64,000 bases of DNA. Source: an uncultured Solirubrobacterales bacterium (GTDB taxonomy: Bacteria; Actinomycetota; Thermoleophilia; Solirubrobacterales; JACPNS01). Made by a program: the position numbers and the translations under genes. This document shows positions 1-64,000 of this stretch, piece by piece. The stretch is from NCBI GenBank assembly GCA_937128795.1, contig CAKZMQ010000007.1:62001-126000 (forward strand), given 5' to 3'. Each line of letters starts with the position of its first letter. Positions within the stretch are counted from its first letter, which is position 1. The notes beneath the pieces were generated by a model, which was given only the letters and a program-made list of their open reading frames with translations, was not told where the DNA came from and ran no database searches.

Positions 1-658
1 CAATTGCGACAATCCCGCGCGTCTCGAAGTCGCCCGTCTTGGCGATCAGCGGTGCTCGACTCACAAGGTGTTTGGCGAACATCCGCGCGGCCATCAATGC
101 GTAGTAGTTCTGCCCGAAGCGACGCTTCATGTGCGGACGCGACTCGCACGCATGGACGATCTCGGCATCAAGGCCAGCGCCGGCAGCAAAGATGAACTTG
201 CGTCCGTTGGCATCGCCGAGGTCGATCTTGCGCGGCTCGAAATGATCGGCCAAGGTCAACAGGTGCTCGGTGGCATCGATGATGTCGTCGGGAATGCCCA
301 TCACGCGTCCGATCACGTTTGTCATGCCGCCCGGCAAGAACGTGAACGGCACCTCGCTGCCAATCATCCCGTTGACGACCTCGTTCGCAGTGCCGTCACC
401 GCCGAACGAGCAGACGACGTCGTAATTGCCACGACCGAGCGCATCGGCCACGATCGCTGTCGCGTGGTTTCGTTCCCGGGTGTCGATCACCTCAACGTCG
501 TATCGCGACTGCAACGCATACACGACGACGTTTTTCAGGCGTCCGCTGACGGTGGTCGCGTAAGGATTGACGACCAGCAGCATTCTGTGTTTGACGCCGG
601 GTTTGTCAACGGGGAGGCGCGTCATCGCCCGCTTTCGGCGGCGGCTGAAAAAACCCAT
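1..658 (-). CDS. Diacylglycerol kinase family lipid kinase, truncated by window edge
   Basis: Likely phosphorylates a lipid such as diacylglycerol, or a related lipid, with ATP at the membrane. About 219 N-terminal residues are visible; the C-terminal half lies outside the window. The nucleotide-binding motif FGGDGTANEVVNG is near residue 95 and is followed by LPGGMTNVIGR, the usual second family motif. The start is the ATG giving MGFFSRRRKR; the nearest upstream ATG is out of frame and soon stops. The first 12 residues are very basic, which would suit membrane association. It lies 69 nt downstream of the MBL-fold hydrolase on the same strand and is probably the last visible gene of that operon. 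Family is certain, substrate unknown. Confidence 0.85.
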   Translation of the reverse strand, partial: MGFFSRRRKRAMTRLPVDKPGVKHRMLLVVNPYATTVSGRLKNVVVYALQSRYDVEVIDTRERNHATAIVADALGRGNYDVVCSFGGDGTANEVVNGMIGSEVPFTFLPGGMTNVIGRVMGIPDDIIDATEHLLTLADHFEPRKIDLGDANGRKFIFAAGAGLDAEIVHACESRPHMKRRFGQNYYALMAARMFAKHLVSRAPLIAKTGDFETRGIVAI

Positions 659-727
659 CAGAACGCGGCCGAGACGATTGGAGCGGAGGAGACCATTTTG
701 CAGATAGACACGGAGGCAGGCACTCGG

Positions 728-1747
728 TTACGCCGTCACGCTGTAACGAATCACGCCATCGATCTCCTCCGACCCGACGCGATCGGCGTTCTCAAGGATG
801 TCCAGGTTTCCGAGGACTTCGCTCAGAGTCAAGAATGCCTGCGTCACCGCGATGTTGCCCCAAGTGCCGCGCGCCAGTTCGTGAGCTGTCTGCGGGCCAC
901 TCTCGACCAGCATCGCGTAGAGCTTCTCGACTCGTTTGTCAGTCATCGCGAAGCGTTCGTCAATCAGCGAAACGTGGTCGGTGATTGGCTCGCCGTGGCC
1001 ACTCAACACCAACGACGCGGGCATCTCGCGGGTCTTCTTCAGCGAGTCGATGTAGACGACAAGTTCCTGCGGCCGCGGCTCACCCTCGGCAAGTGGTCGC
1101 TCGAGCAGTGGGTTCGAGGATATTTTCTTGATCAGGTGGTCGGCGGCGATCAGCGTTTCGGTCTCGGCGTTCCAGAACACGGTGTCGCTGATTGAGTGGC
1201 CGGGGCGGTAGAAGATTTCCAGCTTTCGGTCGCGGAACTCAAGAACATCGCCCTCTACGAGCACATGATCGACCTTCGCCTCTGAACCCCATCCACGGAA
1301 CGCCTTGGCGACCGCTCGCAGAGCCACAGCGACCTCCTCACCGACACCATGTTGTACCAACATCTCGCTGGCCCAACGGTCGGTCGCACTGGCCTCTTGG
1401 TGAAAGTTTTCCATCCACGGTTTGCACTTGTCCAGGCACACGACCTCCGCATTCGAAGCGTGCTGCACCACTTCGACCAGACCGAGATGATCGATGTGTT
1501 GATGGGTGACGACGATCCGTTCAATGTCAGCCAGTTCGTGCCCATGCTTTCGCAGGTTCACGACCAAAGCTTCGATCGCCTCCCCGCTGTTCGGGCCGGG
1601 GTCGAAGATCGTCAGTGGATCATCCTCGATCAAGTAACAATTGACCGGGCCAACTGCGAACGGCGTCGGAATCTCGAACATGCGGATTCCTTCGTCGGCG
1701 ATGCGTTCAAAGATCGGTGCCAGTTCGGGTGTGTTGCGGTCGATCAT
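728..1747 (-). CDS. Metallo-beta-lactamase-fold hydrolase (glyoxalase II/LACTB2-like)
   Basis: A 339-residue MBL-fold hydrolase. The metal-binding motif THQHIDHLG is at residues 81-89, an aspartate sits in the FDPGPN loop near residue 50, and a later SGHGEP motif supplies another metal histidine. A C-terminal region of about 80 residues looks like the winged-helix tail of LACTB2-type proteins, ending in a VIRYSV strand. The start codon is 15 nt after the phosphomannomutase stop, so the two are probably co-transcribed. The substrate cannot be told from sequence: thioesters, phosphodiesters and RNA are all used by this family. Confidence 0.85.
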   Translation of the reverse strand: MIDRNTPELAPIFERIADEGIRMFEIPTPFAVGPVNCYLIEDDPLTIFDPGPNSGEAIEALVVNLRKHGHELADIERIVVTHQHIDHLGLVEVVQHASNAEVVCLDKCKPWMENFHQEASATDRWASEMLVQHGVGEEVAVALRAVAKAFRGWGSEAKVDHVLVEGDVLEFRDRKLEIFYRPGHSISDTVFWNAETETLIAADHLIKKISSNPLLERPLAEGEPRPQELVVYIDSLKKTREMPASLVLSGHGEPITDHVSLIDERFAMTDKRVEKLYAMLVESGPQTAHELARGTWGNIAVTQAFLTLSEVLGNLDILENADRVGSEEIDGVIRYSVTA

Positions 1748-1762
1748 CCCTGACCATCCAAC

Positions 1763-3136
1763 CTAGCCGCGGATCAGCGCGAGTAGTTCGTCGCGCTTCT
1801 CTTCCATGTGTTTCTGGTTGAACGCTTCCAGGTTCAGACGCAGTAGAGGCTCAGTGTTCGAAGCCCGGACGTTGAAGTGCCAATCGTCGTAGTCGACGTT
1901 GATTCCATCCAGTTTCATGATCTCGCCATCTCCGTACCGCCGCTCGATCTCCTCGAGCACGGCTTGCGCGTCGTCGACGGTTGAGTTGATCTCACCGGTG
2001 ATGAAGTACTTCTCGCGATAGCCGTCAACCAACTCACCCAGCGTTACGTCACGTTCGCCGAGCATCTCAAGGATCAGCAGTGCGGGCAGCGTGCCACTGT
2101 CGATGCAGCCGAAGTCGCGGAAGTAGTAGTGACCGCTGACCTCACCGCCGAAAAGGGCACCGTTCTCGTGCATCCGTGACTTGAAGAATGCGTGACCGAC
2201 GCGATTGACCATCGGCCGTCCGCCGGCCGCGAGCACCGTGTCGGCAACGGCTCGAGACGCGCGCACGTCATACAGGATCGTTTCACCGGGGAACTTCTTG
2301 AGCAGGGACTCGGCAAGAAGCGCGGTCAAGAAGTCGCCGTCGACGAAACGGCCGTTCTCGTCGATGAAGAAGCAGCGATCGGCATCGCCGTCCCAGGCGA
2401 TGCCGAGCTCGGCCTTTTCAGATTTGACGGTTTCGATGATGAACTCGCGGTTCTCCGGAAGCAGCGGGTTGGGCTCATGGTCGGGAAACGTGCCGTCCGG
2501 AGTCCAGTAGTACGTCTTCAGATCGATCACCGGCAGTTCACCGAACACGGGCCCGACCATTGGCCCGGCCATTCCGTTGCCGCCGTCGGCGACCACACGA
2601 ATCGGCTTGACGGCCTCCGGGTTGATGAATCCCAACGCATGAAGTTGAAACTCAGCCATCACGTCCTCTTGCGCGACTGAGCCCTTCGCGGCGGCGATCT
2701 CGCCGAGTGAGTCGTCCAGCACCGCGTCCCGTATCTCGCCGATGCCCGAGTCGCCGGAGAGCGGCAGGGCCTTCGAACGCACCAATTTGGCACCGGTATA
2801 GGCGGCCGGATTGTGACTGGCTGTGACCATCGCGCCACCATCGAGCCCGCGGTGATTGACGATCCAATAAAGAACCTCTGTGCCCACCTGCCCTACATCG
2901 AGCACGTTTGCACCTGAATCGGTCAGCCCTTCGATGTACTTCGCGGCCATGTCCGGTGCCGAAAGCCGCATGTCGCGCCCGACGCCGACGGTCAGATCCG
3001 CGACCGCCTTTCCGGACTCTGCGGCAAGAAACAGCGCCAGCGCGCGCCCGATCTTGTAGGCCACCTCCTCATTCATCTGATCTGGATAAGTGCCGCGCAC
3101 GTCGTAGGCCTTGAAGATCGACTGGTCGATGGTCAT
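1763..3136 (-). CDS. manB: Phosphomannomutase/phosphoglucomutase
   Basis: Interconverts hexose 6-phosphate and hexose 1-phosphate in the cytoplasm, supplying GDP-mannose or UDP-glucose synthesis. The full-length 457-residue protein carries every alpha-D-phosphohexomutase signature: phosphoserine loop TASHNP (residues 105-110, Ser107), metal loop DGDADR (249-254), sugar loop GGEVSGH (330-336) and C-terminal phosphate loop RASNTEPLLR. An AAGGAC ribosome-binding site lies upstream of the ATG. It is preceded by the HIT gene (122-nt gap) and followed by the MBL hydrolase on the same strand. Next to an RmlC-like epimerase, a role in cell-surface sugar supply is reasonable but inferred. Confidence 0.92.
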   Translation of the reverse strand: MTIDQSIFKAYDVRGTYPDQMNEEVAYKIGRALALFLAAESGKAVADLTVGVGRDMRLSAPDMAAKYIEGLTDSGANVLDVGQVGTEVLYWIVNHRGLDGGAMVTASHNPAAYTGAKLVRSKALPLSGDSGIGEIRDAVLDDSLGEIAAAKGSVAQEDVMAEFQLHALGFINPEAVKPIRVVADGGNGMAGPMVGPVFGELPVIDLKTYYWTPDGTFPDHEPNPLLPENREFIIETVKSEKAELGIAWDGDADRCFFIDENGRFVDGDFLTALLAESLLKKFPGETILYDVRASRAVADTVLAAGGRPMVNRVGHAFFKSRMHENGALFGGEVSGHYYFRDFGCIDSGTLPALLILEMLGERDVTLGELVDGYREKYFITGEINSTVDDAQAVLEEIERRYGDGEIMKLDGINVDYDDWHFNVRASNTEPLLRLNLEAFNQKHMEEKRDELLALIRG

Positions 3137-3258
3137 ACGAATGAATGTCCTTGCGGATTGATGGGGAACGAAACGATGGGAACGATGGGGTGGTGGGACG
3201 GGCGAATCCTATAGCCCGCCGATCGAACGGGCATAGCTATACCGGCGAGCCGCGGAGA

Positions 3259-3771
3259 TCAGTCGCCGACGGCGGCGAAACCGTCGCGAATCCTCTCGAA
3301 AGAGCTCGCGAGTGCCTCCGGAAGAACTCGTACATCGGCGATGACTGGCATGAAGTTTGTGTCGCCGACCCAGCGGGGAACGATGTGTTGGTGCAGGTGC
3401 GCACCGATACCGGCGCCTGCCGCATCGCCCTGGTTGATTCCGATATTGAAGCCTCCTGGTCCGTACAGTCCTTCGAGCACCTTCAAGGACAGTGTCGTCA
3501 ATGAGGTGATTTCCTGCTGGGTTCCAGGCGGCAACTCGTGAAGCTTTGATTGATGTTCGTACGGCACGACCATCAAGTGGCCGTTGTTGTACGGGAAGCC
3601 GTTGAGAATCACATACGCGAGCTCGCCGCGCCAGACGATCATGTTCTTGGCATCGTCGTTCTCGGCGGGAAAGTCGCAAAAGATGCAACCGCGTTTGCCC
3701 TTGGACGTATCGGGTGGATGGTGCTCGACATACTGCATGCGCCAGGGCGCCCACATGCGGTCCTTTGGCAT
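3259..3771 (-). CDS. HIT family nucleotide hydrolase/phosphorylase
   Basis: A histidine-triad protein of 170 residues, of the longer actinobacterial type that resembles diadenosine-tetraphosphate phosphorylases. The catalytic triad HLHQH is at residues 125-129 followed by IVPRW; an N-terminal CIFC pair (Cys29, Cys32) is probably part of a zinc site. It likely cleaves Ap4A or another nucleoside-phosphate conjugate. Its ATG overlaps the stop codon of the upstream RmlC-like gene by one base (TAATG), implying translational coupling. Exact substrate unknown. Confidence 0.88.
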   Translation of the reverse strand: MPKDRMWAPWRMQYVEHHPPDTSKGKRGCIFCDFPAENDDAKNMIVWRGELAYVILNGFPYNNGHLMVVPYEHQSKLHELPPGTQQEITSLTTLSLKVLEGLYGPGGFNIGINQGDAAGAGIGAHLHQHIVPRWVGDTNFMPVIADVRVLPEALASSFERIRDGFAAVGD

Positions 3772-4334
3772 TACGTTCCCTCCGAGAAGTGCGGAGCACC
3801 GGGCGGGGGAGAGAACTTCAGTTCGTCCGCAGTTGGCAGATTGACGTCGCGCTCGCTGATCAGCGGCTGCTGGCCGGTCGCGAGGAATGGCCAGTCGATA
3901 CCGACACTGTCCCAGCGAACGCCGAACTCGTCATCGGGGTTGTAAACCTCGCTCAGGAGGTAGATCATTTCAAGATCCTCGATCGCGTAGTAGCCATGGG
4001 CGACACCGGGTGGGATCGCGAGCGCCGTCGGCAGCTCGGGGTTCATCTCGAAACTCACGCTGACACCAAATGTCGGAGATTTCGGACGCGCGTCGTAGAG
4101 GCCGACGAGCATCCGGCCAGTCACGACACGCCACCAATCCCACTGCAAATAGTGCATATGTAGGCCTTTCATCACACCGGCCTGCGCGCGTCCCTCGGTA
4201 AGTTGGCGAACGGTGAACGGCGTCCAAGACTCGCGCCAACCCTCAAAAACGCGACCACGATGGTCGCCGTGAACAGTCAGCTCACGCAGTTCGACATCCT
4301 CGATGCGAGAGGCTTGTTCAGTTGCTTCGCTCAT
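3771..4334 (-). CDS. RmlC-like cupin (dTDP-4-dehydrorhamnose 3,5-epimerase family)
   Basis: Resembles the RmlC cupin family, which epimerises C3 and C5 of nucleotide 4-keto sugars for rhamnose and other deoxysugars. Visible marks are DHRGRVFEGWRESW near the N-terminus, GVMKGLHMH (the conserved HxH region) and IPPGVAHGYYAI. The protein is 187 residues from the ATG giving MSEATEQ. This start is favoured over an in-frame ATG 14 codons earlier because a TAGAGT -10 box lies exactly 8 nt upstream, as at other leaderless starts here. No rmlA, rmlB or rmlD is next to it, so the sugar substrate is uncertain. Confidence 0.8.
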   Translation of the reverse strand: MSEATEQASRIEDVELRELTVHGDHRGRVFEGWRESWTPFTVRQLTEGRAQAGVMKGLHMHYLQWDWWRVVTGRMLVGLYDARPKSPTFGVSVSFEMNPELPTALAIPPGVAHGYYAIEDLEMIYLLSEVYNPDDEFGVRWDSVGIDWPFLATGQQPLISERDVNLPTADELKFSPPPGAPHFSEGT

Positions 4335-4342
4335 CGGCGCCG

Positions 4343-4348
4343 ACTCTA
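4343..4348 (-). promoter_or_regulatory. -10 box (TAGAGT) of a leaderless RmlC-like transcript
   Basis: TAGAGT on the minus strand, 8 nt before the chosen ATG, with no Shine-Dalgarno sequence between them. It fits the TANNNT rule seen before several other genes in this window. Confidence 0.5.
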
Positions 4349-4643
4349 GCCGACGCTGATGGACGAGACCGGCCAACTGGACGCGCGGAGCTTTGATCTG
4401 GACGCGGTCCGAAACGCGTCGGTAACAACGCCGGTTAATAGTGCCTAAATGCTTCTCAACATCCGTGACCTACACCGCGTGATCGGCTTGACGATGGGAT
4501 AAACATGGGTTTTTGACCCCATAACGGACGTCTAGACATACGTTCGATTCGAATCCCAGAGAGGATGAAACTGCCGAAGATACGGATACTGCGTTGCTGC
4601 CGTGTCCCTACGGTGAAGACGAAGTGACGCGGGTACGAATTCC
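4349..4643. other. Intergenic region between divergent genes
   Basis: About 295 nt between the RmlC-like gene (leftward) and the double-GGDEF gene (rightward), so it must hold both promoters. Two TTGAC-like hexamers occur at about 4488 and 4513, but neither has a convincing -10 partner at 16-18 nt. No riboswitch, tRNA or convincing small ORF was seen. Confidence 0.4.
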
Positions 4644-6893
4644 ATGGACGGAAAACACGAAGACACTCAAATGATCGCCCCCGTGGCCTCACCACCGACT
4701 CCGCAAGCCTCCGCTCGCATGCAAACTGGTGGCCAGGCCGCACTCAAGCAACGCCTGACGATTGACCCCAACATTCGCAATCGGTCACTGACCGGCGCGG
4801 TCCTCTGGGGAGTCACGGCGGTGCTGGGGGCAATTCAACAGTTCGGACCAAGCGAAGTCTCAATGACCTCGCCGAGCTGGGCAGCGTTCCTGATCGTCTC
4901 TTGCACGATGGCGCTGTTGTGTCTGTTCGTGGGCCCTCGCCTTGCGGGCCGCAAGTTCCGAATCGCCGAGGAATTCATGGTCACCATCGGGTGGTTCGCG
5001 ACGGCATTGCTCGTCGCGGCCACCGGTGGGGCCGCGTCGGCAGATCTTGGTCTGTTCGCCAGTTTCGTGTTCTACAGCGCATACTTCATGGCACCGCGCG
5101 AAGCCGTGAGGCAGATCGCGATTGGATCGCTTGCCATGTGGGCGCCGTTGGCCTATGACTTCACGGTCGCGGTCGAAAGCGGATTCGTCGCAAGTGCGTT
5201 TGTGATGACTGCAGTCCTCTGGGCTATGGCCGCGCTCGTCGCCCGCAATCGCCATGTGGCTCAGGCAGCCGAGCTGCGCGCGCGTCGACTGGCACTCACC
5301 GATCCGCTTACCGGCGCGGCGAATCTCCATACGTTTGAAGAGGAACTGAAGGCAGCGGTCGAGTCGGCATCGACTCAGCAATGTGGCAGCCTCGGAGTGG
5401 CATTTGTGGACGTCAATGGCTTGAAGGCCGCCAACACCGTTTTCGGCCATGCGGGCGGCGACGAACTGATTCGTCGAACCGCTGACGCGCTCATGCACAC
5501 GGCTGGAGAGGGCGATCAAGTTGCCCGCGTCGGCGGCGATGAATTCGCGGTGATCGTGCCAGGTGCCGACGTCGACCGGATGAAGTCGTTCGAGGCCGCC
5601 TTTGCGATTGCGCTTTCAGACGCAGGCAGAGGTGTCGACGGGGCACTGTTTGAGCTGTCTGCGAGCATCGGAACGGCCGTCTATCCGCAGGACGGATCCT
5701 CTTTCGACGACCTCATGGCGGTGGCCGACGAGCGGATGTACGACAGTAAGTCGGCTCTGCCACCACGCCTACCGACGCCAGAAACCTCCGGTGGTCGCGC
5801 ACTCCAAGATCCACCAGACGCAGAAAGTTCACGTTTTGAAGCCGTGCTGACTGGCGCGGCGCCGGCCGCAGCGCTCGCGTGGTTGCTCGGTGCCGGGCTG
5901 ATCATCGCGACTGCCGCTTTCACTTCTTCGGGCAGCGTGCACTTGAGCCTCGCGCTTGCGCTCTCGGGAATCTGTGTTGCGGCGGCTGGATACCTCGGGC
6001 TGGTGGGCGAGGATCATCGGCGCACAGCAGAAAAAATCACCAACACACTTGCGGTCTTGATTGCGATTCCGGCCATCTACGCCACCGGTGGCGCGACCAC
6101 GCCGATCCTCCCGCTGGCGTACCTCGTGGTCGCCCACGCCTCGTTTGCACTTTCGACAACCGAGGCGATCGTGCGCACCGGTGCGATGCTTGCGATCCTC
6201 TTCGCCACCCTGTTTTTCAACGCGAGCACCGCAAACTTCACAGAGGTGATGGTGATTGCCGGCGGTGTGCTGGCGATCGCCGGACTGCTGCAGTACAACC
6301 GGCGACTCGCCGCGGCATCCGAGCAGCGTGCGATCGAGATTTCGCGCACCGACGCGTTAACAAAGATCGCGAACCGTCGAGTGTTCGAGCAGAAACTCGC
6401 AGAGCTCTCCGACAGCAAGCCTGAAATCGGGCTCGTCGAAGGCGGACTCGTGCTGGCGGACGTCGACAACTTCAAGACGATCAATACGACCGGCGGGCAC
6501 AGGGCCGGAGACGAGGTGCTGCGGATGATCGCCTCCGTCATCGAGGGCGCGATCGGCGACAGCGGGACCGTCTGTCGAATCGGCGGCGACGAATTCGCGA
6601 TTATCGTCGAGCAGGGCGATGCGTCGGACGTGATGAGAGCAGCCGCGAAATGTCGGGCAGCGATCGGCAGTGTCGACTGGAAGGTCCTTTGCGATCCCGA
6701 CGTGACCGTGTCGATTGGCTACGCGAGTTGGAACCAGATCGAGAGTTGGAAAGATTTGGTCGTTGCCGCTGACGTCGCAATGCAACTGAGCAAAGATCAC
6801 GGCAAGAACGCGGTAACCAGCGCTTCGCCTGCGGGCCAGATTCCGAGGCTAGGCCCGGCAACGGCAGTGCGCCGCGACGTGCGCACTGCCTAG
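4644..6893 (+). CDS. Membrane protein with duplicated TM-GGDEF modules (diguanylate cyclase)
   Basis: Predicted to make cyclic di-GMP from two GTP. The 749-residue protein is an internal duplication: a hydrophobic block of about five helices (residues 48-200) with GGDEF domain 1 (about 210-370), then a second hydrophobic block (about 402-550) with GGDEF domain 2 (about 560-725). Both active-site loops are intact (RVGGDEF at 295-301, RIGGDEF at 645-651). The RxxD inhibitory site normally five residues before GGDEF is missing in both (GEGD and GDSG instead), so product inhibition through that site is unlikely. No sensory domain is recognisable; the membrane blocks may sense. No strong ribosome-binding site precedes the chosen ATG, and a second ATG at codon 10 is possible. 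Confidence 0.88.
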   Translation: MDGKHEDTQMIAPVASPPTPQASARMQTGGQAALKQRLTIDPNIRNRSLTGAVLWGVTAVLGAIQQFGPSEVSMTSPSWAAFLIVSCTMALLCLFVGPRLAGRKFRIAEEFMVTIGWFATALLVAATGGAASADLGLFASFVFYSAYFMAPREAVRQIAIGSLAMWAPLAYDFTVAVESGFVASAFVMTAVLWAMAALVARNRHVAQAAELRARRLALTDPLTGAANLHTFEEELKAAVESASTQQCGSLGVAFVDVNGLKAANTVFGHAGGDELIRRTADALMHTAGEGDQVARVGGDEFAVIVPGADVDRMKSFEAAFAIALSDAGRGVDGALFELSASIGTAVYPQDGSSFDDLMAVADERMYDSKSALPPRLPTPETSGGRALQDPPDAESSRFEAVLTGAAPAAALAWLLGAGLIIATAAFTSSGSVHLSLALALSGICVAAAGYLGLVGEDHRRTAEKITNTLAVLIAIPAIYATGGATTPILPLAYLVVAHASFALSTTEAIVRTGAMLAILFATLFFNASTANFTEVMVIAGGVLAIAGLLQYNRRLAAASEQRAIEISRTDALTKIANRRVFEQKLAELSDSKPEIGLVEGGLVLADVDNFKTINTTGGHRAGDEVLRMIASVIEGAIGDSGTVCRIGGDEFAIIVEQGDASDVMRAAAKCRAAIGSVDWKVLCDPDVTVSIGYASWNQIESWKDLVVAADVAMQLSKDHGKNAVTSASPAGQIPRLGPATAVRRDVRTA

Positions 6894-6952
6894 GCAGCTC
6901 GCGGGTTTCGCAGCACCAAGTTGCCCGACCTCGGCGCCATCCACAGATTCGT

Positions 6953-6958
6953 TAGCGT
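6953..6958 (+). promoter_or_regulatory. -10 box (TAGCGT) before the MFS gene
   Basis: TAGCGT ends 8 nt before the GTG start and no Shine-Dalgarno sequence is present, consistent with a leaderless transcript. Confidence 0.4.
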
Positions 6959-6966
6959 CTATTCAC

Positions 6967-8169
6967 GTGCTACCGGCGTTGCTGACTCCGCTGCAGAACC
7001 CCGTCTACCGGCGCATGTTCGCGGCGCAGATTTTTTCACTTACGGGAAGTGGCGTCGCGACGGTGGCGCTCGCGTTGCTCGCGTATGACCTCGCCGGCGG
7101 TGGCGCAGCGACGATTCTCGGCACCATATTCGCGTTGAAGATGCTCGCCTACGTGGTCGTTTCGCCGCTCGCAGAGGCCGCCGCAGTCCGATTCCCTCGC
7201 ACTTCATTGCTCGTGACGCTTGATTTCATTCGAGCTGGTCTGATCGGAGTTATGCCGTTCGTCACGGCAACTTGGCAGGTATATGTTCTGGTGTTGTTGG
7301 TGAGTTGCGCCTCGGCCGCTTTCACACCGGCATTTCAGGCCGCGATCCCCGACGTACTGCCGACAGTCGGTGAGTACACAAACGCGCTCAGCCTCTCGCG
7401 TGTCGCGTATGACCTGGAGCAGCTGCTTAGTCCGCTGCTGGCGGGTGCGGCGTTGCTTCTGATCAGTTTTGATGCGCTGTTCTGGATGAATGCTGTGGCG
7501 TTCGTCGTCTCAGGAATGTTGATCGCATCGCTTGGCACGAAGCTGCGAATTCCCGGTGACGCCAAACGATCAATCCGGCGCTTCGCGCCGGTGGAGGGCG
7601 TCCGGCGGTATTTGTCAACGCCCAGACTTCGCGGGTTGATGGCGCTGAACGCGGCCGTTGCCGCAGCTGGTGCAGTGGTGATCGTCAACACCGTTGTGTA
7701 CGTGCGAGGAGAGTTCGATTTGGGTGAAGCGCAGGTGGCGCTGGCACTCGCGGTATCCGGTGGCGGATCGATCGCCGCGGCCTTGCTGATTTCTCGACTC
7801 CTGCTCGCAGTCGACGATCGACGATTGATGTTGACCGGCGCAGTGCTTGCTTCAGCGTCCATGGCAGCAGCTGTGTTCGTAGATGGCTACGCGCAATTGC
7901 TCGCGGTGTGGCTGTCGGCCGGGTTTGCGCTTTCGCTCGTACAGACGCCTGCCGGTCGCCTTTTACAGCGATCCGCAGAGCCGACAGATCGACCGCAGCT
8001 CTACGCCGCACAATTTTCGCTTTCTCACGCGTGCTGGCTGATCGCGTATCCGTCAATTGGTTTGCTCGCATCGAACAACGGCCTGCCGGTTGCCGCAGCA
8101 TTTGCGACCGCCACCGCGCTTGCTGCGGCGGTCGTCGCGTCGATGTTGTGGCGGCCTGACCAGCTTTGA
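6967..8169 (+). CDS. MFS transporter (MFS_3/enterobactin-exporter-like)
   Basis: A 400-residue, highly hydrophobic protein with alternating helices across its length, as expected for a 12-helix major-facilitator transporter. The opening LTPLQNPVYRRMFAAQIFS resembles the MFS_3 group of macrolide and siderophore exporters (MefA, EntS). The loop after helix 2 is EAAAVRFPRTSL, a diverged motif A. It starts at a GTG with a -10 box 8 nt upstream. The gene stands alone between the GGDEF gene and the convergent corA-like gene, and nothing nearby suggests the substrate. Confidence 0.8.
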   Translation: MLPALLTPLQNPVYRRMFAAQIFSLTGSGVATVALALLAYDLAGGGAATILGTIFALKMLAYVVVSPLAEAAAVRFPRTSLLVTLDFIRAGLIGVMPFVTATWQVYVLVLLVSCASAAFTPAFQAAIPDVLPTVGEYTNALSLSRVAYDLEQLLSPLLAGAALLLISFDALFWMNAVAFVVSGMLIASLGTKLRIPGDAKRSIRRFAPVEGVRRYLSTPRLRGLMALNAAVAAAGAVVIVNTVVYVRGEFDLGEAQVALALAVSGGGSIAAALLISRLLLAVDDRRLMLTGAVLASASMAAAVFVDGYAQLLAVWLSAGFALSLVQTPAGRLLQRSAEPTDRPQLYAAQFSLSHACWLIAYPSIGLLASNNGLPVAAAFATATALAAAVVASMLWRPDQL

Positions 8170-8184
8170 TCGCCTCTCGCAGTC

Positions 8185-8215
8185 CCGATCGGACAACGGA
8201 GTACCGATCGGACAA
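8185..8215. repeat. Two 12-bp direct repeats with 19-bp period
   Basis: CCGATCGGACAA occurs at 8185-8196 and again at 8204-8215. Each copy contains the palindrome CCGATCGG. The site lies between convergent genes, so it is not an obvious operator. Confidence 0.6.
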
Positions 8216-8257
8216 TTCGGTGAGCGAGCAACATTCTCGAATCGCGGCTGAACTGTT

Positions 8258-9268
8258 TCAGAGCCAGCCGCGTTTGCGGAAATAGGTGAGCATTCCGCCG
8301 AGCGCCAGCGCCATCGCCGCGACCATCAACCAGAAGCCGGACGACGTGCCTTCGCCCGGGAAGATCACGTTCGCACCGGCCGTGGAGGCGATCAGCGTCA
8401 GCGGCAGGAACAAAACGGAGAACACAGTCAGGAATCGCAGAATGTCATTGACGTCGTGCGAGATGACCGATTCGTTGGTCGCTTCGAGCGCCTCTACGAC
8501 TTCTTTGTAGTTCTCGAGCATGTCCCACATCCGTTCGGATGCGTCGACGATGTCGTCGAAGTAGATCTCAAGATCTTCGGCGATGAAACGCATCTTCACG
8601 CGTTCAAGGTCACGCAGCACCGCGCGTTGCGGACGAATGATCTTGCGGAAGTTGATGATCTCCTGCTTGACGTTGGAGATGTCTCGAACGACCTCGCGCG
8701 AGTTCTCCTCAAGGAATATCTGTTCTTCGATGTTGTCCAGTTTCAGTCCCATCTTGCGCAACATCGGAAAAAAACTGCTGAAAGCATCGTCGACGATCGT
8801 GTAGAGCAAATAGCCGGGGCCCTGGCTCATGCGTTGCTCACGAGTTTCCTCATGGCTTTTACAGCGCTCGTACAGGTACTCAACCGGCTTGAGCTCTTCG
8901 TTCGGCAGTGTGATTACAAAATCCGGCCCGACGAACATGTCGAGCTCGGCGGCGTTCAGCCGTCCGACGCGCTTGTCGAAGACCGCGAGGTGAAGGATGA
9001 TGAAGAGATAGTCGTCGTACTCGTCGATCTTCGGCCGCTGGTTGCGGGAGCGAACGTCCTCGTAATCGAGGTCGTGAAAATCGAAGTTTTCGCGCAGCCA
9101 TAGTTCTTCAGCGGGGCCGGGGCGTTCGAGGTTGATCCAGCGGATCCCGTCGTGTTCGATTTGCTCGACACGCGGCTCTGCGTTGATCTCAGGTACGAGG
9201 TCTTCTACCGACGCTGAACCACTGCGACGGCGAATACGCCCGGGCATGTTTCTGATACGCGGTCCCAT
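8258..9268 (-). CDS. corA: CorA-type divalent cation transporter
   Basis: Probable Mg2+/Co2+ (or Zn2+) channel of the CorA family: a large acidic N-terminal cytoplasmic domain, a long helical stalk (DNIEEQIFLEENSREVVRDI), then two C-terminal membrane helices and a short basic tail. The selectivity loop that is normally GMN reads TAGANVIFPGEG, so methionine is replaced by alanine. The chosen ATG gives 336 residues; a TTG 24 codons upstream and an ATG 7 codons downstream are alternatives, and none has a strong ribosome-binding site. It is convergent with the MFS gene. Family is clear, ion specificity is not. Confidence 0.85.
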   Translation of the reverse strand: MGPRIRNMPGRIRRRSGSASVEDLVPEINAEPRVEQIEHDGIRWINLERPGPAEELWLRENFDFHDLDYEDVRSRNQRPKIDEYDDYLFIILHLAVFDKRVGRLNAAELDMFVGPDFVITLPNEELKPVEYLYERCKSHEETREQRMSQGPGYLLYTIVDDAFSSFFPMLRKMGLKLDNIEEQIFLEENSREVVRDISNVKQEIINFRKIIRPQRAVLRDLERVKMRFIAEDLEIYFDDIVDASERMWDMLENYKEVVEALEATNESVISHDVNDILRFLTVFSVLFLPLTLIASTAGANVIFPGEGTSSGFWLMVAAMALALGGMLTYFRKRGWL

Positions 9269-9385
9269 GACGGACTGAGAGGGTCGTCGGTGGTCGTTGA
9301 AAGCGGCATGATGCAGGCACTTTATCGGCAACGCTGTCAAGAACCTGTTGCTTGCAACGCCCCGACCGCGTGGGTCGGCGACTAT

Positions 9386-10036
9386 TCAGACCGCCCTTGA
9401 TGCGACGAACTCGATCAAAGTCTCGCCAGCCGCCTCATGGCTGGGAGTCGATCGATCGTCGTACCAGAGCCCGAGAAACGCAGCGTCGTCGGCCACGGCC
9501 GAATCGTGTTCCACCGCGATGGCGCGCTCGTACCCGTGGATCGGCATGTCCGGTAGAACCGGGCTCGCCAGCCACAATGAATCGACGTTGCGTCGTGACA
9601 GCGCCAGAGCCACCGCCTCCAATGTCGGGCCTGAGGCCGACCCGTCGTCCACCACGATGACTGTGCGATGTGAGACGGATACTGCGCTCGATCCAGCACC
9701 GCGGTATGTCTTGGCCAACCGTGCGATCACCGCAGTGGACTCCGCCACCCGCACCGCGATCGAGTCTTCGGTCACGCCCAGAGCAGTCAAGGCGTCGGAT
9801 TCGATCACATGGATCGCATTCTCGGCAACGGCCCCGACCACGTACTCGGGTTTGCCGGGAGTGGAGATCACTTCCACCGGCATCACGTCGATCGGTGCGC
9901 TCAATGCGCGCGCGACTTCGATCGCAACTGGAACTGCCCCGCGCGGCAGGGAAACGACAACCGCATCTTTGGCTTCTTGCAGTTGTGATTCGGCGGCGAG
10001 CCTGCGGCCCGCATCTATTCGGTCCTTGAATGGCAT
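9386..10036 (-). CDS. Phosphoribosyltransferase-domain protein
   Basis: A 216-residue type I phosphoribosyltransferase fold with the PRPP loop VIVVDDGSASGPT at residues 126-138 and a preceding hydrophobic strand. An N-terminal PRGAVPVAIEVA segment is typical of the group often annotated simply as phosphoribosyltransferase, sometimes linked to erythromycin-esterase or dienelactone-hydrolase domains. In the PRPP loop, Gly-Ser-Ala-Ser replaces the more usual Xaa-Xaa-Thr-Gly. A GGGGCA ribosome-binding site precedes the ATG. No nucleobase pathway gene is adjacent and the acceptor base is unknown. Confidence 0.8.
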   Translation of the reverse strand: MPFKDRIDAGRRLAAESQLQEAKDAVVVSLPRGAVPVAIEVARALSAPIDVMPVEVISTPGKPEYVVGAVAENAIHVIESDALTALGVTEDSIAVRVAESTAVIARLAKTYRGAGSSAVSVSHRTVIVVDDGSASGPTLEAVALALSRRNVDSLWLASPVLPDMPIHGYERAIAVEHDSAVADDAAFLGLWYDDRSTPSHEAAGETLIEFVASRAV

Positions 10037-10207
10037 TTGGCTGCCCCCGCGGCCAAAATCTGTCCTCTGGAATGCCGATCAGCCTCCTAGAACCGATCGA
10101 CTACCCCAGAGTAGGTCCGATGGGCTGACGATGCAAGTCGGAAAACCCGGTATCTGTGCGTTCGCGCACGTGTGGTGGATGCGCCAACTTTCCGGCTGGA
10201 CCGTGGC

Positions 10208-10213
10208 TATAAT
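10208..10213 (+). promoter_or_regulatory. -10 box (TATAAT) of the SAM-riboswitch operon
   Basis: A perfect TATAAT lies about 15 nt before the riboswitch. The -35 region (about 10185, CAACTT) is weak. Transcription would begin near 10220. Confidence 0.6.
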
Positions 10214-10227
10214 GCCCTTCACATAGC

Positions 10228-10382
10228 TGTACGCATCAAGAGGGGTGGAGGGACTGGCCCGAAGAAACCCCGGCAACCGCCGCTATTTGATCCGGAATGC
10301 ATTCCATTCCAGATATTCAAATAGAGGAAAGGTGCCAATTCCAGCAAGCCATCCAGAAATGGGTCGACTTGGAGATGTGGAC
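10228..10382 (+). ncRNA. SAM-I (S-box) riboswitch
   Basis: Matches the SAM-I core in order: ATCAAGAG, GGTGGAGGGACTGGCCC, GAA-ACCCCGGCAACC, a variable P3 stem (ATTTGA pairing with TCAAAT), then GGTGCCAATTCCAGCA and the closing AGATG that pairs with GCATC at the 5' side. SAM binding is expected to stabilise this fold and favour the terminator that follows, switching off the operon when methionine/SAM is plentiful. Ends are approximate. Confidence 0.93.
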
Positions 10383-10397
10383 GAGGCCTCATTCGTG

Positions 10398-10430
10398 AAC
10401 CTTTGACACTTCTTTCGGTCAAAGGTTTTT
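10398..10430 (+). terminator. Intrinsic terminator of the SAM riboswitch
   Basis: Perfect 10-bp stem AACCTTTGAC / GTCAAAGGTT around a 10-nt loop, running into TTTTT and then CGTTTT. Placed between riboswitch and coding region, it is the expected expression platform for transcriptional attenuation. Confidence 0.9.
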
Positions 10431-10458
10431 CGTTTTAAACAGTTTTTCGTTTTGAACA
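10425..10458 (+). repeat. 17-bp tandem repeat extending the terminator T-tract
   Basis: GTTTTTCGTTTTAAACA is followed at once by GTTTTTCGTTTTGAACA (one mismatch). The first copy begins inside the terminator stem and provides its T-run. Confidence 0.75.
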
Positions 10459-10490
10459 GTGTTTTGAGAGCACCGGAATAGAGGTTTCAA

Positions 10491-11756
10491 ATGGCCGTAG
10501 ATGCGCCCCAAATCAAATCGACATCAACCGAGCAATGTCTCAAGTGCAAGGAATGCGGAAACGAGTACCCGCTTGAGGCACGTTTTGTCTGCGAGCAATG
10601 CTTCGGCCCGCTCGAGGTCCAGTACGACTTCGGTGGACTTGACGTAGCCGAGGCAAAGCGCAAGATTCAGGCCGGCCCGCAGAGCATCTGGCGATACTCC
10701 GACTTTTTGCCGTTTGAGGAGCAGCCCAAGAGTGTGCTCGCGACCGGTATGACGCCACTGATTCACGCGACCCGTCTCGGCGCGTACTTGGGCGGACTGA
10801 AGAACGTCTACATCAAGAATGATGCCGCCAATCCGACGCACTCGTTCAAGGATCGCGTGGTGAGCATCGCAATCGCCAAGGCTCGCGAACTCGGCTACGA
10901 CGTGATCGCGTGCGCCTCGACTGGAAACCTCGCAAACGCAGTGGCGGCACATGCCGCTGCGGCAGGGCTCGACAGCTACGTCTTCATCCCGACTGATCTG
11001 GAGGAGCAGAAGATTCTCGCGACCGGTGTCTACGGCACCGAACTGGTTGGCGTTAAGGGCAACTATGACGACGTCAATCGTCTGTGCACCGAGCTTTCTG
11101 CCGAGTACGACTGGGCCTTCGTGAACATCAACATGAGGCCGTACTACAGCGAGGGCTCGAAGACGCTGGCCTATGAGGCGATCGAACAACTCGGTTGGGA
11201 AGTTCCCGATCGTGTAGTCGCGCCAATCGCCTCTGGTTCGCTTTTCACCAAGCTCTTCAAGGGCTACAACGAATGGCTCGACGTCGGACTCGTCGACGGC
11301 AAAACACCGATCTTTCACGGTGCGCAGGCCACCGGCTGCAATCCGGTCGCGACGGCGTTCGAGAACGGCAACGACTTCTGTCAACCGGTCAAGCCGGACA
11401 CGATCGCCAAATCACTCGCGATCGGAAACCCGGCCGATGGGCCGTACGCGCTCGACGTTGCGCGCGGCACCGGCGGCAGCATCGAACAGGTCACCGACGA
11501 TGAGATTCGCGCGGGCATCAAACTGCTGGCTCACACGACAGGCGTTTTCACCGAGACAGCCGGAGGCGTTACGGTTGCGAGTCTGAAGAAGCTTGCCGAT
11601 CGCGGAGAGATCGATCCCGACGAAACCGTTGTCGTCTACATCACCGGCGAGGGCCTGAAGACGCTCGACGCGGCACGCGGGACCTTCGAGAAATACGAGA
11701 TCGACCCGACGGTCGATGCGTTCAATCATTTCGTCCCGACGCCGGTAACTGCGTAG
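10491..11756 (+). CDS. Threonine-synthase-family PLP enzyme under SAM riboswitch control
   Basis: Fold-type II PLP enzyme of 421 residues. By family it would convert O-phosphohomoserine to threonine. The PLP lysine is Lys120 in THSFKDR, the phosphate-binding ASTGNLAN is at 142-149, and an N-terminal zinc ribbon (Cys19, Cys22, Cys34, Cys37) is typical of one ThrC group. Control by a methionine-type riboswitch and a CysO-like sulfur carrier starting 40 nt downstream do not fit plain threonine synthesis. Since O-phosphohomoserine is also a possible homocysteine precursor, I infer a homocysteine synthase using thiocarboxylated carrier. Ordinary threonine synthase remains the default alternative. 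No hom, thrB or met genes are in the window. Confidence 0.85.
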   Translation: MAVDAPQIKSTSTEQCLKCKECGNEYPLEARFVCEQCFGPLEVQYDFGGLDVAEAKRKIQAGPQSIWRYSDFLPFEEQPKSVLATGMTPLIHATRLGAYLGGLKNVYIKNDAANPTHSFKDRVVSIAIAKARELGYDVIACASTGNLANAVAAHAAAAGLDSYVFIPTDLEEQKILATGVYGTELVGVKGNYDDVNRLCTELSAEYDWAFVNINMRPYYSEGSKTLAYEAIEQLGWEVPDRVVAPIASGSLFTKLFKGYNEWLDVGLVDGKTPIFHGAQATGCNPVATAFENGNDFCQPVKPDTIAKSLAIGNPADGPYALDVARGTGGSIEQVTDDEIRAGIKLLAHTTGVFTETAGGVTVASLKKLADRGEIDPDETVVVYITGEGLKTLDAARGTFEKYEIDPTVDAFNHFVPTPVTA

Positions 11757-11796
11757 GATCTCGTAAACCACCCTCACGATCAGGAGACAGGCTCAG

Positions 11797-12075
11797 ATGG
11801 CAGTAACGGTCAAGATTCCGGCGCAGTTGCGTCCGGTCGTAGACAATCAGGCAACGGTTTCCGTGAATGCAAGCGGAACGGTGTCAGAGATACTCGACGC
11901 GCTCTACGGTGAATTTCCGGACCTCAAAGATCGCATCAGCGAAAACGGTGAACTGCGCCGCTTTGTGAATGTGTATGTCGCGGATGAGGACATACGATTT
12001 GGCGATGGCCTCGAAACCGCCGTCGCAGACGGCAGCGAAGTGACGATTCTGCCTGCAGTCGCCGGCGGCTGCTGA
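11797..12075 (+). CDS. CysO/ThiS/MoaD-family sulfur carrier ending in Gly-Gly-Cys
   Basis: A 92-residue beta-grasp (ubiquitin-like) protein closely resembling mycobacterial CysO: the RRFVNVYVADEDIRF segment and the tail EVTILPAVAGG are characteristic. Such carriers are adenylated at the C-terminal GG and thiocarboxylated to donate sulfur. Here one extra cysteine follows GG before the stop, so the primary product has the covalent form of a CysO-cysteine adduct and should need trimming by a Mec+/JAMM-type peptidase before activation. Good ribosome-binding site (AGGAGA). No moeZ-like activating enzyme or JAMM peptidase is in the window. Confidence 0.93.
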   Translation: MAVTVKIPAQLRPVVDNQATVSVNASGTVSEILDALYGEFPDLKDRISENGELRRFVNVYVADEDIRFGDGLETAVADGSEVTILPAVAGGC

Positions 12076-12091
12076 GCGGTCAGTCAAGCCC

Positions 12092-12832
12092 GTGAATCCC
12101 ACCGTCGCGATCCTCTGTGGGGGTAGGGGCACGCGCATCGCGCGTGACGAGGACGATCTGCCCAAGCCGCTGGTTCCGGTCGGCGGACGACCAATTCTTT
12201 GGCACGTGATGGCGCTGTATGCGGCGCAGGGATTCACGAAGTTTTTGCTGCTCACCGGTTGGCAGTCGGACCGCGTTGCCCGCGCAGCCCAGCAGTTTGA
12301 ACAGGTTGACGACGGCGATTGGACTGTCGACATCCTCGACACGGGCAACGACACCGAGACCGGCGGGCGCGTGGCGCGAGCTCGTCAGCTACTGAACGGC
12401 GAGACGTTCGCACTGACGTACGCGGACGGCGTGGCCGACATCGATCTCAACGCGGAACTTGCATTCCACCGATCCGAGGGAGCGCTGGCGACGATCGCTG
12501 TCACGCGACCGAAAAGTCCATGGGGCGAGGCAAGGCTCGACGACGACCGCATCACCGGATTCGTGGAGAAGCCCACGCTGGAAACGTGGATAAACGGCGG
12601 CTTCATGTTCATGGAGCCCGGTGTCTTCGACTTCATCGCTGTCGACGACGTGCTCGAACGGAGGCCACTTGAGAATCTTGCCACCGAGGGCGAACTTCGC
12701 GCGTTTCGCCACGAGGGTTTCTGGGAATGCATGGACACCTACAAAGATTCGATCCAGCTGAACGATCTTTGCGCCGATGGCACTCCGCCTTGGCTGAAGA
12801 TCGCGACGCCGGCGAAGGGTGCCACCGGATGA
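12092..12832 (+). CDS. Sugar-1-phosphate nucleotidyltransferase (RfbF-like)
   Basis: Most like glucose-1-phosphate cytidylyltransferase, which makes CDP-glucose. Marks are the nucleotide loop LCGGRGTRIARDED, KPLVPVGGRPILWHVM, the catalytic region TYADGVADIDL, and the ending FWECMDTYKD that parallels the RfbF ending. It is 246 residues, slightly shorter than typical RfbF. The start is a GTG only 16 nt after the sulfur-carrier stop, so it is probably in the SAM-regulated transcript. Its stop overlaps the next start (ATGA). The nucleotide (CTP or another) is not certain from sequence. Confidence 0.85.
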   Translation: MNPTVAILCGGRGTRIARDEDDLPKPLVPVGGRPILWHVMALYAAQGFTKFLLLTGWQSDRVARAAQQFEQVDDGDWTVDILDTGNDTETGGRVARARQLLNGETFALTYADGVADIDLNAELAFHRSEGALATIAVTRPKSPWGEARLDDDRITGFVEKPTLETWINGGFMFMEPGVFDFIAVDDVLERRPLENLATEGELRAFRHEGFWECMDTYKDSIQLNDLCADGTPPWLKIATPAKGATG

Positions 12833-13815
12833 ACGACCGTCGCTCAGAGGTCGCACTCGTGACCGGTGCCGATGGCTTCATTGGCAGCTGGCTGACCGAG
12901 CGGCTCGTCAACGACGGCGCCGACGTCGTGATTCTCAAGCGTGATCGCCCGGCGTTGTCGCGTCTGCGAATCGAGGGAACGGAGGACCGTTGCTCGATCG
13001 CTATTGGCGATCTCTCTGATCACCAGGCGCTGCTGCGCATACTCAATGAATATGGCGTTACGTCGGTCTTTCATCTTGCGGCCCAGGCGATCGTTGCCGT
13101 CGCCAATCGTTCTCCGCTCTCGACTTTTGAGACCAACGTTCGCGGAACTTACAACCTGCTCGAAGCGGCGCGACTTGCACCGACGGTCGATCGTGTTGTC
13201 GTGGCGTCGAGCGACAAGGCATATGGACAGCACGAGGACCTGCCATACCGCGAGGACGCGAAGCTCCAACCGACGTTTCCGTACGACACATCCAAAGCAG
13301 CCGCTGATTTGATCGCGCGCTCGTATGCAGAAACTTATGGCCTGCCGGTCGCGGTGACACGTTTGGCGAACGTCTACGGCGGCGGCGACTTCAATTTTTC
13401 GCGATTGGTGCCGGAGACGGTCCGCGCGATTCTCGAAGGACGCGCGCCGATCGTGAGATCCGACGGATCACCCGAACGCGACTTCATCTACGCGGCAGAC
13501 GCGGTCGACGCGTATTTGACGATCGCCGACGGACTCGCCGACGAGTCCAACTACGGCATGGCATTCAACGCCGGCGCAGGACGGCCGTGGTCCGTCCGCG
13601 AAATGGTCGACACATTGGTCGACGTCGCCGGTAGCGACGTGACGGCGGACTACCGTGGCTCGGGAGTTCCCGAGGGCGAAATCGATCGCCAGTACCTCGA
13701 CTCGTCGCTGATCCACGAACGTCTAGGCTGGCAGCCGAAATGGGATCTGCGAGACGGATTGACGGAGACCTTCGGATGGTACGAACGGACGCTACCGGCG
13801 TTGATCGCCAGATGA
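12829..13815 (+). CDS. NAD-dependent sugar-nucleotide dehydratase/epimerase (CDP-glucose 4,6-dehydratase-like)
   Basis: Extended short-chain dehydrogenase with the Rossmann motif GADGFIG (residues 13-19), FHLAAQ, a catalytic SSDK (127-130) like the S/T-D-K of CDP-glucose 4,6-dehydratases, and YDTSK (Tyr152, Lys156). It likely oxidises and dehydrates an NDP-hexose to a 4-keto-6-deoxy sugar, using the product of the upstream nucleotidyltransferase. It is translationally coupled through ATGA; the start is set there because the open frame further upstream lies inside the previous gene. Length is 328 residues. GDP-mannose dehydratase or a 4-epimerase are alternatives. Confidence 0.82.
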   Translation: MNDRRSEVALVTGADGFIGSWLTERLVNDGADVVILKRDRPALSRLRIEGTEDRCSIAIGDLSDHQALLRILNEYGVTSVFHLAAQAIVAVANRSPLSTFETNVRGTYNLLEAARLAPTVDRVVVASSDKAYGQHEDLPYREDAKLQPTFPYDTSKAAADLIARSYAETYGLPVAVTRLANVYGGGDFNFSRLVPETVRAILEGRAPIVRSDGSPERDFIYAADAVDAYLTIADGLADESNYGMAFNAGAGRPWSVREMVDTLVDVAGSDVTADYRGSGVPEGEIDRQYLDSSLIHERLGWQPKWDLRDGLTETFGWYERTLPALIAR

Positions 13816-13944
13816 CCGGCGATCGTCCTGCGAGTGCGCGTATCTGATCGCAGCCAGCGCCACCAAGAAGATCAGCAGCGCGGCTACGCCAGCGCCGATG
13901 ATCGACAACAGCCATTCCACTGATTCGCTTGCGGCAATCAACAT
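13792..13944 (-). CDS. Possible small single-pass membrane protein
   Basis: A 50-residue frame with an acidic N-terminus (SESVEW), one strongly hydrophobic helix (LLSIIGAGVAALLIFLVALA) and a charged, basic tail (HSQDDRRSSGDQRR). It follows the positive-inside pattern of small membrane proteins. It overlaps the 3' end of the convergent dehydratase gene by 24 nt. No Shine-Dalgarno sequence is clear, and a longer version starting 24 codons upstream is possible. No function can be assigned. Confidence 0.4.
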   Translation of the reverse strand: MLIAASESVEWLLSIIGAGVAALLIFLVALAAIRYAHSQDDRRSSGDQRR

Positions 13945-14010
13945 CGGGTCGCATATACCCACAACTGTGCGGCCGCAAACGTGGAACAAAAGCATTGATA
14001 CGTTTGTTGG

Positions 14011-14364
14011 ATGCATTCCGAAGGGATCAGCGCCAGCGGATTTGCCGTGACCGTCGAAAGCGCCGCCGACACGACCGTTGTTGCGGTGTCAGGGGAACTC
14101 GACATTGCGACGGCGGACCGTCTGACGAAGGCGTTGGCGGGAATCGAGGTCGAACCTGATCACCTTTTGGCGGTGGACCTCAGCGGCGTCGAATTCATGG
14201 ATTCGACCGGGTTGAGGTTGCTGATCGGTGCAAACCGCAGGGCCGGCGAAGCGGGCTACCGCTTTACGGTCGTTACCGGCGGATCGCCCGCCAAGCGCGT
14301 GTTCGAGTTGACAAAGATGGACGAGTACATCGACGTCGTCGACGAACTCTCCGACGCACACTGA
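14011..14364 (+). CDS. rsbV: STAS-domain anti-sigma factor antagonist (SpoIIAA/RsbV type)
   Basis: A 117-residue STAS protein. When dephosphorylated it binds the RsbW-type kinase and frees the sigma factor. The conserved phosphorylation loop LSGVEFMDSTGLRLL is intact, with Ser65 the expected target. It is the only plus-strand gene of the partner-switching cluster and converges with the SpoIIE-type phosphatase that should dephosphorylate it. Separate transcription may allow the antagonist to be set at a different level from the kinase and sigma factor. Confidence 0.9.
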   Translation: MHSEGISASGFAVTVESAADTTVVAVSGELDIATADRLTKALAGIEVEPDHLLAVDLSGVEFMDSTGLRLLIGANRRAGEAGYRFTVVTGGSPAKRVFELTKMDEYIDVVDELSDAH

Positions 14365-14393
14365 TCGATCGTCGTTCCCCGACTGCGGCGCGT

Positions 14394-16847
14394 TCAGACC
14401 TTCGCGACCATTACGGCGACGTCATCTCGGTTCGGAGCCGCCTGAACTGAACGCGCAACTTCGTCAATCGACTTTGCGAGATCGACTGTCCCGTTGGGTC
14501 GGAAATCTCTGAGCAACTCCATCGCGTAAGCGGCGTCGTCCGTCGAGTGCCCGGCCGAGAGTCCATCCGTGTAAAGCAGCACAGCCGAGCCCGCGGGTAG
14601 CGCAGCCGACCGAAGATTTATCTGCGGCGATTCAACCACGCCGAGCAGCGTCCCGACTTCGCCGATCGCTTCCGGACCATCCTGGGTGAGCAGCAGCGGG
14701 GTCGGGTGACCGCTGGAGATCACCTCCATCCGCTGGCCGTCTGTACCTACGCCAATCAGCTTGACAAATGCAATCGTGCAGAAACGGTCGTCGCCGACCT
14801 GCTCGATCAATGCGCGGTTCAGCGTCGAGACGATCGCCTCCGGGTCACTCTCGGTCATCGCGGCAGTTCGGATCGTGTAACGAGCCAGAGCAGTTACCGA
14901 CGCGGCGCGCGGCCCCTTGCCGCAGACGTCACCGACTACGAGCGCAAGCTCGCCGTCGGGAAGCTCGAACGCGTCATAAAAATCCCCGCCGACTTCGGCG
15001 GCAACTTCCGCGGGCCGAAAAGCCGCGCTCAGCTCGACTCCAGGAAACTCCGGCAGGTCGGAGGGAATCAAGCTCTGCTGGAGCGACGACAGCGTTTGCA
15101 TGCGCTCGGTGTGCATCCGGGCGTTGTCGATCGTGATTCCGGCGCGACGTCCGAATTCGAGTGCGGTTTCGATATCGAAGTCGTTGAAACTTGCAGCTGC
15201 GGTGCGCCGAGACAGCGTCAGCGTGCCGATCGGTCTTCCTCGAACGAAGATTGGAACGACCACTCCGGAGCTGCCGTCGATCGCTGGGTGAGTCACACTC
15301 GCGGCGGCGTCAATCGACTCACCTTCGCCGTCGCCAAATGTGATCGGCCGTCCGGTGGTGAGCACTTCGTCGACGACCGCCCGCCGAGGAGAATCGGCGC
15401 TCAAGCGCAGGGGTGAGTCAACGAAAGACTCAAGGTTCGATTCGACGTCCGCGATCGCAACCGTTTCCGCTTCACCCGCGCTGTCGACCAGGTCGACCAG
15501 GCAGACGTCGCACACCCGTGGAACGGCGACCTTCGCGAGCGTCTCAACGGCACTTTCGAAATCGAGCGATTCGCTCAAGCGTTTGCTGGCCTCGGATAGG
15601 AACTTCTGCGCGAGTTCCTCGCGACGATGCTCAGTTACATCTTCGATCACGGTGATCGCCATGGTCGGTACGCCGTCAGCGTCCCTGATCGCGGTTGATT
15701 TGACGAGTGTCCACCATTCGCGTCCGGTTTTCTTGACGATGTACCGCAGCAACGCCGTCGGTTCATCTTCGCCGGCGAAGGCACGCTTGCTAGGAAGATT
15801 CATTGGATCGAATGGGTTTCCCGCCTCGTCGCGTAGCTCCATGCGCGGGTGAACATCGCCGAAATGTGTGCCGATCAATTCCTCCGCAGAGTCGAAACCG
15901 AGCATCTCTGCCGCCTTTTCGTTGGCGAACACCAACTCGCCCGAAACGCTTTGCGCAGTGACGCCATCCGCGATGCCATACACGATTGCCGAGATCTGAT
16001 CTCGAGACGCTCTCAACTCGCTTTGGGCGAAGGAGAGGCGGTCGATCAGTTGGTCAGAACGCGCCGCCAAGGCAGCCGAGCGAGCCAGCGAGTCGATCTG
16101 CGTCACCTCGGCCTCTCCCCACGGCGGATGCGGGCTCGGGCCGAGCAAGAAGTAGGTTGCCCGGACGTCATCGACGCTGACTGGAGCGATGATCAGTGTG
16201 CTCCGGTCTAGCTCGCGATGGTCGCTCTCGAATAACGCGTCGAGAAGCTGTGGATCGATCGTGCGGACAAGCTTCGGCCCGGATTGAGCGTCGCTGGCCT
16301 CAAGCGCGGCAGACGCCGAGGCCGGATCGACGCGCGCTTGCGGTCCCGCATATTTTTCTCGAATCTGCCTGTTGTAGACGATGCGATGGGATGTGCCGTC
16401 CGGCATGCGAAGGTCGAGGAACGCCCAGTCCGCGAAGTCAGCGACCGCGGCACGCGCGAGGCTGGCGAGGTCGTCTTCGAGACCGCTTGCCGCGTCGCGC
16501 TCCAGTCGTGCTGAATTCATCAATGCGAGTCGGCGTCGAGTTCGCAGGTCACGTTCGCGCAAGATCGCGACCTGCACGGTCAGCGCGGCGACAACTGAAA
16601 TGATCGACGCGCGCGCGGTGTACGTGGTCGAAAGCAGGTCGCCGTCGCGCAGGCCGATTGCGACGAGAATCGCCACGGAGCTCGCCGCAAATCCCGCTGT
16701 TCGCCGTGGCGACGTTGTGAGCGCCGCCACAAGCGGGGGTAGTACCAACGCAGAAAGCAGTCTCACGTCGTCGCCGAACAACACCAGCAAGGTGATCGCG
16801 ATCACCAATAGGACCCCGCAGATTGCTGTCCAAATTTTGTAATTCAA
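14394..16847 (-). CDS. Membrane SpoIIE/PP2C serine phosphatase with GAF and PAS sensors
   Basis: Expected to dephosphorylate the STAS antagonist and so activate the general-stress-type sigma factor. Layout of the 817 residues: about four N-terminal membrane helices (5-110), a GAF-like segment (about 130-265), a PAS domain (about 275-395, DGVTAQSVSGELVFAN, then an IEDVTEHR end), a GAF domain (about 405-570) and a PP2C/SpoIIE domain (about 595-817). Metal-binding motifs GGDFYDAF (near 620), VVGDVCGKG and YTDGL are present. Helices plus several sensor folds suggest integration of membrane and cytoplasmic signals. It is last in the leftward cluster, 42 nt after the degenerate anti-sigma-like gene. 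Confidence 0.92.
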   Translation of the reverse strand: MNYKIWTAICGVLLVIAITLLVLFGDDVRLLSALVLPPLVAALTTSPRRTAGFAASSVAILVAIGLRDGDLLSTTYTARASIISVVAALTVQVAILRERDLRTRRRLALMNSARLERDAASGLEDDLASLARAAVADFADWAFLDLRMPDGTSHRIVYNRQIREKYAGPQARVDPASASAALEASDAQSGPKLVRTIDPQLLDALFESDHRELDRSTLIIAPVSVDDVRATYFLLGPSPHPPWGEAEVTQIDSLARSAALAARSDQLIDRLSFAQSELRASRDQISAIVYGIADGVTAQSVSGELVFANEKAAEMLGFDSAEELIGTHFGDVHPRMELRDEAGNPFDPMNLPSKRAFAGEDEPTALLRYIVKKTGREWWTLVKSTAIRDADGVPTMAITVIEDVTEHRREELAQKFLSEASKRLSESLDFESAVETLAKVAVPRVCDVCLVDLVDSAGEAETVAIADVESNLESFVDSPLRLSADSPRRAVVDEVLTTGRPITFGDGEGESIDAAASVTHPAIDGSSGVVVPIFVRGRPIGTLTLSRRTAAASFNDFDIETALEFGRRAGITIDNARMHTERMQTLSSLQQSLIPSDLPEFPGVELSAAFRPAEVAAEVGGDFYDAFELPDGELALVVGDVCGKGPRAASVTALARYTIRTAAMTESDPEAIVSTLNRALIEQVGDDRFCTIAFVKLIGVGTDGQRMEVISSGHPTPLLLTQDGPEAIGEVGTLLGVVESPQINLRSAALPAGSAVLLYTDGLSAGHSTDDAAYAMELLRDFRPNGTVDLAKSIDEVARSVQAAPNRDDVAVMVAKV

Positions 16848-16889
16848 TGCGCGCTTAAACCTTTCCCGAGACGGCGGTCCCTTGCGCCG

Positions 16890-17273
16890 TCAATCGAGCA
16901 ACACAACCAGCTTGGAGAATTCGCCGTCGGCCTCGATCGTCGACCCTGAGGCCAACGTGTTCAGCACACTGCCGACTGCGGGTAGCGAAGCATTTTCGCG
17001 AAAACGCTCGGCTTCGCCGTCGACCAGTCGCTCGAAGGCGAGCTCCAGTCGCCCGTCCGAGACGGTGATGCCAACCTGGCGTGGATTGTCGGCGTTGACT
17101 CCGCTCTCTGCGCTAGCCGCCAGTGCATCCACCACCGTAAGAGCGTTCATCAATCGATCGATCTGCATGTTCGCCAGTGCGGCCGTTGCCGGCACGACGC
17201 GTTCGAGCACGTCCGCAACCAGTGCAGGATCACCGACCGTGATCTCGATCTTCGTACTCCGCCGATCAGTCAT
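16890..17273 (-). CDS. Unrecognised 127-residue protein, possibly a degenerate RsbW-like domain
   Basis: I do not recognise this protein by a signature. Its pattern follows the anti-sigma kinase fold: helix IDRLMNALTVVDALAAS where the N-box helix would be, then strand VGITVSDGRLELAFERL where the G1 strand would be. The N-box glutamate/asparagine pair and the glycine-rich ATP lid are absent, so it should not bind ATP. The first 8 nt overlap the end of the rsbW gene, implying coupled translation and a job in the same switch, perhaps as a decoy or scaffold. This is inference from layout and secondary pattern only. Confidence 0.6.
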   Translation of the reverse strand: MTDRRSTKIEITVGDPALVADVLERVVPATAALANMQIDRLMNALTVVDALAASAESGVNADNPRQVGITVSDGRLELAFERLVDGEAERFRENASLPAVGSVLNTLASGSTIEADGEFSKLVVLLD

Positions 17274-17709
17274 TTTCGATGCCGACTTCTGCGGGTGGCT
17301 GAGCGGTGCGGTCGAATGCCATCACGACGCGAGTTCCGGACGCGTCGTGATCAATTTCGCAGCTGCTGGTCACGGCTTCGATCAAGGGGATTCCCATGCC
17401 TGAATGCTCGATGTCTTCGCTCGACGACGGCTCGCGCCATGCTCCCGCATCGCAAACCGCCAGACGTACTTCACGCGGATCCGCATCAAACTCGACCCAC
17501 AGCTTTCCGTGGCCGTCCCCGTATGCGTACTTCACGACGTTCGAACAGGCTTCGGTGGCGGCGAGCTTCAAGTCGTTCAAAAGCTGACCGTCAATTTTGT
17601 GGGCTTGAGCTGCACCCTCGATCGCCTGGCGGACGACGATCAGGCACTCTGCGGTTGCATCGAGGCGAAGACGCAATGCGGCCTTTGTAAGGGTTTGGAC
17701 CTCATTCAT
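17266..17709 (-). CDS. rsbW: Anti-sigma factor serine kinase (RsbW/SpoIIAB type)
   Basis: GHKL ATPase that binds the sigma factor and phosphorylates the STAS antagonist. From the ATG giving MNEVQTL it has 147 residues. The N-box LAATEACSNVVKYAY carries Glu53 and Asn57, the G1 box reads CDAGAW (Asp87), and the ATP lid region contains HSGMGIPLI. The longer open frame upstream (28 codons) lacks family similarity, so the downstream ATG is used. It lies between the sigma factor gene (285 nt upstream) and the degenerate paralogue. CDAGAW replaces the usual DxGxGF but keeps the catalytic aspartate and glycine. Confidence 0.9.
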   Translation of the reverse strand: MNEVQTLTKAALRLRLDATAECLIVVRQAIEGAAQAHKIDGQLLNDLKLAATEACSNVVKYAYGDGHGKLWVEFDADPREVRLAVCDAGAWREPSSSEDIEHSGMGIPLIEAVTSSCEIDHDASGTRVVMAFDRTAQPPAEVGIEND

Positions 17710-17827
17710 CGCGATCTCGGTTCCCAGCGTGGAGCGGTGAAGTCGAACGGTTGAGTAGTGGCAACCATACCGACCGGTTTCGGCTCGTTTCACCGAACGA
17801 CGCTGCTTTTTCGCAGGTTAAGTGCGA

Positions 17828-17856
17828 AACGGCCCGCTGCGTGCTGGCGGGCCGTT
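17828..17856. terminator. Strong hairpin between sigma factor and rsbW genes
   Basis: Perfect 10-bp stem AACGGCCCGC / GCGGGCCGTT with a 9-nt loop. Read on the minus strand it is followed by only a short T run, so termination may be partial. It could reduce read-through from the sigma gene into rsbW. Confidence 0.55.
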
Positions 17857-17994
17857 CGCTGCGATTGCGGCACGAGGCGACTGCGTTGCTCGTCGGAGTC
17901 GCCTTGTGGGCTTGATTGCCGCTGTTGCCAACGGCAAACAGCTTGGATTGCTGCAATCGCATCTGGCTTACCCGCACGTGTCGATTCATAAACA

Positions 17995-18798
17995 TCACTT
18001 CGAAGATTCGCTTTCGTCGGAGGATCCGGGTTTGTCGAGATCCGCCCTGAGAAGTTTCAACGCTGCGCGCAGCAGTCTCGAAACCTGCATCTGCGACACA
18101 CCAACGCGCTCGGCAATCTCTGCCTGCGTCAGCCCCTCGTAGAACCGCATGTGAACTATCTCCTTGTGACGCTGGTCGAGTGCTCGCATGCCCGATCCGA
18201 TCGACTGCCGCAGCTCGAAGCGTTCGAGTGCTTCGTCCTCCACGGCCAGGGCCGGCGATTCCAGCATCGGTTCGTCGCCATCGACGCCTACCAGCAGCGG
18301 TGCGGAGTCGTAGCCCGCGCCGGCGTGGATTGCCTCCAACACCGAGTCTGCGCTGGTACCCAAATACTCGGCAAGTTCGTCAATACGTGGTGATCGCTGG
18401 AGTTCGGAGGCAAGAACATCAGTCGCGGTCATGACCTCGGCATTCAGCTCCTGTAGGTCTCGCGGTGGTTTGATGCTCCAACTGTGATCGCGGAAGTAGC
18501 GCTTAATCTCGCCGGTCACGTTGGGCTCGGCGAATGTCGTCAGTCTCACGCCGCGATCGAAGTCAAATCGATCGATCGCTTTGAACAGTCCGAGCGAACC
18601 AACTTGGATCAGATCATCTAAGTCTTGCCCGCGATTCGCGTAGCGCGAAGCGACGCGCCGAACCCAAGGCATCAACAACTCGACAAGTTCTTCTCTTGCT
18701 GCTTGGTCGCCGTCGTCGCGATAGCGGCGGAGCAGGGTGATTTCGGCGTCATCTGAGCCGTTCCCATTTGGATCGCGCGATTTCGACATTGGGGCCAT
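17995..18798 (-). CDS. RNA polymerase sigma factor, SigB/SigF family
   Basis: Group 3 sigma factor of 267 residues. Region 2 is clear (DLDDLIQVGSLGLFKAIDRF with the following RLTTFAEPNVTGEIKRYFRD), region 3 covers roughly residues 110-180, and region 4 ends in the helix-turn-helix LTQAEIAERVGVSQMQVSRL. It probably directs stress or stationary-phase transcription and is held by the RsbW kinase encoded downstream. A second ATG at codon 4 is possible; neither has a strong ribosome-binding site. I searched by eye for GTTT...GGGTAT-type promoters in the cluster and found none convincing. Confidence 0.92.
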   Translation of the reverse strand: MAPMSKSRDPNGNGSDDAEITLLRRYRDDGDQAAREELVELLMPWVRRVASRYANRGQDLDDLIQVGSLGLFKAIDRFDFDRGVRLTTFAEPNVTGEIKRYFRDHSWSIKPPRDLQELNAEVMTATDVLASELQRSPRIDELAEYLGTSADSVLEAIHAGAGYDSAPLLVGVDGDEPMLESPALAVEDEALERFELRQSIGSGMRALDQRHKEIVHMRFYEGLTQAEIAERVGVSQMQVSRLLRAALKLLRADLDKPGSSDESESSK

Positions 18799-18971
18799 GA
18801 TTGCTTCGATGATTGCGCAGCTGAGCGTGGACTACGCGCCTGTAACACGGTCGGCACGTACCAGTTGCCGTGCATGTGGGCAAATCTATGTGATCGATTC
18901 GATCGTTCGTATCGGTCGCAGATGGATTGATCGATCAAGCGACCAACCATGGCATAGCGAAAAAGGCCGGA

Positions 18972-19352
18972 TCAGTCGACGTAACGAAACGGTTGAAAAT
19001 CATCCGGGCCGATCAGGTCCGTGTGCAACGCCAGCACGAAGCAATCGAACTCGTTGCGAAAATTCTCACCGGCGAGTTCGTTGTAGGTGAGGCGAAGCTC
19101 GGCCTTGCCGGCGGCGAAATGCCTGCCGAACTGACGTGCCTCATCCCAGCTGCATTCGCCGACGCGAACGTAGTGACATTCTGGACAGCGCAGCGTCAGT
19201 CGCACGGTGCCGCCTTTTTGGGCCTCGGCGTTCATCGGCTGAACCAAGTCAGAGAAACAGACTTCGCAGATCTCCGCCGCGATACATGCGGGCACGGCAA
19301 CCGCCGAGTCCGCTGTCGACTTTTGTTTTGTCGAACCGTCTCCTTGGTGCAT
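18972..19352 (-). CDS. Zinc-ribbon protein of unknown function
   Basis: A 126-residue protein with two CxxC knuckles (ICEVC and RCPEC, 27 residues apart), probably one structural zinc site, followed by an all-alpha or mixed C-terminal region with no known motif. The ATG start is chosen because GGGGAG lies 7 nt upstream; the longer frame begins at a TTG without one. It is divergent from the secreted nuclease gene and close to the sigma factor gene, but no functional link is visible. I do not recognise the family. Confidence 0.6.
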   Translation of the reverse strand: MHQGDGSTKQKSTADSAVAVPACIAAEICEVCFSDLVQPMNAEAQKGGTVRLTLRCPECHYVRVGECSWDEARQFGRHFAAGKAELRLTYNELAGENFRNEFDCFVLALHTDLIGPDDFQPFRYVD

Positions 19353-19564
19353 TTCTGGTCTCCCCAATCCAGAGTCAACGCCGAAGTGAACGCAGAGTAC
19401 GACGCTTCACGGACGATCTTGCTTGTAACCGTTCGGTCACTAACGATGAGCCCGCAAACTGGCTCAATTCAACTGAAAAAACTCTTAGAAAAAGAGGGGG
19501 AACGACAGTTTCGTCACATTTCTGTAACTTTCCCGAATCGGATGTAGCCCACAAGGGGGACGAC

Positions 19565-20329
19565 TTGAAACGCTCGCTTCTACTCGCATCAATGGTCTTT
19601 GCCGGGATCGCGTTTCTCGCACCTGCTTCGTCCTCAGCTGCAACGTGCGCCGACTATGACAATCAGGCCGAGGCTCAGAAAAACAAAGATACGAGGGACG
19701 CCGACGGCGACGGAATCTATTGCGAGGCGCTGCCGTGCCCATGCTCGAACGGCAACGGCAAGAAGAAGTCAGTTGGCAAAAAAAAGAAGGCCAAGAACAA
19801 AAAGAAAAAGAAGAAGAAGAAGAAGGCCAAGCGGACCTACACCTATCGCGGTTACGTGACTGAAGTTGTCGACGGCGACACGATCAAGGTCGAGCTCGAC
19901 TCCGGGCCGACGGTAACGGTTCGATTGATCGGCATCGACGCGCCGGAATCCGTGAAGCTTGATAAGCCGGTCGAGTGCGGCGCGCACGAAGCGAGGTCAG
20001 CTGGCGTGAGCTGGTCCTTTGCGGACGCTTCGGACTCCAACGGTGATGGTCTCCACGACTCGGGGACCGAGGGCAGACGCGTTCGGCTGGTGACCGACAA
20101 TTCGATCGCAAAAACCGATGCGCTACGCCGGCTGCTTGCCTATGTGTATGGGTCAGATGGATCAAGCCTGCAGCGGACGATTCTCCAAGCCGGTTGGGCC
20201 GACACGTACTACTACAGGAACAAAGACTTCAAGAAGTGGTCGATATATGAATCCGACATGGAATCGGCTCGTGAGTCGCAATCCGGCGCGTTCGGGCTTT
20301 GCGGCGGCGAATTTCACTTGCAGACGTAA
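19565..20329 (+). CDS. Secreted excalibur/SNase-type thermonuclease with lysine-rich linker
   Basis: Exported Ca2+-dependent nuclease. The start is a TTG, fixed by an AAGGGGG ribosome-binding site 5 nt upstream and by the signal peptide that follows (KRSLLLASMVFAGIAFLAP, cleavage near Ala26). The mature protein has an excalibur motif (DADGDGIYCE, residues 45-54), a linker containing a run of nine lysines within a longer basic tract (67-90), then an SNase domain with VVDGDTIKV, RLIGIDAPE (Arg120, Asp125, Glu128) and YRNKDF near the end. The excalibur domain is usually C-terminal in such proteins; here it comes first. The basic linker may bind DNA or wall polymers. Confidence 0.9.
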   Translation: MKRSLLLASMVFAGIAFLAPASSSAATCADYDNQAEAQKNKDTRDADGDGIYCEALPCPCSNGNGKKKSVGKKKKAKNKKKKKKKKKAKRTYTYRGYVTEVVDGDTIKVELDSGPTVTVRLIGIDAPESVKLDKPVECGAHEARSAGVSWSFADASDSNGDGLHDSGTEGRRVRLVTDNSIAKTDALRRLLAYVYGSDGSSLQRTILQAGWADTYYYRNKDFKKWSIYESDMESARESQSGAFGLCGGEFHLQT

Positions 20330-20385
20330 CTTTTTACACGACTTTCATCGACTGATCGTGCGCGTTTCACGGCAACACGCATCAA

Positions 20386-20458
20386 CGCGCACGGCTGGAT
20401 TCGAACCAGCGGCTTCTTCCTTCGGAGGGAAGCACTCTATCCACTGAGCTACGTGCGC
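20386..20458 (-). tRNA. tRNA-Arg (anticodon CCG)
   Basis: 73-nt cloverleaf: acceptor GCGCACG/CGTGCGC (7 bp), D-arm GCTCAGTGGATAGAG, anticodon stem CTTCC/GGAAG with loop CTCCGAA, T-arm CTGGTTCGAATCCAG, discriminator G. CCA is not encoded. It reads CGG codons. Confidence 0.95.
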
Positions 20459-20527
20459 AAAGCTCTCGTGTGGACGGCGAAAACGCGCACTGGAATGCGC
20501 TTTACAAACCGCTACGCGAGGCGCCGA

Positions 20528-22081
20528 TCAGCCTACCATCGAGTGCCGCTGCTCATCGTCGTCGCGATTCGCAACAGGGGCCGGCTGGCGAGGGTTTGCG
20601 TTGCGATTGCGGCGTCGCCGACGGGCGTTGGCGTTCACTTCTTCGACGGAGGCGTTGGACGAAACGTTTCCGTCGCGAATCATCAACACCTCAACGATCG
20701 AGTCGAAGAAGACGTCCAGCAGTTGCGGGTCGAAGTGGCTGCCGCGGCCGTCGGCCATGATCGACAGCGCACGGTCGATCGGCATTGCTTTGCGATAGAC
20801 ACGGTCGCTGGTCAAGGCGTCGAAAACGTCAGCGATCGCGGCGAGCCTTCCCTCGATCGGAATCTCTTCGCCGGCAAGACCGCGCGGGTAGCCGTCGCCG
20901 TCCCAGCGTTCGTGGTGGGTCAAAGCAATACGGGCAGCGAGGTCGAGCAGGGGACTGTCGGAACCGGCAAGAATGCCGCGCCCGATCTCGGCGTGACGTT
21001 CAACGACCAAGCGTTCTTCTGGCGTCAGTCTGTCCGGCTTCTGTAGTACGGCGTCGGGGATCGCGATTTTTCCGACGTCGTGTAGCGGGCTGGCGATGCG
21101 CAACAGCTCGATCTCCTGCGCGCTCCAACCGAGCTTGCTGGCCATCAACGTGCAGTACTTGCCCATCCGTTCGATGTGACTGCCGGTTTCGGCGTCGCGG
21201 CTCTCCACGGCGAGCGCCAACCGCATGATCGTCTCCTCTTGTGAGTGCGCCAGTGCGTCTTCCGAGCGTTCGAGTTCTTGGATGGTGTCGCGCAGGCGGG
21301 TTTCGATTTCGGCGCGCTCACGAAGGTTGACCTGCATTTCGTCGGCGCTACGTCGAAGTTCGTTGTAGCTGAAACTCAATTGGTTGGTGGTGCGGCGAAG
21401 CAGCGGCCAAAGCGCCAAATACAAACCGAGCATCACGAGCAGCAGCGCGATCGCCAATGGTCCGGCCTGAGAACGAATCGATCCCGCGGCGGCCGAATAG
21501 GGAACCACCAGTTCGACGACGCCGACCGGCTGCGCGTTTCCCCGGTAAAAGACCGGAGCAAAGCCTTCGATCAACTGCGCGGTGGTTTCGCTGTCTGCCG
21601 ATGAGTTTTCGACAACCTTCGATTGCTGCTCTCCCGCGAGTGCCGCCTTCACCATCGCTGGTTCTGCGGTGTGTCCGTCAGAGAGTGAGTTGCTCGAGTA
21701 CAGCAGCTTGCCATCGGTGTCGTAGAACCTCACCGTGCGGGCGGCGCTTCTTGCAGTTTGCCGCGAGATGGTCGACCCTACACCCAGCGATTTCACCTCG
21801 CTCAAGTCGCCCTTCCAGAAACCTTCGGGGACCCGTTCCGGTATGACAGTCTTCGCGACAAAGCCAGTCAACTCGGCGACTTTTTCGCCGGAGTTGGCTC
21901 GAATGTTGTTGCGCACCAACAGTGCGATTGCGACCGCCGCGATCAGAAAGGCAATAGCCGTGTAGACGGCGAATGTGCGGAGAACTCGGGGCGGGCGGGC
22001 TTCCTTGCCCAGCGCCACGTGTTCAGTATCAATCCGACGCGCGCGGTCCCTGCCGCGTCCAAGAGATTGCGTACAAGGCAT
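20528..22081 (-). CDS. Membrane HD-GYP cyclic di-GMP phosphodiesterase
   Basis: Expected to degrade cyclic di-GMP. The 517-residue protein has one N-terminal helix (about 34-57), an extracytoplasmic sensor of about 150 residues (60-204, CACHE-like), a second helix (205-227), a coiled linker rich in Arg/Glu (240-285) and an HD-GYP domain with LHDVGKIAIPD (His334, Asp335), THHERWDGDGYPRGL (GDGYP at 395-399) and a downstream DVFDAL. The C-terminal 45 residues are basic and low complexity (RRRRRNRN). With the double-GGDEF protein it forms an opposing pair in the same window, though the two genes are 14 kb apart. Confidence 0.92.
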   Translation of the reverse strand: MPCTQSLGRGRDRARRIDTEHVALGKEARPPRVLRTFAVYTAIAFLIAAVAIALLVRNNIRANSGEKVAELTGFVAKTVIPERVPEGFWKGDLSEVKSLGVGSTISRQTARSAARTVRFYDTDGKLLYSSNSLSDGHTAEPAMVKAALAGEQQSKVVENSSADSETTAQLIEGFAPVFYRGNAQPVGVVELVVPYSAAAGSIRSQAGPLAIALLLVMLGLYLALWPLLRRTTNQLSFSYNELRRSADEMQVNLRERAEIETRLRDTIQELERSEDALAHSQEETIMRLALAVESRDAETGSHIERMGKYCTLMASKLGWSAQEIELLRIASPLHDVGKIAIPDAVLQKPDRLTPEERLVVERHAEIGRGILAGSDSPLLDLAARIALTHHERWDGDGYPRGLAGEEIPIEGRLAAIADVFDALTSDRVYRKAMPIDRALSIMADGRGSHFDPQLLDVFFDSIVEVLMIRDGNVSSNASVEEVNANARRRRRNRNANPRQPAPVANRDDDEQRHSMVG

Positions 22082-22146
22082 GTCGGGCGTCTGGACGACT
22101 TACTTGAGCAAACGTAGGTAGCAAAACAAGGTATCTTGCGCGCCCC

Positions 22147-22152
22147 TAGAAT
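22147..22152 (+). promoter_or_regulatory. -10 box (TAGAAT) of leaderless rnz
   Basis: TAGAAT ends 8 nt before the rnz ATG, and no Shine-Dalgarno sequence intervenes. Confidence 0.55.
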
Positions 22153-22160
22153 CCCGCCGA

Positions 22161-23102
22161 ATGAACCTCTCAGTCGTATTCGTCGGCACTGCCGCGTCCG
22201 CGCCGACCGCCAGACGCGGGCTTTCTGCTCTCCTCGTCCGTCGTGGGGGGGATCAGTTGCTGTTCGATTGCGGCGAGGGCACGCAGCGCCAGTTGATCAA
22301 ATCGGTCGGTTTGGCCGACATCGAGCACATCTTCATCAGCCATTTCCACGCCGACCATTTTCTCGGTCTCCCGGGCATGCTCAAGACGTTTCAGTTGCGC
22401 GGGCGAACGCTGCCTCTGACGATTTACGGGCCGCGCGGACTCGAACGGACGATGGCGGATCTGGAGCCACTCTATGGGCGGCTTCCGTATGACTTGACGA
22501 TCTACGAACTCGCACCGCACGAACAGCTCGGCTTCAAGGGATTCACCGTGAGTGCTTTTCCCGTGGCGCACACGAACAACTCCGTCGGGTATGCGTTGAT
22601 AGAGCACGATCGGCCCGGGCACTTCGATGAGGAGTCGGCGACAAAGCTCGGCGTGACGCCCGGCCCCGACTTCGGCACGTTGCAGCGCGGAGGAGAAGTC
22701 AAGCTGGCCGATGGAAGTGTCGTCAAAGCAGACCAGGTGGTCGGGCCGGATCGTCGAGGACGTCGTGTCGTCTACACCGGCGACACAGCCCCGTGCGAAA
22801 GCGTGCGCGAGGCAGCTCGAGGAGCAGACCTTCTGGTGCACGAATCGAGCTTCAGCGACGAGGAGGTCGACCGCGCGGCCGAAACGCGACACAGCACTGC
22901 TCGTCAGGCTGCTGAGATTGCGCGCGACGCTGGCGTTGCTTTGCTGTGCCTGACCCATGTCTCCGGGCGCTATCTCGGCAAGGAGCTGCGCGCCGAGGCG
23001 CGCGAAGTGTTCGCCAACACCGAGCTTCCCCGCGATTTCGACGTCGTGGAGCTTCCCTTCCCAGAGCGCGGAAGCCCGTACCTGGACATCGAGCGCGATT
23101 GA
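22161..23102 (+). CDS. rnz: Ribonuclease Z (tRNA 3' endonuclease)
   Basis: Removes 3' trailers from tRNA precursors, needed where CCA is not encoded, as in the tRNA-Arg gene nearby. The 313 residues show the tRNase Z arrangement: GTAASAPTARRGLSALLV start, DCGEGTQRQL, metal motif SHFHADH (residues 60-66), the FPVAHTNNSVGY region, YTGDTAPCESV and the late HESSFSDEE and LTHVSGRY motifs. The transcript looks leaderless. It precedes the pyrimidine operon by 174 nt on the same strand. Confidence 0.94.
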   Translation: MNLSVVFVGTAASAPTARRGLSALLVRRGGDQLLFDCGEGTQRQLIKSVGLADIEHIFISHFHADHFLGLPGMLKTFQLRGRTLPLTIYGPRGLERTMADLEPLYGRLPYDLTIYELAPHEQLGFKGFTVSAFPVAHTNNSVGYALIEHDRPGHFDEESATKLGVTPGPDFGTLQRGGEVKLADGSVVKADQVVGPDRRGRRVVYTGDTAPCESVREAARGADLLVHESSFSDEEVDRAAETRHSTARQAAEIARDAGVALLCLTHVSGRYLGKELRAEAREVFANTELPRDFDVVELPFPERGSPYLDIERD

Positions 23103-23247
23103 ATTTGTCGGCACGATCGTCGATTGTTTTCGACAGAAGTACCTGTTAGTCTGCGTGCAGGTCGTCGAGCAAAGTTCAGTTGCCGCCGATTGTCAGTTCT
23201 GAAGCAGAACTGTCCAATGCAAGATTGTTGAATGACTGCCCTTTAAC

Positions 23248-23272
23248 ACGGTCCCGAGAGGCCAAGAAGGAG
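23248..23272 (+). promoter_or_regulatory. PyrR-binding RNA loop next to the pyrR ribosome-binding site
   Basis: GGTC-CCGAGA-GGCC forms a short hairpin (23250-23263) whose loop matches the PyrR recognition consensus UCCnGAGAGG. The Shine-Dalgarno AAGGAG begins 4 nt later, followed by the pyrR ATG. No terminator was seen between rnz and pyrR, so translational rather than attenuation control is expected, as described for Mycobacterium smegmatis pyrR. Confidence 0.75.
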
Positions 23273-23276
23273 CCAG

Positions 23277-23852
23277 ATGAATCCCACTGCCGCGAAGGTG
23301 GTGTTCGACCACGCCGATCTCGGTCGCACGCTCGTGCGCATCGCTCATGAGATCGTCGAAAAGAATGGCGATCGTCCGTTCGCGCTCGTCGGCATCCATC
23401 GTCGCGGCGTTCCGGTCGCCGAACGACTGGCCGACCGCATACGCGACTTCGACGGGCGTGAAGTACCCGTGGGGGAATTGGACATCTCGTTCTATCGCGA
23501 CGACATCGGCCATCGCGGCGGGCAGTCCGGCCAGCCGGTCGTGCATTCATCCAAGCTGGATTTCTCCATTGACGATCACGTGATCGTGCTCGTCGACGAC
23601 GTTCTGTTCACCGGTCGCACAGTTCGCGCAGCCATCGATGCACTGTTCGATTTCGGCCGACCGCCGGCCGTGCAACTCGCCGTCCTCGCCGATCGCGGTC
23701 ACCGCGAGTTGCCTATTCGACCTGACTTCGTCGGCAAGAATTTGCCCACGAGCATCGATGAGCGTGTCAATGTGCGGGTGACTGAGATTGACGAGATTGA
23801 CGAGATCGCGATCGCCGCGGCGAGTCGGACCGCCAGCGCGGAAGGCGTTTGA
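23277..23852 (+). CDS. pyrR: PyrR regulator / uracil phosphoribosyltransferase
   Basis: RNA-binding regulator of pyrimidine synthesis that senses UMP/UTP and has residual uracil phosphoribosyltransferase activity. 191 residues with the PRPP loop [14 protein letters not shown] at 102-115, the [13 protein letters not shown] segment near 40 and [16 protein letters not shown] signature ([12 protein letters not shown]) near 65-76. First gene of the pyr operon; pyrB follows with 2 nt between stop and ATG. It should act on the RNA loop just ahead of its own start. Confidence 0.95.
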
Positions 23853-23854
23853 CG

Positions 23855-24826
23855 ATGCGCAATCTCCTTGGTATTGCGGATCTTGAGCGCGGGCAGATCG
23901 AACGGCTTCTCGATCGCGCCGAAAGCCTCGCAGCGCTCTCAGAACGGGAAAACAAGAAACTTCCAACGCTGTCCGGTCGCACGATCGTCAATCTCTTTTT
24001 CGAAAACTCGACGCGCACAAGTTCCTCATTCGATCTTGCTGCCAAACGACTCAGCGCTGACACGGTTTCGATCAAGGCCGCAAGTTCAAGCGTTGAGAAG
24101 GGCGAGTCGCTCAGGGACACGGTGCAGACGCTCTCGGCCTACGGACCTTCGGCGATCGTCGTGCGCAGTCCATACGTTGGCGCGCCGGGGATGATCACCC
24201 GCTGGACCGACGCCGCCGTGATCAACGCCGGAGACGGCAAGCACGAGCACCCGACCCAAGCCTTGCTCGACGCCTACACGCTGCGGCGCAGGCTTGGCAA
24301 GCTCGACGATCTGAACATCTGGATCGTCGGCGACGTATTGCACAGCCGCGTCGCGCGCTCAAACATCTTCTGCCTGACCAAACTCGGCGCGAAGGTGACC
24401 GTTTGCGGGCCGCCGACGCTGATCCCGCGCCAGATCGAGGAACTCGGCTGCGAGGTGTCGTACACGCTTACCGGATCTGAAGAAGCCGACGTGCTCTATG
24501 TACTGAGGATGCAGAACGAGCGCATGAGCGCCGACGACACCTTCATCCCGTCGATCCGCGAGTACGCCAGCCGGTACCAGATCAATGGCGAGCGTCTCGG
24601 CCGCGACCAGCTGTTGATGCACCCGGGTCCGGTCAATCGCGGCGTCGAGCTCTCACCGGATGTGGTCGATGCGCCGCAGTCTTTGATCACCGAGCAGGTA
24701 GCGGCTGGAGTTGCCGTCCGGATGGCTGTCTTCTATGAGCTGCTTGCAACCAGAGGTCCAGACGACACCGACGGCCAACTGAAAGCGGCCGAGGCAGTCG
24801 CAATCGCCCCGGAGGATTCGCGATGA
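23855..24826 (+). CDS. pyrB: Aspartate carbamoyltransferase catalytic subunit
   Basis: Condenses carbamoyl phosphate with aspartate, the committed step of pyrimidine synthesis. 323 residues with the carbamoyl-phosphate motif ENSTRT (50-55), HPTQALLD (132-139) and HPGPVNRG (256-263). The ATG is preferred over a TTG two codons earlier that overlaps the pyrR stop. The last bases overlap the pyrC start (ATGA). No regulatory subunit gene (pyrI) is present, as is usual in Gram-positives. Confidence 0.96.
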   Translation: MRNLLGIADLERGQIERLLDRAESLAALSERENKKLPTLSGRTIVNLFFENSTRTSSSFDLAAKRLSADTVSIKAASSSVEKGESLRDTVQTLSAYGPSAIVVRSPYVGAPGMITRWTDAAVINAGDGKHEHPTQALLDAYTLRRRLGKLDDLNIWIVGDVLHSRVARSNIFCLTKLGAKVTVCGPPTLIPRQIEELGCEVSYTLTGSEEADVLYVLRMQNERMSADDTFIPSIREYASRYQINGERLGRDQLLMHPGPVNRGVELSPDVVDAPQSLITEQVAAGVAVRMAVFYELLATRGPDDTDGQLKAAEAVAIAPEDSR

Positions 24827-26235
24827 CTGACAAACCCAAACTGCGACTGGCCGAACCGCTCGATGTGCTTCCGGATCTCGCTGGGCCCCCGTCCGCCGAG
24901 TGCCTCTCGTTTCGCGGCGGCGATGCAGCGAATCTCTTGATCCGCGGCGCGCACGTGCTTGACCCAGCAGCAGACGTCGACGCAGTACTCGATGTGCTCA
25001 TCCGCGACGGGAAGATCGTCGAGATTGGTAGCGGGCTAACCGCTCCCGACGGCTGCGAGGTCGTCGACGCTGCCGGAAAGCACTTGTTCCCAGGGTTTGT
25101 CGACCCACACGTGCACCTGCGCACGCCTGGCTTTGAGTACAAGGAAGACCTCGCCACCGGCACGCGCTCGGCTGCGGCGGGCGGATTCACGTCGATCATC
25201 GCGATGGCCAACACCAATCCGCCGGTCGACAGTGCTGGTGCATTGCGCTCGCTGCGCATGCGGGCGGCTGAAGAAGCCGTGATCCCAGTCGGATTCTCCG
25301 CGACGGTGACAAAAGGCATGAAAGGGCTGGAGCTGTCAGAGATGGCGGATCTGGCCGAGGCTGGGGCGGTTTGCTTCACCGACGACGGCCTGCCGATTGC
25401 CGACGCGGGCCTAATGCGGCAAGCACTTCAATACCAGCGCCTCGCCGGTCGCGTGATCGCGCTTCACCAGGAAGATCCACGACTTGCGCGAGGCGGCGTG
25501 ATGCACGAGGGCGCAGTTTCGGCACGGCTCGGGCTGGCCGGCATCCCGCCGGCTTCAGAGAGCACGCTGATCGCACGCGACGCCCTGCTCGCCGAGTATG
25601 AGGACGGCCGTATCCACGTGCAGCACCTCTCCAGCATTCAGTCGATCGAGGCGATCGCGGCCGCGAAGCAACGCGGCGTCAAGATCACGACCGAAGTCAC
25701 TCCGCACCACCTGTCGCTGACCGATGAGGCCATCGGCGACGGCACGGACGCGAACTTCAAGATGAATCCACCGCTACGTACGGAGGCCGATCGCCTCGCG
25801 CTGATCGAAGGATTGCGCGATGGAACAATCGACATCATCGCCACGGACCACGCGCCGCACGCTGCGCACGAGAAGGAGATTCCCTTTGAACAGGCGGCGA
25901 TGGGCGTTACCGGTCTGGAGACATCGTTTCCCGTCGTCTACACCGATCTCGTCCTGCCGGGGATATTGCCGCTTGAGTTGGTGATCGACCGCCTGACCCA
26001 CGGCGCGGACCTGTTTGATTTGGATCGACCGCTGATCGCCAAGGACGAACCCGCGAACCTCACGCTGATCGACCTCGAAGCAGAATGGATCGTCGGCGAG
26101 GAGGGCTACGAGAGTCGCTCTGACAACAGCTGCTTCGCCGGTAAACGCGTACAAGGAAAAGTGTTGCTGACGGTTGCCAGCGGCGTCACGGCGCATCGCT
26201 CTCGCAGCATTGCACTCCAGGAGGCTTCCAACTGA
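24823..26235 (+). CDS. pyrC: Dihydroorotase
   Basis: Closes carbamoyl aspartate to dihydroorotate in the amidohydrolase fold. 470 residues, longer than the usual 425-430 because of an N-terminal extension of about 35 residues before the family begins at ANLLIRGAHVLDP. Zinc motif DPHVHLR is at 94-100, with MANTNPP near 128, the HQED region, and IATDHAPHAAHEK carrying the late metal aspartate. The ATG overlaps the pyrB stop (ATGA), and the stop overlaps the carA start (TGATG), so all three are coupled. Confidence 0.95.
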   Translation: MTDKPKLRLAEPLDVLPDLAGPPSAECLSFRGGDAANLLIRGAHVLDPAADVDAVLDVLIRDGKIVEIGSGLTAPDGCEVVDAAGKHLFPGFVDPHVHLRTPGFEYKEDLATGTRSAAAGGFTSIIAMANTNPPVDSAGALRSLRMRAAEEAVIPVGFSATVTKGMKGLELSEMADLAEAGAVCFTDDGLPIADAGLMRQALQYQRLAGRVIALHQEDPRLARGGVMHEGAVSARLGLAGIPPASESTLIARDALLAEYEDGRIHVQHLSSIQSIEAIAAAKQRGVKITTEVTPHHLSLTDEAIGDGTDANFKMNPPLRTEADRLALIEGLRDGTIDIIATDHAPHAAHEKEIPFEQAAMGVTGLETSFPVVYTDLVLPGILPLELVIDRLTHGADLFDLDRPLIAKDEPANLTLIDLEAEWIVGEEGYESRSDNSCFAGKRVQGKVLLTVASGVTAHRSRSIALQEASN

Positions 26236-27362
26236 TGACGGAGCGCAAGCCCGCATACTTACTGCTCGAAGACGGCACACGGCTGGACGGATTTGCCGCC
26301 GGCGCCGACGCGGCTGCCACCGGCGAGGTCGTGTTCAACACCTCGATGACCGGATACCAAGAGGCAGTGACCGACCCGAGTTATCGCGGTCAGATAATCA
26401 CCTACACGTACCCGATGGTCGGCAACTACGGCGTGGCCGAGCAGTTCATGGAATCGGATGGGGCTCATGCGCGCGCCGTGGTCATGCGCGAGATTGCGCC
26501 TTCAGGGACTCCCGACTTGCAGGGCGACTGGGAGAAGTGGCTGATCGAGCAGGGCGTGCCCGGAATCACCGGCGTCGACACGCGCGCGCTGGTCCGCCAC
26601 ATCCGCGACAAGGGCGCGATGCGCGGCGGGATCTTTGACGGCGCGATGGATGAGGGCGAGGCGCGGGCGCTGATCGGCGTCGAGCCGACGATGAGCGGTC
26701 AGGATCTGGCACGCGAAGTCACTCCTGTCGAAACGATTTTTCACAGCGAAGGCGATGGGCCGTTGGTCGTAGCGATCGATACCGGAATCAAGCGGTCGAT
26801 CATCGAAAACCTTGTCAGTCGCGGCGTTCGCCTCGAACTTCATCCCTGCGACACGCCTGCGGAGACGCTGCTTGCGCGCGACCCGGACTTCTTCTTCCTG
26901 GCCAATGGCCCTGGCGACCCGGCCGCACTCGACTACGTCGTCGAGAACGTGCGCGGTCTGCTCGGCAAGAAGCCCGTTTTCGGTATCTGTCTCGGCCATC
27001 AGTTGATGTGTCGCGCGATCGGCCTGGAAACGTACAAGCTCCCGTTCGGCCACCGCGGTGCCAATCACCCGGTCAAGGACCTCGCGACAGGAAAGATCGA
27101 CATCACCTCGCAGAACCACGGCTTCGCCGTGCAGACGCCAGATGGATCGGGCACGATCGAGGGCGACGAGCCGGTGCGCTGGGAGACTGACTTCGGCGCG
27201 GCCGAGCTCAGTCACTTGAACTTGTATGACCGCACGGTCGAAGGTCTCGTTCTCAAGGACGTCTCGGGCGCGACGGTCCAGTACCACCCAGAGGCCGGGC
27301 CGGGACCGCACGACGCGCTCTATCTATTTGATCGCTTTCTGGCTCTCGCGGAGGCGCGCTAG
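26235..27362 (+). CDS. carA: Carbamoyl-phosphate synthase small (glutaminase) subunit
   Basis: Hydrolyses glutamine and delivers ammonia to CarB. 375 residues: an N-terminal CPSase domain (FNTSMTGYQEAVTDPSY) and a C-terminal class I amidotransferase with nucleophile Cys252 in FGICLGHQ, the HRGANHPV segment and ITSQNHGFAV. The final YHPEAGPGPHDA supplies the catalytic histidine and glutamate. The stop is directly followed by the carB ATG. Confidence 0.96.
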   Translation: MTERKPAYLLLEDGTRLDGFAAGADAAATGEVVFNTSMTGYQEAVTDPSYRGQIITYTYPMVGNYGVAEQFMESDGAHARAVVMREIAPSGTPDLQGDWEKWLIEQGVPGITGVDTRALVRHIRDKGAMRGGIFDGAMDEGEARALIGVEPTMSGQDLAREVTPVETIFHSEGDGPLVVAIDTGIKRSIIENLVSRGVRLELHPCDTPAETLLARDPDFFFLANGPGDPAALDYVVENVRGLLGKKPVFGICLGHQLMCRAIGLETYKLPFGHRGANHPVKDLATGKIDITSQNHGFAVQTPDGSGTIEGDEPVRWETDFGAAELSHLNLYDRTVEGLVLKDVSGATVQYHPEAGPGPHDALYLFDRFLALAEAR

Positions 27363-30532
<3,170 letters not shown>

Positions 30533-30536
<4 letters not shown>

Positions 30537-31378
30537 GCGACGCGCTTGGCATTGAGCGACCGCAGGCTCCCTTCGGTCGGCGCGTTGCGGCGGTGACGGC
30601 GCGGATCGAACACGGGCCATACGTTTCGCTGACCGTGCGTGACAGCGGCGGGCCACGGCCAATTGCCGGCCAGTTCTACATGCTGCAGACGGTCGAAGAC
30701 TGGGGCGGTGGAGTTGACGGTCGGCCGTACCTTCCGCGCGCGCTTTCGTTCGCTCGCGTCGAGCAAGAGGGCGATGGATTGCTATTGGACTTCTTGCTTG
30801 AAGACGTCGGCCCAGGCACTCACCGGATCACTGAGCTGGCGGTGAACGACGAAATGTTGATCGCCGGTCCGTTCGGAAACGGGTTTGAGCTGAACGCCGC
30901 GAGTTGGCCGATTTTGGTGGCCGGCGGCATCGGGCTTGCGCCGATTGTCGCGCTTGACGACGAGATTCGCGATCTCGACGGGGTGCGTGCAACGATTTTC
31001 GTTGGCATGCGCACAAATGAACACGCCAGCGCTGCTGCGCACTACGGCTTGGAGCACGAGCTGGCCACCGAGGATGGATCAAGCGGAGTTCGTGGCTACG
31101 TGACCGAGCTGCTTGCTCCGCTGCTCAGTGCTAAAAATGCCGACCACGTGGTTTATGCCTGCGGGCCGCCACCGATGCTTGAGGCGGTCCGCTCCATCTG
31201 CGCCGAACACGAAATCTCGTGCCAATTGGCGATGGAGTCAGGGATGGCATGTGGATTCGGCGCATGCTTCGGATGCGTGGTGCCCACACACGACGGATAC
31301 ACGCGATTGTGCGTTGATGGGCCGGTGTTGGACGGCGACAAGCTGGACACGGCACTCGTGGCCGGGGCGGGACACTGA
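30533..31378 (+). CDS. pyrK: Dihydroorotate dehydrogenase electron-transfer subunit
   Basis: Passes electrons from dihydroorotate through FAD and a 2Fe-2S cluster to NAD+. 281 residues from a TTG that overlaps the carB stop (TTGA). FAD/NAD-binding reductase domain with GPFGNGFEL and [11 protein letters not shown], then the iron-sulfur cysteines Cys240, Cys245, Cys248 and Cys260 ([11 protein letters not shown]...LC). Its presence shows that the neighbouring PyrD is the NAD-linked class 1B form rather than the quinone-linked class 2 form common in many actinobacteria. Confidence 0.93.
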
Positions 31379-31381
31379 GGC

Positions 31382-32260
31382 GTGATTGCGTTTTGCGGCA
31401 TCGAGCTGAGCAACCCGGTGATCAACGGATCGGGAACCTTCGACGCGCTGGCCGCGCGGCGAGTGTTCGGCGAGGCCTTCGAGCGCGACTTTCCTTTCTC
31501 TGCCTACGTCTCGAAAACGATCACGCTCGAACCGCGCGCAGGAAATCCGCCGCCGCGCCTCTGGGAACTCGGCCAGGGAATGATCAATTCGATCGGTTTG
31601 CCGAACAAAGGGCTTGCACGTTTCATCGATGAGGATCTTCCCGAGTACGCCACGCTGCCGGCTCCATTGATCGTTTCGATCATGGGTTTCAAGCCAGAAG
31701 AGCTGGTGACGATGCTTCAGCTACTGGATGGACGCGACGAGATCGCGGCGATCGAACTCAACTTCTCGTGCCCGAACGTAAAGACGGGAAACATCGTCGG
31801 TTCGGATCCGGTCGAGAGCGAGGCGATGATGACCGAGTTGCGTCCGCACTCGACGAAACAGCTGATCGCCAAACTCGCGCCGTCCACGTCGCGACCGGAC
31901 CTCGTTGCCGCTGCCGCGGAAAGTGCCGGGGCCGATGCGATCTCATTGATCAACACGCTTCCGGGAATGGCATTTGCTCCGGGATCGAAAGAACCGTGGC
32001 TCGGAGCAGGCAGCGGTGGGATCTCTGGCCCGGCGATTCGTCCAGTTGCACTGGGACAGGTTGCCCGAGTTGCCTCGACCGTGCGAATTCCGATCGTCGG
32101 CATGGGCGGTGTCGAGAATGGGAGAGATGCTGCAGCGCTGATTGACGCCGGAGCGACGCTGGTGGCGGTCGGCACTGAAAACTTCCGCGATCCGGCGGCC
32201 GGAAATCGCATCGCAAGCGAGCTTTTGCAGATTCGCGGGGACCGCGTCGCGACCGTTTGA
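31382..32260 (+). CDS. pyrD: Dihydroorotate dehydrogenase, class 1B catalytic subunit
   Basis: Oxidises dihydroorotate to orotate with FMN. 292 residues with ELNFSCPNVK (catalytic Cys130), KTITLEPRAGNPPPR, SIGLPN, the FMN phosphate loop GMGGVENGRDA and VGTENF. The start is a GTG 3 nt after pyrK. It is the last pyr gene here: pyrF and pyrE do not follow, as they often do in other operons. Confidence 0.95.
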   Translation: MIAFCGIELSNPVINGSGTFDALAARRVFGEAFERDFPFSAYVSKTITLEPRAGNPPPRLWELGQGMINSIGLPNKGLARFIDEDLPEYATLPAPLIVSIMGFKPEELVTMLQLLDGRDEIAAIELNFSCPNVKTGNIVGSDPVESEAMMTELRPHSTKQLIAKLAPSTSRPDLVAAAAESAGADAISLINTLPGMAFAPGSKEPWLGAGSGGISGPAIRPVALGQVARVASTVRIPIVGMGGVENGRDAAALIDAGATLVAVGTENFRDPAAGNRIASELLQIRGDRVATV

Positions 32261-32379
32261 GTGCCTCCAGTTGTCGCGCTTTTTGCCGCGCCTGGGGGTC
32301 AAGCAACCGTGAACTCGACTGAACCTCAACCTCAGGTCGAGGTGAATCACGAAATTTCCTGTCACGCAATGGTGAAAAC

Positions 32380-32832
32380 ATGCCTATCATTCCCGCCATG
32401 TCCCAACCCGCCACCAAGTCTCCAAACACCGATTCGGCAGCAGAACTCAGGTCGCCGAAGGTGAAAGGGGAGGCGGCAGGAGTGGCGGTTTCCGACCACG
32501 CTGGAGACGCGGGAACACTCGCAGAAACGCCTGATCGCTCGCCATCGCAGCGACTTGAGGCACTGAAGCTGGCCAACGCTGTGCGCACCGAGCGCGCGAC
32601 CCTGAAGCGCGATCTGAAGGCCGGTCGCGTACGCATCGAGCAGGTTCTGGCCGACCCGCCGGAGTGCGTGCACTCGGCAAAGGTCGCTGACATCATGCTC
32701 GCCGTTCCGCGCTACGGCCGCGTCAAAGTTTCGAAGATTCTCCAGCGCTGCCGCATCTCGCCGAGCAAGACCGTCGTCGGTCTCTCGGAGCGCCAGCGCG
32801 GCGAACTGATCGACGCTCTTCGTCGCCCCTAA
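32380..32832 (+). CDS. mihF: Actinobacterial integration host factor (mIHF/sIHF)
   Basis: Nucleoid DNA-binding protein, essential in mycobacteria, unrelated in fold to enterobacterial IHF. The C-terminal 90 residues are the conserved domain, ending in RYGRVKVSKILQRCRISPSKTVVGLSERQRGEL, split here as RYGRVKVSKIL and RISPSKTVVGLSERQR. The first about 60 residues are a Ser/Ala/Thr-rich low-complexity extension. An ATG 6 codons later is an alternative start with a possible TATCAT -10 box 8 nt upstream. It is followed at 13 nt by gmk, the standard mihF-gmk-rpoZ order. Confidence 0.92.
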   Translation: MPIIPAMSQPATKSPNTDSAAELRSPKVKGEAAGVAVSDHAGDAGTLAETPDRSPSQRLEALKLANAVRTERATLKRDLKAGRVRIEQVLADPPECVHSAKVADIMLAVPRYGRVKVSKILQRCRISPSKTVVGLSERQRGELIDALRRP

Positions 32833-32845
32833 TCGAACTCGCGAG

Positions 32846-33430
32846 ATGGACGGCAACGACGCAGCGGCCGCACCCGCCGTGTTCGTGATCACCGGTCCGT
32901 CGGGCGTCGGCAAGGGAACTCTGATTCGCGCGCTGCGCGAACGGCACCCAGAACTCGGGCTCTCGATTTCTGCGACCACACGAACGCCGCGCGAGGGCGA
33001 GCACGACGGAGTCGAGTATCACTTCCTCAGCGACGAAGAGTTCAACTCGCGAGTGGCCGACGGGGATTTTGTCGAGCACGCCGCGTACAGCGGCCACCAG
33101 TACGGCACACTGCGCAGCGAGCTCGAGAAGAACGCCAACGCTGGCGGAGTCGTGCTGGAAATCGAACTCCAGGGCGCACGCTTGATCAGGGCGGCAATGC
33201 CGGAGGCACTGCAGATCTTCATCGCGCCGCCATCGGCTGAAACTCTGCGCGAGCGTTTGGTCGGCCGCGGTACGGATTCGGCGGAAGACATCGAGCGCAG
33301 GTTGAAGGTCGCCGAAGAGGAACTGGCGGCGCGCGGCGAATTCACCCATGTCGTCGTGAACGACCAGATTGCTCGCGCCGTCGACGAACTCGAAGCGATC
33401 GTCCAGTCCCGACGCCAGCAGGCACCGTAA
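32846..33430 (+). CDS. gmk: Guanylate kinase
   Basis: Phosphorylates GMP to GDP. 194 residues, normal length, with the P-loop GPSGVGKGT (17-25), GMP-binding SATTRTPREGEHDGVEYHF and the lid ending GRGTDSAEDIERRL. Sits in the conserved mihF-gmk-rpoZ-coaBC order. Confidence 0.96.
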   Translation: MDGNDAAAAPAVFVITGPSGVGKGTLIRALRERHPELGLSISATTRTPREGEHDGVEYHFLSDEEFNSRVADGDFVEHAAYSGHQYGTLRSELEKNANAGGVVLEIELQGARLIRAAMPEALQIFIAPPSAETLRERLVGRGTDSAEDIERRLKVAEEELAARGEFTHVVVNDQIARAVDELEAIVQSRRQQAP

Positions 33431-33480
33431 CCCGCGCCCGTTACTATCAGTCCCAATCCAAAAGTTTTCAAGGAGTTCCT

Positions 33481-33708
33481 GTGGTTGAACCACGCGTAGA
33501 CAAATTGCTCGAAAAGATCGACTCGCAGTACGCGTCCGTGATCGTCGCCGCCAAGCGCGCCCGCCAGATCAGCTCGTACTACCACGGCCTCGGCGAGGGT
33601 CACTTCGGCGAGTACGTCCCGCCGATGGTCGACACCCGCTCAAAGAACTACCTGACGATCGCCCTCGAAGAGATCGAGGCCGACAAGCTCAAATACCAAT
33701 ACCGCTAA
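33481..33708 (+). CDS. rpoZ: RNA polymerase omega subunit
   Basis: 75-residue omega subunit that helps fold and stabilise the beta' subunit. Recognised by EPRVDKLLEKIDSQYASVIVAAKRARQI, abbreviated here to KLLEKIDSQYASVIVAAKRA, and the C-terminal LTIALEEIEADKL. GTG start with an AAGGAG ribosome-binding site 5 nt upstream and a TACTAT -10-like box at about 33442. Confidence 0.94.
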   Translation: MVEPRVDKLLEKIDSQYASVIVAAKRARQISSYYHGLGEGHFGEYVPPMVDTRSKNYLTIALEEIEADKLKYQYR

Positions 33709-33839
33709 CCCACTAAGAACATGGTTTGCCTTTTTGGGGAACCTTGTTTCGGTTGTTGGGGGTGCTTTGGTCGCGGTTCATTTCTTGGTTCGCTCTCGCA
33801 CGCACGCTTTCACCCGCGCCAATCTGCGCGAAAACCGCC
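33709..33839. other. Intergenic spacer rpoZ-coaBC
   Basis: T/G-rich spacer of unusual composition for this window (many GGTT and TTGG steps). No hairpin with a T-tract and no ORF were found. Confidence 0.4.
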
Positions 33840-33845
33840 GATAAT
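33840..33845 (+). promoter_or_regulatory. -10 box (GATAAT) of leaderless coaBC
   Basis: GATAAT ends 6 nt before the coaBC ATG and there is no Shine-Dalgarno sequence. Confidence 0.5.
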
Positions 33846-33851
33846 CCCTGA

Positions 33852-35126
33852 ATGGCCCGAATACTTCTAGGAGTCAGCGGCGGAATCGCCGCGTACAAAT
33901 CGCTCGAGTTTGCTCGGCTGGCGATCAAGGCCGGCCACGTCGTTCGAGCGGTGCAGACCCCCGACAGCGTGAACTTCGTCGGCAAGGCTTCGTTCGAGGG
34001 AATCACGGGCGCGCCAGTGTTGACAAGTCAGTTCGAACGCGATCCGGCGGGCGGCGCGTTCCCTGATCAGCAGCGCCCAGATCACGACCCGATCTCACAC
34101 CTTGAACTGGCGGCGAACTGTGACGTCTACGTGATTGCGCCTGCGACAGCGAACACGATCGCAAAGCTGGCCTACGGCATGGCGGACAACATGGTCACTG
34201 CGCTCGCGCTCTCGTGCCGCAAGCCAATCGTCGTTGCGCCGGCGATGAACAACGACATGTACCTGAACGCCGCGACACGCGACAACATCGAAACGCTGCG
34301 CAGTCGTGGGATCACCGTGCTCGATCCCGGAACTGGCGAACTCGCTTCAAAGGGCGAGTACGGCATCGGACGGCTGCCCGAGCCGAGCGACCTGCTCACG
34401 GCAACAGTTCGCGCGATCGCCCGCGGAGAGGTTCCGTTCGCGCCGAAGTCGCTCGACGGTTTGAAGATGCTCGTGACTGCGGGTGGGACGCGCGAGCCGA
34501 TCGACTCCGTCCGATTTGTCGGCAATCGCTCGTCGGGCAAGATGGGTTTTGCCGTCGCCGATGCAGCGGCGGCCCGGGGCGCCGAGGTCACGGTCGTCGC
34601 GGCAAACGTTTCGCTCGCCCGCAACGCTGACATCGACTACATCGATGTATCGACGGCGGCGGAGCTCGAGTCGGTCGTACGCGCAGAGTTCGTCAAGAGT
34701 GATGCGCTGGTGATGGCGGCCGCAGTCGCGGACTTTCGCCCGGCGGACCCGGAGGACGGCAAGATCAAGAAAGCCGGCCGCACGGGGATGACCGTTGAGC
34801 TGGTCGCGACCAGCGACGTTTTGTCCGGACTGCAGGATTTGCGCGAGCCGGGCCAGGTAGTCGTCGGCTTCGCGGCGGAAGCCGGTGAGGCTCTGCTCGG
34901 CGAGGCTAGGCGCAAATTGGAGAGCAAGGGGCTAGACATGATCGTCGCAAACGACATCTCCGAACCTTCGATCGGATTCGAATCCGACGACAACGAAATC
35001 ACGCTGCTGGTCGAAGGCTGCGAGCCGGAGCACCCGCCGCGCGGGACGAAAAGCGAGATTGCGAACGTTATCGTCGGGCGCATCGAGTCACTCGTGCGAA
35101 CGCAAGGCGACAGCGCTCGGGTATAA
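33852..35126 (+). CDS. coaBC: Bifunctional phosphopantothenoylcysteine decarboxylase/synthetase
   Basis: Two steps of coenzyme A synthesis: the C-terminal CoaB half joins phosphopantothenate and cysteine, and the N-terminal CoaC flavoprotein half decarboxylates the product. 424 residues. CoaC marks: GVSGGIAAYKSLE, HLELAANCDVYVIAPATANT and APAMNNDMY. CoaB begins near residue 200 with LVTAGGTREPIDSVRFVGNRSSGKMG, here seen as VTAGGTREPIDSVRF, and has KIKK near residue 305. The stop codon TAA lies inside the -10 box of the next operon. Confidence 0.94.
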   Translation: MARILLGVSGGIAAYKSLEFARLAIKAGHVVRAVQTPDSVNFVGKASFEGITGAPVLTSQFERDPAGGAFPDQQRPDHDPISHLELAANCDVYVIAPATANTIAKLAYGMADNMVTALALSCRKPIVVAPAMNNDMYLNAATRDNIETLRSRGITVLDPGTGELASKGEYGIGRLPEPSDLLTATVRAIARGEVPFAPKSLDGLKMLVTAGGTREPIDSVRFVGNRSSGKMGFAVADAAAARGAEVTVVAANVSLARNADIDYIDVSTAAELESVVRAEFVKSDALVMAAAVADFRPADPEDGKIKKAGRTGMTVELVATSDVLSGLQDLREPGQVVVGFAAEAGEALLGEARRKLESKGLDMIVANDISEPSIGFESDDNEITLLVEGCEPEHPPRGTKSEIANVIVGRIESLVRTQGDSARV

Positions 35127-35127
35127 T
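35122..35127 (+). promoter_or_regulatory. -10 box (TATAAT) of the rimP-nusA-infB operon
   Basis: A perfect TATAAT that overlaps the coaBC stop codon. Transcription would start near 35134 and give a leader of about 150 nt. The -35 region is weak. Confidence 0.65.
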
Positions 35128-35191
35128 CGGCTGCGCAGACCTCCCTGATAACGGTGGCCTCCCGAGTAGGGCGGCGTCCGCGGATTGAAGG

Positions 35192-35215
35192 AAGTGGGCC
35201 ACAAGCCCACTTTTT
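35192..35215 (+). terminator. Leader terminator/attenuator before rimP
   Basis: Perfect 8-bp stem AAGTGGGC / GCCCACTT with a 5-nt loop (CACAA), followed by further T residues. It lies inside the leader after the TATAAT promoter and 70 nt before rimP. Bacillus has a NusA-dependent terminator in the equivalent leader, so autoregulation by NusA is a plausible role. Confidence 0.8.
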
Positions 35216-35286
35216 CGTTTCTGAAGGTCGTTTTTGGGGCGGTTTGCAGCCTCAAAAATCGCTGAAGCATCGCTTCGGAAAGCACC

Positions 35287-35772
35287 GTGACCGTGATCGA
35301 GCAGATCCAGACAGAGATCGAAACCCGGCTGGCCGAGTCCGAGCCACAGGTCGAACTGCTGCTCTGTGAAATGAGCGGCGAGACCGTTCGGATCTTTATC
35401 GACCACCCCGAAGGTGTTGACCTGGCGCTCTGCGAGCGCGTAACTCGTGCGTTGCGATCCGTTCGCGAGAACTACGGGCTGGAAGTTTCGTCGCCAGGCC
35501 CCAAGCGCCCATTGACAAAGCCGGATCACTACCGTCGATTTGTCGGGCGTCGTGCGAAGATCCGAACCCGTTCGGATCACGAGGGGAGAAAGAGCTTCAC
35601 CGGCGAATTGATCGCTGCCGACGATTCCGGCGTGACGATCGGCGCCGACGGACAGATTCTCACCCTGCCATACGACGACATACACAGATCGAACCTCGTT
35701 CCCGAAACTGCTGGAGCGCCGGTGAAGAAAAAGCCGACGCCGAAAAAGTCGAATCGGGCGAAAACTAAATAA
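35287..35772 (+). CDS. rimP: Ribosome maturation factor RimP
   Basis: Assists 30S subunit assembly. 161 residues from a GTG with a GGAAAG ribosome-binding site. The linker motif between its two domains is clear (YGLEVSSPGPKRPL), and the C-terminal SH3-like domain includes FTGELIAADDSGVTI. A lysine-rich tail (KKKPTPKKSNRAKTK) ends the protein. First gene of the rimP-nusA-infB-rbfA operon. Confidence 0.94.
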   Translation: MTVIEQIQTEIETRLAESEPQVELLLCEMSGETVRIFIDHPEGVDLALCERVTRALRSVRENYGLEVSSPGPKRPLTKPDHYRRFVGRRAKIRTRSDHEGRKSFTGELIAADDSGVTIGADGQILTLPYDDIHRSNLVPETAGAPVKKKPTPKKSNRAKTK

Positions 35773-35813
35773 AGCCAAAAACTAAATAGAAAGTTCAGAG
35801 GGCACCCCTCCAA

Positions 35814-37496
35814 ATGTCCCAGGAAATAGTTGACGCAATCAAGCTGCTCGAGCGCGAAAAAGGCATCGACAGCGAAACTTTGATGACGGCGCTCGAAGAC
35901 GCGCTGCTCTCGGCATACAAAAAATCTCCGGGATCGGCCAAATACGCGCGCGTCGAGCTCGACCGCGACAGCGGTGACTTCCTGGTTTATGAACTTCTTG
36001 TGCCCGAAGACCTCGAGGACGAGTTGCTCGATGAGGTCTACGAACAAGAGTCGACGATCGACCCCGAAACCGGTGAGCGTCGCATCATCGAAGAACCGGA
36101 CATCGCTCCGGAGAAACTCGCCGAACACCGCGACAAGATTCCTGAGCGCGACGTCACGCCGGAGAACTTCGGTCGCATTGCCGCGCAGACCGCCAAGCAG
36201 GTCATCTATCAGCGCATCCGCGAGGCCGAGCGCACGATGATGTACGACGAGTACCACGATCGTGTAGGTGAGTTGATCACCGGAATCGTCCAGCAGACCG
36301 ACCACCGCTACACGTTGGTTCAGCTCCGCGAGCGCGTCGAGGCATTGCTGCCCAAGAGCGAACAGGTGCCGCGCGAGCGCTACGAACACGGTGCCCGCAT
36401 CAAGGCAGTGATCACAGACGTGTCGGCAGAGACCAAGGGTCCGAGCATCGTCGTCAGCCGCCGCAATCCGGAGTTGATTCGAAAGTTGTTCGAACTGGAA
36501 GTGCCGGAGGTCGCCGACGGACTGGTCGAGATTCAGAACGTTGCGCGAGAGCCCGGCTTCCGCAGCAAGATCGCTGTCGTCTCGCACGCCGACGGTGTGG
36601 ACCCGGTCGGCGCCTGCGTCGGACCGCGCGGATCGCGTGTGCGCATGGTCGTATCTGAACTGCGCGGCGAGAAGATCGACATCATCCCCTTCAACGAAGA
36701 GCCCGCCCGCTTCGTCGCCAAGGCGCTCGCGCCGGCCCGCGTGCGCGAGGTGCTCGTCGACGACGAGAATCAGCAGGCGACCGTGATCGTGCCCGACGAC
36801 CAGCTATCGCTGGCGATCGGCCGCGAGGGCCAGAACGCACGCCTTGCAGCTCGCCTGACGGGATGGCGTATCGACATCCGTTCGGAGAGCGACTTCGCGA
36901 CCGACGAGGGCGACATCGAGGGTGACGAAGAGTCCGAAAATGTTGGTCGCTGTCACGCGATCCTCAGCAACGGCCGCCTCTGCCCGAACGCGTCGCTGCC
37001 CGGTTCGCGCTACTGCGGACTTGACGCCCACCAAGCGTTGCTCGACCAAGAAACCGACTACGTCGACCCGTCGATGGCCGAAGCGATCGAAGCGGCCGAC
37101 GAGGGAGAAGCACCGGAACCAGCGATCGAAACCGCCGCCGAGGCTGCTGCCGACGGCGTGACGCTTGCGGAGACCGTTGACTCTGGAGTGCCGACCGAGG
37201 CCCCGATCGATGAGACCGAGGACGAGCCGGTCATTGACGGCGGCTCGATTGAGGCTGAGGCCGAGGGGGCAGCGGACGTCGATGAAGGTGCGATCGAGGC
37301 TGAGTCGATTGTTGAAGCCGTTGAAGCTGCTCCGGTCGCCGACGTGGACGCCGAAGACGCAATCGAAGTGGCCGAGGCCGCCGCAGAACCCGAGTTCGTC
37401 GAGGACGGCGCCACTCCGGAAGCAGAAATTCTTGAAAATGATGACGCTGCCGCCGACTCATCGGTCGGTACTGGGTCACCCGAGGACACCGAGTAA
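35814..37496 (+). CDS. nusA: Transcription factor NusA with C-terminal zinc motif and acidic tail
   Basis: Modulates RNA polymerase pausing, termination and antitermination. 560 residues. The N-terminal polymerase-binding domain, S1 domain and two KH domains ([15 protein letters not shown] and [16 protein letters not shown]) are complete by about residue 360. What follows is not standard: a Cys-Cys-Cys-His motif (Cys380, Cys390, Cys401, His406, with [13 protein letters not shown] between) that should bind zinc, then about 150 residues of Glu/Ala/Asp-rich low-complexity sequence. The small YlxR gene that often follows nusA is missing; infB starts 17 nt later. Confidence 0.95.
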
Positions 37497-37513
37497 GGGG
37501 CCTGACCAACTAG

Positions 37514-39808
37514 ATGGCAAAAGTACGCGTACACGAGCTTGCCAAGCAAGCAGGAATCTCCAGCAAGGAGATGCTCGCCCTGCTGCAAAAGGCGGGCATT
37601 GAGGTGAAGACCGCGTCTTCCGGTGTCGAGGACGACATCGCCGAAAAGGTGCTCAAGGTCGCGGCGCGTCCGCGTGCGGCCAAGCAGGCTGCGGCCAAGC
37701 AGGCAGCCACCACGCCGACCGCCGCGCGCGGCACGGCTTCTGCAGGAGGCAGGTCGTCGGGTGGCAGTTCTCCGAAGTCCTACTCGGCGAGTCCCGACGG
37801 TGCAAAGACCGGTGGCGGCGCGAAATCACCGCCTAAGCCGAAGACTTCGTCGCCCAACGGCGGTGGCGGCGGTGGCGGCGGCGCAGGCGGCAAGATGCGT
37901 CGCGTCGTGATCGATTCGCAGGCAGCTCGCCGCGGACCCGGCGGCCCGCCTGCGGGGCAGCCGGCCCGGCCCAAGCGCGGAGGACGCCGTCGTCGACCGG
38001 TTTTCGAAGAACCGGTCGAGAAGGTTGAAGAAGAGTCGCTCGAACCGCAGACGCAGATCGTTCGCATCAACTCCGGCGCGACTGTCAAGGAAGTCTCAGA
38101 ATCGCTGGGTGTGCCGGCGGCCGAAGTGATCAAGAAGTTGATGGATCTCGGTGAAATGGCGACCTTGACCCAGACGCTCACCGACGAGGCGATCGGTGTG
38201 ATTGGCGAGGCATTCGAACGCGAAGTCGACCTGACGACGATCGCCGACGAGACGGACACCGAAGTCGCGACCGACGACGCGAAGTCCTTGGAAGAACGCC
38301 CGCCGGTCGTGACGATCATGGGTCACGTCGACCACGGAAAGACTTCACTGCTCGACGCGATCCGCGAAACCGAGGTTGCCGCTGGCGAGGCCGGCGGAAT
38401 CACGCAGCACATCGGCGCGTACCAGGTCCACCGCGGCGAAAAATTGATCACGTTCATTGACACCCCGGGACACCAGGCGTTCACCGCCATGCGAGCGCGT
38501 GGTGCCAAGGTGACGGACGTTGCCGTGATCGTCGTCGCGGCCAACGATGGTGTGATGCCGCAGACCGAAGAGGCAATCGACCACGCCAAGGCCGCGGAGG
38601 TACCGATCGTCATTGCCGTGAACAAGATTGACGTCGAGGGCGCCGACCCACAAAAGGTTCGCACCGAACTTTCGGCGATGGGCCTTCAGCCCGAGGATTG
38701 GGGAGGAGAGACGATCTTCTGCGACGTGTCCGCGAAGAAGCGTGAGGGACTAGAGCACCTGCTCGACATGCTCCTGCTCGTCGCGGAAGTTGAAGAACTC
38801 AAGGGCAACCCGAACTCCGAGGCGTCTGGAACCGTGATCGAGTCGCAACTCGATCCGGGCAGAGGCCCGGTCGCGACGCTGCTCGTTCAGCGTGGCCGCC
38901 TGAAGGTCGGCGACGCCATGGTCGCCGGATCACAGTGGGGTCGGGTTCGCGCGATGCACGACCATCTCGGCAAGAAACTTGTGGAAGCCGAGCTCGGCGC
39001 ACCGGTCGAAGTGCTCGGTTTCGACGGGGTGCCGGAAGCTGGAAACACGTTCCGTGTCGTGGAAACCGACCGAATCGCACGGTCGCAGGCGGCGGACCGC
39101 GCCAATCGACTCAAAACCGAGGCGATCGCCCGCCGAGCGCGCCTGAAGGTTTCCTTCGAGGATGCCTTCGCGCAGGCGCAGGAGGGCACGCTCAACACCT
39201 TGAACCTGATTCTCAAGGGCGACGTCGCCGGCTCGGTCGGAGCGCTCGAGGACGAGATCGCCAAGTTGCCGCAATCTGAGATCAAGGTCAACGTGATTCA
39301 CCACGGCGTCGGCGGCATCAACGAGAGCGACGTGATGCTCGCGTCGGCGTCAGAGGCGGTCGTGATCGGCTTCAACGTACGGCCAGTCGGCGATTCGCGC
39401 CTGCTTGCGGAGCGCGAAGGCGTGGAGATCCGCACATACAACGTGATCTACAAGGCGATCGAAGAACTACGGTCGGCGATGCAGGGCCTGCTCGCCCCGG
39501 AAGAGGTCGAATCCTCGGTTGGTTCGCTCACCGTCCGCCAGACCTTCAAGGCGTCGAAGATCGGCACGATCGCCGGTTCGCACGTCGACAACGGCAAGGT
39601 AACGCGCGGAGCATCGGTGCGATTGGTGCGCGATGGCACGGTCGTTTACGAAGGCAAAATAGCGACCCTCCGGCGCTTCAACGACGACGTACGCGAAGTC
39701 ACGGTCGGCATGGAGTGCGGTGTCGTGCTCGACAACTACGCCGACGTGAAGGAAGATGACGTGATCGAGGTGTACGAAGTCAAAAGCGTGGAGCGCGAGC
39801 TCGTTTGA
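37514..39808 (+). CDS. infB: Translation initiation factor IF-2
   Basis: GTPase that places initiator tRNA on the 30S subunit. 764 residues: an N-terminal IF2_N-like helix bundle ([19 protein letters not shown]), a Gly/Ser/Lys/Pro-rich linker (about 60-170) with a run of glycines, then the G domain with GHVDHGKT (270-277), DTPGHQAF and NKID, and the C-terminal domains ending in [11 protein letters not shown]. Shorter than Streptomyces IF-2, which has a longer linker. Confidence 0.96.
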
Positions 39809-39896
39809 GCGCGCGCTCGACGTGAATGCGGTGGCGGCGGCTCGGCCGGCCACCGAATCAAAATATTCCGGCCGATCCATCGGCAGTGGGAGCAAA

Positions 39897-40277
39897 ATGC
39901 AGGGCGACAGAATGAGACGGGTCAACGAAGCGGTACGCGAAGTCGTGTCCAGCGGGGTCACGCGTGCCGCGGGCAACTCCGAACTCGGTTTCGTGACAGT
40001 GACAGGCGTCGAAACGAGTCCCGATCTTCGCCATGCCGTCGTCTTCGTCAGCGTTTTCGGTGACGATCAGCAGCGCGAGAGCTCGCTCGCAACACTGGAA
40101 GAGCTGCGACCGGATCTCCAGGCCGGGATCGCGACGCACCTGCGCATGAAAAACACGCCGATCCTGCGATTCGAATACGACGACAGCGTCGATCGCAGTA
40201 TGCGCGTCACCAACTTGATCAATCAGGAGGCGGCGGCACTCGATAGATCCGTCGCGGACACGGAGGAAAATTCATGA
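39897..40277 (+). CDS. rbfA: Ribosome-binding factor A
   Basis: Cold-shock 30S maturation factor with a KH-like fold. From the ATG giving MQGDRMRRVNEAVREVV it has 126 residues. This start is chosen for its GGGAG ribosome-binding site 4 nt upstream; a GTG 25 codons earlier gives a tail without family similarity. Conserved features are RMRRVNEAVREVV, the VSVFG strand and the MKNTPILRFEYDDSVDRSMRV ending, visible as TPILRFEYDDSVDRS. Stop overlaps nrnA start (ATGA). Confidence 0.92.
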   Translation: MQGDRMRRVNEAVREVVSSGVTRAAGNSELGFVTVTGVETSPDLRHAVVFVSVFGDDQQRESSLATLEELRPDLQAGIATHLRMKNTPILRFEYDDSVDRSMRVTNLINQEAAALDRSVADTEENS

Positions 40278-41278
40278 GCGATCGCGCTGCGATCATCGAA
40301 CGATTGCGCTCAGACGAGAAATTCTTGCTGACCACGCACGAGAATCCCGACGGAGACGCGCTCGGCTCGCTGGTCGGGATGAATGCTGTACTCCAGGGCC
40401 TCGGAAAAGACACAGTGATGTTTTTGCGCGAGACCGAGTTTCCGCTGCCGTACGAGTATCGCTACCTACTGGCCGACGATCAGGTGATTCATTTCGCCCC
40501 CGAGGATCTGCATGAACGCACGGTCATCTATCTCGACTGTGGCTCGTTCGAACGGATGGCCGTTGACTTTTTGAGCGACGATTCACTGACGCTGATCAAC
40601 ATCGATCATCACCACGACAACACTTGCTTCGGAACCTTCAACCTTGTCGAATCGAAGCGCTCGTCTACCGCCGAGATGGTCTATTCGATCGCCAAAGAAT
40701 TGGGCGCCGAGTTGACCCCGTTCCTCGCCGACGCGCTGTACGTCGGGCTTGTGACCGACACCGGACGTTTCATGTACCAGAACACTGGTCCTGAAGCCCA
40801 CGAAATGGCAGCGGATCTGCTGCGCAACGGGGTTGACGTACACGCCGCCTACACGCGTTTGTACGAGGATCAGCCGTTCGGAAAGGTGCAGCTGCTCGGT
40901 CGTGCGCTGAGCACGATTGCACGCTACGACGACGGTGCGCTGACGATCGTCAGCCTGACCAAATCCGATTTTGAAGAAACTGGTTCCGAGGAGACGTTCA
41001 CCGAAGGAATCGTCGATTTCGCGCGCGGGATTGCGGGTACGGCGGTAGGCGCGATGTACCGTGAACTAACCGGCGAAGGACGCGAACATCTCGCGAAAAT
41101 CAGCCTACGTTCATCGGACAACCGTGTCGACGTTTCCACGATCGCCCGCAGCTTTGGCGGCGGCGGCCACAAACAGGCAGCCGGCGCCACCACGGATCTC
41201 TCTCTTGAAGACGCGATTGAATCGATTCGCGCCGGAATTCGGTCACAGCTTGATGCCGAGCAGCAACCCGCTGCCTGA
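40274..41278 (+). CDS. nrnA: DHH-family phosphoesterase (NrnA-like oligoribonuclease / pAp phosphatase)
   Basis: Degrades very short RNAs and 3'-phosphoadenosine 5'-phosphate, and in related proteins also pGpG or c-di-AMP breakdown products. 334 residues with TTHENPDGDALGS, YLDCGS, the DHH motif NIDHHHDN and the DHHA1 motif GGGHKQAAGA. The position between rbfA and truB is conserved in Gram-positives. With both c-di-GMP synthesis and breakdown in this genome, removal of pGpG is a reasonable extra role, by inference. Confidence 0.93.
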   Translation: MSDRAAIIERLRSDEKFLLTTHENPDGDALGSLVGMNAVLQGLGKDTVMFLRETEFPLPYEYRYLLADDQVIHFAPEDLHERTVIYLDCGSFERMAVDFLSDDSLTLINIDHHHDNTCFGTFNLVESKRSSTAEMVYSIAKELGAELTPFLADALYVGLVTDTGRFMYQNTGPEAHEMAADLLRNGVDVHAAYTRLYEDQPFGKVQLLGRALSTIARYDDGALTIVSLTKSDFEETGSEETFTEGIVDFARGIAGTAVGAMYRELTGEGREHLAKISLRSSDNRVDVSTIARSFGGGGHKQAAGATTDLSLEDAIESIRAGIRSQLDAEQQPAA

Positions 41279-41332
41279 AGCGCCGCCTAGATCGCTGGCC
41301 GATCGCGTCCGATCGACACAATCCGAAACGCG

Positions 41333-42181
41333 ATGACAAAAACCGGCAACATCGACTGCGGGGTGGTGCTGATCGACAAGCCCGCTGGAGTGACGTCGCA
41401 CGACGTCGTCTTCGACGTGCGCCGTCGGCTGACAACGGCTGCCGGTCGCAAGGTGAGAACCGGTCATGCGGGCACGCTGGATCCCTTCGCCACCGGGTTG
41501 CTTGTCGTTCTGGTCGGACGCGCCACGCGCTTGCAGCAGTACCTCCAGCATCAACCGAAGACCTATCGCGCCGTGGCGAGACTCGGGTGGATTTCGAGCA
41601 GCGGAGACCGCGACGGTGATTTGACCGCGACCGGGCGTGTGCCGGCGGACCCGCAGTTGCCGACCGGGGAATTGGAGCTTGCCGTGCCGGCGTTGTCTGC
41701 GATCAGGGTCGACGGCGAGCGGCTCTACGCAAAGGCCCGTCGCGGCGATGAGTTTGAACCGCCCGTGCGCACGATGACCGTCTATCGTGCGGAACGAATG
41801 GAGCTGGAAGGCGACAAGGCGGTGTTCGAGATCGACTGCGCGGGCGGAACCTACATCCGCAGCGTGGTGGCGACGCTGAAGGACGCGTATTGCGACCAAC
41901 TTGTGCGCACCAAAGTCGGCGAGCTGGATCTGAAGGATGCCGATCCCGATCGACTGCTCGATCCGCTCGACGTCCTCTCACACATCGATCGGCGCGATCT
42001 GACGGTTGCCGAAGCCACCACGCTGATCCATGGGCGCAGGCTCGACTCCGATCGAGAGGACGGGACGCTCGAACGACTTGTTGTCGAGGAACACCTGTTG
42101 GGCATCGGTCGAGTCACGGCAGGACAGCTGAAGGCAGAGACAAATCTCGCTGCTTCGGTTGAGGAGTTGATCGCTCGATGA
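41333..42181 (+). CDS. truB: tRNA pseudouridine-55 synthase
   Basis: Makes pseudouridine 55 in the T loop. 282 residues with the catalytic motif GHAGTLDPFATG (Asp50), the KTYRAVARLGW strand and CAGGTYIRSVV. The ATG is 54 nt after nrnA, and the stop overlaps the ribF start (ATGA). Confidence 0.95.
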   Translation: MTKTGNIDCGVVLIDKPAGVTSHDVVFDVRRRLTTAAGRKVRTGHAGTLDPFATGLLVVLVGRATRLQQYLQHQPKTYRAVARLGWISSSGDRDGDLTATGRVPADPQLPTGELELAVPALSAIRVDGERLYAKARRGDEFEPPVRTMTVYRAERMELEGDKAVFEIDCAGGTYIRSVVATLKDAYCDQLVRTKVGELDLKDADPDRLLDPLDVLSHIDRRDLTVAEATTLIHGRRLDSDREDGTLERLVVEEHLLGIGRVTAGQLKAETNLAASVEELIAR

Positions 42182-43065
42182 GTATTGACATCGTGCATCT
42201 CAAAGATGCTGCACCACGGCCGCGACGCGTCGCGATCGGCACATTTGACGGCGTACACCTCGGCCACCGCAAGGTGATCACCGGCTCGCAAACCGTGCTC
42301 ACGTTCGAGCCGCACCCACTGGTGGTGCTCAAGCACGATGCCGCGCCGAAGACGCTGACCGCCCTTTCGCTGAAGGCACGCCTGCTCGAGGAGATCGGCG
42401 TCGAAGAGATGGTGTTGATCGAGTTCAATCCAGATTTTGCGTCGATGGATGCCGAACGATTCGTGCGTGAGATTCTGATCGAACGACTCGGGGCGACGCA
42501 CGTGTCTGTCGGCGAGAACTTTCGCTTCGGCAAGAAGGCACAGGGCGATCCGGAATTTCTTGCGAAGTTTGAGGAATTCGAGACGACGGTCGTGCCGTTG
42601 GTCGAGAACGGGGGAGAGATCGTCTCTTCGACCCAGATTCGCGGGCTCGTAGCGGCGGGCGATGTGGAGCGCGCTGACGAACTGCTCGGGTATCCGTTCA
42701 CGATGGTCGGCGAGGTCAAGCACGGCGACAAGCGTGGCCGCGAGTTGGGCTTTCCAACGGCGAACCTCGAACCGGACGAGCACGACTGCGTGCCCGGCCA
42801 CGGTGTTTACGCAGCCTTGACGAATGGCGTGGCAAGCGCCGTGAACGTCGGCGTGCGTCCAACGTTTCAGACCGGGCGGGGGTTACTCGTCGAGTCCTTC
42901 TTGATCGACTGGGAGGGCGATCTCTATGGCGAGACGGTTGAGGTCGCATTCCTCCAGCGACTGCGCGGCGAACGCCGTTACAACGGGGTAGATCCTTTGG
43001 TCGAACAAATGCGGGCCGACGTCGCGCAGGCGCGTGAAATATGCAACGCAGCGTTGAAGGCCTGA
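42178..43065 (+). CDS. ribF: Bifunctional riboflavin kinase/FAD synthetase
   Basis: Converts riboflavin to FMN and FAD. 295 residues: N-terminal adenylyltransferase domain with [15 protein letters not shown], and C-terminal flavokinase domain with [20 protein letters not shown] and [12 protein letters not shown] overlap with truB gives coupled translation, the usual truB-ribF-rpsO order. Confidence 0.95.
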
Positions 43066-43144
43066 GACCGCCGGTCTCGGACCGAAACACCGCATTGCAA
43101 GCGGGTTCGCGCGCATCTCGGCGCCTGTTATCCTTCGCCGCTGT

Positions 43145-43414
43145 ATGTCAGAACAAACTGCACAAGTAGCCGACGTCGTCGGCAAGTTCGGCAAGACAGC
43201 CGCAGACACCGGATCCACCGAGGTCCAGGTCGCGCTGCTCACCGAGCGCATCAACCACTTGACCGAGCACCTGCGTGATCACAAGAAGGATCACCACTCG
43301 CGACGCGGCCTCCTGAAAATGGTCGGTAAGCGTCGCCGTCTGCTCGACTACCTCAAGAAGCGCGACCTCGAGGGCTACCGCAAGTTGATTGCGGACCTCG
43401 GCCTGCGTCGCTAG
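43145..43414 (+). CDS. rpsO: 30S ribosomal protein S15
   Basis: 89-residue 16S rRNA-binding protein. Conserved features include [22 protein letters not shown], read here as [42 protein letters not shown] (core [20 protein letters not shown]) and the [12 protein letters not shown] end. No Shine-Dalgarno sequence; a TATCCT -10-like box ends 10 nt upstream, so the 5' leader is very short or absent. A 28-bp piece of the coding sequence is repeated just after the gene. Confidence 0.96.
43237..43264 (+). repeat. 28-bp direct repeat, copy 1 (inside rpsO)
   Basis: Coding segment starting GCTCACCGAGCG within rpsO, identical over 28 bases to a second copy 185 bp downstream, beyond the stop codon. Confidence 0.9.
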
Positions 43415-43421
43415 TCGCGCC

Positions 43422-43449
43422 GCTCACCGAGCGCATCAACCACTTGACC
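43422..43449 (+). repeat. 28-bp direct repeat, copy 2 (after rpsO stop)
   Basis: Exact duplicate of the rpsO coding segment, ending in CAACCACTTGACC, starting 8 nt after the rpsO stop. The bases flanking the two copies differ. Confidence 0.9.
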
Positions 43450-43477
43450 TGCGGTTCGGTGACGTGCGATTCTTCGC

Positions 43478-43497
43478 GCGGCGCTAGTGTGCGCCGC
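43478..43497 (+). terminator. Possible rpsO terminator hairpin
   Basis: 7-bp GC stem GCGGCGC / GCGCCGC with a 6-nt loop, between rpsO and the peroxiredoxin gene. There is no clear T-tract, so it may be a processing or 3'-end stabilising hairpin. Confidence 0.45.
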
Positions 43498-43537
43498 CGT
43501 ATTGATTCTTGCCCCAATTGCTAAGGAGAAAGACCCG

Positions 43538-43990
43538 ATGGCTGCCACCGGAGACAAGGTCCCAGATTTCAAACTCAAGACGTTTGAAGGCGACGAGATA
43601 ACTCCCGAAACGATCGCCGGAAAGCGCTCGTTGTTCTGTTTCTTCCCGTTCGCATTCAGTGGGGTTTGTACGGACCAGTTCAGCGTCTACCAAGCCGATA
43701 TCGATCAGTTTCGTGAGCGTGGAGTGGACATCTACGCCATATCCGTTGACTCGCACCACGCCCAGAACGCTTTCAAGGAGAAGCTCGGCGCAACGGACAT
43801 CACGTTCCTGAACGATTTCGAGCCAAAGGGCGCCGCAGCCAAGGCCTTCGACACCTACCGCGACGGCGGCTTCAACGACCGCTCAGTGGTCGAGCTGAAG
43901 CCCGACGGCACCATCGGCTGGTCAATCAAAATGCCAACCCCCGGGGAATTCCCCGACACCGCCACCGTCCTAGCCGGCCTCGACAGCTAA
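43538..43990 (+). CDS. Peroxiredoxin (AhpE/BCP-type)
   Basis: Thiol peroxidase that reduces hydrogen peroxide and organic peroxides. 150 residues; the ATG is fixed by an AAGGAG ribosome-binding site 11 nt upstream. The catalytic motif is FFPFAFSGVCTDQF, with the peroxidatic cysteine near residue 45. No second conserved cysteine is visible, which suggests a 1-Cys AhpE-like enzyme needing an outside thiol. It sits between rpsO and pnp, which are normally adjacent. Confidence 0.9.
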   Translation: MAATGDKVPDFKLKTFEGDEITPETIAGKRSLFCFFPFAFSGVCTDQFSVYQADIDQFRERGVDIYAISVDSHHAQNAFKEKLGATDITFLNDFEPKGAAAKAFDTYRDGGFNDRSVVELKPDGTIGWSIKMPTPGEFPDTATVLAGLDS

Positions 43991-44005
43991 AAAGTCCGCA
44001 ATTTC

Positions 44006-44042
44006 CGACCAAGGCCTCACACCAGGTGTGAGGCCTTGGTCG
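44006..44042. terminator. Perfect 18-bp-arm palindrome after the peroxiredoxin gene
   Basis: Arms of 18 bp (CGACCAAGGCCTCACACC and its exact complement) around a single A. It lies 15 nt after the stop codon and before the pnp leader. There is no T-tract, but the position suggests a terminator or RNA 3'-end hairpin. The heptamer GCAATTT occurs on both sides. Confidence 0.65.
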
Positions 44043-44133
44043 CAATTTGCGCGGTTTTGGGCGGTGTGGGCGGTGGATTGGGGCAACTGGTAGCCTGCTT
44101 TGCGAATAGCTGTCATAGAGCAGTAGAAATAGA

Positions 44134-44150
44134 CGCCCCAACCGGGGGCG
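44134..44150 (+). promoter_or_regulatory. Leader hairpin just upstream of pnp
   Basis: CGCCCC / GGGGCG stem with a 5-nt loop, directly before the AAAGGAA ribosome-binding region of pnp. PNPase leaders in other bacteria carry hairpins used for autoregulation; a similar role here is a guess. Confidence 0.4.
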
Positions 44151-44168
44151 AAAGGAACAAAAAACTTC

Positions 44169-46466
44169 ATGAGTCGTTTTGTTGAGCACCGTGTAGCGGT
44201 GCAGGTCGGTGAAACCGAGATGTCGTTCACGACCGGAAAGCTCGCCAAGCAAGCAGGCGGAGCTGTTGTTGTCCAAGGTGGAGACACCGTCGTGCTGGTT
44301 ACGGCGACCGCCGGAGCCGACCGAGGCATGGACTTTCTCCCGCTGACGGTTGACGTCGAAGAGCGGATGTACGCCAAGGGCAAGATCCCTGGCTCTTTCT
44401 TCAAGCGTGAGGGCCGTTCAGGCGAGAAGGCCACGTTGGTCTGCCGCATGATCGACCGCCCGCTTCGCCCGTTGTTTCCGAACGGCTGGCGCCGCGATAC
44501 GCAGATCGTTGCGATGCCGCTGTCGGTCGACGAGATCAACCCGTACGACATCCTCGCGATGAATGGTGCCTCGGCGGCGCTGATGATCAGCGACGTGCCG
44601 TACGTCACGCCGATCGGCGCCGTTCGCGTTGGTCTGATTGAGGGCCAGTTCGTCGTCAATCCGGATGAGGACTCGCTCCTCCCCGAGGGCGAAAGCACGC
44701 TTGACCTGGTCGTCGCAGGTAGCTCCGAGGCCATCCTGATGGTCGAGGCGGGCGCCGACGAAGTGACCGAGGCCGAAGTGCTCGATGCACTCGACATCGC
44801 TCACACCGAGATCAAAAAGATCTGCGCCGCCCAAGAAGAGCTGCGCAAGCTGGCCGGCAAGGAGAAGATTGAATTCGAGGCACCGGCAGTCGACGAGTCT
44901 CTCGTCGCCGAGGTCGAGGGCAGCCACGGCGCCGCAATGCGCGAGGCCGTAACTGTCCCCGAGAAGCTCGAGCGCTACGCCAAGATCGACGAGGTCAAGG
45001 CCGCGATCGCCGAGGCATATGCACCTGCCGACGACGCGGACGAAGAGGCCGCCGAGCAGCGCGTCAAGGACGTCAGCAAGGCAGCCGGCGCGCTCGAGAA
45101 AAACATCACCCGTCAGATGATCGCCGTCGACAAGAAGCGTCCCGACGGCCGTGCCCAGGACGAGGTCCGTCCGATCGAATGCGAAGCGGGCATCATTCCG
45201 CGCACGCACGGCTCGGGCCTCTTCACGCGTGGCGAAACCCAGATCCTGTCGATCGCTTCACTGGGCACCACCCGCGAAGAGATGCGGCTCGACACACTCG
45301 GTCTCGAAACCACCAAGCGCTACTTCCATCACTACAACTTCCCGCCGTTCAGCGTCGGTGAAGCTGGCTTCATGCGTGGTCCCAAGCGCCGCGACATCGG
45401 TCACGGTGCGCTGGCCGAGCGTGCCCTCGTGCCGGTGATCCCGAGCACCGAGGACTTCCCGTACACGATTCGCGTTGTATCGGAAACACTCGAGTCGAAC
45501 GGTTCGAGCTCGATGGGTTCGGTCTGTGGATCGACGATGAGCTTGATGGACGCCGGTGTGCCGATCAAGAAGCCGGTCTCCGGTATCGCGATGGGTCTGA
45601 TCAAGGAGGGCGATGACTACATCGTGCTCTCCGACATCGCCGGCGTCGAGGACCACCTCGGCGACATGGACTTCAAAGTCGCGGGAACGCCCGATGGCAT
45701 CACCGCACTGCAGATGGACATAAAGATCACGGGTGTGACGATCGAGATCCTCAAGGACGCCTTGGCCCAGGCCAAGGAAGGTCGCGCATTCATCCTCTCG
45801 AAGATGTTCGAGGCGATCGACCGTCCGCGCGAGGAGATGTCCGAGTACGCGCCGCGCATCAGCTCGATCAAGATCGACACCGACAAGATCGGTGTCGTCA
45901 TCGGCAAGGGCGGCGAGACGATCCGCGCACTCTGCGAAGAGTTCGAGTCCGAGATCAACGTCGAGGACGACGGAACGATTCAGGTGTACAGCACCTCCGG
46001 CGCGATGGGCGAACGCCTCGTCGACCGTATCCGCTCGATGACCAAGGAAGTCGAACTCGGAGACGAGTTCATGGGAACTGTCGTGAAGACGACCACCTTC
46101 GGTGCCTTCGTCGAACTGACCAAGGGAACCGACGGACTGCTGCACATCAGCAACGTCAAGCCCGGTGAGCGCGTCGAGACGGTCGAAGACGTCCTCGAAC
46201 GCGGCGAGTCGATCGAGGTCCGCGTCGTCGAAGTCGACGCCGATCGTGGCCGCATCGGTCTGCGCCTGTCGAGCGACCCGGCGATTCAGGGCAAAAGCGC
46301 CGCTGAGCTCGTCGACATCGGTGCGGGCACCGGTGGCGGCGGAGGCGGCGGAGGCCGTGACCGTGGCGGCGACCGTGGTGGTCGCGGCGGCGGAGGACGG
46401 AACGGCGGGGGCGGCGGAGGCCGTGACCGCGGTGAGCGTCGACCGCGCGAACGCAATCGCGACTAG
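44169..46466 (+). CDS. pnp: Polyribonucleotide nucleotidyltransferase (PNPase)
   Basis: 3'-5' phosphorolytic exoribonuclease. 765 residues: two RNase PH domains (first from FVEHRVAVQVGETEM, second with GSGLFTRGETQ and SNGSSSMGSVCGS), a KH domain (IGVVIGKGGETIRALCEE) and an S1 domain (GTVVKTTTFGAFVELTKGTDG), then a tail of about 45 residues made almost wholly of Gly, Arg and Asp, RGG-like. The tail may bind RNA or partners. Good ribosome-binding site (AAAGGAAC). Confidence 0.96.
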   Translation: MSRFVEHRVAVQVGETEMSFTTGKLAKQAGGAVVVQGGDTVVLVTATAGADRGMDFLPLTVDVEERMYAKGKIPGSFFKREGRSGEKATLVCRMIDRPLRPLFPNGWRRDTQIVAMPLSVDEINPYDILAMNGASAALMISDVPYVTPIGAVRVGLIEGQFVVNPDEDSLLPEGESTLDLVVAGSSEAILMVEAGADEVTEAEVLDALDIAHTEIKKICAAQEELRKLAGKEKIEFEAPAVDESLVAEVEGSHGAAMREAVTVPEKLERYAKIDEVKAAIAEAYAPADDADEEAAEQRVKDVSKAAGALEKNITRQMIAVDKKRPDGRAQDEVRPIECEAGIIPRTHGSGLFTRGETQILSIASLGTTREEMRLDTLGLETTKRYFHHYNFPPFSVGEAGFMRGPKRRDIGHGALAERALVPVIPSTEDFPYTIRVVSETLESNGSSSMGSVCGSTMSLMDAGVPIKKPVSGIAMGLIKEGDDYIVLSDIAGVEDHLGDMDFKVAGTPDGITALQMDIKITGVTIEILKDALAQAKEGRAFILSKMFEAIDRPREEMSEYAPRISSIKIDTDKIGVVIGKGGETIRALCEEFESEINVEDDGTIQVYSTSGAMGERLVDRIRSMTKEVELGDEFMGTVVKTTTFGAFVELTKGTDGLLHISNVKPGERVETVEDVLERGESIEVRVVEVDADRGRIGLRLSSDPAIQGKSAAELVDIGAGTGGGGGGGGRDRGGDRGGRGGGGRNGGGGGGRDRGERRPRERNRD

Positions 46467-46489
46467 TTCAAAGTCAGTCTGAATCGACA

Positions 46490-46520
46490 ACGCCTCCGGC
46501 ATCAGTCGGGGGCGTTTTCG
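46490..46520 (+). terminator. Intrinsic terminator of pnp
   Basis: ACGCCTCC pairs with GGGGGCGT (one G-T pair) around a 10-nt loop, then TTTTCGTTT. It lies 23 nt after the pnp stop. Confidence 0.85.
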
Positions 46521-46557
46521 TTTGGAGGGACGTGTCGCCGCCGCCTGTGTCAAGATC

Positions 46558-47859
46558 ATGGCCGCCTTGACTGACCAATCCCATCAACTGACCACACTCG
46601 ACAACGGGCTTCGAATCGTCACGGAACGTTTCGATCAGGTTCGATCCATCGCGCTGTCGGTGATGGTCGGCGTTGGTTCGCGAAACGAAACAGCCGGACA
46701 GGCCGGCCTCTCGCATTTTCTCGAGCATCTGCTGTTCAAGGGCACCGACCGCTACAGCTCCAACGAAATCGACGAGTTGTTCGACTCGATCGGGGCCGAG
46801 ATCAACGCGTCGACCAACAAAGAGGTGACGACGGTGTACGCGCGTTTCCTCGACAACCACCTTGAGAAGGCATTCGACGTGATGAGCGACATGGTCATGC
46901 GCTCGACCTTCGAGGACATCGACGCCGAGCGTCAGGTCGTGATTGAAGAGATCGCTATGTACGAGGATGAACCGTCGGACATCGTCTTCGACCTGCTCGG
47001 GCAACACGTTTTCGGCGACACGCCGCTGGGCAGACGCATCATCGGCACCGAACAGGTCGTGGGTGGGGTTTCCGTGCCCGAGATCGCCGCCTACCGCGAC
47101 GCGCAGTATGTGCCGTCAAACATTGTCATCGCCGCTGCGGGTGCCGTCGATCATGACAAACTCGTTGCGCTCGCAAAGGCGAATGGGTTCGACCGACCAG
47201 GTCAGGCTCCGGATTGGGATCCGGCGTCGCCGCCGACAGCGGCGAGTTTCGGTTTCTTTGAGAAAGAGACAGAACAGGTCAACGTCGCCCTCGGCGCGCC
47301 GGGTTTGGCCCGCGACGACGACCGCCGCTTCGCGATGATGATTCTCAACACGATCTTCGGCAGCAGCACCACGTCGCGTCTCTTTCAGGAAGTGCGTGAG
47401 AAGCGCGGTCTCGCGTATTCGGTCTACAGCTACAGCGCTATGTATCGCGACACGGGTGAGGTCGGGCTGTACGTAGGCACGCGCCCCGACCGAATCGCCG
47501 AGTCGATCGAGATCTTCGCGCGCGAACTTCAGCATCTCGTCGAAGAACCGGCGACCGAGGCCGAATTCTCTCGCGCGAAGGAAAACCTCAAAGGCCGTAC
47601 GGCGCTGTCGATGGAGTCTCCGATGGGGCGGATGATGCAGATCGGCGGATCGACGTTGTTCGGAGTGCCGATTCTCTCGCTCGACGACATCGAGCAGAAG
47701 ATCGACGTCGTGACGATCGAAGACCTGGAAGCGCTGGCGAGCGAGTTCTACCGGCCCGAGCGATTCAACGTCGCCGCTGTTGGTAGTGCGGAGGCGACCA
47801 TTCGCACGGCATTGCAGCCACTGAACAAAGAACTTGCAGAGGCACCGCTTGCGGCATGA
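46558..47859 (+). CDS. M16 family zinc metallopeptidase
   Basis: Pitrilysin/processing-peptidase family member, 433 residues. The inverted zinc motif HFLEH is at 53-57, and the distal metal glutamate is in VIEEIAMYEDEP near residue 130. Two homologous halves are present, with a conserved SRLFQEVREKRGLAYSVYS in the second. The ATG is chosen over a TTG 12 codons upstream inside the terminator region. The pnp-M16-dapB order is common in Gram-positives. Substrate unknown. The stop overlaps the dapB start (ATGA). Confidence 0.92.
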   Translation: MAALTDQSHQLTTLDNGLRIVTERFDQVRSIALSVMVGVGSRNETAGQAGLSHFLEHLLFKGTDRYSSNEIDELFDSIGAEINASTNKEVTTVYARFLDNHLEKAFDVMSDMVMRSTFEDIDAERQVVIEEIAMYEDEPSDIVFDLLGQHVFGDTPLGRRIIGTEQVVGGVSVPEIAAYRDAQYVPSNIVIAAAGAVDHDKLVALAKANGFDRPGQAPDWDPASPPTAASFGFFEKETEQVNVALGAPGLARDDDRRFAMMILNTIFGSSTTSRLFQEVREKRGLAYSVYSYSAMYRDTGEVGLYVGTRPDRIAESIEIFARELQHLVEEPATEAEFSRAKENLKGRTALSMESPMGRMMQIGGSTLFGVPILSLDDIEQKIDVVTIEDLEALASEFYRPERFNVAAVGSAEATIRTALQPLNKELAEAPLAA

Positions 47860-48539
47860 GTGACGGTTCCGCGATTCGCGTTGCGGTCTCTGGTGCCGCG
47901 GGCAAGATGGGCCAAGCCGTAGTCGCTGCGGTTGAGGGCGCCGACGACCTGGTGCTGACCGGCCAGGCCGATCCGTCGCTCGGCACCGCCCTCGCCGATG
48001 TGCTCGAACAGGCCGACGTCGTCGTCGACTTCACGCGACCGGACACAGCGCTGGAGAATGCACGTCTGATCGTCGAATCGGGCACGCACGCCGTGATCGG
48101 TACGACCGGCGTGGACTTCCATGAGCTTGACGACCTTCTGAGCGAGCCACAGAGCGGAAACCTCTTTTTCGCTCCCAACTTCGCCATCGGTGCCGTGATG
48201 TTGATGGAACTTTCGAAGATCGCTGCCAAGTCGATGCCCGAGTGCGAGATCGTCGAGCTTCATCACCCAGCGAAGCTCGACGCCCCGAGCGGGACGGCGC
48301 GTCGTACGCAAGACCTGATCGAGGCGGCCGGTGGCAACGTCCACCAACCGATCCACTCGATTCGGTTGCCTGGTGTGATCGCCAGCCAGGAAGTCACTTT
48401 TGGAGAAGTCGGCCAAACGCTGAGCATCCGGCATGAGACCTATTCGAGAGAGTCATTCATGCCGGGAGTTCTGCTTGCCGTTCGCAAGGTCGCCGACCTG
48501 CCGAAGGGTCTGACGGTCGGCCTCGAAACGCTGCTCTAG
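47856..48539 (+). CDS. dapB: 4-hydroxy-tetrahydrodipicolinate reductase
   Basis: Second committed step of the diaminopimelate/lysine pathway. 227 residues, somewhat shorter than the usual 240-270. Dinucleotide loop VSGAAGKMGQAV, the catalytic ELHHPAKLDAPSGTA and the GTTG and FAPNFAIGAV motifs are intact. It is coupled to the M16 gene by ATGA. dapA lies 4.1 kb further on, separated by a minus-strand block, and dapF begins at the window's end. Confidence 0.94.
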   Translation: MSDGSAIRVAVSGAAGKMGQAVVAAVEGADDLVLTGQADPSLGTALADVLEQADVVVDFTRPDTALENARLIVESGTHAVIGTTGVDFHELDDLLSEPQSGNLFFAPNFAIGAVMLMELSKIAAKSMPECEIVELHHPAKLDAPSGTARRTQDLIEAAGGNVHQPIHSIRLPGVIASQEVTFGEVGQTLSIRHETYSRESFMPGVLLAVRKVADLPKGLTVGLETLL

Positions 48540-48557
48540 TTCAACTCGAGCAGTTTT
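48531..48557 (+). terminator. Terminator overlapping the dapB stop codon
   Basis: CTGCTC / GAGCAG stem around an 11-nt loop that contains the stop codon, followed by TTTT. It separates dapB from the convergent tetR-type gene. Confidence 0.65.
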
Positions 48558-49239
48558 ATAGCTCGAAGTGGGATGGCCGATCGCCGAGGGCGGCAAAGAA
48601 CTCGGTCGTCGGCAGGCCCACCACTCCTCGTTCGGTCAGGAACTGCTCGATGTAGGACGCAACCATGTCCACGTATCGACCCATCTGTTCGTTCTGCGAC
48701 TCGATGCTGAAACCGTTAGTGAGGATGTATTCGAGCGCTCTGTCGCCGAGCCTGGTGAACAGGTCTGGCTGATAGTCGGGCGCATCCTCGGCGACCATGC
48801 CGGTCTTCTCCACCGCTTCGGCCAACCAGGCACCTGTGCGCGCGTCCATCTGTTTGATGCGATCACTGACCAGCGGGCTGCGCGAGTCGCTGAACCAGAC
48901 GGGCACGATCGCGGGGTGGGCCTGGTGATATTCGAGGTGGGCAAACATACCGGCAGCCAGTAGCGAGCGGAAGGAAACCCGCTTCAACTTCAGCACCGCT
49001 TCGGCGGTGGCTAGGTCCATCGCCTCCATCTCGCGATCGAGGAACGACGCAGCTATCTCGTCTCGATCCTTGAAGTAGCGATAGACGGTCGAACTCGGGA
49101 TTCCCGTTCGACGCGCGATTTCACGGATCGTCAACTGCTCGAGCCCCGCTGCGATGATGATTTCGTTCGCGGCAGCGAGAATCGCGTCCACGCGATCTCG
49201 ACTGCGTTGTTGCTTGGGTACGCGTCGCCGCTCACTCAT
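48556..49239 (-). CDS. TetR/AcrR-family transcriptional regulator
   Basis: 227-residue one-component regulator. N-terminal helix-turn-helix LTIREIARRTGIPSSTVYRYFKDRDEI is textbook; the C-terminal ligand domain gives no hint of the ligand. A TAAACT box 9 nt upstream of the ATG without a Shine-Dalgarno sequence suggests a leaderless message. It is next to, and on the same strand as, the cupredoxin-DUF1501-DUF1800 genes but downstream of them, so it may regulate that block or be read with it. Confidence 0.9.
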   Translation of the reverse strand: MSERRRVPKQQRSRDRVDAILAAANEIIIAAGLEQLTIREIARRTGIPSSTVYRYFKDRDEIAASFLDREMEAMDLATAEAVLKLKRVSFRSLLAAGMFAHLEYHQAHPAIVPVWFSDSRSPLVSDRIKQMDARTGAWLAEAVEKTGMVAEDAPDYQPDLFTRLGDRALEYILTNGFSIESQNEQMGRYVDMVASYIEQFLTERGVVGLPTTEFFAALGDRPSHFEL

Positions 49240-49315
49240 TCGTGGGAGAGTTTACGGACGAGTAAGTTAAACCCGGATCGATATCGCAAGAGTCAACCTC
49301 AACGGCAAAGTGTGA

Positions 49316-49711
49316 TCAACGCCTGACGCGAAGCGTCGATCTCATGCCCAGTGCCTTGTGTTTGGGCAATGTGCACCAGAAGACGTACGTTCCGCGCCGA
49401 ACGGTCATCGTCATCACGTCGCGTTCTTTGGGGCGTATTTCACGCATCGTCCGGGTGTACGCGGTCCCCTTTCGCGAGATCGCCAGATCATGGTCGTCCT
49501 CGCCGAAGTTGACGAACTCGACTCGAAGTTTGCCGGGCTTGACGGTGCGCCTGGACAGCGTGATGCGAAATTCACGGCCGGTGACTTGAATCGCGCTGCG
49601 TGCCGCAGCTTTGGTCTGGTGGTCGGAGGTAGGACCGGTACCTGCGGACGCCGCTCCAACAACGAGCAAACTCAACATCGTGGCGAGCGCGGAAGCGGTC
49701 CGGGCGGTCAT
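49316..49711 (-). CDS. Secreted cupredoxin (type I copper protein)
   Basis: 131 residues with an N-terminal signal peptide (cleavage near Ala23) and one cupredoxin domain. Copper ligands are visible: His74 in EDDHDLAI, and FWCTLPKHKALGM giving Cys113, His118 and Met123. It should carry electrons or bind copper outside the membrane. The ATG overlaps the stop codon of the DUF1501 gene by one base (TGATG), so the two are translated together; this is the best evidence that it works with DUF1501/DUF1800. Confidence 0.87.
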   Translation of the reverse strand: MTARTASALATMLSLLVVGAASAGTGPTSDHQTKAAARSAIQVTGREFRITLSRRTVKPGKLRVEFVNFGEDDHDLAISRKGTAYTRTMREIRPKERDVMTMTVRRGTYVFWCTLPKHKALGMRSTLRVRR

Positions 49712-51123
49712 CAGTTGAGGATCGATGGGCTGGTGAAACTGCGGACCTTCGGCAACACGCGCGCCGAATCAAAGCCCATCCACTGGTCGAGAATTGCGCC
49801 GTGCAACGCGCGATAGTCAAGGCTCGGGCGCATATTGCCGTCGCGGTCAAGATTTGAAACGCCCGTCCATTCGCCGAGCAACTGGCGCTGTACGCGCGTG
49901 CCCATGAGCATCGCCATGCCAGCTGCTCCGTGGTCGGTGCCTGCGGATCCGTTCTCCTTCACGCGTCGGCCAAACTCGGTCCATACCTCGACGAGAACGC
50001 GGTTGGCAAGTCCGCGGGCTTCGAGATCTCGCTGAAAGGCGAGCAACGTGTCTGACGCGGCCTTGATGTTGCGTTCGAAGTCGTCTTTTTGATCGTCGTG
50101 CGTGTCGTAACCACCGGATGCGCGCACAGTCACACAGCGGAGGGGCAACCCGATCGCCAACATTGCGGCGATGGCCTGCATTCGTTCGGGAAAATCACCG
50201 CCCTCGGTGGGATACTCGACCGGCGACGTCAGCGCCGGCGGTCTGTTGTCCTCGTCGGTGGCGAATGGAAGTAGCTGTCGGCGAAGTTGCATCGCCTGTT
50301 CGGAGGCCTTCGCGGCCGTGCGCAGGCCCTTGTCCCGGCTGTTTTTGTTCGCCGAACCCAACTGTTCAAGCGAGTTGACCATCGCATCGTCGACTCCGCC
50401 CCAGACGTTATTGTGGCCGAAGCGGTAAGAACTCGGCTGCGATATTGCTGCGACAGCGGTGTGTGCGGGGGCGAGGGAGGGGCTGAGGCTGTAGTCGAGC
50501 GAAAGTCCCTGCAGCGGATTGTCTGGGTTGCCCACGACATCCAGATAGCGGCCGAGCCAGCCGGTCTGCAGGCGCGGGTTGAGATCTCCGACCTCCCAGT
50601 AGTGACGCGAGGTGAAGTGCGATTGGTCTGGGTTCTCGTAGCCGATCGACGGCGCGACCGCGAGCTTGCCCTCCTCGTGAAGGGTGCGCAGCGAATCTGC
50701 AACTGGGTTCCAGCGCAGTCGCGGGTCGTCGGCGAATGGCGTGCCGATGTCGCTCGGCAAAGCGAGCGTCGGGCGGAGTTGTCGGTAGATCGGATCTTCG
50801 ACGGGCGCGAGGATCGAGAGCGAGTCTGCCCCGCCGTCGAGGTAGACCGAGACCAAAACTGGATCTGGCGGCCCCGCCGCGGCTTCGGCGATTGCCTCGC
50901 CCATCCGCATCGGATCCAGATGCATGGCCCCATAGACCGTCAGCATGAACGCCCCGCTTCGCAAAAGGAACTGACGACGCGAGAGGCCCGTACCTGCCGG
51001 CATCGGCATCCCGGGCTCGATGTGCGGAAGGCCGCTGCCCGCAGTCGCTGCCGCGTCGCGCAAGAGCTGCGCGCGGTTGAACTCGTCGCAGGCGTGGCTG
51101 GAGATCTTTCTGTTTGCGTTCAT
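49711..51123 (-). CDS. DUF1501 protein with Tat signal
   Basis: 470 residues. DUF1501 belongs to the alkaline phosphatase/sulfatase-like fold group, but its reaction is unknown. A twin-arginine signal (SRRQFLLRSGAFML, residues 48-61) lies after an unusually long 47-residue lead, implying export folded with a cofactor. Family features include LVSVYLDGGADSLSIL, GYDTHDDQKDDFERN and VEVWTEFGRRVKENGSAGTDHG, here in part EFGRRVKENGSAGTDHG. It lies 20 nt after the DUF1800 gene and overlaps the cupredoxin gene. DUF1501-DUF1800 pairs are known from many bacteria. Confidence 0.9.
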   Translation of the reverse strand: MNANRKISSHACDEFNRAQLLRDAAATAGSGLPHIEPGMPMPAGTGLSRRQFLLRSGAFMLTVYGAMHLDPMRMGEAIAEAAAGPPDPVLVSVYLDGGADSLSILAPVEDPIYRQLRPTLALPSDIGTPFADDPRLRWNPVADSLRTLHEEGKLAVAPSIGYENPDQSHFTSRHYWEVGDLNPRLQTGWLGRYLDVVGNPDNPLQGLSLDYSLSPSLAPAHTAVAAISQPSSYRFGHNNVWGGVDDAMVNSLEQLGSANKNSRDKGLRTAAKASEQAMQLRRQLLPFATDEDNRPPALTSPVEYPTEGGDFPERMQAIAAMLAIGLPLRCVTVRASGGYDTHDDQKDDFERNIKAASDTLLAFQRDLEARGLANRVLVEVWTEFGRRVKENGSAGTDHGAAGMAMLMGTRVQRQLLGEWTGVSNLDRDGNMRPSLDYRALHGAILDQWMGFDSARVLPKVRSFTSPSILN

Positions 51124-51143
51124 CTAGGTCGGTTTCGTCATCG

Positions 51144-52508
51144 TCAACAGGTTTGTTCGTCTGGACTCATCGCCATCAATGTGCGCAGGGCGTTCTGACG
51201 CATCACGCGGTACGGGCGTTTCCGCCACTCGCGCTCGTCGGCCTGGGCTCCGGCGGTGCGAGCAAAATCGAGCAGCACTGTGCTTGTGGTCGACGACAGA
51301 GTCGGGTTTCCCCAAAATGCCTGTACAGCCGCAAGTGCCTGTTCCGGCGTTTCATCGACCGGCCAGCTGTCGACGATTGCGGCGTTGCCGGGATCGAGGA
51401 TCACGTCACGGGTTGCCTCACGCGCGACGTTCCAACGTCCACGAAAAGTCCCGGTGTCGAGCCAGTGATCGTCATCCCAGCCGCTCACGTTCGGCGGGAA
51501 GAACAGTCGTTGACCTGTCAGCTCCGAGAGCCATGCCCACGAATCCGTCGTCAATCCTGCGTTGCGGGTGCGCATCAGACCGGCGGTGAAGACGATCGGC
51601 GGCTTCACCATGCGCGGCCCTTTGTACATCGCCGGGTGCATCAAGATCGCCTGTACAACTGGCTTGATGCGGTAGCCGCCGCGAATGTAGATGGCTCGAA
51701 GCTTTTTGTAATCGCGGCCTTTCAGCGGTACGGGGATGAAGTAACTCCAAAGTTTGCGTACAAAGAACCCCGCGTGGTCGGGATGCTTGAGACAGAGCAT
51801 GCACGCGTCTTTCCAGTCGTAGCGTCCGCGTTTCTTGAAGACCTTCTTCATTCCGGCGTCGTGGCGAGCCCGAACGAACCTGAAGCTTGCGGGGCCGGAG
51901 TCCGTCCACTTGGCCGTCCATCCCGTGAGCGCGCGCGCCTGCTCGCGAACGTCCTTCTCGGTGTAGCGCGCGTTCGCACCGAGCGTGAACAGTTCCATCA
52001 GTTCTCGCGCGTAGTTCTCGTTCGGATTGCCCTTCTCGTTCTCGGTCCCCGAGAGCCAAAGCAACATCGCCGGATCCTTGGTCACGTTGAGGACGAGCGA
52101 CTTGAACGATCCGAGTGAGCTGCGACGAAAGAGGTAGTTCTGACGAAGCATCAGCCGCTGACTGCCGACGCCGTCGTTCGACGTTGCGAACCAGTCGTGC
52201 CAGATCAAAGTCATACGTTCCTGAAGTGGGTTGTTCGTGCGGACCATGCGGTCCAGCCACCAAAGGTGATCGTGGCCCCAGGCATCCTCCGGCGTCAGCG
52301 GCTCCTTCAGAACTGGAGCAGGGCCGACCAAACGCGTTCCACCGCGGTGATTCACCAGTTTGTTGACGGAACGGCGAAGTCCGAGTTTGGCGAAGCGTTG
52401 CGCTTCTCCCGGTCTCGGACCGAACCCCGCGCGCCAAAGAAGTCGTTCGGCTTCGGCGACGCCGAAACGACCTTTGTACACGGGGAAAGACGTTCGTTTT
52501 CGCGACAT
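51144..52508 (-). CDS. DUF1800 protein
   Basis: 454 residues from the ATG giving MSRKRTSF; a GTG six codons earlier is possible. DUF1800 is recognised by the RLLWRAGFGP start, WHDWFATS, NENYARELMELFTLG, the LTGWTA motif and FFPPNVSGWD. Function unknown. No signal peptide is visible, although its partner DUF1501 has a Tat signal, so it may stay in the cytoplasm or be carried out as a complex. First gene of the DUF1800-DUF1501-cupredoxin operon. Confidence 0.9.
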   Translation of the reverse strand: MSRKRTSFPVYKGRFGVAEAERLLWRAGFGPRPGEAQRFAKLGLRRSVNKLVNHRGGTRLVGPAPVLKEPLTPEDAWGHDHLWWLDRMVRTNNPLQERMTLIWHDWFATSNDGVGSQRLMLRQNYLFRRSSLGSFKSLVLNVTKDPAMLLWLSGTENEKGNPNENYARELMELFTLGANARYTEKDVREQARALTGWTAKWTDSGPASFRFVRARHDAGMKKVFKKRGRYDWKDACMLCLKHPDHAGFFVRKLWSYFIPVPLKGRDYKKLRAIYIRGGYRIKPVVQAILMHPAMYKGPRMVKPPIVFTAGLMRTRNAGLTTDSWAWLSELTGQRLFFPPNVSGWDDDHWLDTGTFRGRWNVAREATRDVILDPGNAAIVDSWPVDETPEQALAAVQAFWGNPTLSSTTSTVLLDFARTAGAQADEREWRKRPYRVMRQNALRTLMAMSPDEQTC

Positions 52509-52662
52509 TGACGGAGACTCGTCCACTCGGCGTTGAATCGATGGGTCGGGCGCAGCAATCGCACCCGCCTTGCCATTGAACCATCGGCGTACGGTCGAGT
52601 TTCGATGAGCCCCAATCGAACGTCCAGAGCGGGCCTACTCGGTTTCTGCATCGCCACCCGCG

Positions 52663-52668
52663 TATGCT
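52663..52668 (+). promoter_or_regulatory. -10 box (TATGCT) of leaderless dapA
   Basis: TATGCT ends 6 nt before the dapA ATG, and no Shine-Dalgarno sequence is present. Confidence 0.5.
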
Positions 52669-52674
52669 TGTCGC

Positions 52675-53532
52675 ATGCCAGACCTCGGAGCAATAATCAC
52701 CGCAATCGTCACGCCGTTCGGCGACGATGGGCGCGTAGACGAAGTCGGTTTCGTGCGCCTGCTGAAGCACTTGGCCGCCAATGGCAGCGACGGAGTCGTC
52801 GTGGCCGGCACAACCGGGGAGGCCTCCACACTCGATGACGACGAACACCTTGCGTTGATTGAGTTGGCCGTTGAAGAGGCGCCAGACGGCTTCTCGATCA
52901 TTGCCGGAGCCGGATCGAACGACACTCGACATGCAGTCGAACTGACAGCAAAAGCGAGTGAACTCGGCGCGGACGCAATCCTCTCCGTGACGCCGTACTA
53001 CAACCGACCGAACCGCCGAGGCGTGGTTCGCCACTACGAGGAAGTGGCAAAGTCGACCGACCTTCCGATAGTGCTGTACAACATTCCCTCTCGTACCGGC
53101 TTGGACATGCCCAACGACCTGCTCGCCGAATTGGCACAGATCGAGAACATCATCGGCGTCAAGCAGGCCAACAACGACAACCTCGCGATGGTCGACGGTT
53201 TGCAGCTCTATGCCGGCAACGACGATGTGTTGGCAAAAGTGCTCGATCTCGGCGGCAGCGGCGGGATACTTGTCGCCAGCCACATTGTCGGGCCCGAAAT
53301 GCGCCGAATGGTCGACGAACCCAATGAGCGCGCGTCGATTCATGAAGAACTTCAGACCGTGTTCGAGGCACTTAGCGTCGCGCCGGCCGCGATCAGTACA
53401 AAGGCCGCCTTGGAAATGCTCGGCCTGCCCGGCGGTGTTCCGCGACTTCCATACGTCGAAGCCGACGAATCCGAACGGGCCGTAATTCGCACGATGCTCG
53501 AGGCCCGCGGTTTCGTCGGAGTGACAACTTGA
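52675..53532 (+). CDS. dapA: 4-hydroxy-tetrahydrodipicolinate synthase
   Basis: Condenses pyruvate with aspartate semialdehyde at the start of the lysine/diaminopimelate branch. 285 residues in a TIM barrel: AGTTGEASTL, the Tyr135 motif VLYNIPSRTG and Schiff-base Lys163 in IGVKQAN. It is divergent from the DUF1800 gene, so this marks the boundary of the minus-strand block. rnj follows 16 nt later. Confidence 0.95.
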   Translation: MPDLGAIITAIVTPFGDDGRVDEVGFVRLLKHLAANGSDGVVVAGTTGEASTLDDDEHLALIELAVEEAPDGFSIIAGAGSNDTRHAVELTAKASELGADAILSVTPYYNRPNRRGVVRHYEEVAKSTDLPIVLYNIPSRTGLDMPNDLLAELAQIENIIGVKQANNDNLAMVDGLQLYAGNDDVLAKVLDLGGSGGILVASHIVGPEMRRMVDEPNERASIHEELQTVFEALSVAPAAISTKAALEMLGLPGGVPRLPYVEADESERAVIRTMLEARGFVGVTT

Positions 53533-53548
53533 TGATTGAGAGACCTGC

Positions 53549-55231
53549 GTGAGCGAAAAGCTGCGAGTCCTTCCGCTCGGCGGACTGGGCGAAATAGGAA
53601 AAAACATGACCGTTGTCGAGTACGGCAAGTCGATCGTGATCGTCGACACCGGGCTGATGTTTCCCACGGCGGACATGCTTGGTATCGATCTCGTGTTGCC
53701 CGACTTCGACTATCTGCGCGGTCGCGCCGATGACATTGAAGCGATCGTCATCACTCACGGGCATGAAGACCACATCGGCGCGCTGCCGTACGTGATTCGC
53801 GAGATCTTTCCCGAGGAGACGCCGCCGGTTTTCGGTGCACCGCTGACGGCGGCGATGGCTCGCTCAAAGCTCGAAGAGCACAAACTCGCCGACGCAGTCG
53901 AGGTGATCGCGACCGAGGAGCTCGATCCGTTCGAGGTCGGTCCGTTCACGATCGAGTTGATCCACGTCTCGCACTCGATTCCGGATGCCTGCGCCGTGCT
54001 GGTCGACACACCCGCCGGAAATCTGTTGATCACCGGCGACTACAAATTCGACCAGACACCGGTCGACGGCCGCCCCACTGACGTTTCACGCCTGGCCGAG
54101 CTCGGCCAAGACGGTTTGACGTTGCTGTGCGGTGACTCAACCAACGCCGATCGGCAGGGCATGGCACTGAGCGAATCCTCGGTCGGACCACACCTCAAAG
54201 AAGTATTCGCGCACTGCGACGGACGAGTGTTGGTCACTAGTTTCGCGTCGAACATTCACCGCGTGCAACAGGTGATCGACGCGTCGCTCCACCATGGGCG
54301 CAAGGTCTGCATGGTTGGGCGATCGATGCGACGAAACTTCGCGATCGGCCGCAAGCTCGGTCACATCTACGTGGACGAGAGCAAAGTCATTAATCCCAAG
54401 CAGCTCGATGACTTTCCCGACGACGAAATCACGATCATCTGTACAGGCAGTCAAGGAGAGCCGCTGGCCGCTCTGCGTCGGATGGCAAACAACGATCATC
54501 CTCAAATCACACTGCATTCCGGCGACACCGTGATGTTCTCGGCCTCGCCGGTGCCAGGAAACGAACGCGCCGTGAACGAGACGATTGACCGGCTGTTTCA
54601 CATTGGGGCACGCGTGATCACCGCCAAGGACGAGCCGATCCACACCTCCGGTCACGGGTATCGCGAAGAGCTCAAGTTGATGATCAACCTGACCAAACCT
54701 CGCTATGTGATGCCGATCCACGGCGATTACCAGCGACTGATCCTGCATTCGCGGATCGCCGAGGAGGTCGGGATCGATCCAGCGGACATCTTTCAGCTCG
54801 AGAATGGTCTGCCACTCGAAATCGATTCGAACGGCGCCAAAATCGGAGAACGCGTGAAGAGCGGCGTGATTTTTGTGGATGGACTCGAAGTAGGAGACGT
54901 AGAGGACGTAGCACTGCGCGATCGTCGGATGTTGAGCAGCGACGGCGTGTTCATCGTGGTGGCGACTGTTTCAGAGCAATCCGGAAAGTCGATCTCCGAA
55001 CCCGAGGTGATATTCCGCGGCGTGCCATTCATGGACGAGGCCGACGACATGATCGAGGATCTTCGCGTTGCCGTGGAATCCTCGATCACCGATCTGGCGA
55101 AGAAGGTCGTGAACAACGAGGGCGTTGCTGAGGCCGAACTGCGTGAGAAGCTCCACAACGATGTAGCGCGCTTCGTCTATGGCCGGACCAAGCGGCGCCC
55201 GATGGTGCTGCCGGTCGTCGTCGAGGTCTGA
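53549..55231 (+). CDS. rnj: Ribonuclease J
   Basis: MBL-fold 5'-3' exo/endoribonuclease for mRNA decay and rRNA maturation. 560 residues from a GTG. Metal motif HGHEDH is at 70-75; the beta-CASP region includes LCGDSTNADRQG and the HSGDTVMFSASPVPGNE segment; a late IHTSGHG motif and a C-terminal oligomerisation domain complete it. The dapA-rnj-ftsK order is conserved in actinobacteria. Confidence 0.95.
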   Translation: MSEKLRVLPLGGLGEIGKNMTVVEYGKSIVIVDTGLMFPTADMLGIDLVLPDFDYLRGRADDIEAIVITHGHEDHIGALPYVIREIFPEETPPVFGAPLTAAMARSKLEEHKLADAVEVIATEELDPFEVGPFTIELIHVSHSIPDACAVLVDTPAGNLLITGDYKFDQTPVDGRPTDVSRLAELGQDGLTLLCGDSTNADRQGMALSESSVGPHLKEVFAHCDGRVLVTSFASNIHRVQQVIDASLHHGRKVCMVGRSMRRNFAIGRKLGHIYVDESKVINPKQLDDFPDDEITIICTGSQGEPLAALRRMANNDHPQITLHSGDTVMFSASPVPGNERAVNETIDRLFHIGARVITAKDEPIHTSGHGYREELKLMINLTKPRYVMPIHGDYQRLILHSRIAEEVGIDPADIFQLENGLPLEIDSNGAKIGERVKSGVIFVDGLEVGDVEDVALRDRRMLSSDGVFIVVATVSEQSGKSISEPEVIFRGVPFMDEADDMIEDLRVAVESSITDLAKKVVNNEGVAEAELREKLHNDVARFVYGRTKRRPMVLPVVVEV

Positions 55232-55243
55232 CCTGATCTGAAG

Positions 55244-55272
55244 CGACGGCAGGCATCGCAGCGGTGCCGTCG
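55244..55272 (+). promoter_or_regulatory. Hairpin between rnj and ftsK
   Basis: CGACGGCA / TGCCGTCG, 8 bp with a 13-nt loop, 20 nt before the ftsK ATG. It has no T-tract; it may mark the rnj 3' end or shape the ftsK leader. Confidence 0.4.
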
Positions 55273-55292
55273 AAGGAATCGCCTAGGAAACG

Positions 55293-57791
55293 ATGGCGAG
55301 CAAGACGAAGAACACACGCAGACCTGCGGCGAAACGTAACACCGCGGGCAATAAGGCGCGCCCGGCTGCGCGCAAGAAGTCGGCGACGGCGCGCACGAAG
55401 AAGGCTGCACCGGTAAGCCGAGTGCGAAGTGGCGAAATCACGCACCAGCAGCGCCTCGACGCGATCGGTTTGGCGATGCTCGCTGCCGCGGTCTTCTTTG
55501 CATTCGTTTTCTACTTCGGTTGGCAGGGCGGAAAGCTCGGCGACGGGGTCGCATCGTTGATGACATCGTTGGTCGGGCAAGGTGCATATCTCCTTCCGCT
55601 GGCGTTGGCGGTCGGCGGGATGGTGGCGATCATGCGTCCGGTCCTGCCGGAGATGTCATTCCGCTGGCCGTCGGTGACGATGCTCAGCGCCGGAGTTCTG
55701 CTTGGATTGTCTGCCGGGACACTTGGACTGGGCGCGCCCACGCCCACGCCGCACGAGATCTTCAATCCCGAGTACTACAAAGGACACGGCGGAATCGTCG
55801 GCGAGATGTTGTTCGGGGCCACGTCCAAGCTGACCGGTGCGATCGGCGCGAACGTGATCGCCGTTGCGCTAACACTGATCGGAGCCCTCCAGCTATCCGG
55901 CGTGCCGTTGGTGGCGATGGCGCAGGGATTGACTGATTTTTTCACCGCAGGCACCAGCCGTGCCCGGCGATCCTCTGCAGAGACAAATGGCGGACGCAGT
56001 ATCAAGCAGCCAGCCCCGGCCAGGGCAGAAGATGTCCTTCCACCGGAACCACACGGGGTCGAGCCGGTCGTTCGTTCGACCCACGTCGAGGCGGCACCCG
56101 TCGAGGTGGACTCGATTATCGACGGCGACCCAGGGCCAGAACCCGGCGCTGATCCGGAGATCGACGACGTCGAGGTGGAACTGATCGAACCGGATGTCGA
56201 ACCCGATTCGATCGTCATCTCCGACACCTCTGAACAGGCGTCGGTCTCTGATGTGAACGTCACCGAATCGGACGAAATTGCCTACAAGCGACCCAGCGCA
56301 AAAGTGCTCGAACGTTCGAACGACAAACCGAAGAAGAATGACACCGCAGCGCAGGACAAAATCGCCACGCAGTTAGTCGAGTCATTGGGTCATTTCGGGG
56401 TCGAAGCCAAACTTGTAGGAACGGTCGCGGGCCCTCACGTGACGCGCTTCGAACTGCGCCTTGCTCCCGGAACGAAAATGTCGAAGGTCGCGCAGCTGAA
56501 AGACGACCTGGCCTACGCGCTCGCGAGTACGGACATCCGCATCCTCGCTCCGATTCCCGGCAAACAGGCCGTTGGCGTCGAAGTTCCAAACATCCACCGC
56601 AGCATGGTGCGTCTTGGCGATGTGTATCAGCCGCTCCCCAAGGATTGGTCTCCGGTCAGCGTCTGGCTGGGCAAGGACATCGCCGGCAAAGCGATCGGTA
56701 CCGACATCGCGAAGATGCCTCATCTGCTCGTCGCCGGTACCACCGGTGCCGGTAAGTCTGGCTGCATCAACACGCTTCTCTGTTCGATCCTCCTCGGCGC
56801 CACGCCGAACGACGTCAAGCTCGTGCTGATCGACCCGAAGCAGGTCGAACTCAACCTCTATGAACAGATACCGCACCTACTCACGCCCGTCGTGACCAGC
56901 CCGCGGATGGCGGCCAATGTTCTGAACAACCTGATTCGCGAAATGGAACAGCGCTACACGTTGATGAGCGCGTACAAGTGCCGCAACATCGTCGAGCTCA
57001 ACGCGAAGCGCGAAAAGGAGGGTGAGGCAAAGCTGCCCTACATCCTCTGCGTGATCGACGAGTTGGCCGACCTGATGATGGTTGCACCGGGCGAGGTCGA
57101 GGACGCGATCATTCGCCTTGCGCAGAAGGCCCGTGCGATAGGAATCCATCTGCTGCTGGCCACGCAGCGCCCCAGTGCGGACATCATCACCGGGATGATC
57201 AAGGCGAACGTGCCTTCGCGTATCGCCTTCGCAGTGAGTTCGCAGACCGACTCGCGCGTGATTCTCGACCAGAACGGCGCAGAATCACTGCTCGGTCAGG
57301 GAGACATGCTCTTCAATCCGATCGGAAGCTCAAAGCTCCAGCGCATTCAGGGTGCATTCGTCACCGAGGAAGAGATAATCAAGCTCACAGACTTCTGGCG
57401 TGCGCAGGGCGAGCCGGAGTTTCACACCGAGCTGCTCGAGGCGACCGAGGAGGAGGACAAGGACGACCGCGATGGTTTGGACCCGGACACCGACGATCTG
57501 TTGCCGGAGGCGATCTCGACGGTCGTACAGATGGGTACCGCTTCGACCTCGATGCTCCAACGGCGCCTGCGCGTTGGCTACACCCGTGCGGGTCGCCTGA
57601 TCGACATGATGGAGCGACGCGCGGTGATCAGTGGTTATGAGGGCTCGAAGGCCCGGCAGGTGTTGATCACCGAAGCCGATCTGCCGCGCGTTCTTGCGAT
57701 GCTTGATGGCAAGGGAGAACCGCCGCCACCAGAATCGGTGCTCACTCAGTCGACGTCCGAGCACACTCTCGAGCAGCCGACAATCTCTTAG
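55293..57791 (+). CDS. ftsK: DNA translocase FtsK
   Basis: Septal DNA pump for chromosome segregation. 832 residues: a basic Lys/Arg/Ala-rich N-terminus (1-45), four membrane helices (about 55-215), an acidic low-complexity linker (about 225-340), the motor with Walker A GTTGAGKS (482-489), LVLIDPKQVEL and VIDELADLMM (Walker B), and a C-terminal winged-helix gamma domain (from about residue 735, TASTSMLQRRLRVGYTRAGRLIDMMER, here TSMLQRRLRVGYTRAGRLID) that would read KOPS-like sites. Confidence 0.95.
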   Translation: MASKTKNTRRPAAKRNTAGNKARPAARKKSATARTKKAAPVSRVRSGEITHQQRLDAIGLAMLAAAVFFAFVFYFGWQGGKLGDGVASLMTSLVGQGAYLLPLALAVGGMVAIMRPVLPEMSFRWPSVTMLSAGVLLGLSAGTLGLGAPTPTPHEIFNPEYYKGHGGIVGEMLFGATSKLTGAIGANVIAVALTLIGALQLSGVPLVAMAQGLTDFFTAGTSRARRSSAETNGGRSIKQPAPARAEDVLPPEPHGVEPVVRSTHVEAAPVEVDSIIDGDPGPEPGADPEIDDVEVELIEPDVEPDSIVISDTSEQASVSDVNVTESDEIAYKRPSAKVLERSNDKPKKNDTAAQDKIATQLVESLGHFGVEAKLVGTVAGPHVTRFELRLAPGTKMSKVAQLKDDLAYALASTDIRILAPIPGKQAVGVEVPNIHRSMVRLGDVYQPLPKDWSPVSVWLGKDIAGKAIGTDIAKMPHLLVAGTTGAGKSGCINTLLCSILLGATPNDVKLVLIDPKQVELNLYEQIPHLLTPVVTSPRMAANVLNNLIREMEQRYTLMSAYKCRNIVELNAKREKEGEAKLPYILCVIDELADLMMVAPGEVEDAIIRLAQKARAIGIHLLLATQRPSADIITGMIKANVPSRIAFAVSSQTDSRVILDQNGAESLLGQGDMLFNPIGSSKLQRIQGAFVTEEEIIKLTDFWRAQGEPEFHTELLEATEEEDKDDRDGLDPDTDDLLPEAISTVVQMGTASTSMLQRRLRVGYTRAGRLIDMMERRAVISGYEGSKARQVLITEADLPRVLAMLDGKGEPPPPESVLTQSTSEHTLEQPTIS

Positions 57792-57815
57792 CCACAAAAG
57801 TAACTGTTCATCGCC

Positions 57816-57821
57816 TAGATT
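57816..57821 (+). promoter_or_regulatory. -10 box (TAGATT) of leaderless RodZ-like gene
   Basis: TAGATT ends 6 nt before the ATG; no Shine-Dalgarno sequence. Confidence 0.5.
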
Positions 57822-57827
57822 CTCGGT

Positions 57828-58205
57828 ATGGCTGAGATCGGAGAAACTCTTCGCGAGCGGCGCATGGCGATGAAGGTCGACGTTCACGAGGTCGAGGAAG
57901 AAACCAAGATTCGCGCCAAATACCTGCGCGCGCTTGAGAACGAGGAGTACAACCTGCTCCCCGGCAACGCCTATGTGAAGAGTTTTCTTCGCACCTATGC
58001 CGACTATCTGGGCCTCGACAGCAGGGCATTGGTCGACCTGTATCGCACACAGGCGGACGCTGGCGAGGACGACCCGGCGTTCTTCGCGCAGCGCTCCGAA
58101 AATGCCGGGAACGGGTCTCGGCGATGGGTTCTCCTGGTCGTCGCGCTCGTTTTGATCGTGCTTGCGCTGTTCTTGATCGGAACGATCGGCGGGGGCGGAT
58201 CGTAA
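57828..58205 (+). CDS. RodZ-like helix-turn-helix membrane protein
   Basis: 125 residues: an N-terminal RodZ-type HTH_25 domain (IGETLRERRMAMKVDVHEVEEETKIRAKYLRALENEEY, opening with IGETLRERRMAMK) containing the YVKSFLRTYADYLGLD signature, a short linker, one membrane helix (98-119) and only five residues beyond it. Full RodZ proteins have a large extracytoplasmic domain, absent here. A link to cell shape or division is likely given ftsK upstream, but a membrane-tied regulator is an alternative. Confidence 0.82.
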   Translation: MAEIGETLRERRMAMKVDVHEVEEETKIRAKYLRALENEEYNLLPGNAYVKSFLRTYADYLGLDSRALVDLYRTQADAGEDDPAFFAQRSENAGNGSRRWVLLVVALVLIVLALFLIGTIGGGGS

Positions 58206-58208
58206 GCT
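58203..58208 (+). promoter_or_regulatory. -10 box (TAAGCT) of leaderless cinA
   Basis: TAAGCT includes the stop codon of the RodZ-like gene and ends 7 nt before the cinA ATG; no Shine-Dalgarno sequence. Confidence 0.45.
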
Positions 58209-58215
58209 CCCGCGC

Positions 58216-59544
58216 ATGGGTTCGGATCAAGTTGTGACGGACGGGGAGGTTCGCGGTGTTTCGGCGCGCGCCCAAGTACGAGCCGGCATCGTCATCACCG
58301 GCACTGAAGTGGTCACGGCACGAATCGTCGACCGAAACAGTCCGTGGCTCTCCGAGCGGCTTCGCGAACTCGGATTTGATCTCGTTCATGTGACGATCTG
58401 TCGCGATCGGCCAGAAGACATTCGGGCGCAGCTCGAATTCATGCATTCGCAAGGCATCGAGCTCGTCTGCACAACAGGCGGCCTTGGCCCGACCGCGGAC
58501 GACATGACGGCGCAGATCGTCGGCGAGTTCTGCGAGCGCGAGCTTTTCCTGGACGAGGATCTGCTCGCGAGAATCAATGAAATCATCAGCGGTTTCTCGG
58601 TCCGCATGAACTGGGACCAGGAAGCGCTTGAGGCCGGTTCGCGCAAACAGGCACTCGTGCCGCGCGACGCCGCGATCCTGGGGCCGGCCGGGACCGCGCC
58701 GGGTCTTGTCGTCACCCCGCGCGAGGGCAGCGACAAGCCGACCGTAGTGGTGCTTCCCGGACCGCCGGGTGAGCTTCAGGCGATCTGGAAGGAAGCGGTT
58801 GAGACCGCAGAGTTCAAGGCAGTCGCTGCGCGCACGGTCGTGTTCGAAGAACAGATGATCCGAATGATCGGTATACCCGAGAGCGACATCGCAAAGACTT
58901 TGCGCGAGTTCGACGAGCAACGCGGGCTCGGTGAAATGGAGATAACGACGTGCCTGCGAAAGGGTGAGATGGAAATCCTTGTGAGCCATCATCCGGACGA
59001 TCGCGCGCGCCGCGAAGCCCTGATGCAGGCCTTCAACGATGAATACAGCCACGCGATTTTTTCCGAGAACGGAGAGACGATCGACGAACAAATTGTTCGG
59101 TTGCTCAACGGGCGCAAGCTGGCGCTTGCGGAATCATGCACCGGCGGCCTGCTCGCTGAAAGATTGACCGAGACTCCCGGCTCGTCGAAGTACTTCCAGG
59201 GCAGCGCGGTCACGTACTCAGACGCGGCAAAGGCGCAAGTGTTGAACGTCGATGCCGAGCTGATCGCGTCCAAGGGTGCGGTTTCTGAGGAGGTCGCAAA
59301 GGAAATGGCTGTTGGCGCCCTCGGTGCCTTCGACGCGGACTTTGCGGTTTCGATCACAGGGGTCGCAGGACCCGATGGCGGCAGCGAAGAGAAACCAGTC
59401 GGGACCGTTTGTTTTCACGCCGCATCCGCCGATGGGCGCGAGCGCGCGCTGCGGATCGTTCTGCCCGGTCGTCGCCGCGACGTCCAGGAACGTGCGGCCA
59501 CGGTTGCTCTGCACATCGTGCGGTCATTGATCGTCGACAGCTGA
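58216..59544 (+). CDS. cinA: CinA family protein (NMN amidohydrolase / competence-damage protein)
   Basis: 442 residues. N-terminal MoCF-like domain (AGIVITGTEVVTARIVDRNS, TTGGLGPTADD) and C-terminal CinA domain (LALAESCTGGLLAERLTETPGSS, in part ESCTGGLLAERLT, and the VAGPDGGSEEKPVGTV end), which in characterised members deamidates NMN in the NAD salvage route. The first about 22 residues are not conserved, so a later start is possible, though a -10 box sits ideally before the ATG used. Next to recA, as in streptococci and mycobacteria. Confidence 0.92.
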   Translation: MGSDQVVTDGEVRGVSARAQVRAGIVITGTEVVTARIVDRNSPWLSERLRELGFDLVHVTICRDRPEDIRAQLEFMHSQGIELVCTTGGLGPTADDMTAQIVGEFCERELFLDEDLLARINEIISGFSVRMNWDQEALEAGSRKQALVPRDAAILGPAGTAPGLVVTPREGSDKPTVVVLPGPPGELQAIWKEAVETAEFKAVAARTVVFEEQMIRMIGIPESDIAKTLREFDEQRGLGEMEITTCLRKGEMEILVSHHPDDRARREALMQAFNDEYSHAIFSENGETIDEQIVRLLNGRKLALAESCTGGLLAERLTETPGSSKYFQGSAVTYSDAAKAQVLNVDAELIASKGAVSEEVAKEMAVGALGAFDADFAVSITGVAGPDGGSEEKPVGTVCFHAASADGRERALRIVLPGRRRDVQERAATVALHIVRSLIVDS

Positions 59545-59584
59545 TTTCTTCGCCGTCTGCACGACTCCAGTGCAGCCGATGTTG

Positions 59585-59602
59585 CACGAACGCCTGTTCG
59601 TG
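59585..59602 (+). promoter_or_regulatory. LexA operator (SOS box) upstream of recA
   Basis: CACGAACGCCTGTTCGTG contains perfect 7-bp arms around GCCT and matches the Gram-positive SOS consensus CGAACrnryGTTYG/C. It lies 161 nt before the recA start. Confidence 0.9.
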
Positions 59603-59641
59603 TGTTTTCCGTCCGAGCACTGTTGTTTCCTAGTGATCAAG

Positions 59642-59667
59642 AACTTTTCGCGAAGTCAAGTTTTTTT
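59642..59667 (+). terminator. Weak terminator-like hairpin in the recA leader
   Basis: AACTT / AAGTT stem with an inner TTCGCGAA palindrome, followed by a run of T. It could end cinA transcripts or attenuate recA. The stem is A/T-rich and weak. Confidence 0.4.
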
Positions 59668-59762
59668 ACAGGACCGTGCATAAATCGTTCGATTTCGGTC
59701 TTGATCCACAACACGCTTGCTCGTTCAATCGAGTCATGCAGAGAAACGAACAGGAGAAATTC

Positions 59763-60878
59763 GTGGAACGAGTAGAGCTCAACGACAAGCAGAAGTCCGC
59801 AGCACTTGACGGTGCACTGACCCAGATCGAGCGACAGTTCGGCAAGGGCACGGTCATGCGTATGGGCGACGACGACGCGCGTCAGAAGATCGCGGCGATC
59901 CCGACCGGAGTACTTTCGCTCGACCTCGCGCTCGGCATCGGTGGCGTCCCAGCAGGTCGCATTGTCGAAATCTATGGTCCGGAGTCGTCGGGTAAGACGA
60001 CGCTCGTCTACGAGATCATCGCCCAAGCCCAGAAGATGGGCGGAACCTGCGCATTCATCGATGCTGAGCACGCGATGGACCCGGAGTACGCAGCGCGTAT
60101 CGGCGTTGACATCGACAGTCTTCTGGTCTCGCAGCCCGATTACGGCGAGCAGGCGCTCGAGATCGCTGACATGCTCGTGCGGTCAGGCGCGATGGCCGTT
60201 GTTGCGGTCGACTCGGTCGCGGCGTTGACGCCGAAAACCGAGCTCGAAGGAGCGATGGGCGACCAGACGGTCGGTCTCCAGGCGCGCATGATGAGCCAGG
60301 CGATGCGCAAGATCGCCGGTAACTTGAACCGCACCGACACGACCTGCATCTTCATCAACCAGATCCGCGAGAAGATCGGTGTGATGTTCGGCTCGCCCGA
60401 GACACAGCCGGGTGGTCGCGCACTGAAGTTCTTCAGCTCGCAGCGCCTCGACATCCGCCGTATCGAGTCGCTCAAGGAAGGCACCGAAGTTGTCGGCAAC
60501 CGCGTACGCGTGAAGGTCGTAAAGAACAAGGTCGCCCCGCCGTTCCGTCAGGCCGAGTTCGACATCGAATTCGGCCAGGGCATTTCCTCGGAGGGTTGCC
60601 TCGTTGACCTCGGCATCGAGCACAACGTTTTGACCAAGTCCGGTTCGTTCTTCTCCTATGGAGAAGTCAAGCTCGGTCAGGGTCGCAACAACGTCAAACA
60701 GTTCCTGCGCGACAACCCGGAGCTCTGCCGCGAGATCGAGCTGAAGGTCTACAGCGCCCTCGGTCTCGACTCCGAGGGCCGCACAATCCACGTGGCGGCC
60801 GAGGACACCGACAAAGACGACGATGTTGCCGCCGAAGCGGACGTCGAACCCGAGGTCAAGGCGGCAACGGCTGCCTGA
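59763..60878 (+). CDS. recA: Recombinase RecA
   Basis: Homologous recombination and SOS co-protease. 371 residues from a GTG chosen for its CAGGAG ribosome-binding site 6 nt upstream; the open frame extends 29 codons further but that part has no RecA similarity. Walker A GPESSGKT is at 72-79; also [10 protein letters not shown], the L2 loop region [17 protein letters not shown], and an acidic, Asp/Glu/Ala-rich C-terminal tail. Expression should be LexA-controlled through the SOS box. recX does not follow. Confidence 0.97.
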
Positions 60879-60896
60879 GCGATCAGCCTGGGCGTG

Positions 60897-60958
60897 GGCC
60901 ATGGAGATTGTCTTGCCGGGACTGGTGCCAACGTCCCTGCAAGACAATCTCCATGGCC
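60897..60958. repeat. Long hairpin A with shared loop core (after recA)
   Basis: Perfect 20-bp arms (GGCCATGGAGATTGTCTTGC and complement at 60939-60958) around a 22-nt loop; within the loop GGGAC/GTCCC can extend the stem. The loop holds GGACTGGTGCCAACGTC (60919-60935), repeated in reverse orientation in hairpin B. It lies 18 nt after the recA stop. Confidence 0.85.
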
Positions 60959-61002
60959 GGTTGCAAACTTTGAACTCAGCTGCGAACGTCCTGAAAATCG
61001 GG

Positions 61003-61008
61003 TAGGTT
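61003..61008 (+). promoter_or_regulatory. -10 box (TAGGTT) of leaderless DUF2269-type gene
   Basis: TAGGTT ends 7 nt before the ATG; no Shine-Dalgarno sequence. Confidence 0.45.
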
Positions 61009-61015
61009 TGCGCGC

Positions 61016-61474
61016 ATGACTCTTTACGAATTGTTCGTTGTACTTCACGTTTTTTCCGCGATCGCTTGGGTTGGCGGTGCGACTTACGACACATTCATCG
61101 GCAAGCGCGTATTCGCAGGAGCTGGGTCGGAGACGCGTGAGTTTTTGACTGGCTTTTGGGAGTGGATCGGCGGCCACTACTTCATACCGGTTTCGCTCGG
61201 CACAGTGATCTTCGGGATTGCGGCCGTGATCGAGGGTCCGTGGTCGTTCTCCGACCCGTTCGTATCGATCGGCCTGGGCGTCTTCATCCTGCTGCTGATC
61301 AATGGCCTCGCGTATCTGGAGCCGCAGACCAAGAAGATTGCCGCCGAGGTAAAAGAGTTCGGCGCCGATTCGCCTCAGGTCACTCAGCGGGTCACGAGAG
61401 TCTTGAACGTCAGCATTTTTGAGATAAGCGTGCTGTATGCGCTCGTCTTCGTGATGGTCGTCAAGCCCTTCTGA
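61016..61474 (+). CDS. DUF2269-like integral membrane protein
   Basis: 152 residues with about four membrane helices (roughly 4-22, 52-72, 82-100 and 128-148). The opening YELFVVLHVFSAIAWVGGATY resembles the DUF2269 and related small four-helix membrane families in which the first-helix histidine is conserved (possible heme or metal ligand). It lies between the two long hairpins that share a loop core. Function unknown; it occupies the place where recX is often found. Confidence 0.72.
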   Translation: MTLYELFVVLHVFSAIAWVGGATYDTFIGKRVFAGAGSETREFLTGFWEWIGGHYFIPVSLGTVIFGIAAVIEGPWSFSDPFVSIGLGVFILLLINGLAYLEPQTKKIAAEVKEFGADSPQVTQRVTRVLNVSIFEISVLYALVFVMVVKPF

Positions 61475-61527
61475 CGAACGCTCAAAGAACGAACTCGACA
61501 CCCGCACATGACCCGTGCGTTCGATCA

Positions 61528-61599
61528 GCGGGCGTCGCCGTTTGTTTGTGTCGGAGACGTTGGAACCAGTCCACGACGCAAACAAACGGCGACACCCGC
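61528..61599. repeat. Long hairpin B with shared loop core (before miaB)
   Basis: 21-bp arms with one C/T difference (still a G-U pair in RNA), left arm ending GTCGCCGTTTGTTTG, around a 30-nt loop. The minus strand of the loop carries GGACTGGTTCCAACGTC (61556-61572), matching the core of hairpin A at 16 of 17 positions. The arm sequences of A and B are unrelated. Confidence 0.85.
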
Positions 61600-61621
61600 G
61601 TATCAGAAGCCAAACTAGAAG

Positions 61622-61627
61622 TACCCT
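61622..61627 (+). promoter_or_regulatory. -10 box (TACCCT) of leaderless miaB
   Basis: TACCCT ends 6 nt before the miaB ATG; no Shine-Dalgarno sequence. Weaker than the other examples. Confidence 0.35.
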
Positions 61628-61633
61628 GAGCCA

Positions 61634-62956
61634 ATGCCGAAGTACCACGTGACGACCTTTGGGTGCCAGATGAACGAGCACGACTCCGAGCGCATGAAGG
61701 GCATGCTCGAGTCTCTCGGTTACGACGAGGCGCCAGAGCAAGACGGTGCAGACCTGATTCTGTTCAACACCTGCTCGATCCGCGAAGCAGCGGATACGAA
61801 GTTCGCTGCGCACCTTGGAAACGCAGGGCGGGTCAAGCGGGAGAATCCTGGGACGGTGATTGGTGTCGGTGGGTGTTGGGCCCAGTCCGTCAAGGAGGAG
61901 GTGTTCGAACAGTTTCCGTTCGTCGACGTTGCCTTTGGTCCTGGACAGGTACACAAACTCGCTGAGTTTCTCAACTCCGATTCACTTACAGCGCAGGGAT
62001 ATTTTGAGTTCGAGGGCTTCACCGGCGATCTGCCGGCCAGACGGGAGCGCGAGTTCCATGGATGGACGCAGATTTCGATCGGCTGCCGCGAGGTCTGCTC
62101 GTATTGCATCGTGCCGTCAACGCGCGGACGCGAGGTGAGCCGCGACCCGAACGACGTGATCGCAGATGTCGCGGCAATGGCCGAGGACGGCGTTCGCGAG
62201 ATCACCCTGCTTGGGCAGAACGTCAATTCCTACGGTCGTTCTTTGCCCAAGGAGCAGCGCATCACGTTTGCAGAGCTCCTCCGTGAAGTCGACGCGATCG
62301 ACGGCATCGATCGCATCCGTTACACGAGCCCGCACCCCAAAGACATCAAGCTCGACGTGATCGAAGCTCACGCGGAGCTGCCAAGCCTCTGCGAGCACAT
62401 TCATCTACCGCTGCAGTCAGGGTCGAGCGCGCTTCTAAAGCGGATGCGTCGCACGTACGACCGCGAGCGATTTACGGACCGGGTGCGGCTGATCCGCGAA
62501 TACGTGCCAGACATCTCGCTCTCGACCGACATCATCGTCGGTTTTCCGGGCGAGACGGAAGACGATTTCGCCGAGACACTAGAGGTCGTCGACGAGACAG
62601 CATTTGACTCAGCCTTCACGTTCAACTACTCACCCCGACGCGGCACTGAGGCAGCGACGTTCGAGGATCAAGTTCCGCATGAGGTCAAACGAGATCGGAT
62701 GGCACGTTTGGTCGATCTCGTTCAACAGCACGCCACCGAGCGGGCGCAACGATTCGTCGGGCGAGATCTTGAGGTTCTCGTCGAGGGTCGATCCCGCAAG
62801 GACCCGGACAAGCTGCGCGGACGAACCAGGCACAACAAAGTTGTCAACTTCAACGGTCTTGCGGAGGCCGGAGATATGACCACCGTGAAGGTCACCAGCG
62901 CAACCTCGCAGACGCTTGCCGGCGAAGAGCCCCTGCTGGCTCGCGCGTTGGCTTGA
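61634..62956 (+). CDS. miaB: tRNA-2-methylthio-N6-dimethylallyladenosine synthase
   Basis: Radical-SAM methylthiotransferase that adds a methylthio group to i6A37 of tRNA. 440 residues: N-terminal UPF0004 domain with cluster cysteines Cys11, Cys47 and Cys81; radical-SAM motif CREVCSYC (Cys151, Cys155, Cys158) followed by IVPSTRG; and a C-terminal TRAM domain. Its substrate is made by MiaA, encoded next. Confidence 0.95.
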   Translation: MPKYHVTTFGCQMNEHDSERMKGMLESLGYDEAPEQDGADLILFNTCSIREAADTKFAAHLGNAGRVKRENPGTVIGVGGCWAQSVKEEVFEQFPFVDVAFGPGQVHKLAEFLNSDSLTAQGYFEFEGFTGDLPARREREFHGWTQISIGCREVCSYCIVPSTRGREVSRDPNDVIADVAAMAEDGVREITLLGQNVNSYGRSLPKEQRITFAELLREVDAIDGIDRIRYTSPHPKDIKLDVIEAHAELPSLCEHIHLPLQSGSSALLKRMRRTYDRERFTDRVRLIREYVPDISLSTDIIVGFPGETEDDFAETLEVVDETAFDSAFTFNYSPRRGTEAATFEDQVPHEVKRDRMARLVDLVQQHATERAQRFVGRDLEVLVEGRSRKDPDKLRGRTRHNKVVNFNGLAEAGDMTTVKVTSATSQTLAGEEPLLARALA

Positions 62957-62976
62957 CCACGCTAAATCCGTCTGCC

Positions 62977-63894
62977 ATGGTTGCCGCGCAACTACAGCCA
63001 GCGGTGATCGCGATTTTCGGCCCGACCGGGATCGGCAAGACTGAGATTGCGATTCGGGTTGCCGAGATGTTGCGCGCAGCCGGCGAAGATCCGGTGGCCG
63101 TTTCCGTCGATTCGATGCAGGTCTATCGCGAACTGCCGATACTCACGGGAGTCGCCGACGCCGAGCAACGATCTCGGCTTGAGCATCGCTTGATCGGTCA
63201 TGTTTCCGTCGCAGACAACTATGACGTGGCCACGCATGCGAGGCTGGCTCATGCTGAAATAGACGGGCTCCTCAACGCGGGACGAAGACCAATCGTCGTC
63301 GGCGGGACCGGCCTGTATTTGCGCGCCTCGTTGACTGAACTCGATCTGCTTCCCGCGCCGAACCCCGAAACGCGTGAACGGCTTTCGATCGAGCTTCAAC
63401 AGGATGGCCAAGAAACGCTCTACGCCCGCCTCGAAGCGATGGCTCCGGACATAGCGTCCACTATCGACGCGAACGACCCGCGCCGGACGATACGTGCGCT
63501 TGAGGCGCTCGAGCAGGGCGTTTCGGCGACCGACCGCAGCGAGAACAAACTCTGGACGGAGGACACACGTGTTCCCACGAAGCTGTTCGCACTTGTGATG
63601 GATCGCGACGAGCTGTACTCGCGTGTAGAAACTCGAGTCGATCTAATGGTCGCTGCGGGTGCCGAGCAAGAGGTCCGAGGCGCCGAATCACTCGCGGGCA
63701 AGACGGCGCGTCAGGCGCTTGGCTTCGAGGAATTGCTTGCCGGAGATGTGGAGCGCATGAAAACGAACACTCGGCGCTATGCAAAACGCCAGCTGACGTG
63801 GCTGCGAAAACTCGCGGGAGCGACGGAAATCGACGTCACAGGGCGCTCCGGTGACGACGTCGCTGCCGAAATCGTCGCAGCGGTCACCGATTAG
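62977..63894 (+). CDS. miaA: tRNA dimethylallyltransferase
   Basis: Transfers dimethylallyl to A37 of tRNA, preparing it for MiaB. 305 residues from the ATG giving MVAAQLQP; a TTG eight codons earlier overlaps the miaB stop (TTGA) and is an alternative that would couple translation. P-loop FGPTGIGKTE, the DSMQVYRELPI motif, GGTGLYLRA, and the C-terminal TRRYAKRQLTWLRK are conserved. miaB-miaA-dapF is a common actinobacterial order. Confidence 0.94.
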   Translation: MVAAQLQPAVIAIFGPTGIGKTEIAIRVAEMLRAAGEDPVAVSVDSMQVYRELPILTGVADAEQRSRLEHRLIGHVSVADNYDVATHARLAHAEIDGLLNAGRRPIVVGGTGLYLRASLTELDLLPAPNPETRERLSIELQQDGQETLYARLEAMAPDIASTIDANDPRRTIRALEALEQGVSATDRSENKLWTEDTRVPTKLFALVMDRDELYSRVETRVDLMVAAGAEQEVRGAESLAGKTARQALGFEELLAGDVERMKTNTRRYAKRQLTWLRKLAGATEIDVTGRSGDDVAAEIVAAVTD

Positions 63895-63906
63895 ACTGCC
63901 GCGCCG

Positions 63907-64000
63907 ATGAACTTTCAGAAGTGGCAGGCACTCGGCAACGACTACATCATCATCGAACGCAGTGATCTGCCGTTCGAGCTGACTCCTGAACGCGTCGCGC
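63907..64000 (+). CDS. dapF: Diaminopimelate epimerase, truncated by window edge
   Basis: The first 31 residues fit DapF: FQKWQALGNDYIIIERSD parallels the conserved opening F-x-K-x-x-G-x-GNDF. The enzyme converts LL- to meso-diaminopimelate for peptidoglycan and lysine. A TAGACT box ends 9 nt before the ATG with no Shine-Dalgarno sequence. It completes a set with dapB and dapA in the same window. The catalytic cysteines lie outside the window. Confidence 0.88.
   Translation, partial: MNFQKWQALGNDYIIIERSDLPFELTPERVA

What the first reader, a model, noticed from the sequence alone, without database searches (positions are those of the whole stretch)
12049..12075. Sulfur carrier encoded with a terminal Gly-Gly-Cys
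The codons read GCC GGC GGC TGC TGA, so the protein ends AVAGGC instead of the CysO ending AVAGG. Carriers with residues after GG (HcyS-Ala in Wolinella, QbsE and PdtH-type carriers with Cys-Phe) need a JAMM-type peptidase before activation. A single Cys also makes the primary product identical in connectivity to the CysO-Cys intermediate released by Mec+.
Basis: partly seen in the sequence, partly recalled or inferred. Interest (0 to 1): 0.65.

Follow-up and report, generated by a model that had tools for sequence, protein, structure and literature searches.

The report
Methionine-pathway sulfur carrier, extra cysteine
The gene encodes a small sulfur-carrying protein that probably supplies sulfur for making homocysteine, the precursor of methionine, and its single extra cysteine at the end is one of many interchangeable add-ons seen after the working Gly-Gly end in this protein family, so the finding is real but mostly ordinary.

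Summary
The 92-aa ThiS/MoaD-type carrier at 11797-12075 (+) ends ...ILPAVAGGC (GGC GGC TGC TGA).

The context changes what it is. The gene directly upstream (10491-11756, annotated threonine synthase) sits behind a SAM riboswitch (10230-10381). It is 54-65% identical to other carrier-linked ThrC-like proteins, but only 35% to the genome's own canonical ThrC, which lies in a hom-thrC-thrB cluster elsewhere. The genome has no convincing MetB/C/Y/Z, MetX or DUF39 enzyme. The pair therefore fits MetM-MetO, published in 2024 from Streptomyces: homocysteine from O-phosphohomoserine plus a thiocarboxylated carrier. It does not fit CysO.

The Cys also occurs in sister assemblies, so it is not a sequencing error. 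It is not conserved: a congeneric species has Ala, and most relatives stop at GG.

Best reading: a tolerated one-residue pro-tail, probably born by duplication of CTG at GGC|TGA and probably trimmed by JAMM. Two relatives carry tails without a detectable JAMM, unresolved. In acI freshwater actinobacteria the Cys after GG is conserved, a more interesting case.

The parts
10230..10381 (+). SAM riboswitch aptamer (S box, RF00162) leading the metM-metO pair
   Evidence: cmscan 72.2 bits (gathering 44.4), E 2.9e-16; also found in 10 of 12 related thrC-carrier loci and in 0 of 11 CysO-type loci
10491..11756 (+). ThrC-like PLP enzyme with N-terminal Cys4 zinc-ribbon-like segment; MetM-type homocysteine synthase candidate
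   Evidence: TIGR00260 299 bits, PALP 235 bits; 54-65% identity to other carrier-linked ThrC-like proteins against 34.6% to the genome's canonical ThrC
11797..12075 (+). ThiS/MoaD-type sulfur carrier, MetO candidate, ending AVAGGC
   Evidence: Pfam ThiS 54.1 bits; NCBIfam SAMP1 67.8 bits; closest solved structures are M. tuberculosis CysO 3dwg_C and the carrier 4n6e_B; directly downstream of the ThrC-like gene, as in nearly all close relatives
12064..12069 (+). Gly-Gly codons, expected site of adenylation and thiocarboxylation
   Evidence: sequence; aligned with the C-terminus of CysO
12070..12072 (+). TGC codon, the extra C-terminal Cys; context GGCGG-CTG-CTG-A is what a CTG duplication of GGCGGCTGA would give
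   Evidence: sequence; context statistics

Best explanation
The window gene is a MetO-type sulfur carrier in a SAM-riboswitch-controlled metM-metO operon. The MoeZ-like protein encoded elsewhere adenylates and thiocarboxylates its Gly-Gly end, and the ThrC-like neighbour (MetM) uses O-phosphohomoserine and this sulfur to make homocysteine. The encoded Cys is a one-residue pro-tail that must be absent before activation; the genome's single JAMM (Mec-like) peptidase, which must already cope with a Gln tail on the paralogous carrier, is the likely trimmer and may also release the homocysteine adduct. The Cys most likely arose by duplication of CTG at the GGC|TGA stop junction and is tolerated, not selected. 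Shown: gene order, riboswitch, paralogy, presence of the enzymes, variability of the tail. Inferred: chemistry, trimming, mutational origin.
For: Identity as MetO: SAM riboswitch directly upstream, E 2.9e-16; present in 10 of 12 homologous loci and in 0 of 11 CysO-type loci. The ThrC-like neighbour is a paralogue distinct from the canonical ThrC, which lies in a hom-thrC-thrB cluster. No convincing Cys_Met_Meta_PP enzyme (best 34.7 bits, partial), MetX (23 bits) or DUF39. In 99 class genomes at least 95% complete, all 25 that lack such an enzyme have the thrC-type carrier, Fisher P 4.5e-6. Published MetM/MetO, with a SAM riboswitch in S. albulus, is described in PMC12172450. Trimming: a single JAMM beside MoeZ, a second carrier ending GGQ, and CysM. 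JAMM enzymes are reported to cleave carrier fusions to leave a C-terminal Gly (PMC8832034). Tolerance: of 123 thrC-linked carriers 86 have no tail, 10 C, 10 R, 8 A, the rest others; at least 25 state changes on the MetM tree, 8 involving Cys. Duplication: 52 of 86 GG-stop genes read GGC|TGA, 6 of 10 Cys-tailed genes read GGC TGC TGA, none of 86 has a second stop next door; a Streptomyces-size genome (L238) shows the same change against its genus-mates.
Against: No biochemistry. Hasebe et al. 2024 could not be read, so MetM/MetO details come from a citing paper and memory. That citing paper reports that the Microcystis homologue acts mainly as threonine synthase and threonine deaminase. The genome is a 93.8% complete draft, so absences are not certain. 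G065 (97% complete) and G294 have tailed carriers without a detectable Prok-JAB gene, although G065's cluster runs to within 1.3 kb of a contig end. The association test ignores phylogeny. Cys is over-represented among tails relative to random codons, and in acI bacteria it is conserved, so selection in some lineages is not excluded.
Confidence: 0.75

Rival explanations
1. One reading: a CysO-like carrier encoded as a ready-made CysO-Cys mimic, which Mec/JAMM opens as if it were the cysteine adduct.
For: GG-Cys has the connectivity of the CysO-Cys amide; a JAMM, MoeZ-like protein and CysM exist in the genome; in acI actinobacteria the Cys after GG is conserved in JAMM-carrier-CysM operons.
Against: The window carrier is not in the CysM/JAMM cluster; that cluster has its own carrier, ending GGQ. 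The window carrier is SAM-regulated and paired with a ThrC-like enzyme. A congener has Ala and most relatives have no tail.
Confidence: 0.12
2. The tail residue is selected: Cys is preferred after GG because the JAMM enzyme cleaves GG-Cys best, or because Cys gives redox or metal control of activation.
For: Cys is the joint commonest single-residue tail in the thrC-linked set, at least 8 state changes involve it, and it is conserved in acI although third codon positions of the compared pairs are only 42-68% identical.
Against: In the window's own lineage the residue switches to Ala, and the majority state is no tail. The CTG-duplication route predicts Cys without selection. Aquificae show M, I or R at this codon among close kin.
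Confidence: 0.15
3. The ThrC-like enzyme is simply a second threonine synthase or threonine deaminase and the carrier serves another acceptor (CysM, MoaE or tRNA thiolation).
For: The Microcystis homologue has threonine synthase and deaminase activity in vitro (PMC12172450); many class members have both this pair and a MetY-type enzyme (40 of 99).
Against: SAM riboswitch, absence of other homocysteine routes, and a canonical hom-thrC-thrB cluster in the same genome.
Confidence: 0.1
4. Sequencing or annotation artefact at the stop codon.
For: Draft genome; one residue only.
Against: Sister assemblies encode the same Cys with different codons and stops.
Confidence: 0.01

Closest known systems
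MetM-MetO homocysteine route of Streptomyces (Hasebe et al. 2024, Appl Environ Microbiol 90:e01247-24; read here only through PMC12172450)
   Same: ThrC-like gene followed by a carrier gene, SAM riboswitch upstream, no canonical homocysteine enzyme in the genome
   Different: Thermoleophilia lineage; one extra C-terminal Cys; function not assayed
CysO-Mec+-CysM pathway of Mycobacterium tuberculosis (Rv1334-1336)
   Same: Same carrier fold and VAGG end (76 bits to 3dwg_C); complete cluster with a paralogous carrier present elsewhere in this genome
   Different: The window carrier is not linked to mec or cysM, is SAM-regulated, and has one residue after GG
Wolinella HcyS with its JAMM peptidase (Krishnamoorthy and Begley 2011, details from memory)
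   Same: Carrier with one residue after GG used for methionine synthesis
   Different: HcyS works with MetY, not a ThrC-like enzyme, and its JAMM is in the same cluster
MoaD-MoaE and MoaX fusions cleaved by JAMM (DRJAMM, PMC8832034; MoaX, PMC4326299)
   Same: Carrier made as a precursor that must be cut after the Gly
   Different: There the extension is a whole domain; here it is one residue

Membership tests
MetM-MetO system | ThrC-like PLP enzyme distinct from canonical threonine synthase | tested here: met
   54-65% to carrier-linked ThrC-like proteins, 34.6% to own ThrC in hom-thrC-thrB
MetM-MetO system | Sulfur-carrier gene directly downstream | tested here: met
   40-bp gap; same pair across Thermoleophilia, Actinomycetes, Chloroflexota, Aquificota and a cyanobacterium
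MetM-MetO system | SAM-responsive leader (as in S. albulus) | tested here: met
   RF00162 72.2 bits
MetM-MetO system | Genome lacks other homocysteine routes | tested here: met
   No convincing PF01053, MetX or DUF39 match; draft 93.8% complete; MetA (PF04204) not searched
MetM-MetO system | O-phosphohomoserine plus carrier thiocarboxylate gives homocysteine | not testable with these tools
   needs enzyme assay
CysO (Mec-CysO-CysM) | Carrier encoded beside mec and cysM | tested here: not met
   Met by the paralogue at L004:5266-5541, not by the window gene
JAMM-processed carrier (HcyS/QbsE/PdtH type) | Residues encoded after the Gly-Gly | tested here: met
   Cys after GG
JAMM-processed carrier (HcyS/QbsE/PdtH type) | JAMM peptidase in the genome | tested here: met
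   one Prok-JAB, 72.3 bits, motif intact
JAMM-processed carrier (HcyS/QbsE/PdtH type) | JAMM peptidase in the same cluster | tested here: not met
   JAMM is on contig C14 and the carrier on C7
JAMM-processed carrier (HcyS/QbsE/PdtH type) | Every tailed carrier coexists with a JAMM | tested here: inconclusive
   G065 (tail QA) and G294 (tail A) show no Prok-JAB; assembly gaps possible
JAMM-processed carrier (HcyS/QbsE/PdtH type) | JAMM removes the tail | not testable with these tools
   needs mass spectrometry

The most novel reading that the evidence does not exclude
Cys after GG is a selected, genetically encoded copy of the cysteine adduct. In lineages such as acI freshwater actinobacteria (and, weakly, this genus) the JAMM peptidase recognises GG-Cys specifically, so newly made carrier enters the cycle through the product-release step and matures only when that enzyme is active.
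Probability: 0.12. Interest if true: 0.55.

Novelty: new member of a known kind. Interest (0 to 1): 0.3.

Why it matters
It places a large, mostly uncultured actinobacterial class in the recently found O-phosphohomoserine route to methionine, explaining how near-complete genomes without MetB, MetY or MetZ could be prototrophic. Carrier-linked ThrC-like genes also occur in Aquificaceae, whose relative Aquifex was listed in 2018 as having an unknown homocysteine pathway (PMC5764234). It also shows that the residues after Gly-Gly in these carriers are fluid, so an unusual C-terminal residue alone should not be read as a special mechanism.

Tried and rejected
Sequencing error: rejected by sister assemblies. 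CysO identity: rejected by gene context and by the separate CysO-like cluster. Stop-loss point mutation as the source of one-residue tails: not supported, since none of 86 GG-stop genes has a stop in the next codon. Presence of JAMM as a predictor of tails: uninformative, because JAMM is found in 247 of 299 class genomes, including those with a bare GG. Primary papers on MetM/MetO, HcyS and the 2-thiosugar carriers were not held.

Full report
Observation. The ORF 11797-12075 (+) reads MAVTVKIPAQLRP...VTILPAVAGGC; the last codons are GCC GGC GGC TGC TGA. It is a ThiS/MoaD-family carrier (Pfam ThiS 54.1 bits, NCBIfam SAMP1 67.8 bits). Its best solved relatives are M. tuberculosis CysO (3dwg_C) and the carrier 4n6e_B; both alignments end at the second Gly.

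Is the Cys real? Yes. Same-genus genome G127 (95% identical carrier) and the record L008 (91%) encode GGC as GGT TGC TAG, and L010 (79%) as GGC TGC TGA. But G130, also same genus (L090, matching record L009), ends GGA, and most Thermoleophilia carriers stop at GG.

Machinery in the genome. The draft (2.43 Mb, 93.8% complete) has one Prok-JAB gene, a 402-aa rhodanese + ThiF protein (MoeZ-like, with the rhodanese at the N-terminus), a second carrier ending PAMAGGQ and a CysM-like gene, all within about 4 kb on contig C14. The JAMM sequence contains NECCG and HSHTRSAAYPSQTD, the complete metal-binding motif. So the CysO-like pathway exists, with its own carrier, which itself carries a one-residue tail (Gln).

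What the window carrier is. It lies 40 bp downstream of a ThrC-like gene (10491-11756). A SAM riboswitch aptamer precedes that gene (10230-10381, 72.2 bits, E 2.9e-16). Ten of twelve homologous thrC-carrier loci have the same riboswitch before the pair, against none of eleven CysO-type loci. The genome has a second, canonical thrC in a hom-thrC-thrB cluster. The window's ThrC-like protein is only 34.6% identical to it but 54-65% identical to carrier-linked ThrC-like proteins of actinomycetes, Chloroflexota, Aquificaceae and a cyanobacterium. The genome lacks a convincing MetB/C/Y/Z (best match 34.7 bits, partial), MetX (23 bits) and DUF39. These features match MetM-MetO of Streptomyces, in which a ThrC-like enzyme makes homocysteine from O-phosphohomoserine with a thiocarboxylated carrier. 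The primary paper is not held. Its existence, the metO neighbour and the SAM riboswitch of S. albulus metM are taken from PMC12172450; other details are from memory.

Association. Of 99 class genomes at least 95% complete, 25 have the thrC-type carrier and no strong PF01053 match, 40 have both, 34 have only PF01053, and none has neither (Fisher P 4.5e-6). The carrier class was set by E-value (at most 2e-22), the test does not correct for shared ancestry, and many genomes have both routes. It supports the role but does not prove it.

The tail. Among 123 thrC-linked carriers (a few near-duplicates from two collections), 86 stop at GG; tails are C (10), R (10), A (8), LK (2) and single cases of AR, RR, M, I, SR, QA and S. 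On a tree of 117 MetM proteins the tail state changes at least 25 times, Cys at least 8 times, and tail versus none at least 19 times (quick method; 40 of 113 inner branches have support under 80). In Aquificae the single codon after GG is M, I or R among near-identical proteins. This is how an unconstrained position behaves. Across the phylum, carriers of both operon types show tails from 0 to more than 15 residues, and in three loci the carrier is fused in frame to CysM (L163, L164, L213). Such precursors fit the reported ability of JAMM enzymes to cut carrier fusions after the Gly (PMC8832034).

Why Cys? In 52 of 86 untailed genes the junction is GGC|TGA. Duplicating CTG (or GCT or TGC) there gives GGC TGC TGA, exactly the window context and that of 6 of 10 Cys-tailed genes. 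None of the 86 has a second stop in the next codon, so a point mutation of the stop would give a longer tail. A Streptomyces-size genome (L238, g136) shows the same GGCGGCTGCTGA against GGCGGCTGA or close variants in its genus-mates. Cys is commoner than random codon insertion would give (with roughly 7 of 20 gains assumed), but the duplication route removes the surprise.

Where Cys may matter. In 13 acI-type freshwater actinobacterial loci the JAMM-carrier-CysM operon has Cys directly after GG in every case, including GGCN and GGCM, while third codon positions of compared pairs are 42-68% identical.

Unresolved. G065 (97% complete) and G294 have tailed carriers (QA and A) but no Prok-JAB match. 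In G294 the MoeZ-carrier and CysM genes are on one contig with no JAMM between them; in G065 the MoeZ-carrier pair ends 1.3 kb from a contig end. Either the gene is missing from the assemblies or another peptidase trims.

Verdict. Real observation, better explained as a new member of MetM-MetO with a tolerated one-residue tail.

Noticed in passing
L056, L067, L070, L073-L076, L078, L082, L083, L086, L049, L057 (carrier C-termini): In acI-type freshwater actinobacteria the CysO-type carrier (JAMM-carrier-CysM operon) keeps Cys directly after GG in all 13 loci despite strong synonymous divergence.
   Followed up: partly
L163, L164 (G225, G271) and L213 (G318): Carrier fused in frame to the N-terminus of CysM (399-413 aa) with a JAMM gene nearby: a precursor that would need cutting after GG.
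   Followed up: partly
L118/L284 (G065) and L119/L285 (G294): Both carriers tailed in G065, one shown tailed in G294, but no JAMM gene detected in either genome.
   Followed up: partly
L059, L061, L065, L066 (Aquificaceae): MetM-MetO-like pair in Aquificaceae, a group for which the homocysteine pathway was listed as unknown in 2018 (PMC5764234); no SAM riboswitch found in L059.
   Followed up: partly
L004:3997-5205: MoeZ-like protein has its rhodanese domain at the N-terminus, unlike the C-terminal rhodanese of mycobacterial MoeZR.
   Followed up: no
L005/L003 (G000:C7:262879-264425): A second ThiF-like protein sits beside a CysK-like gene and a CysE-like serine acetyltransferase, suggesting a second cysteine route.
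   Followed up: no
12092-13815: Sugar-nucleotide genes (glucose-1-phosphate cytidylyltransferase-like and an NAD-sugar epimerase/dehydratase-like ORF) start 16 bp after the carrier on the same strand.
   Followed up: no
20386-20458 (-): tRNA gene (Rfam tRNA, 71.1 bits).
   Followed up: no
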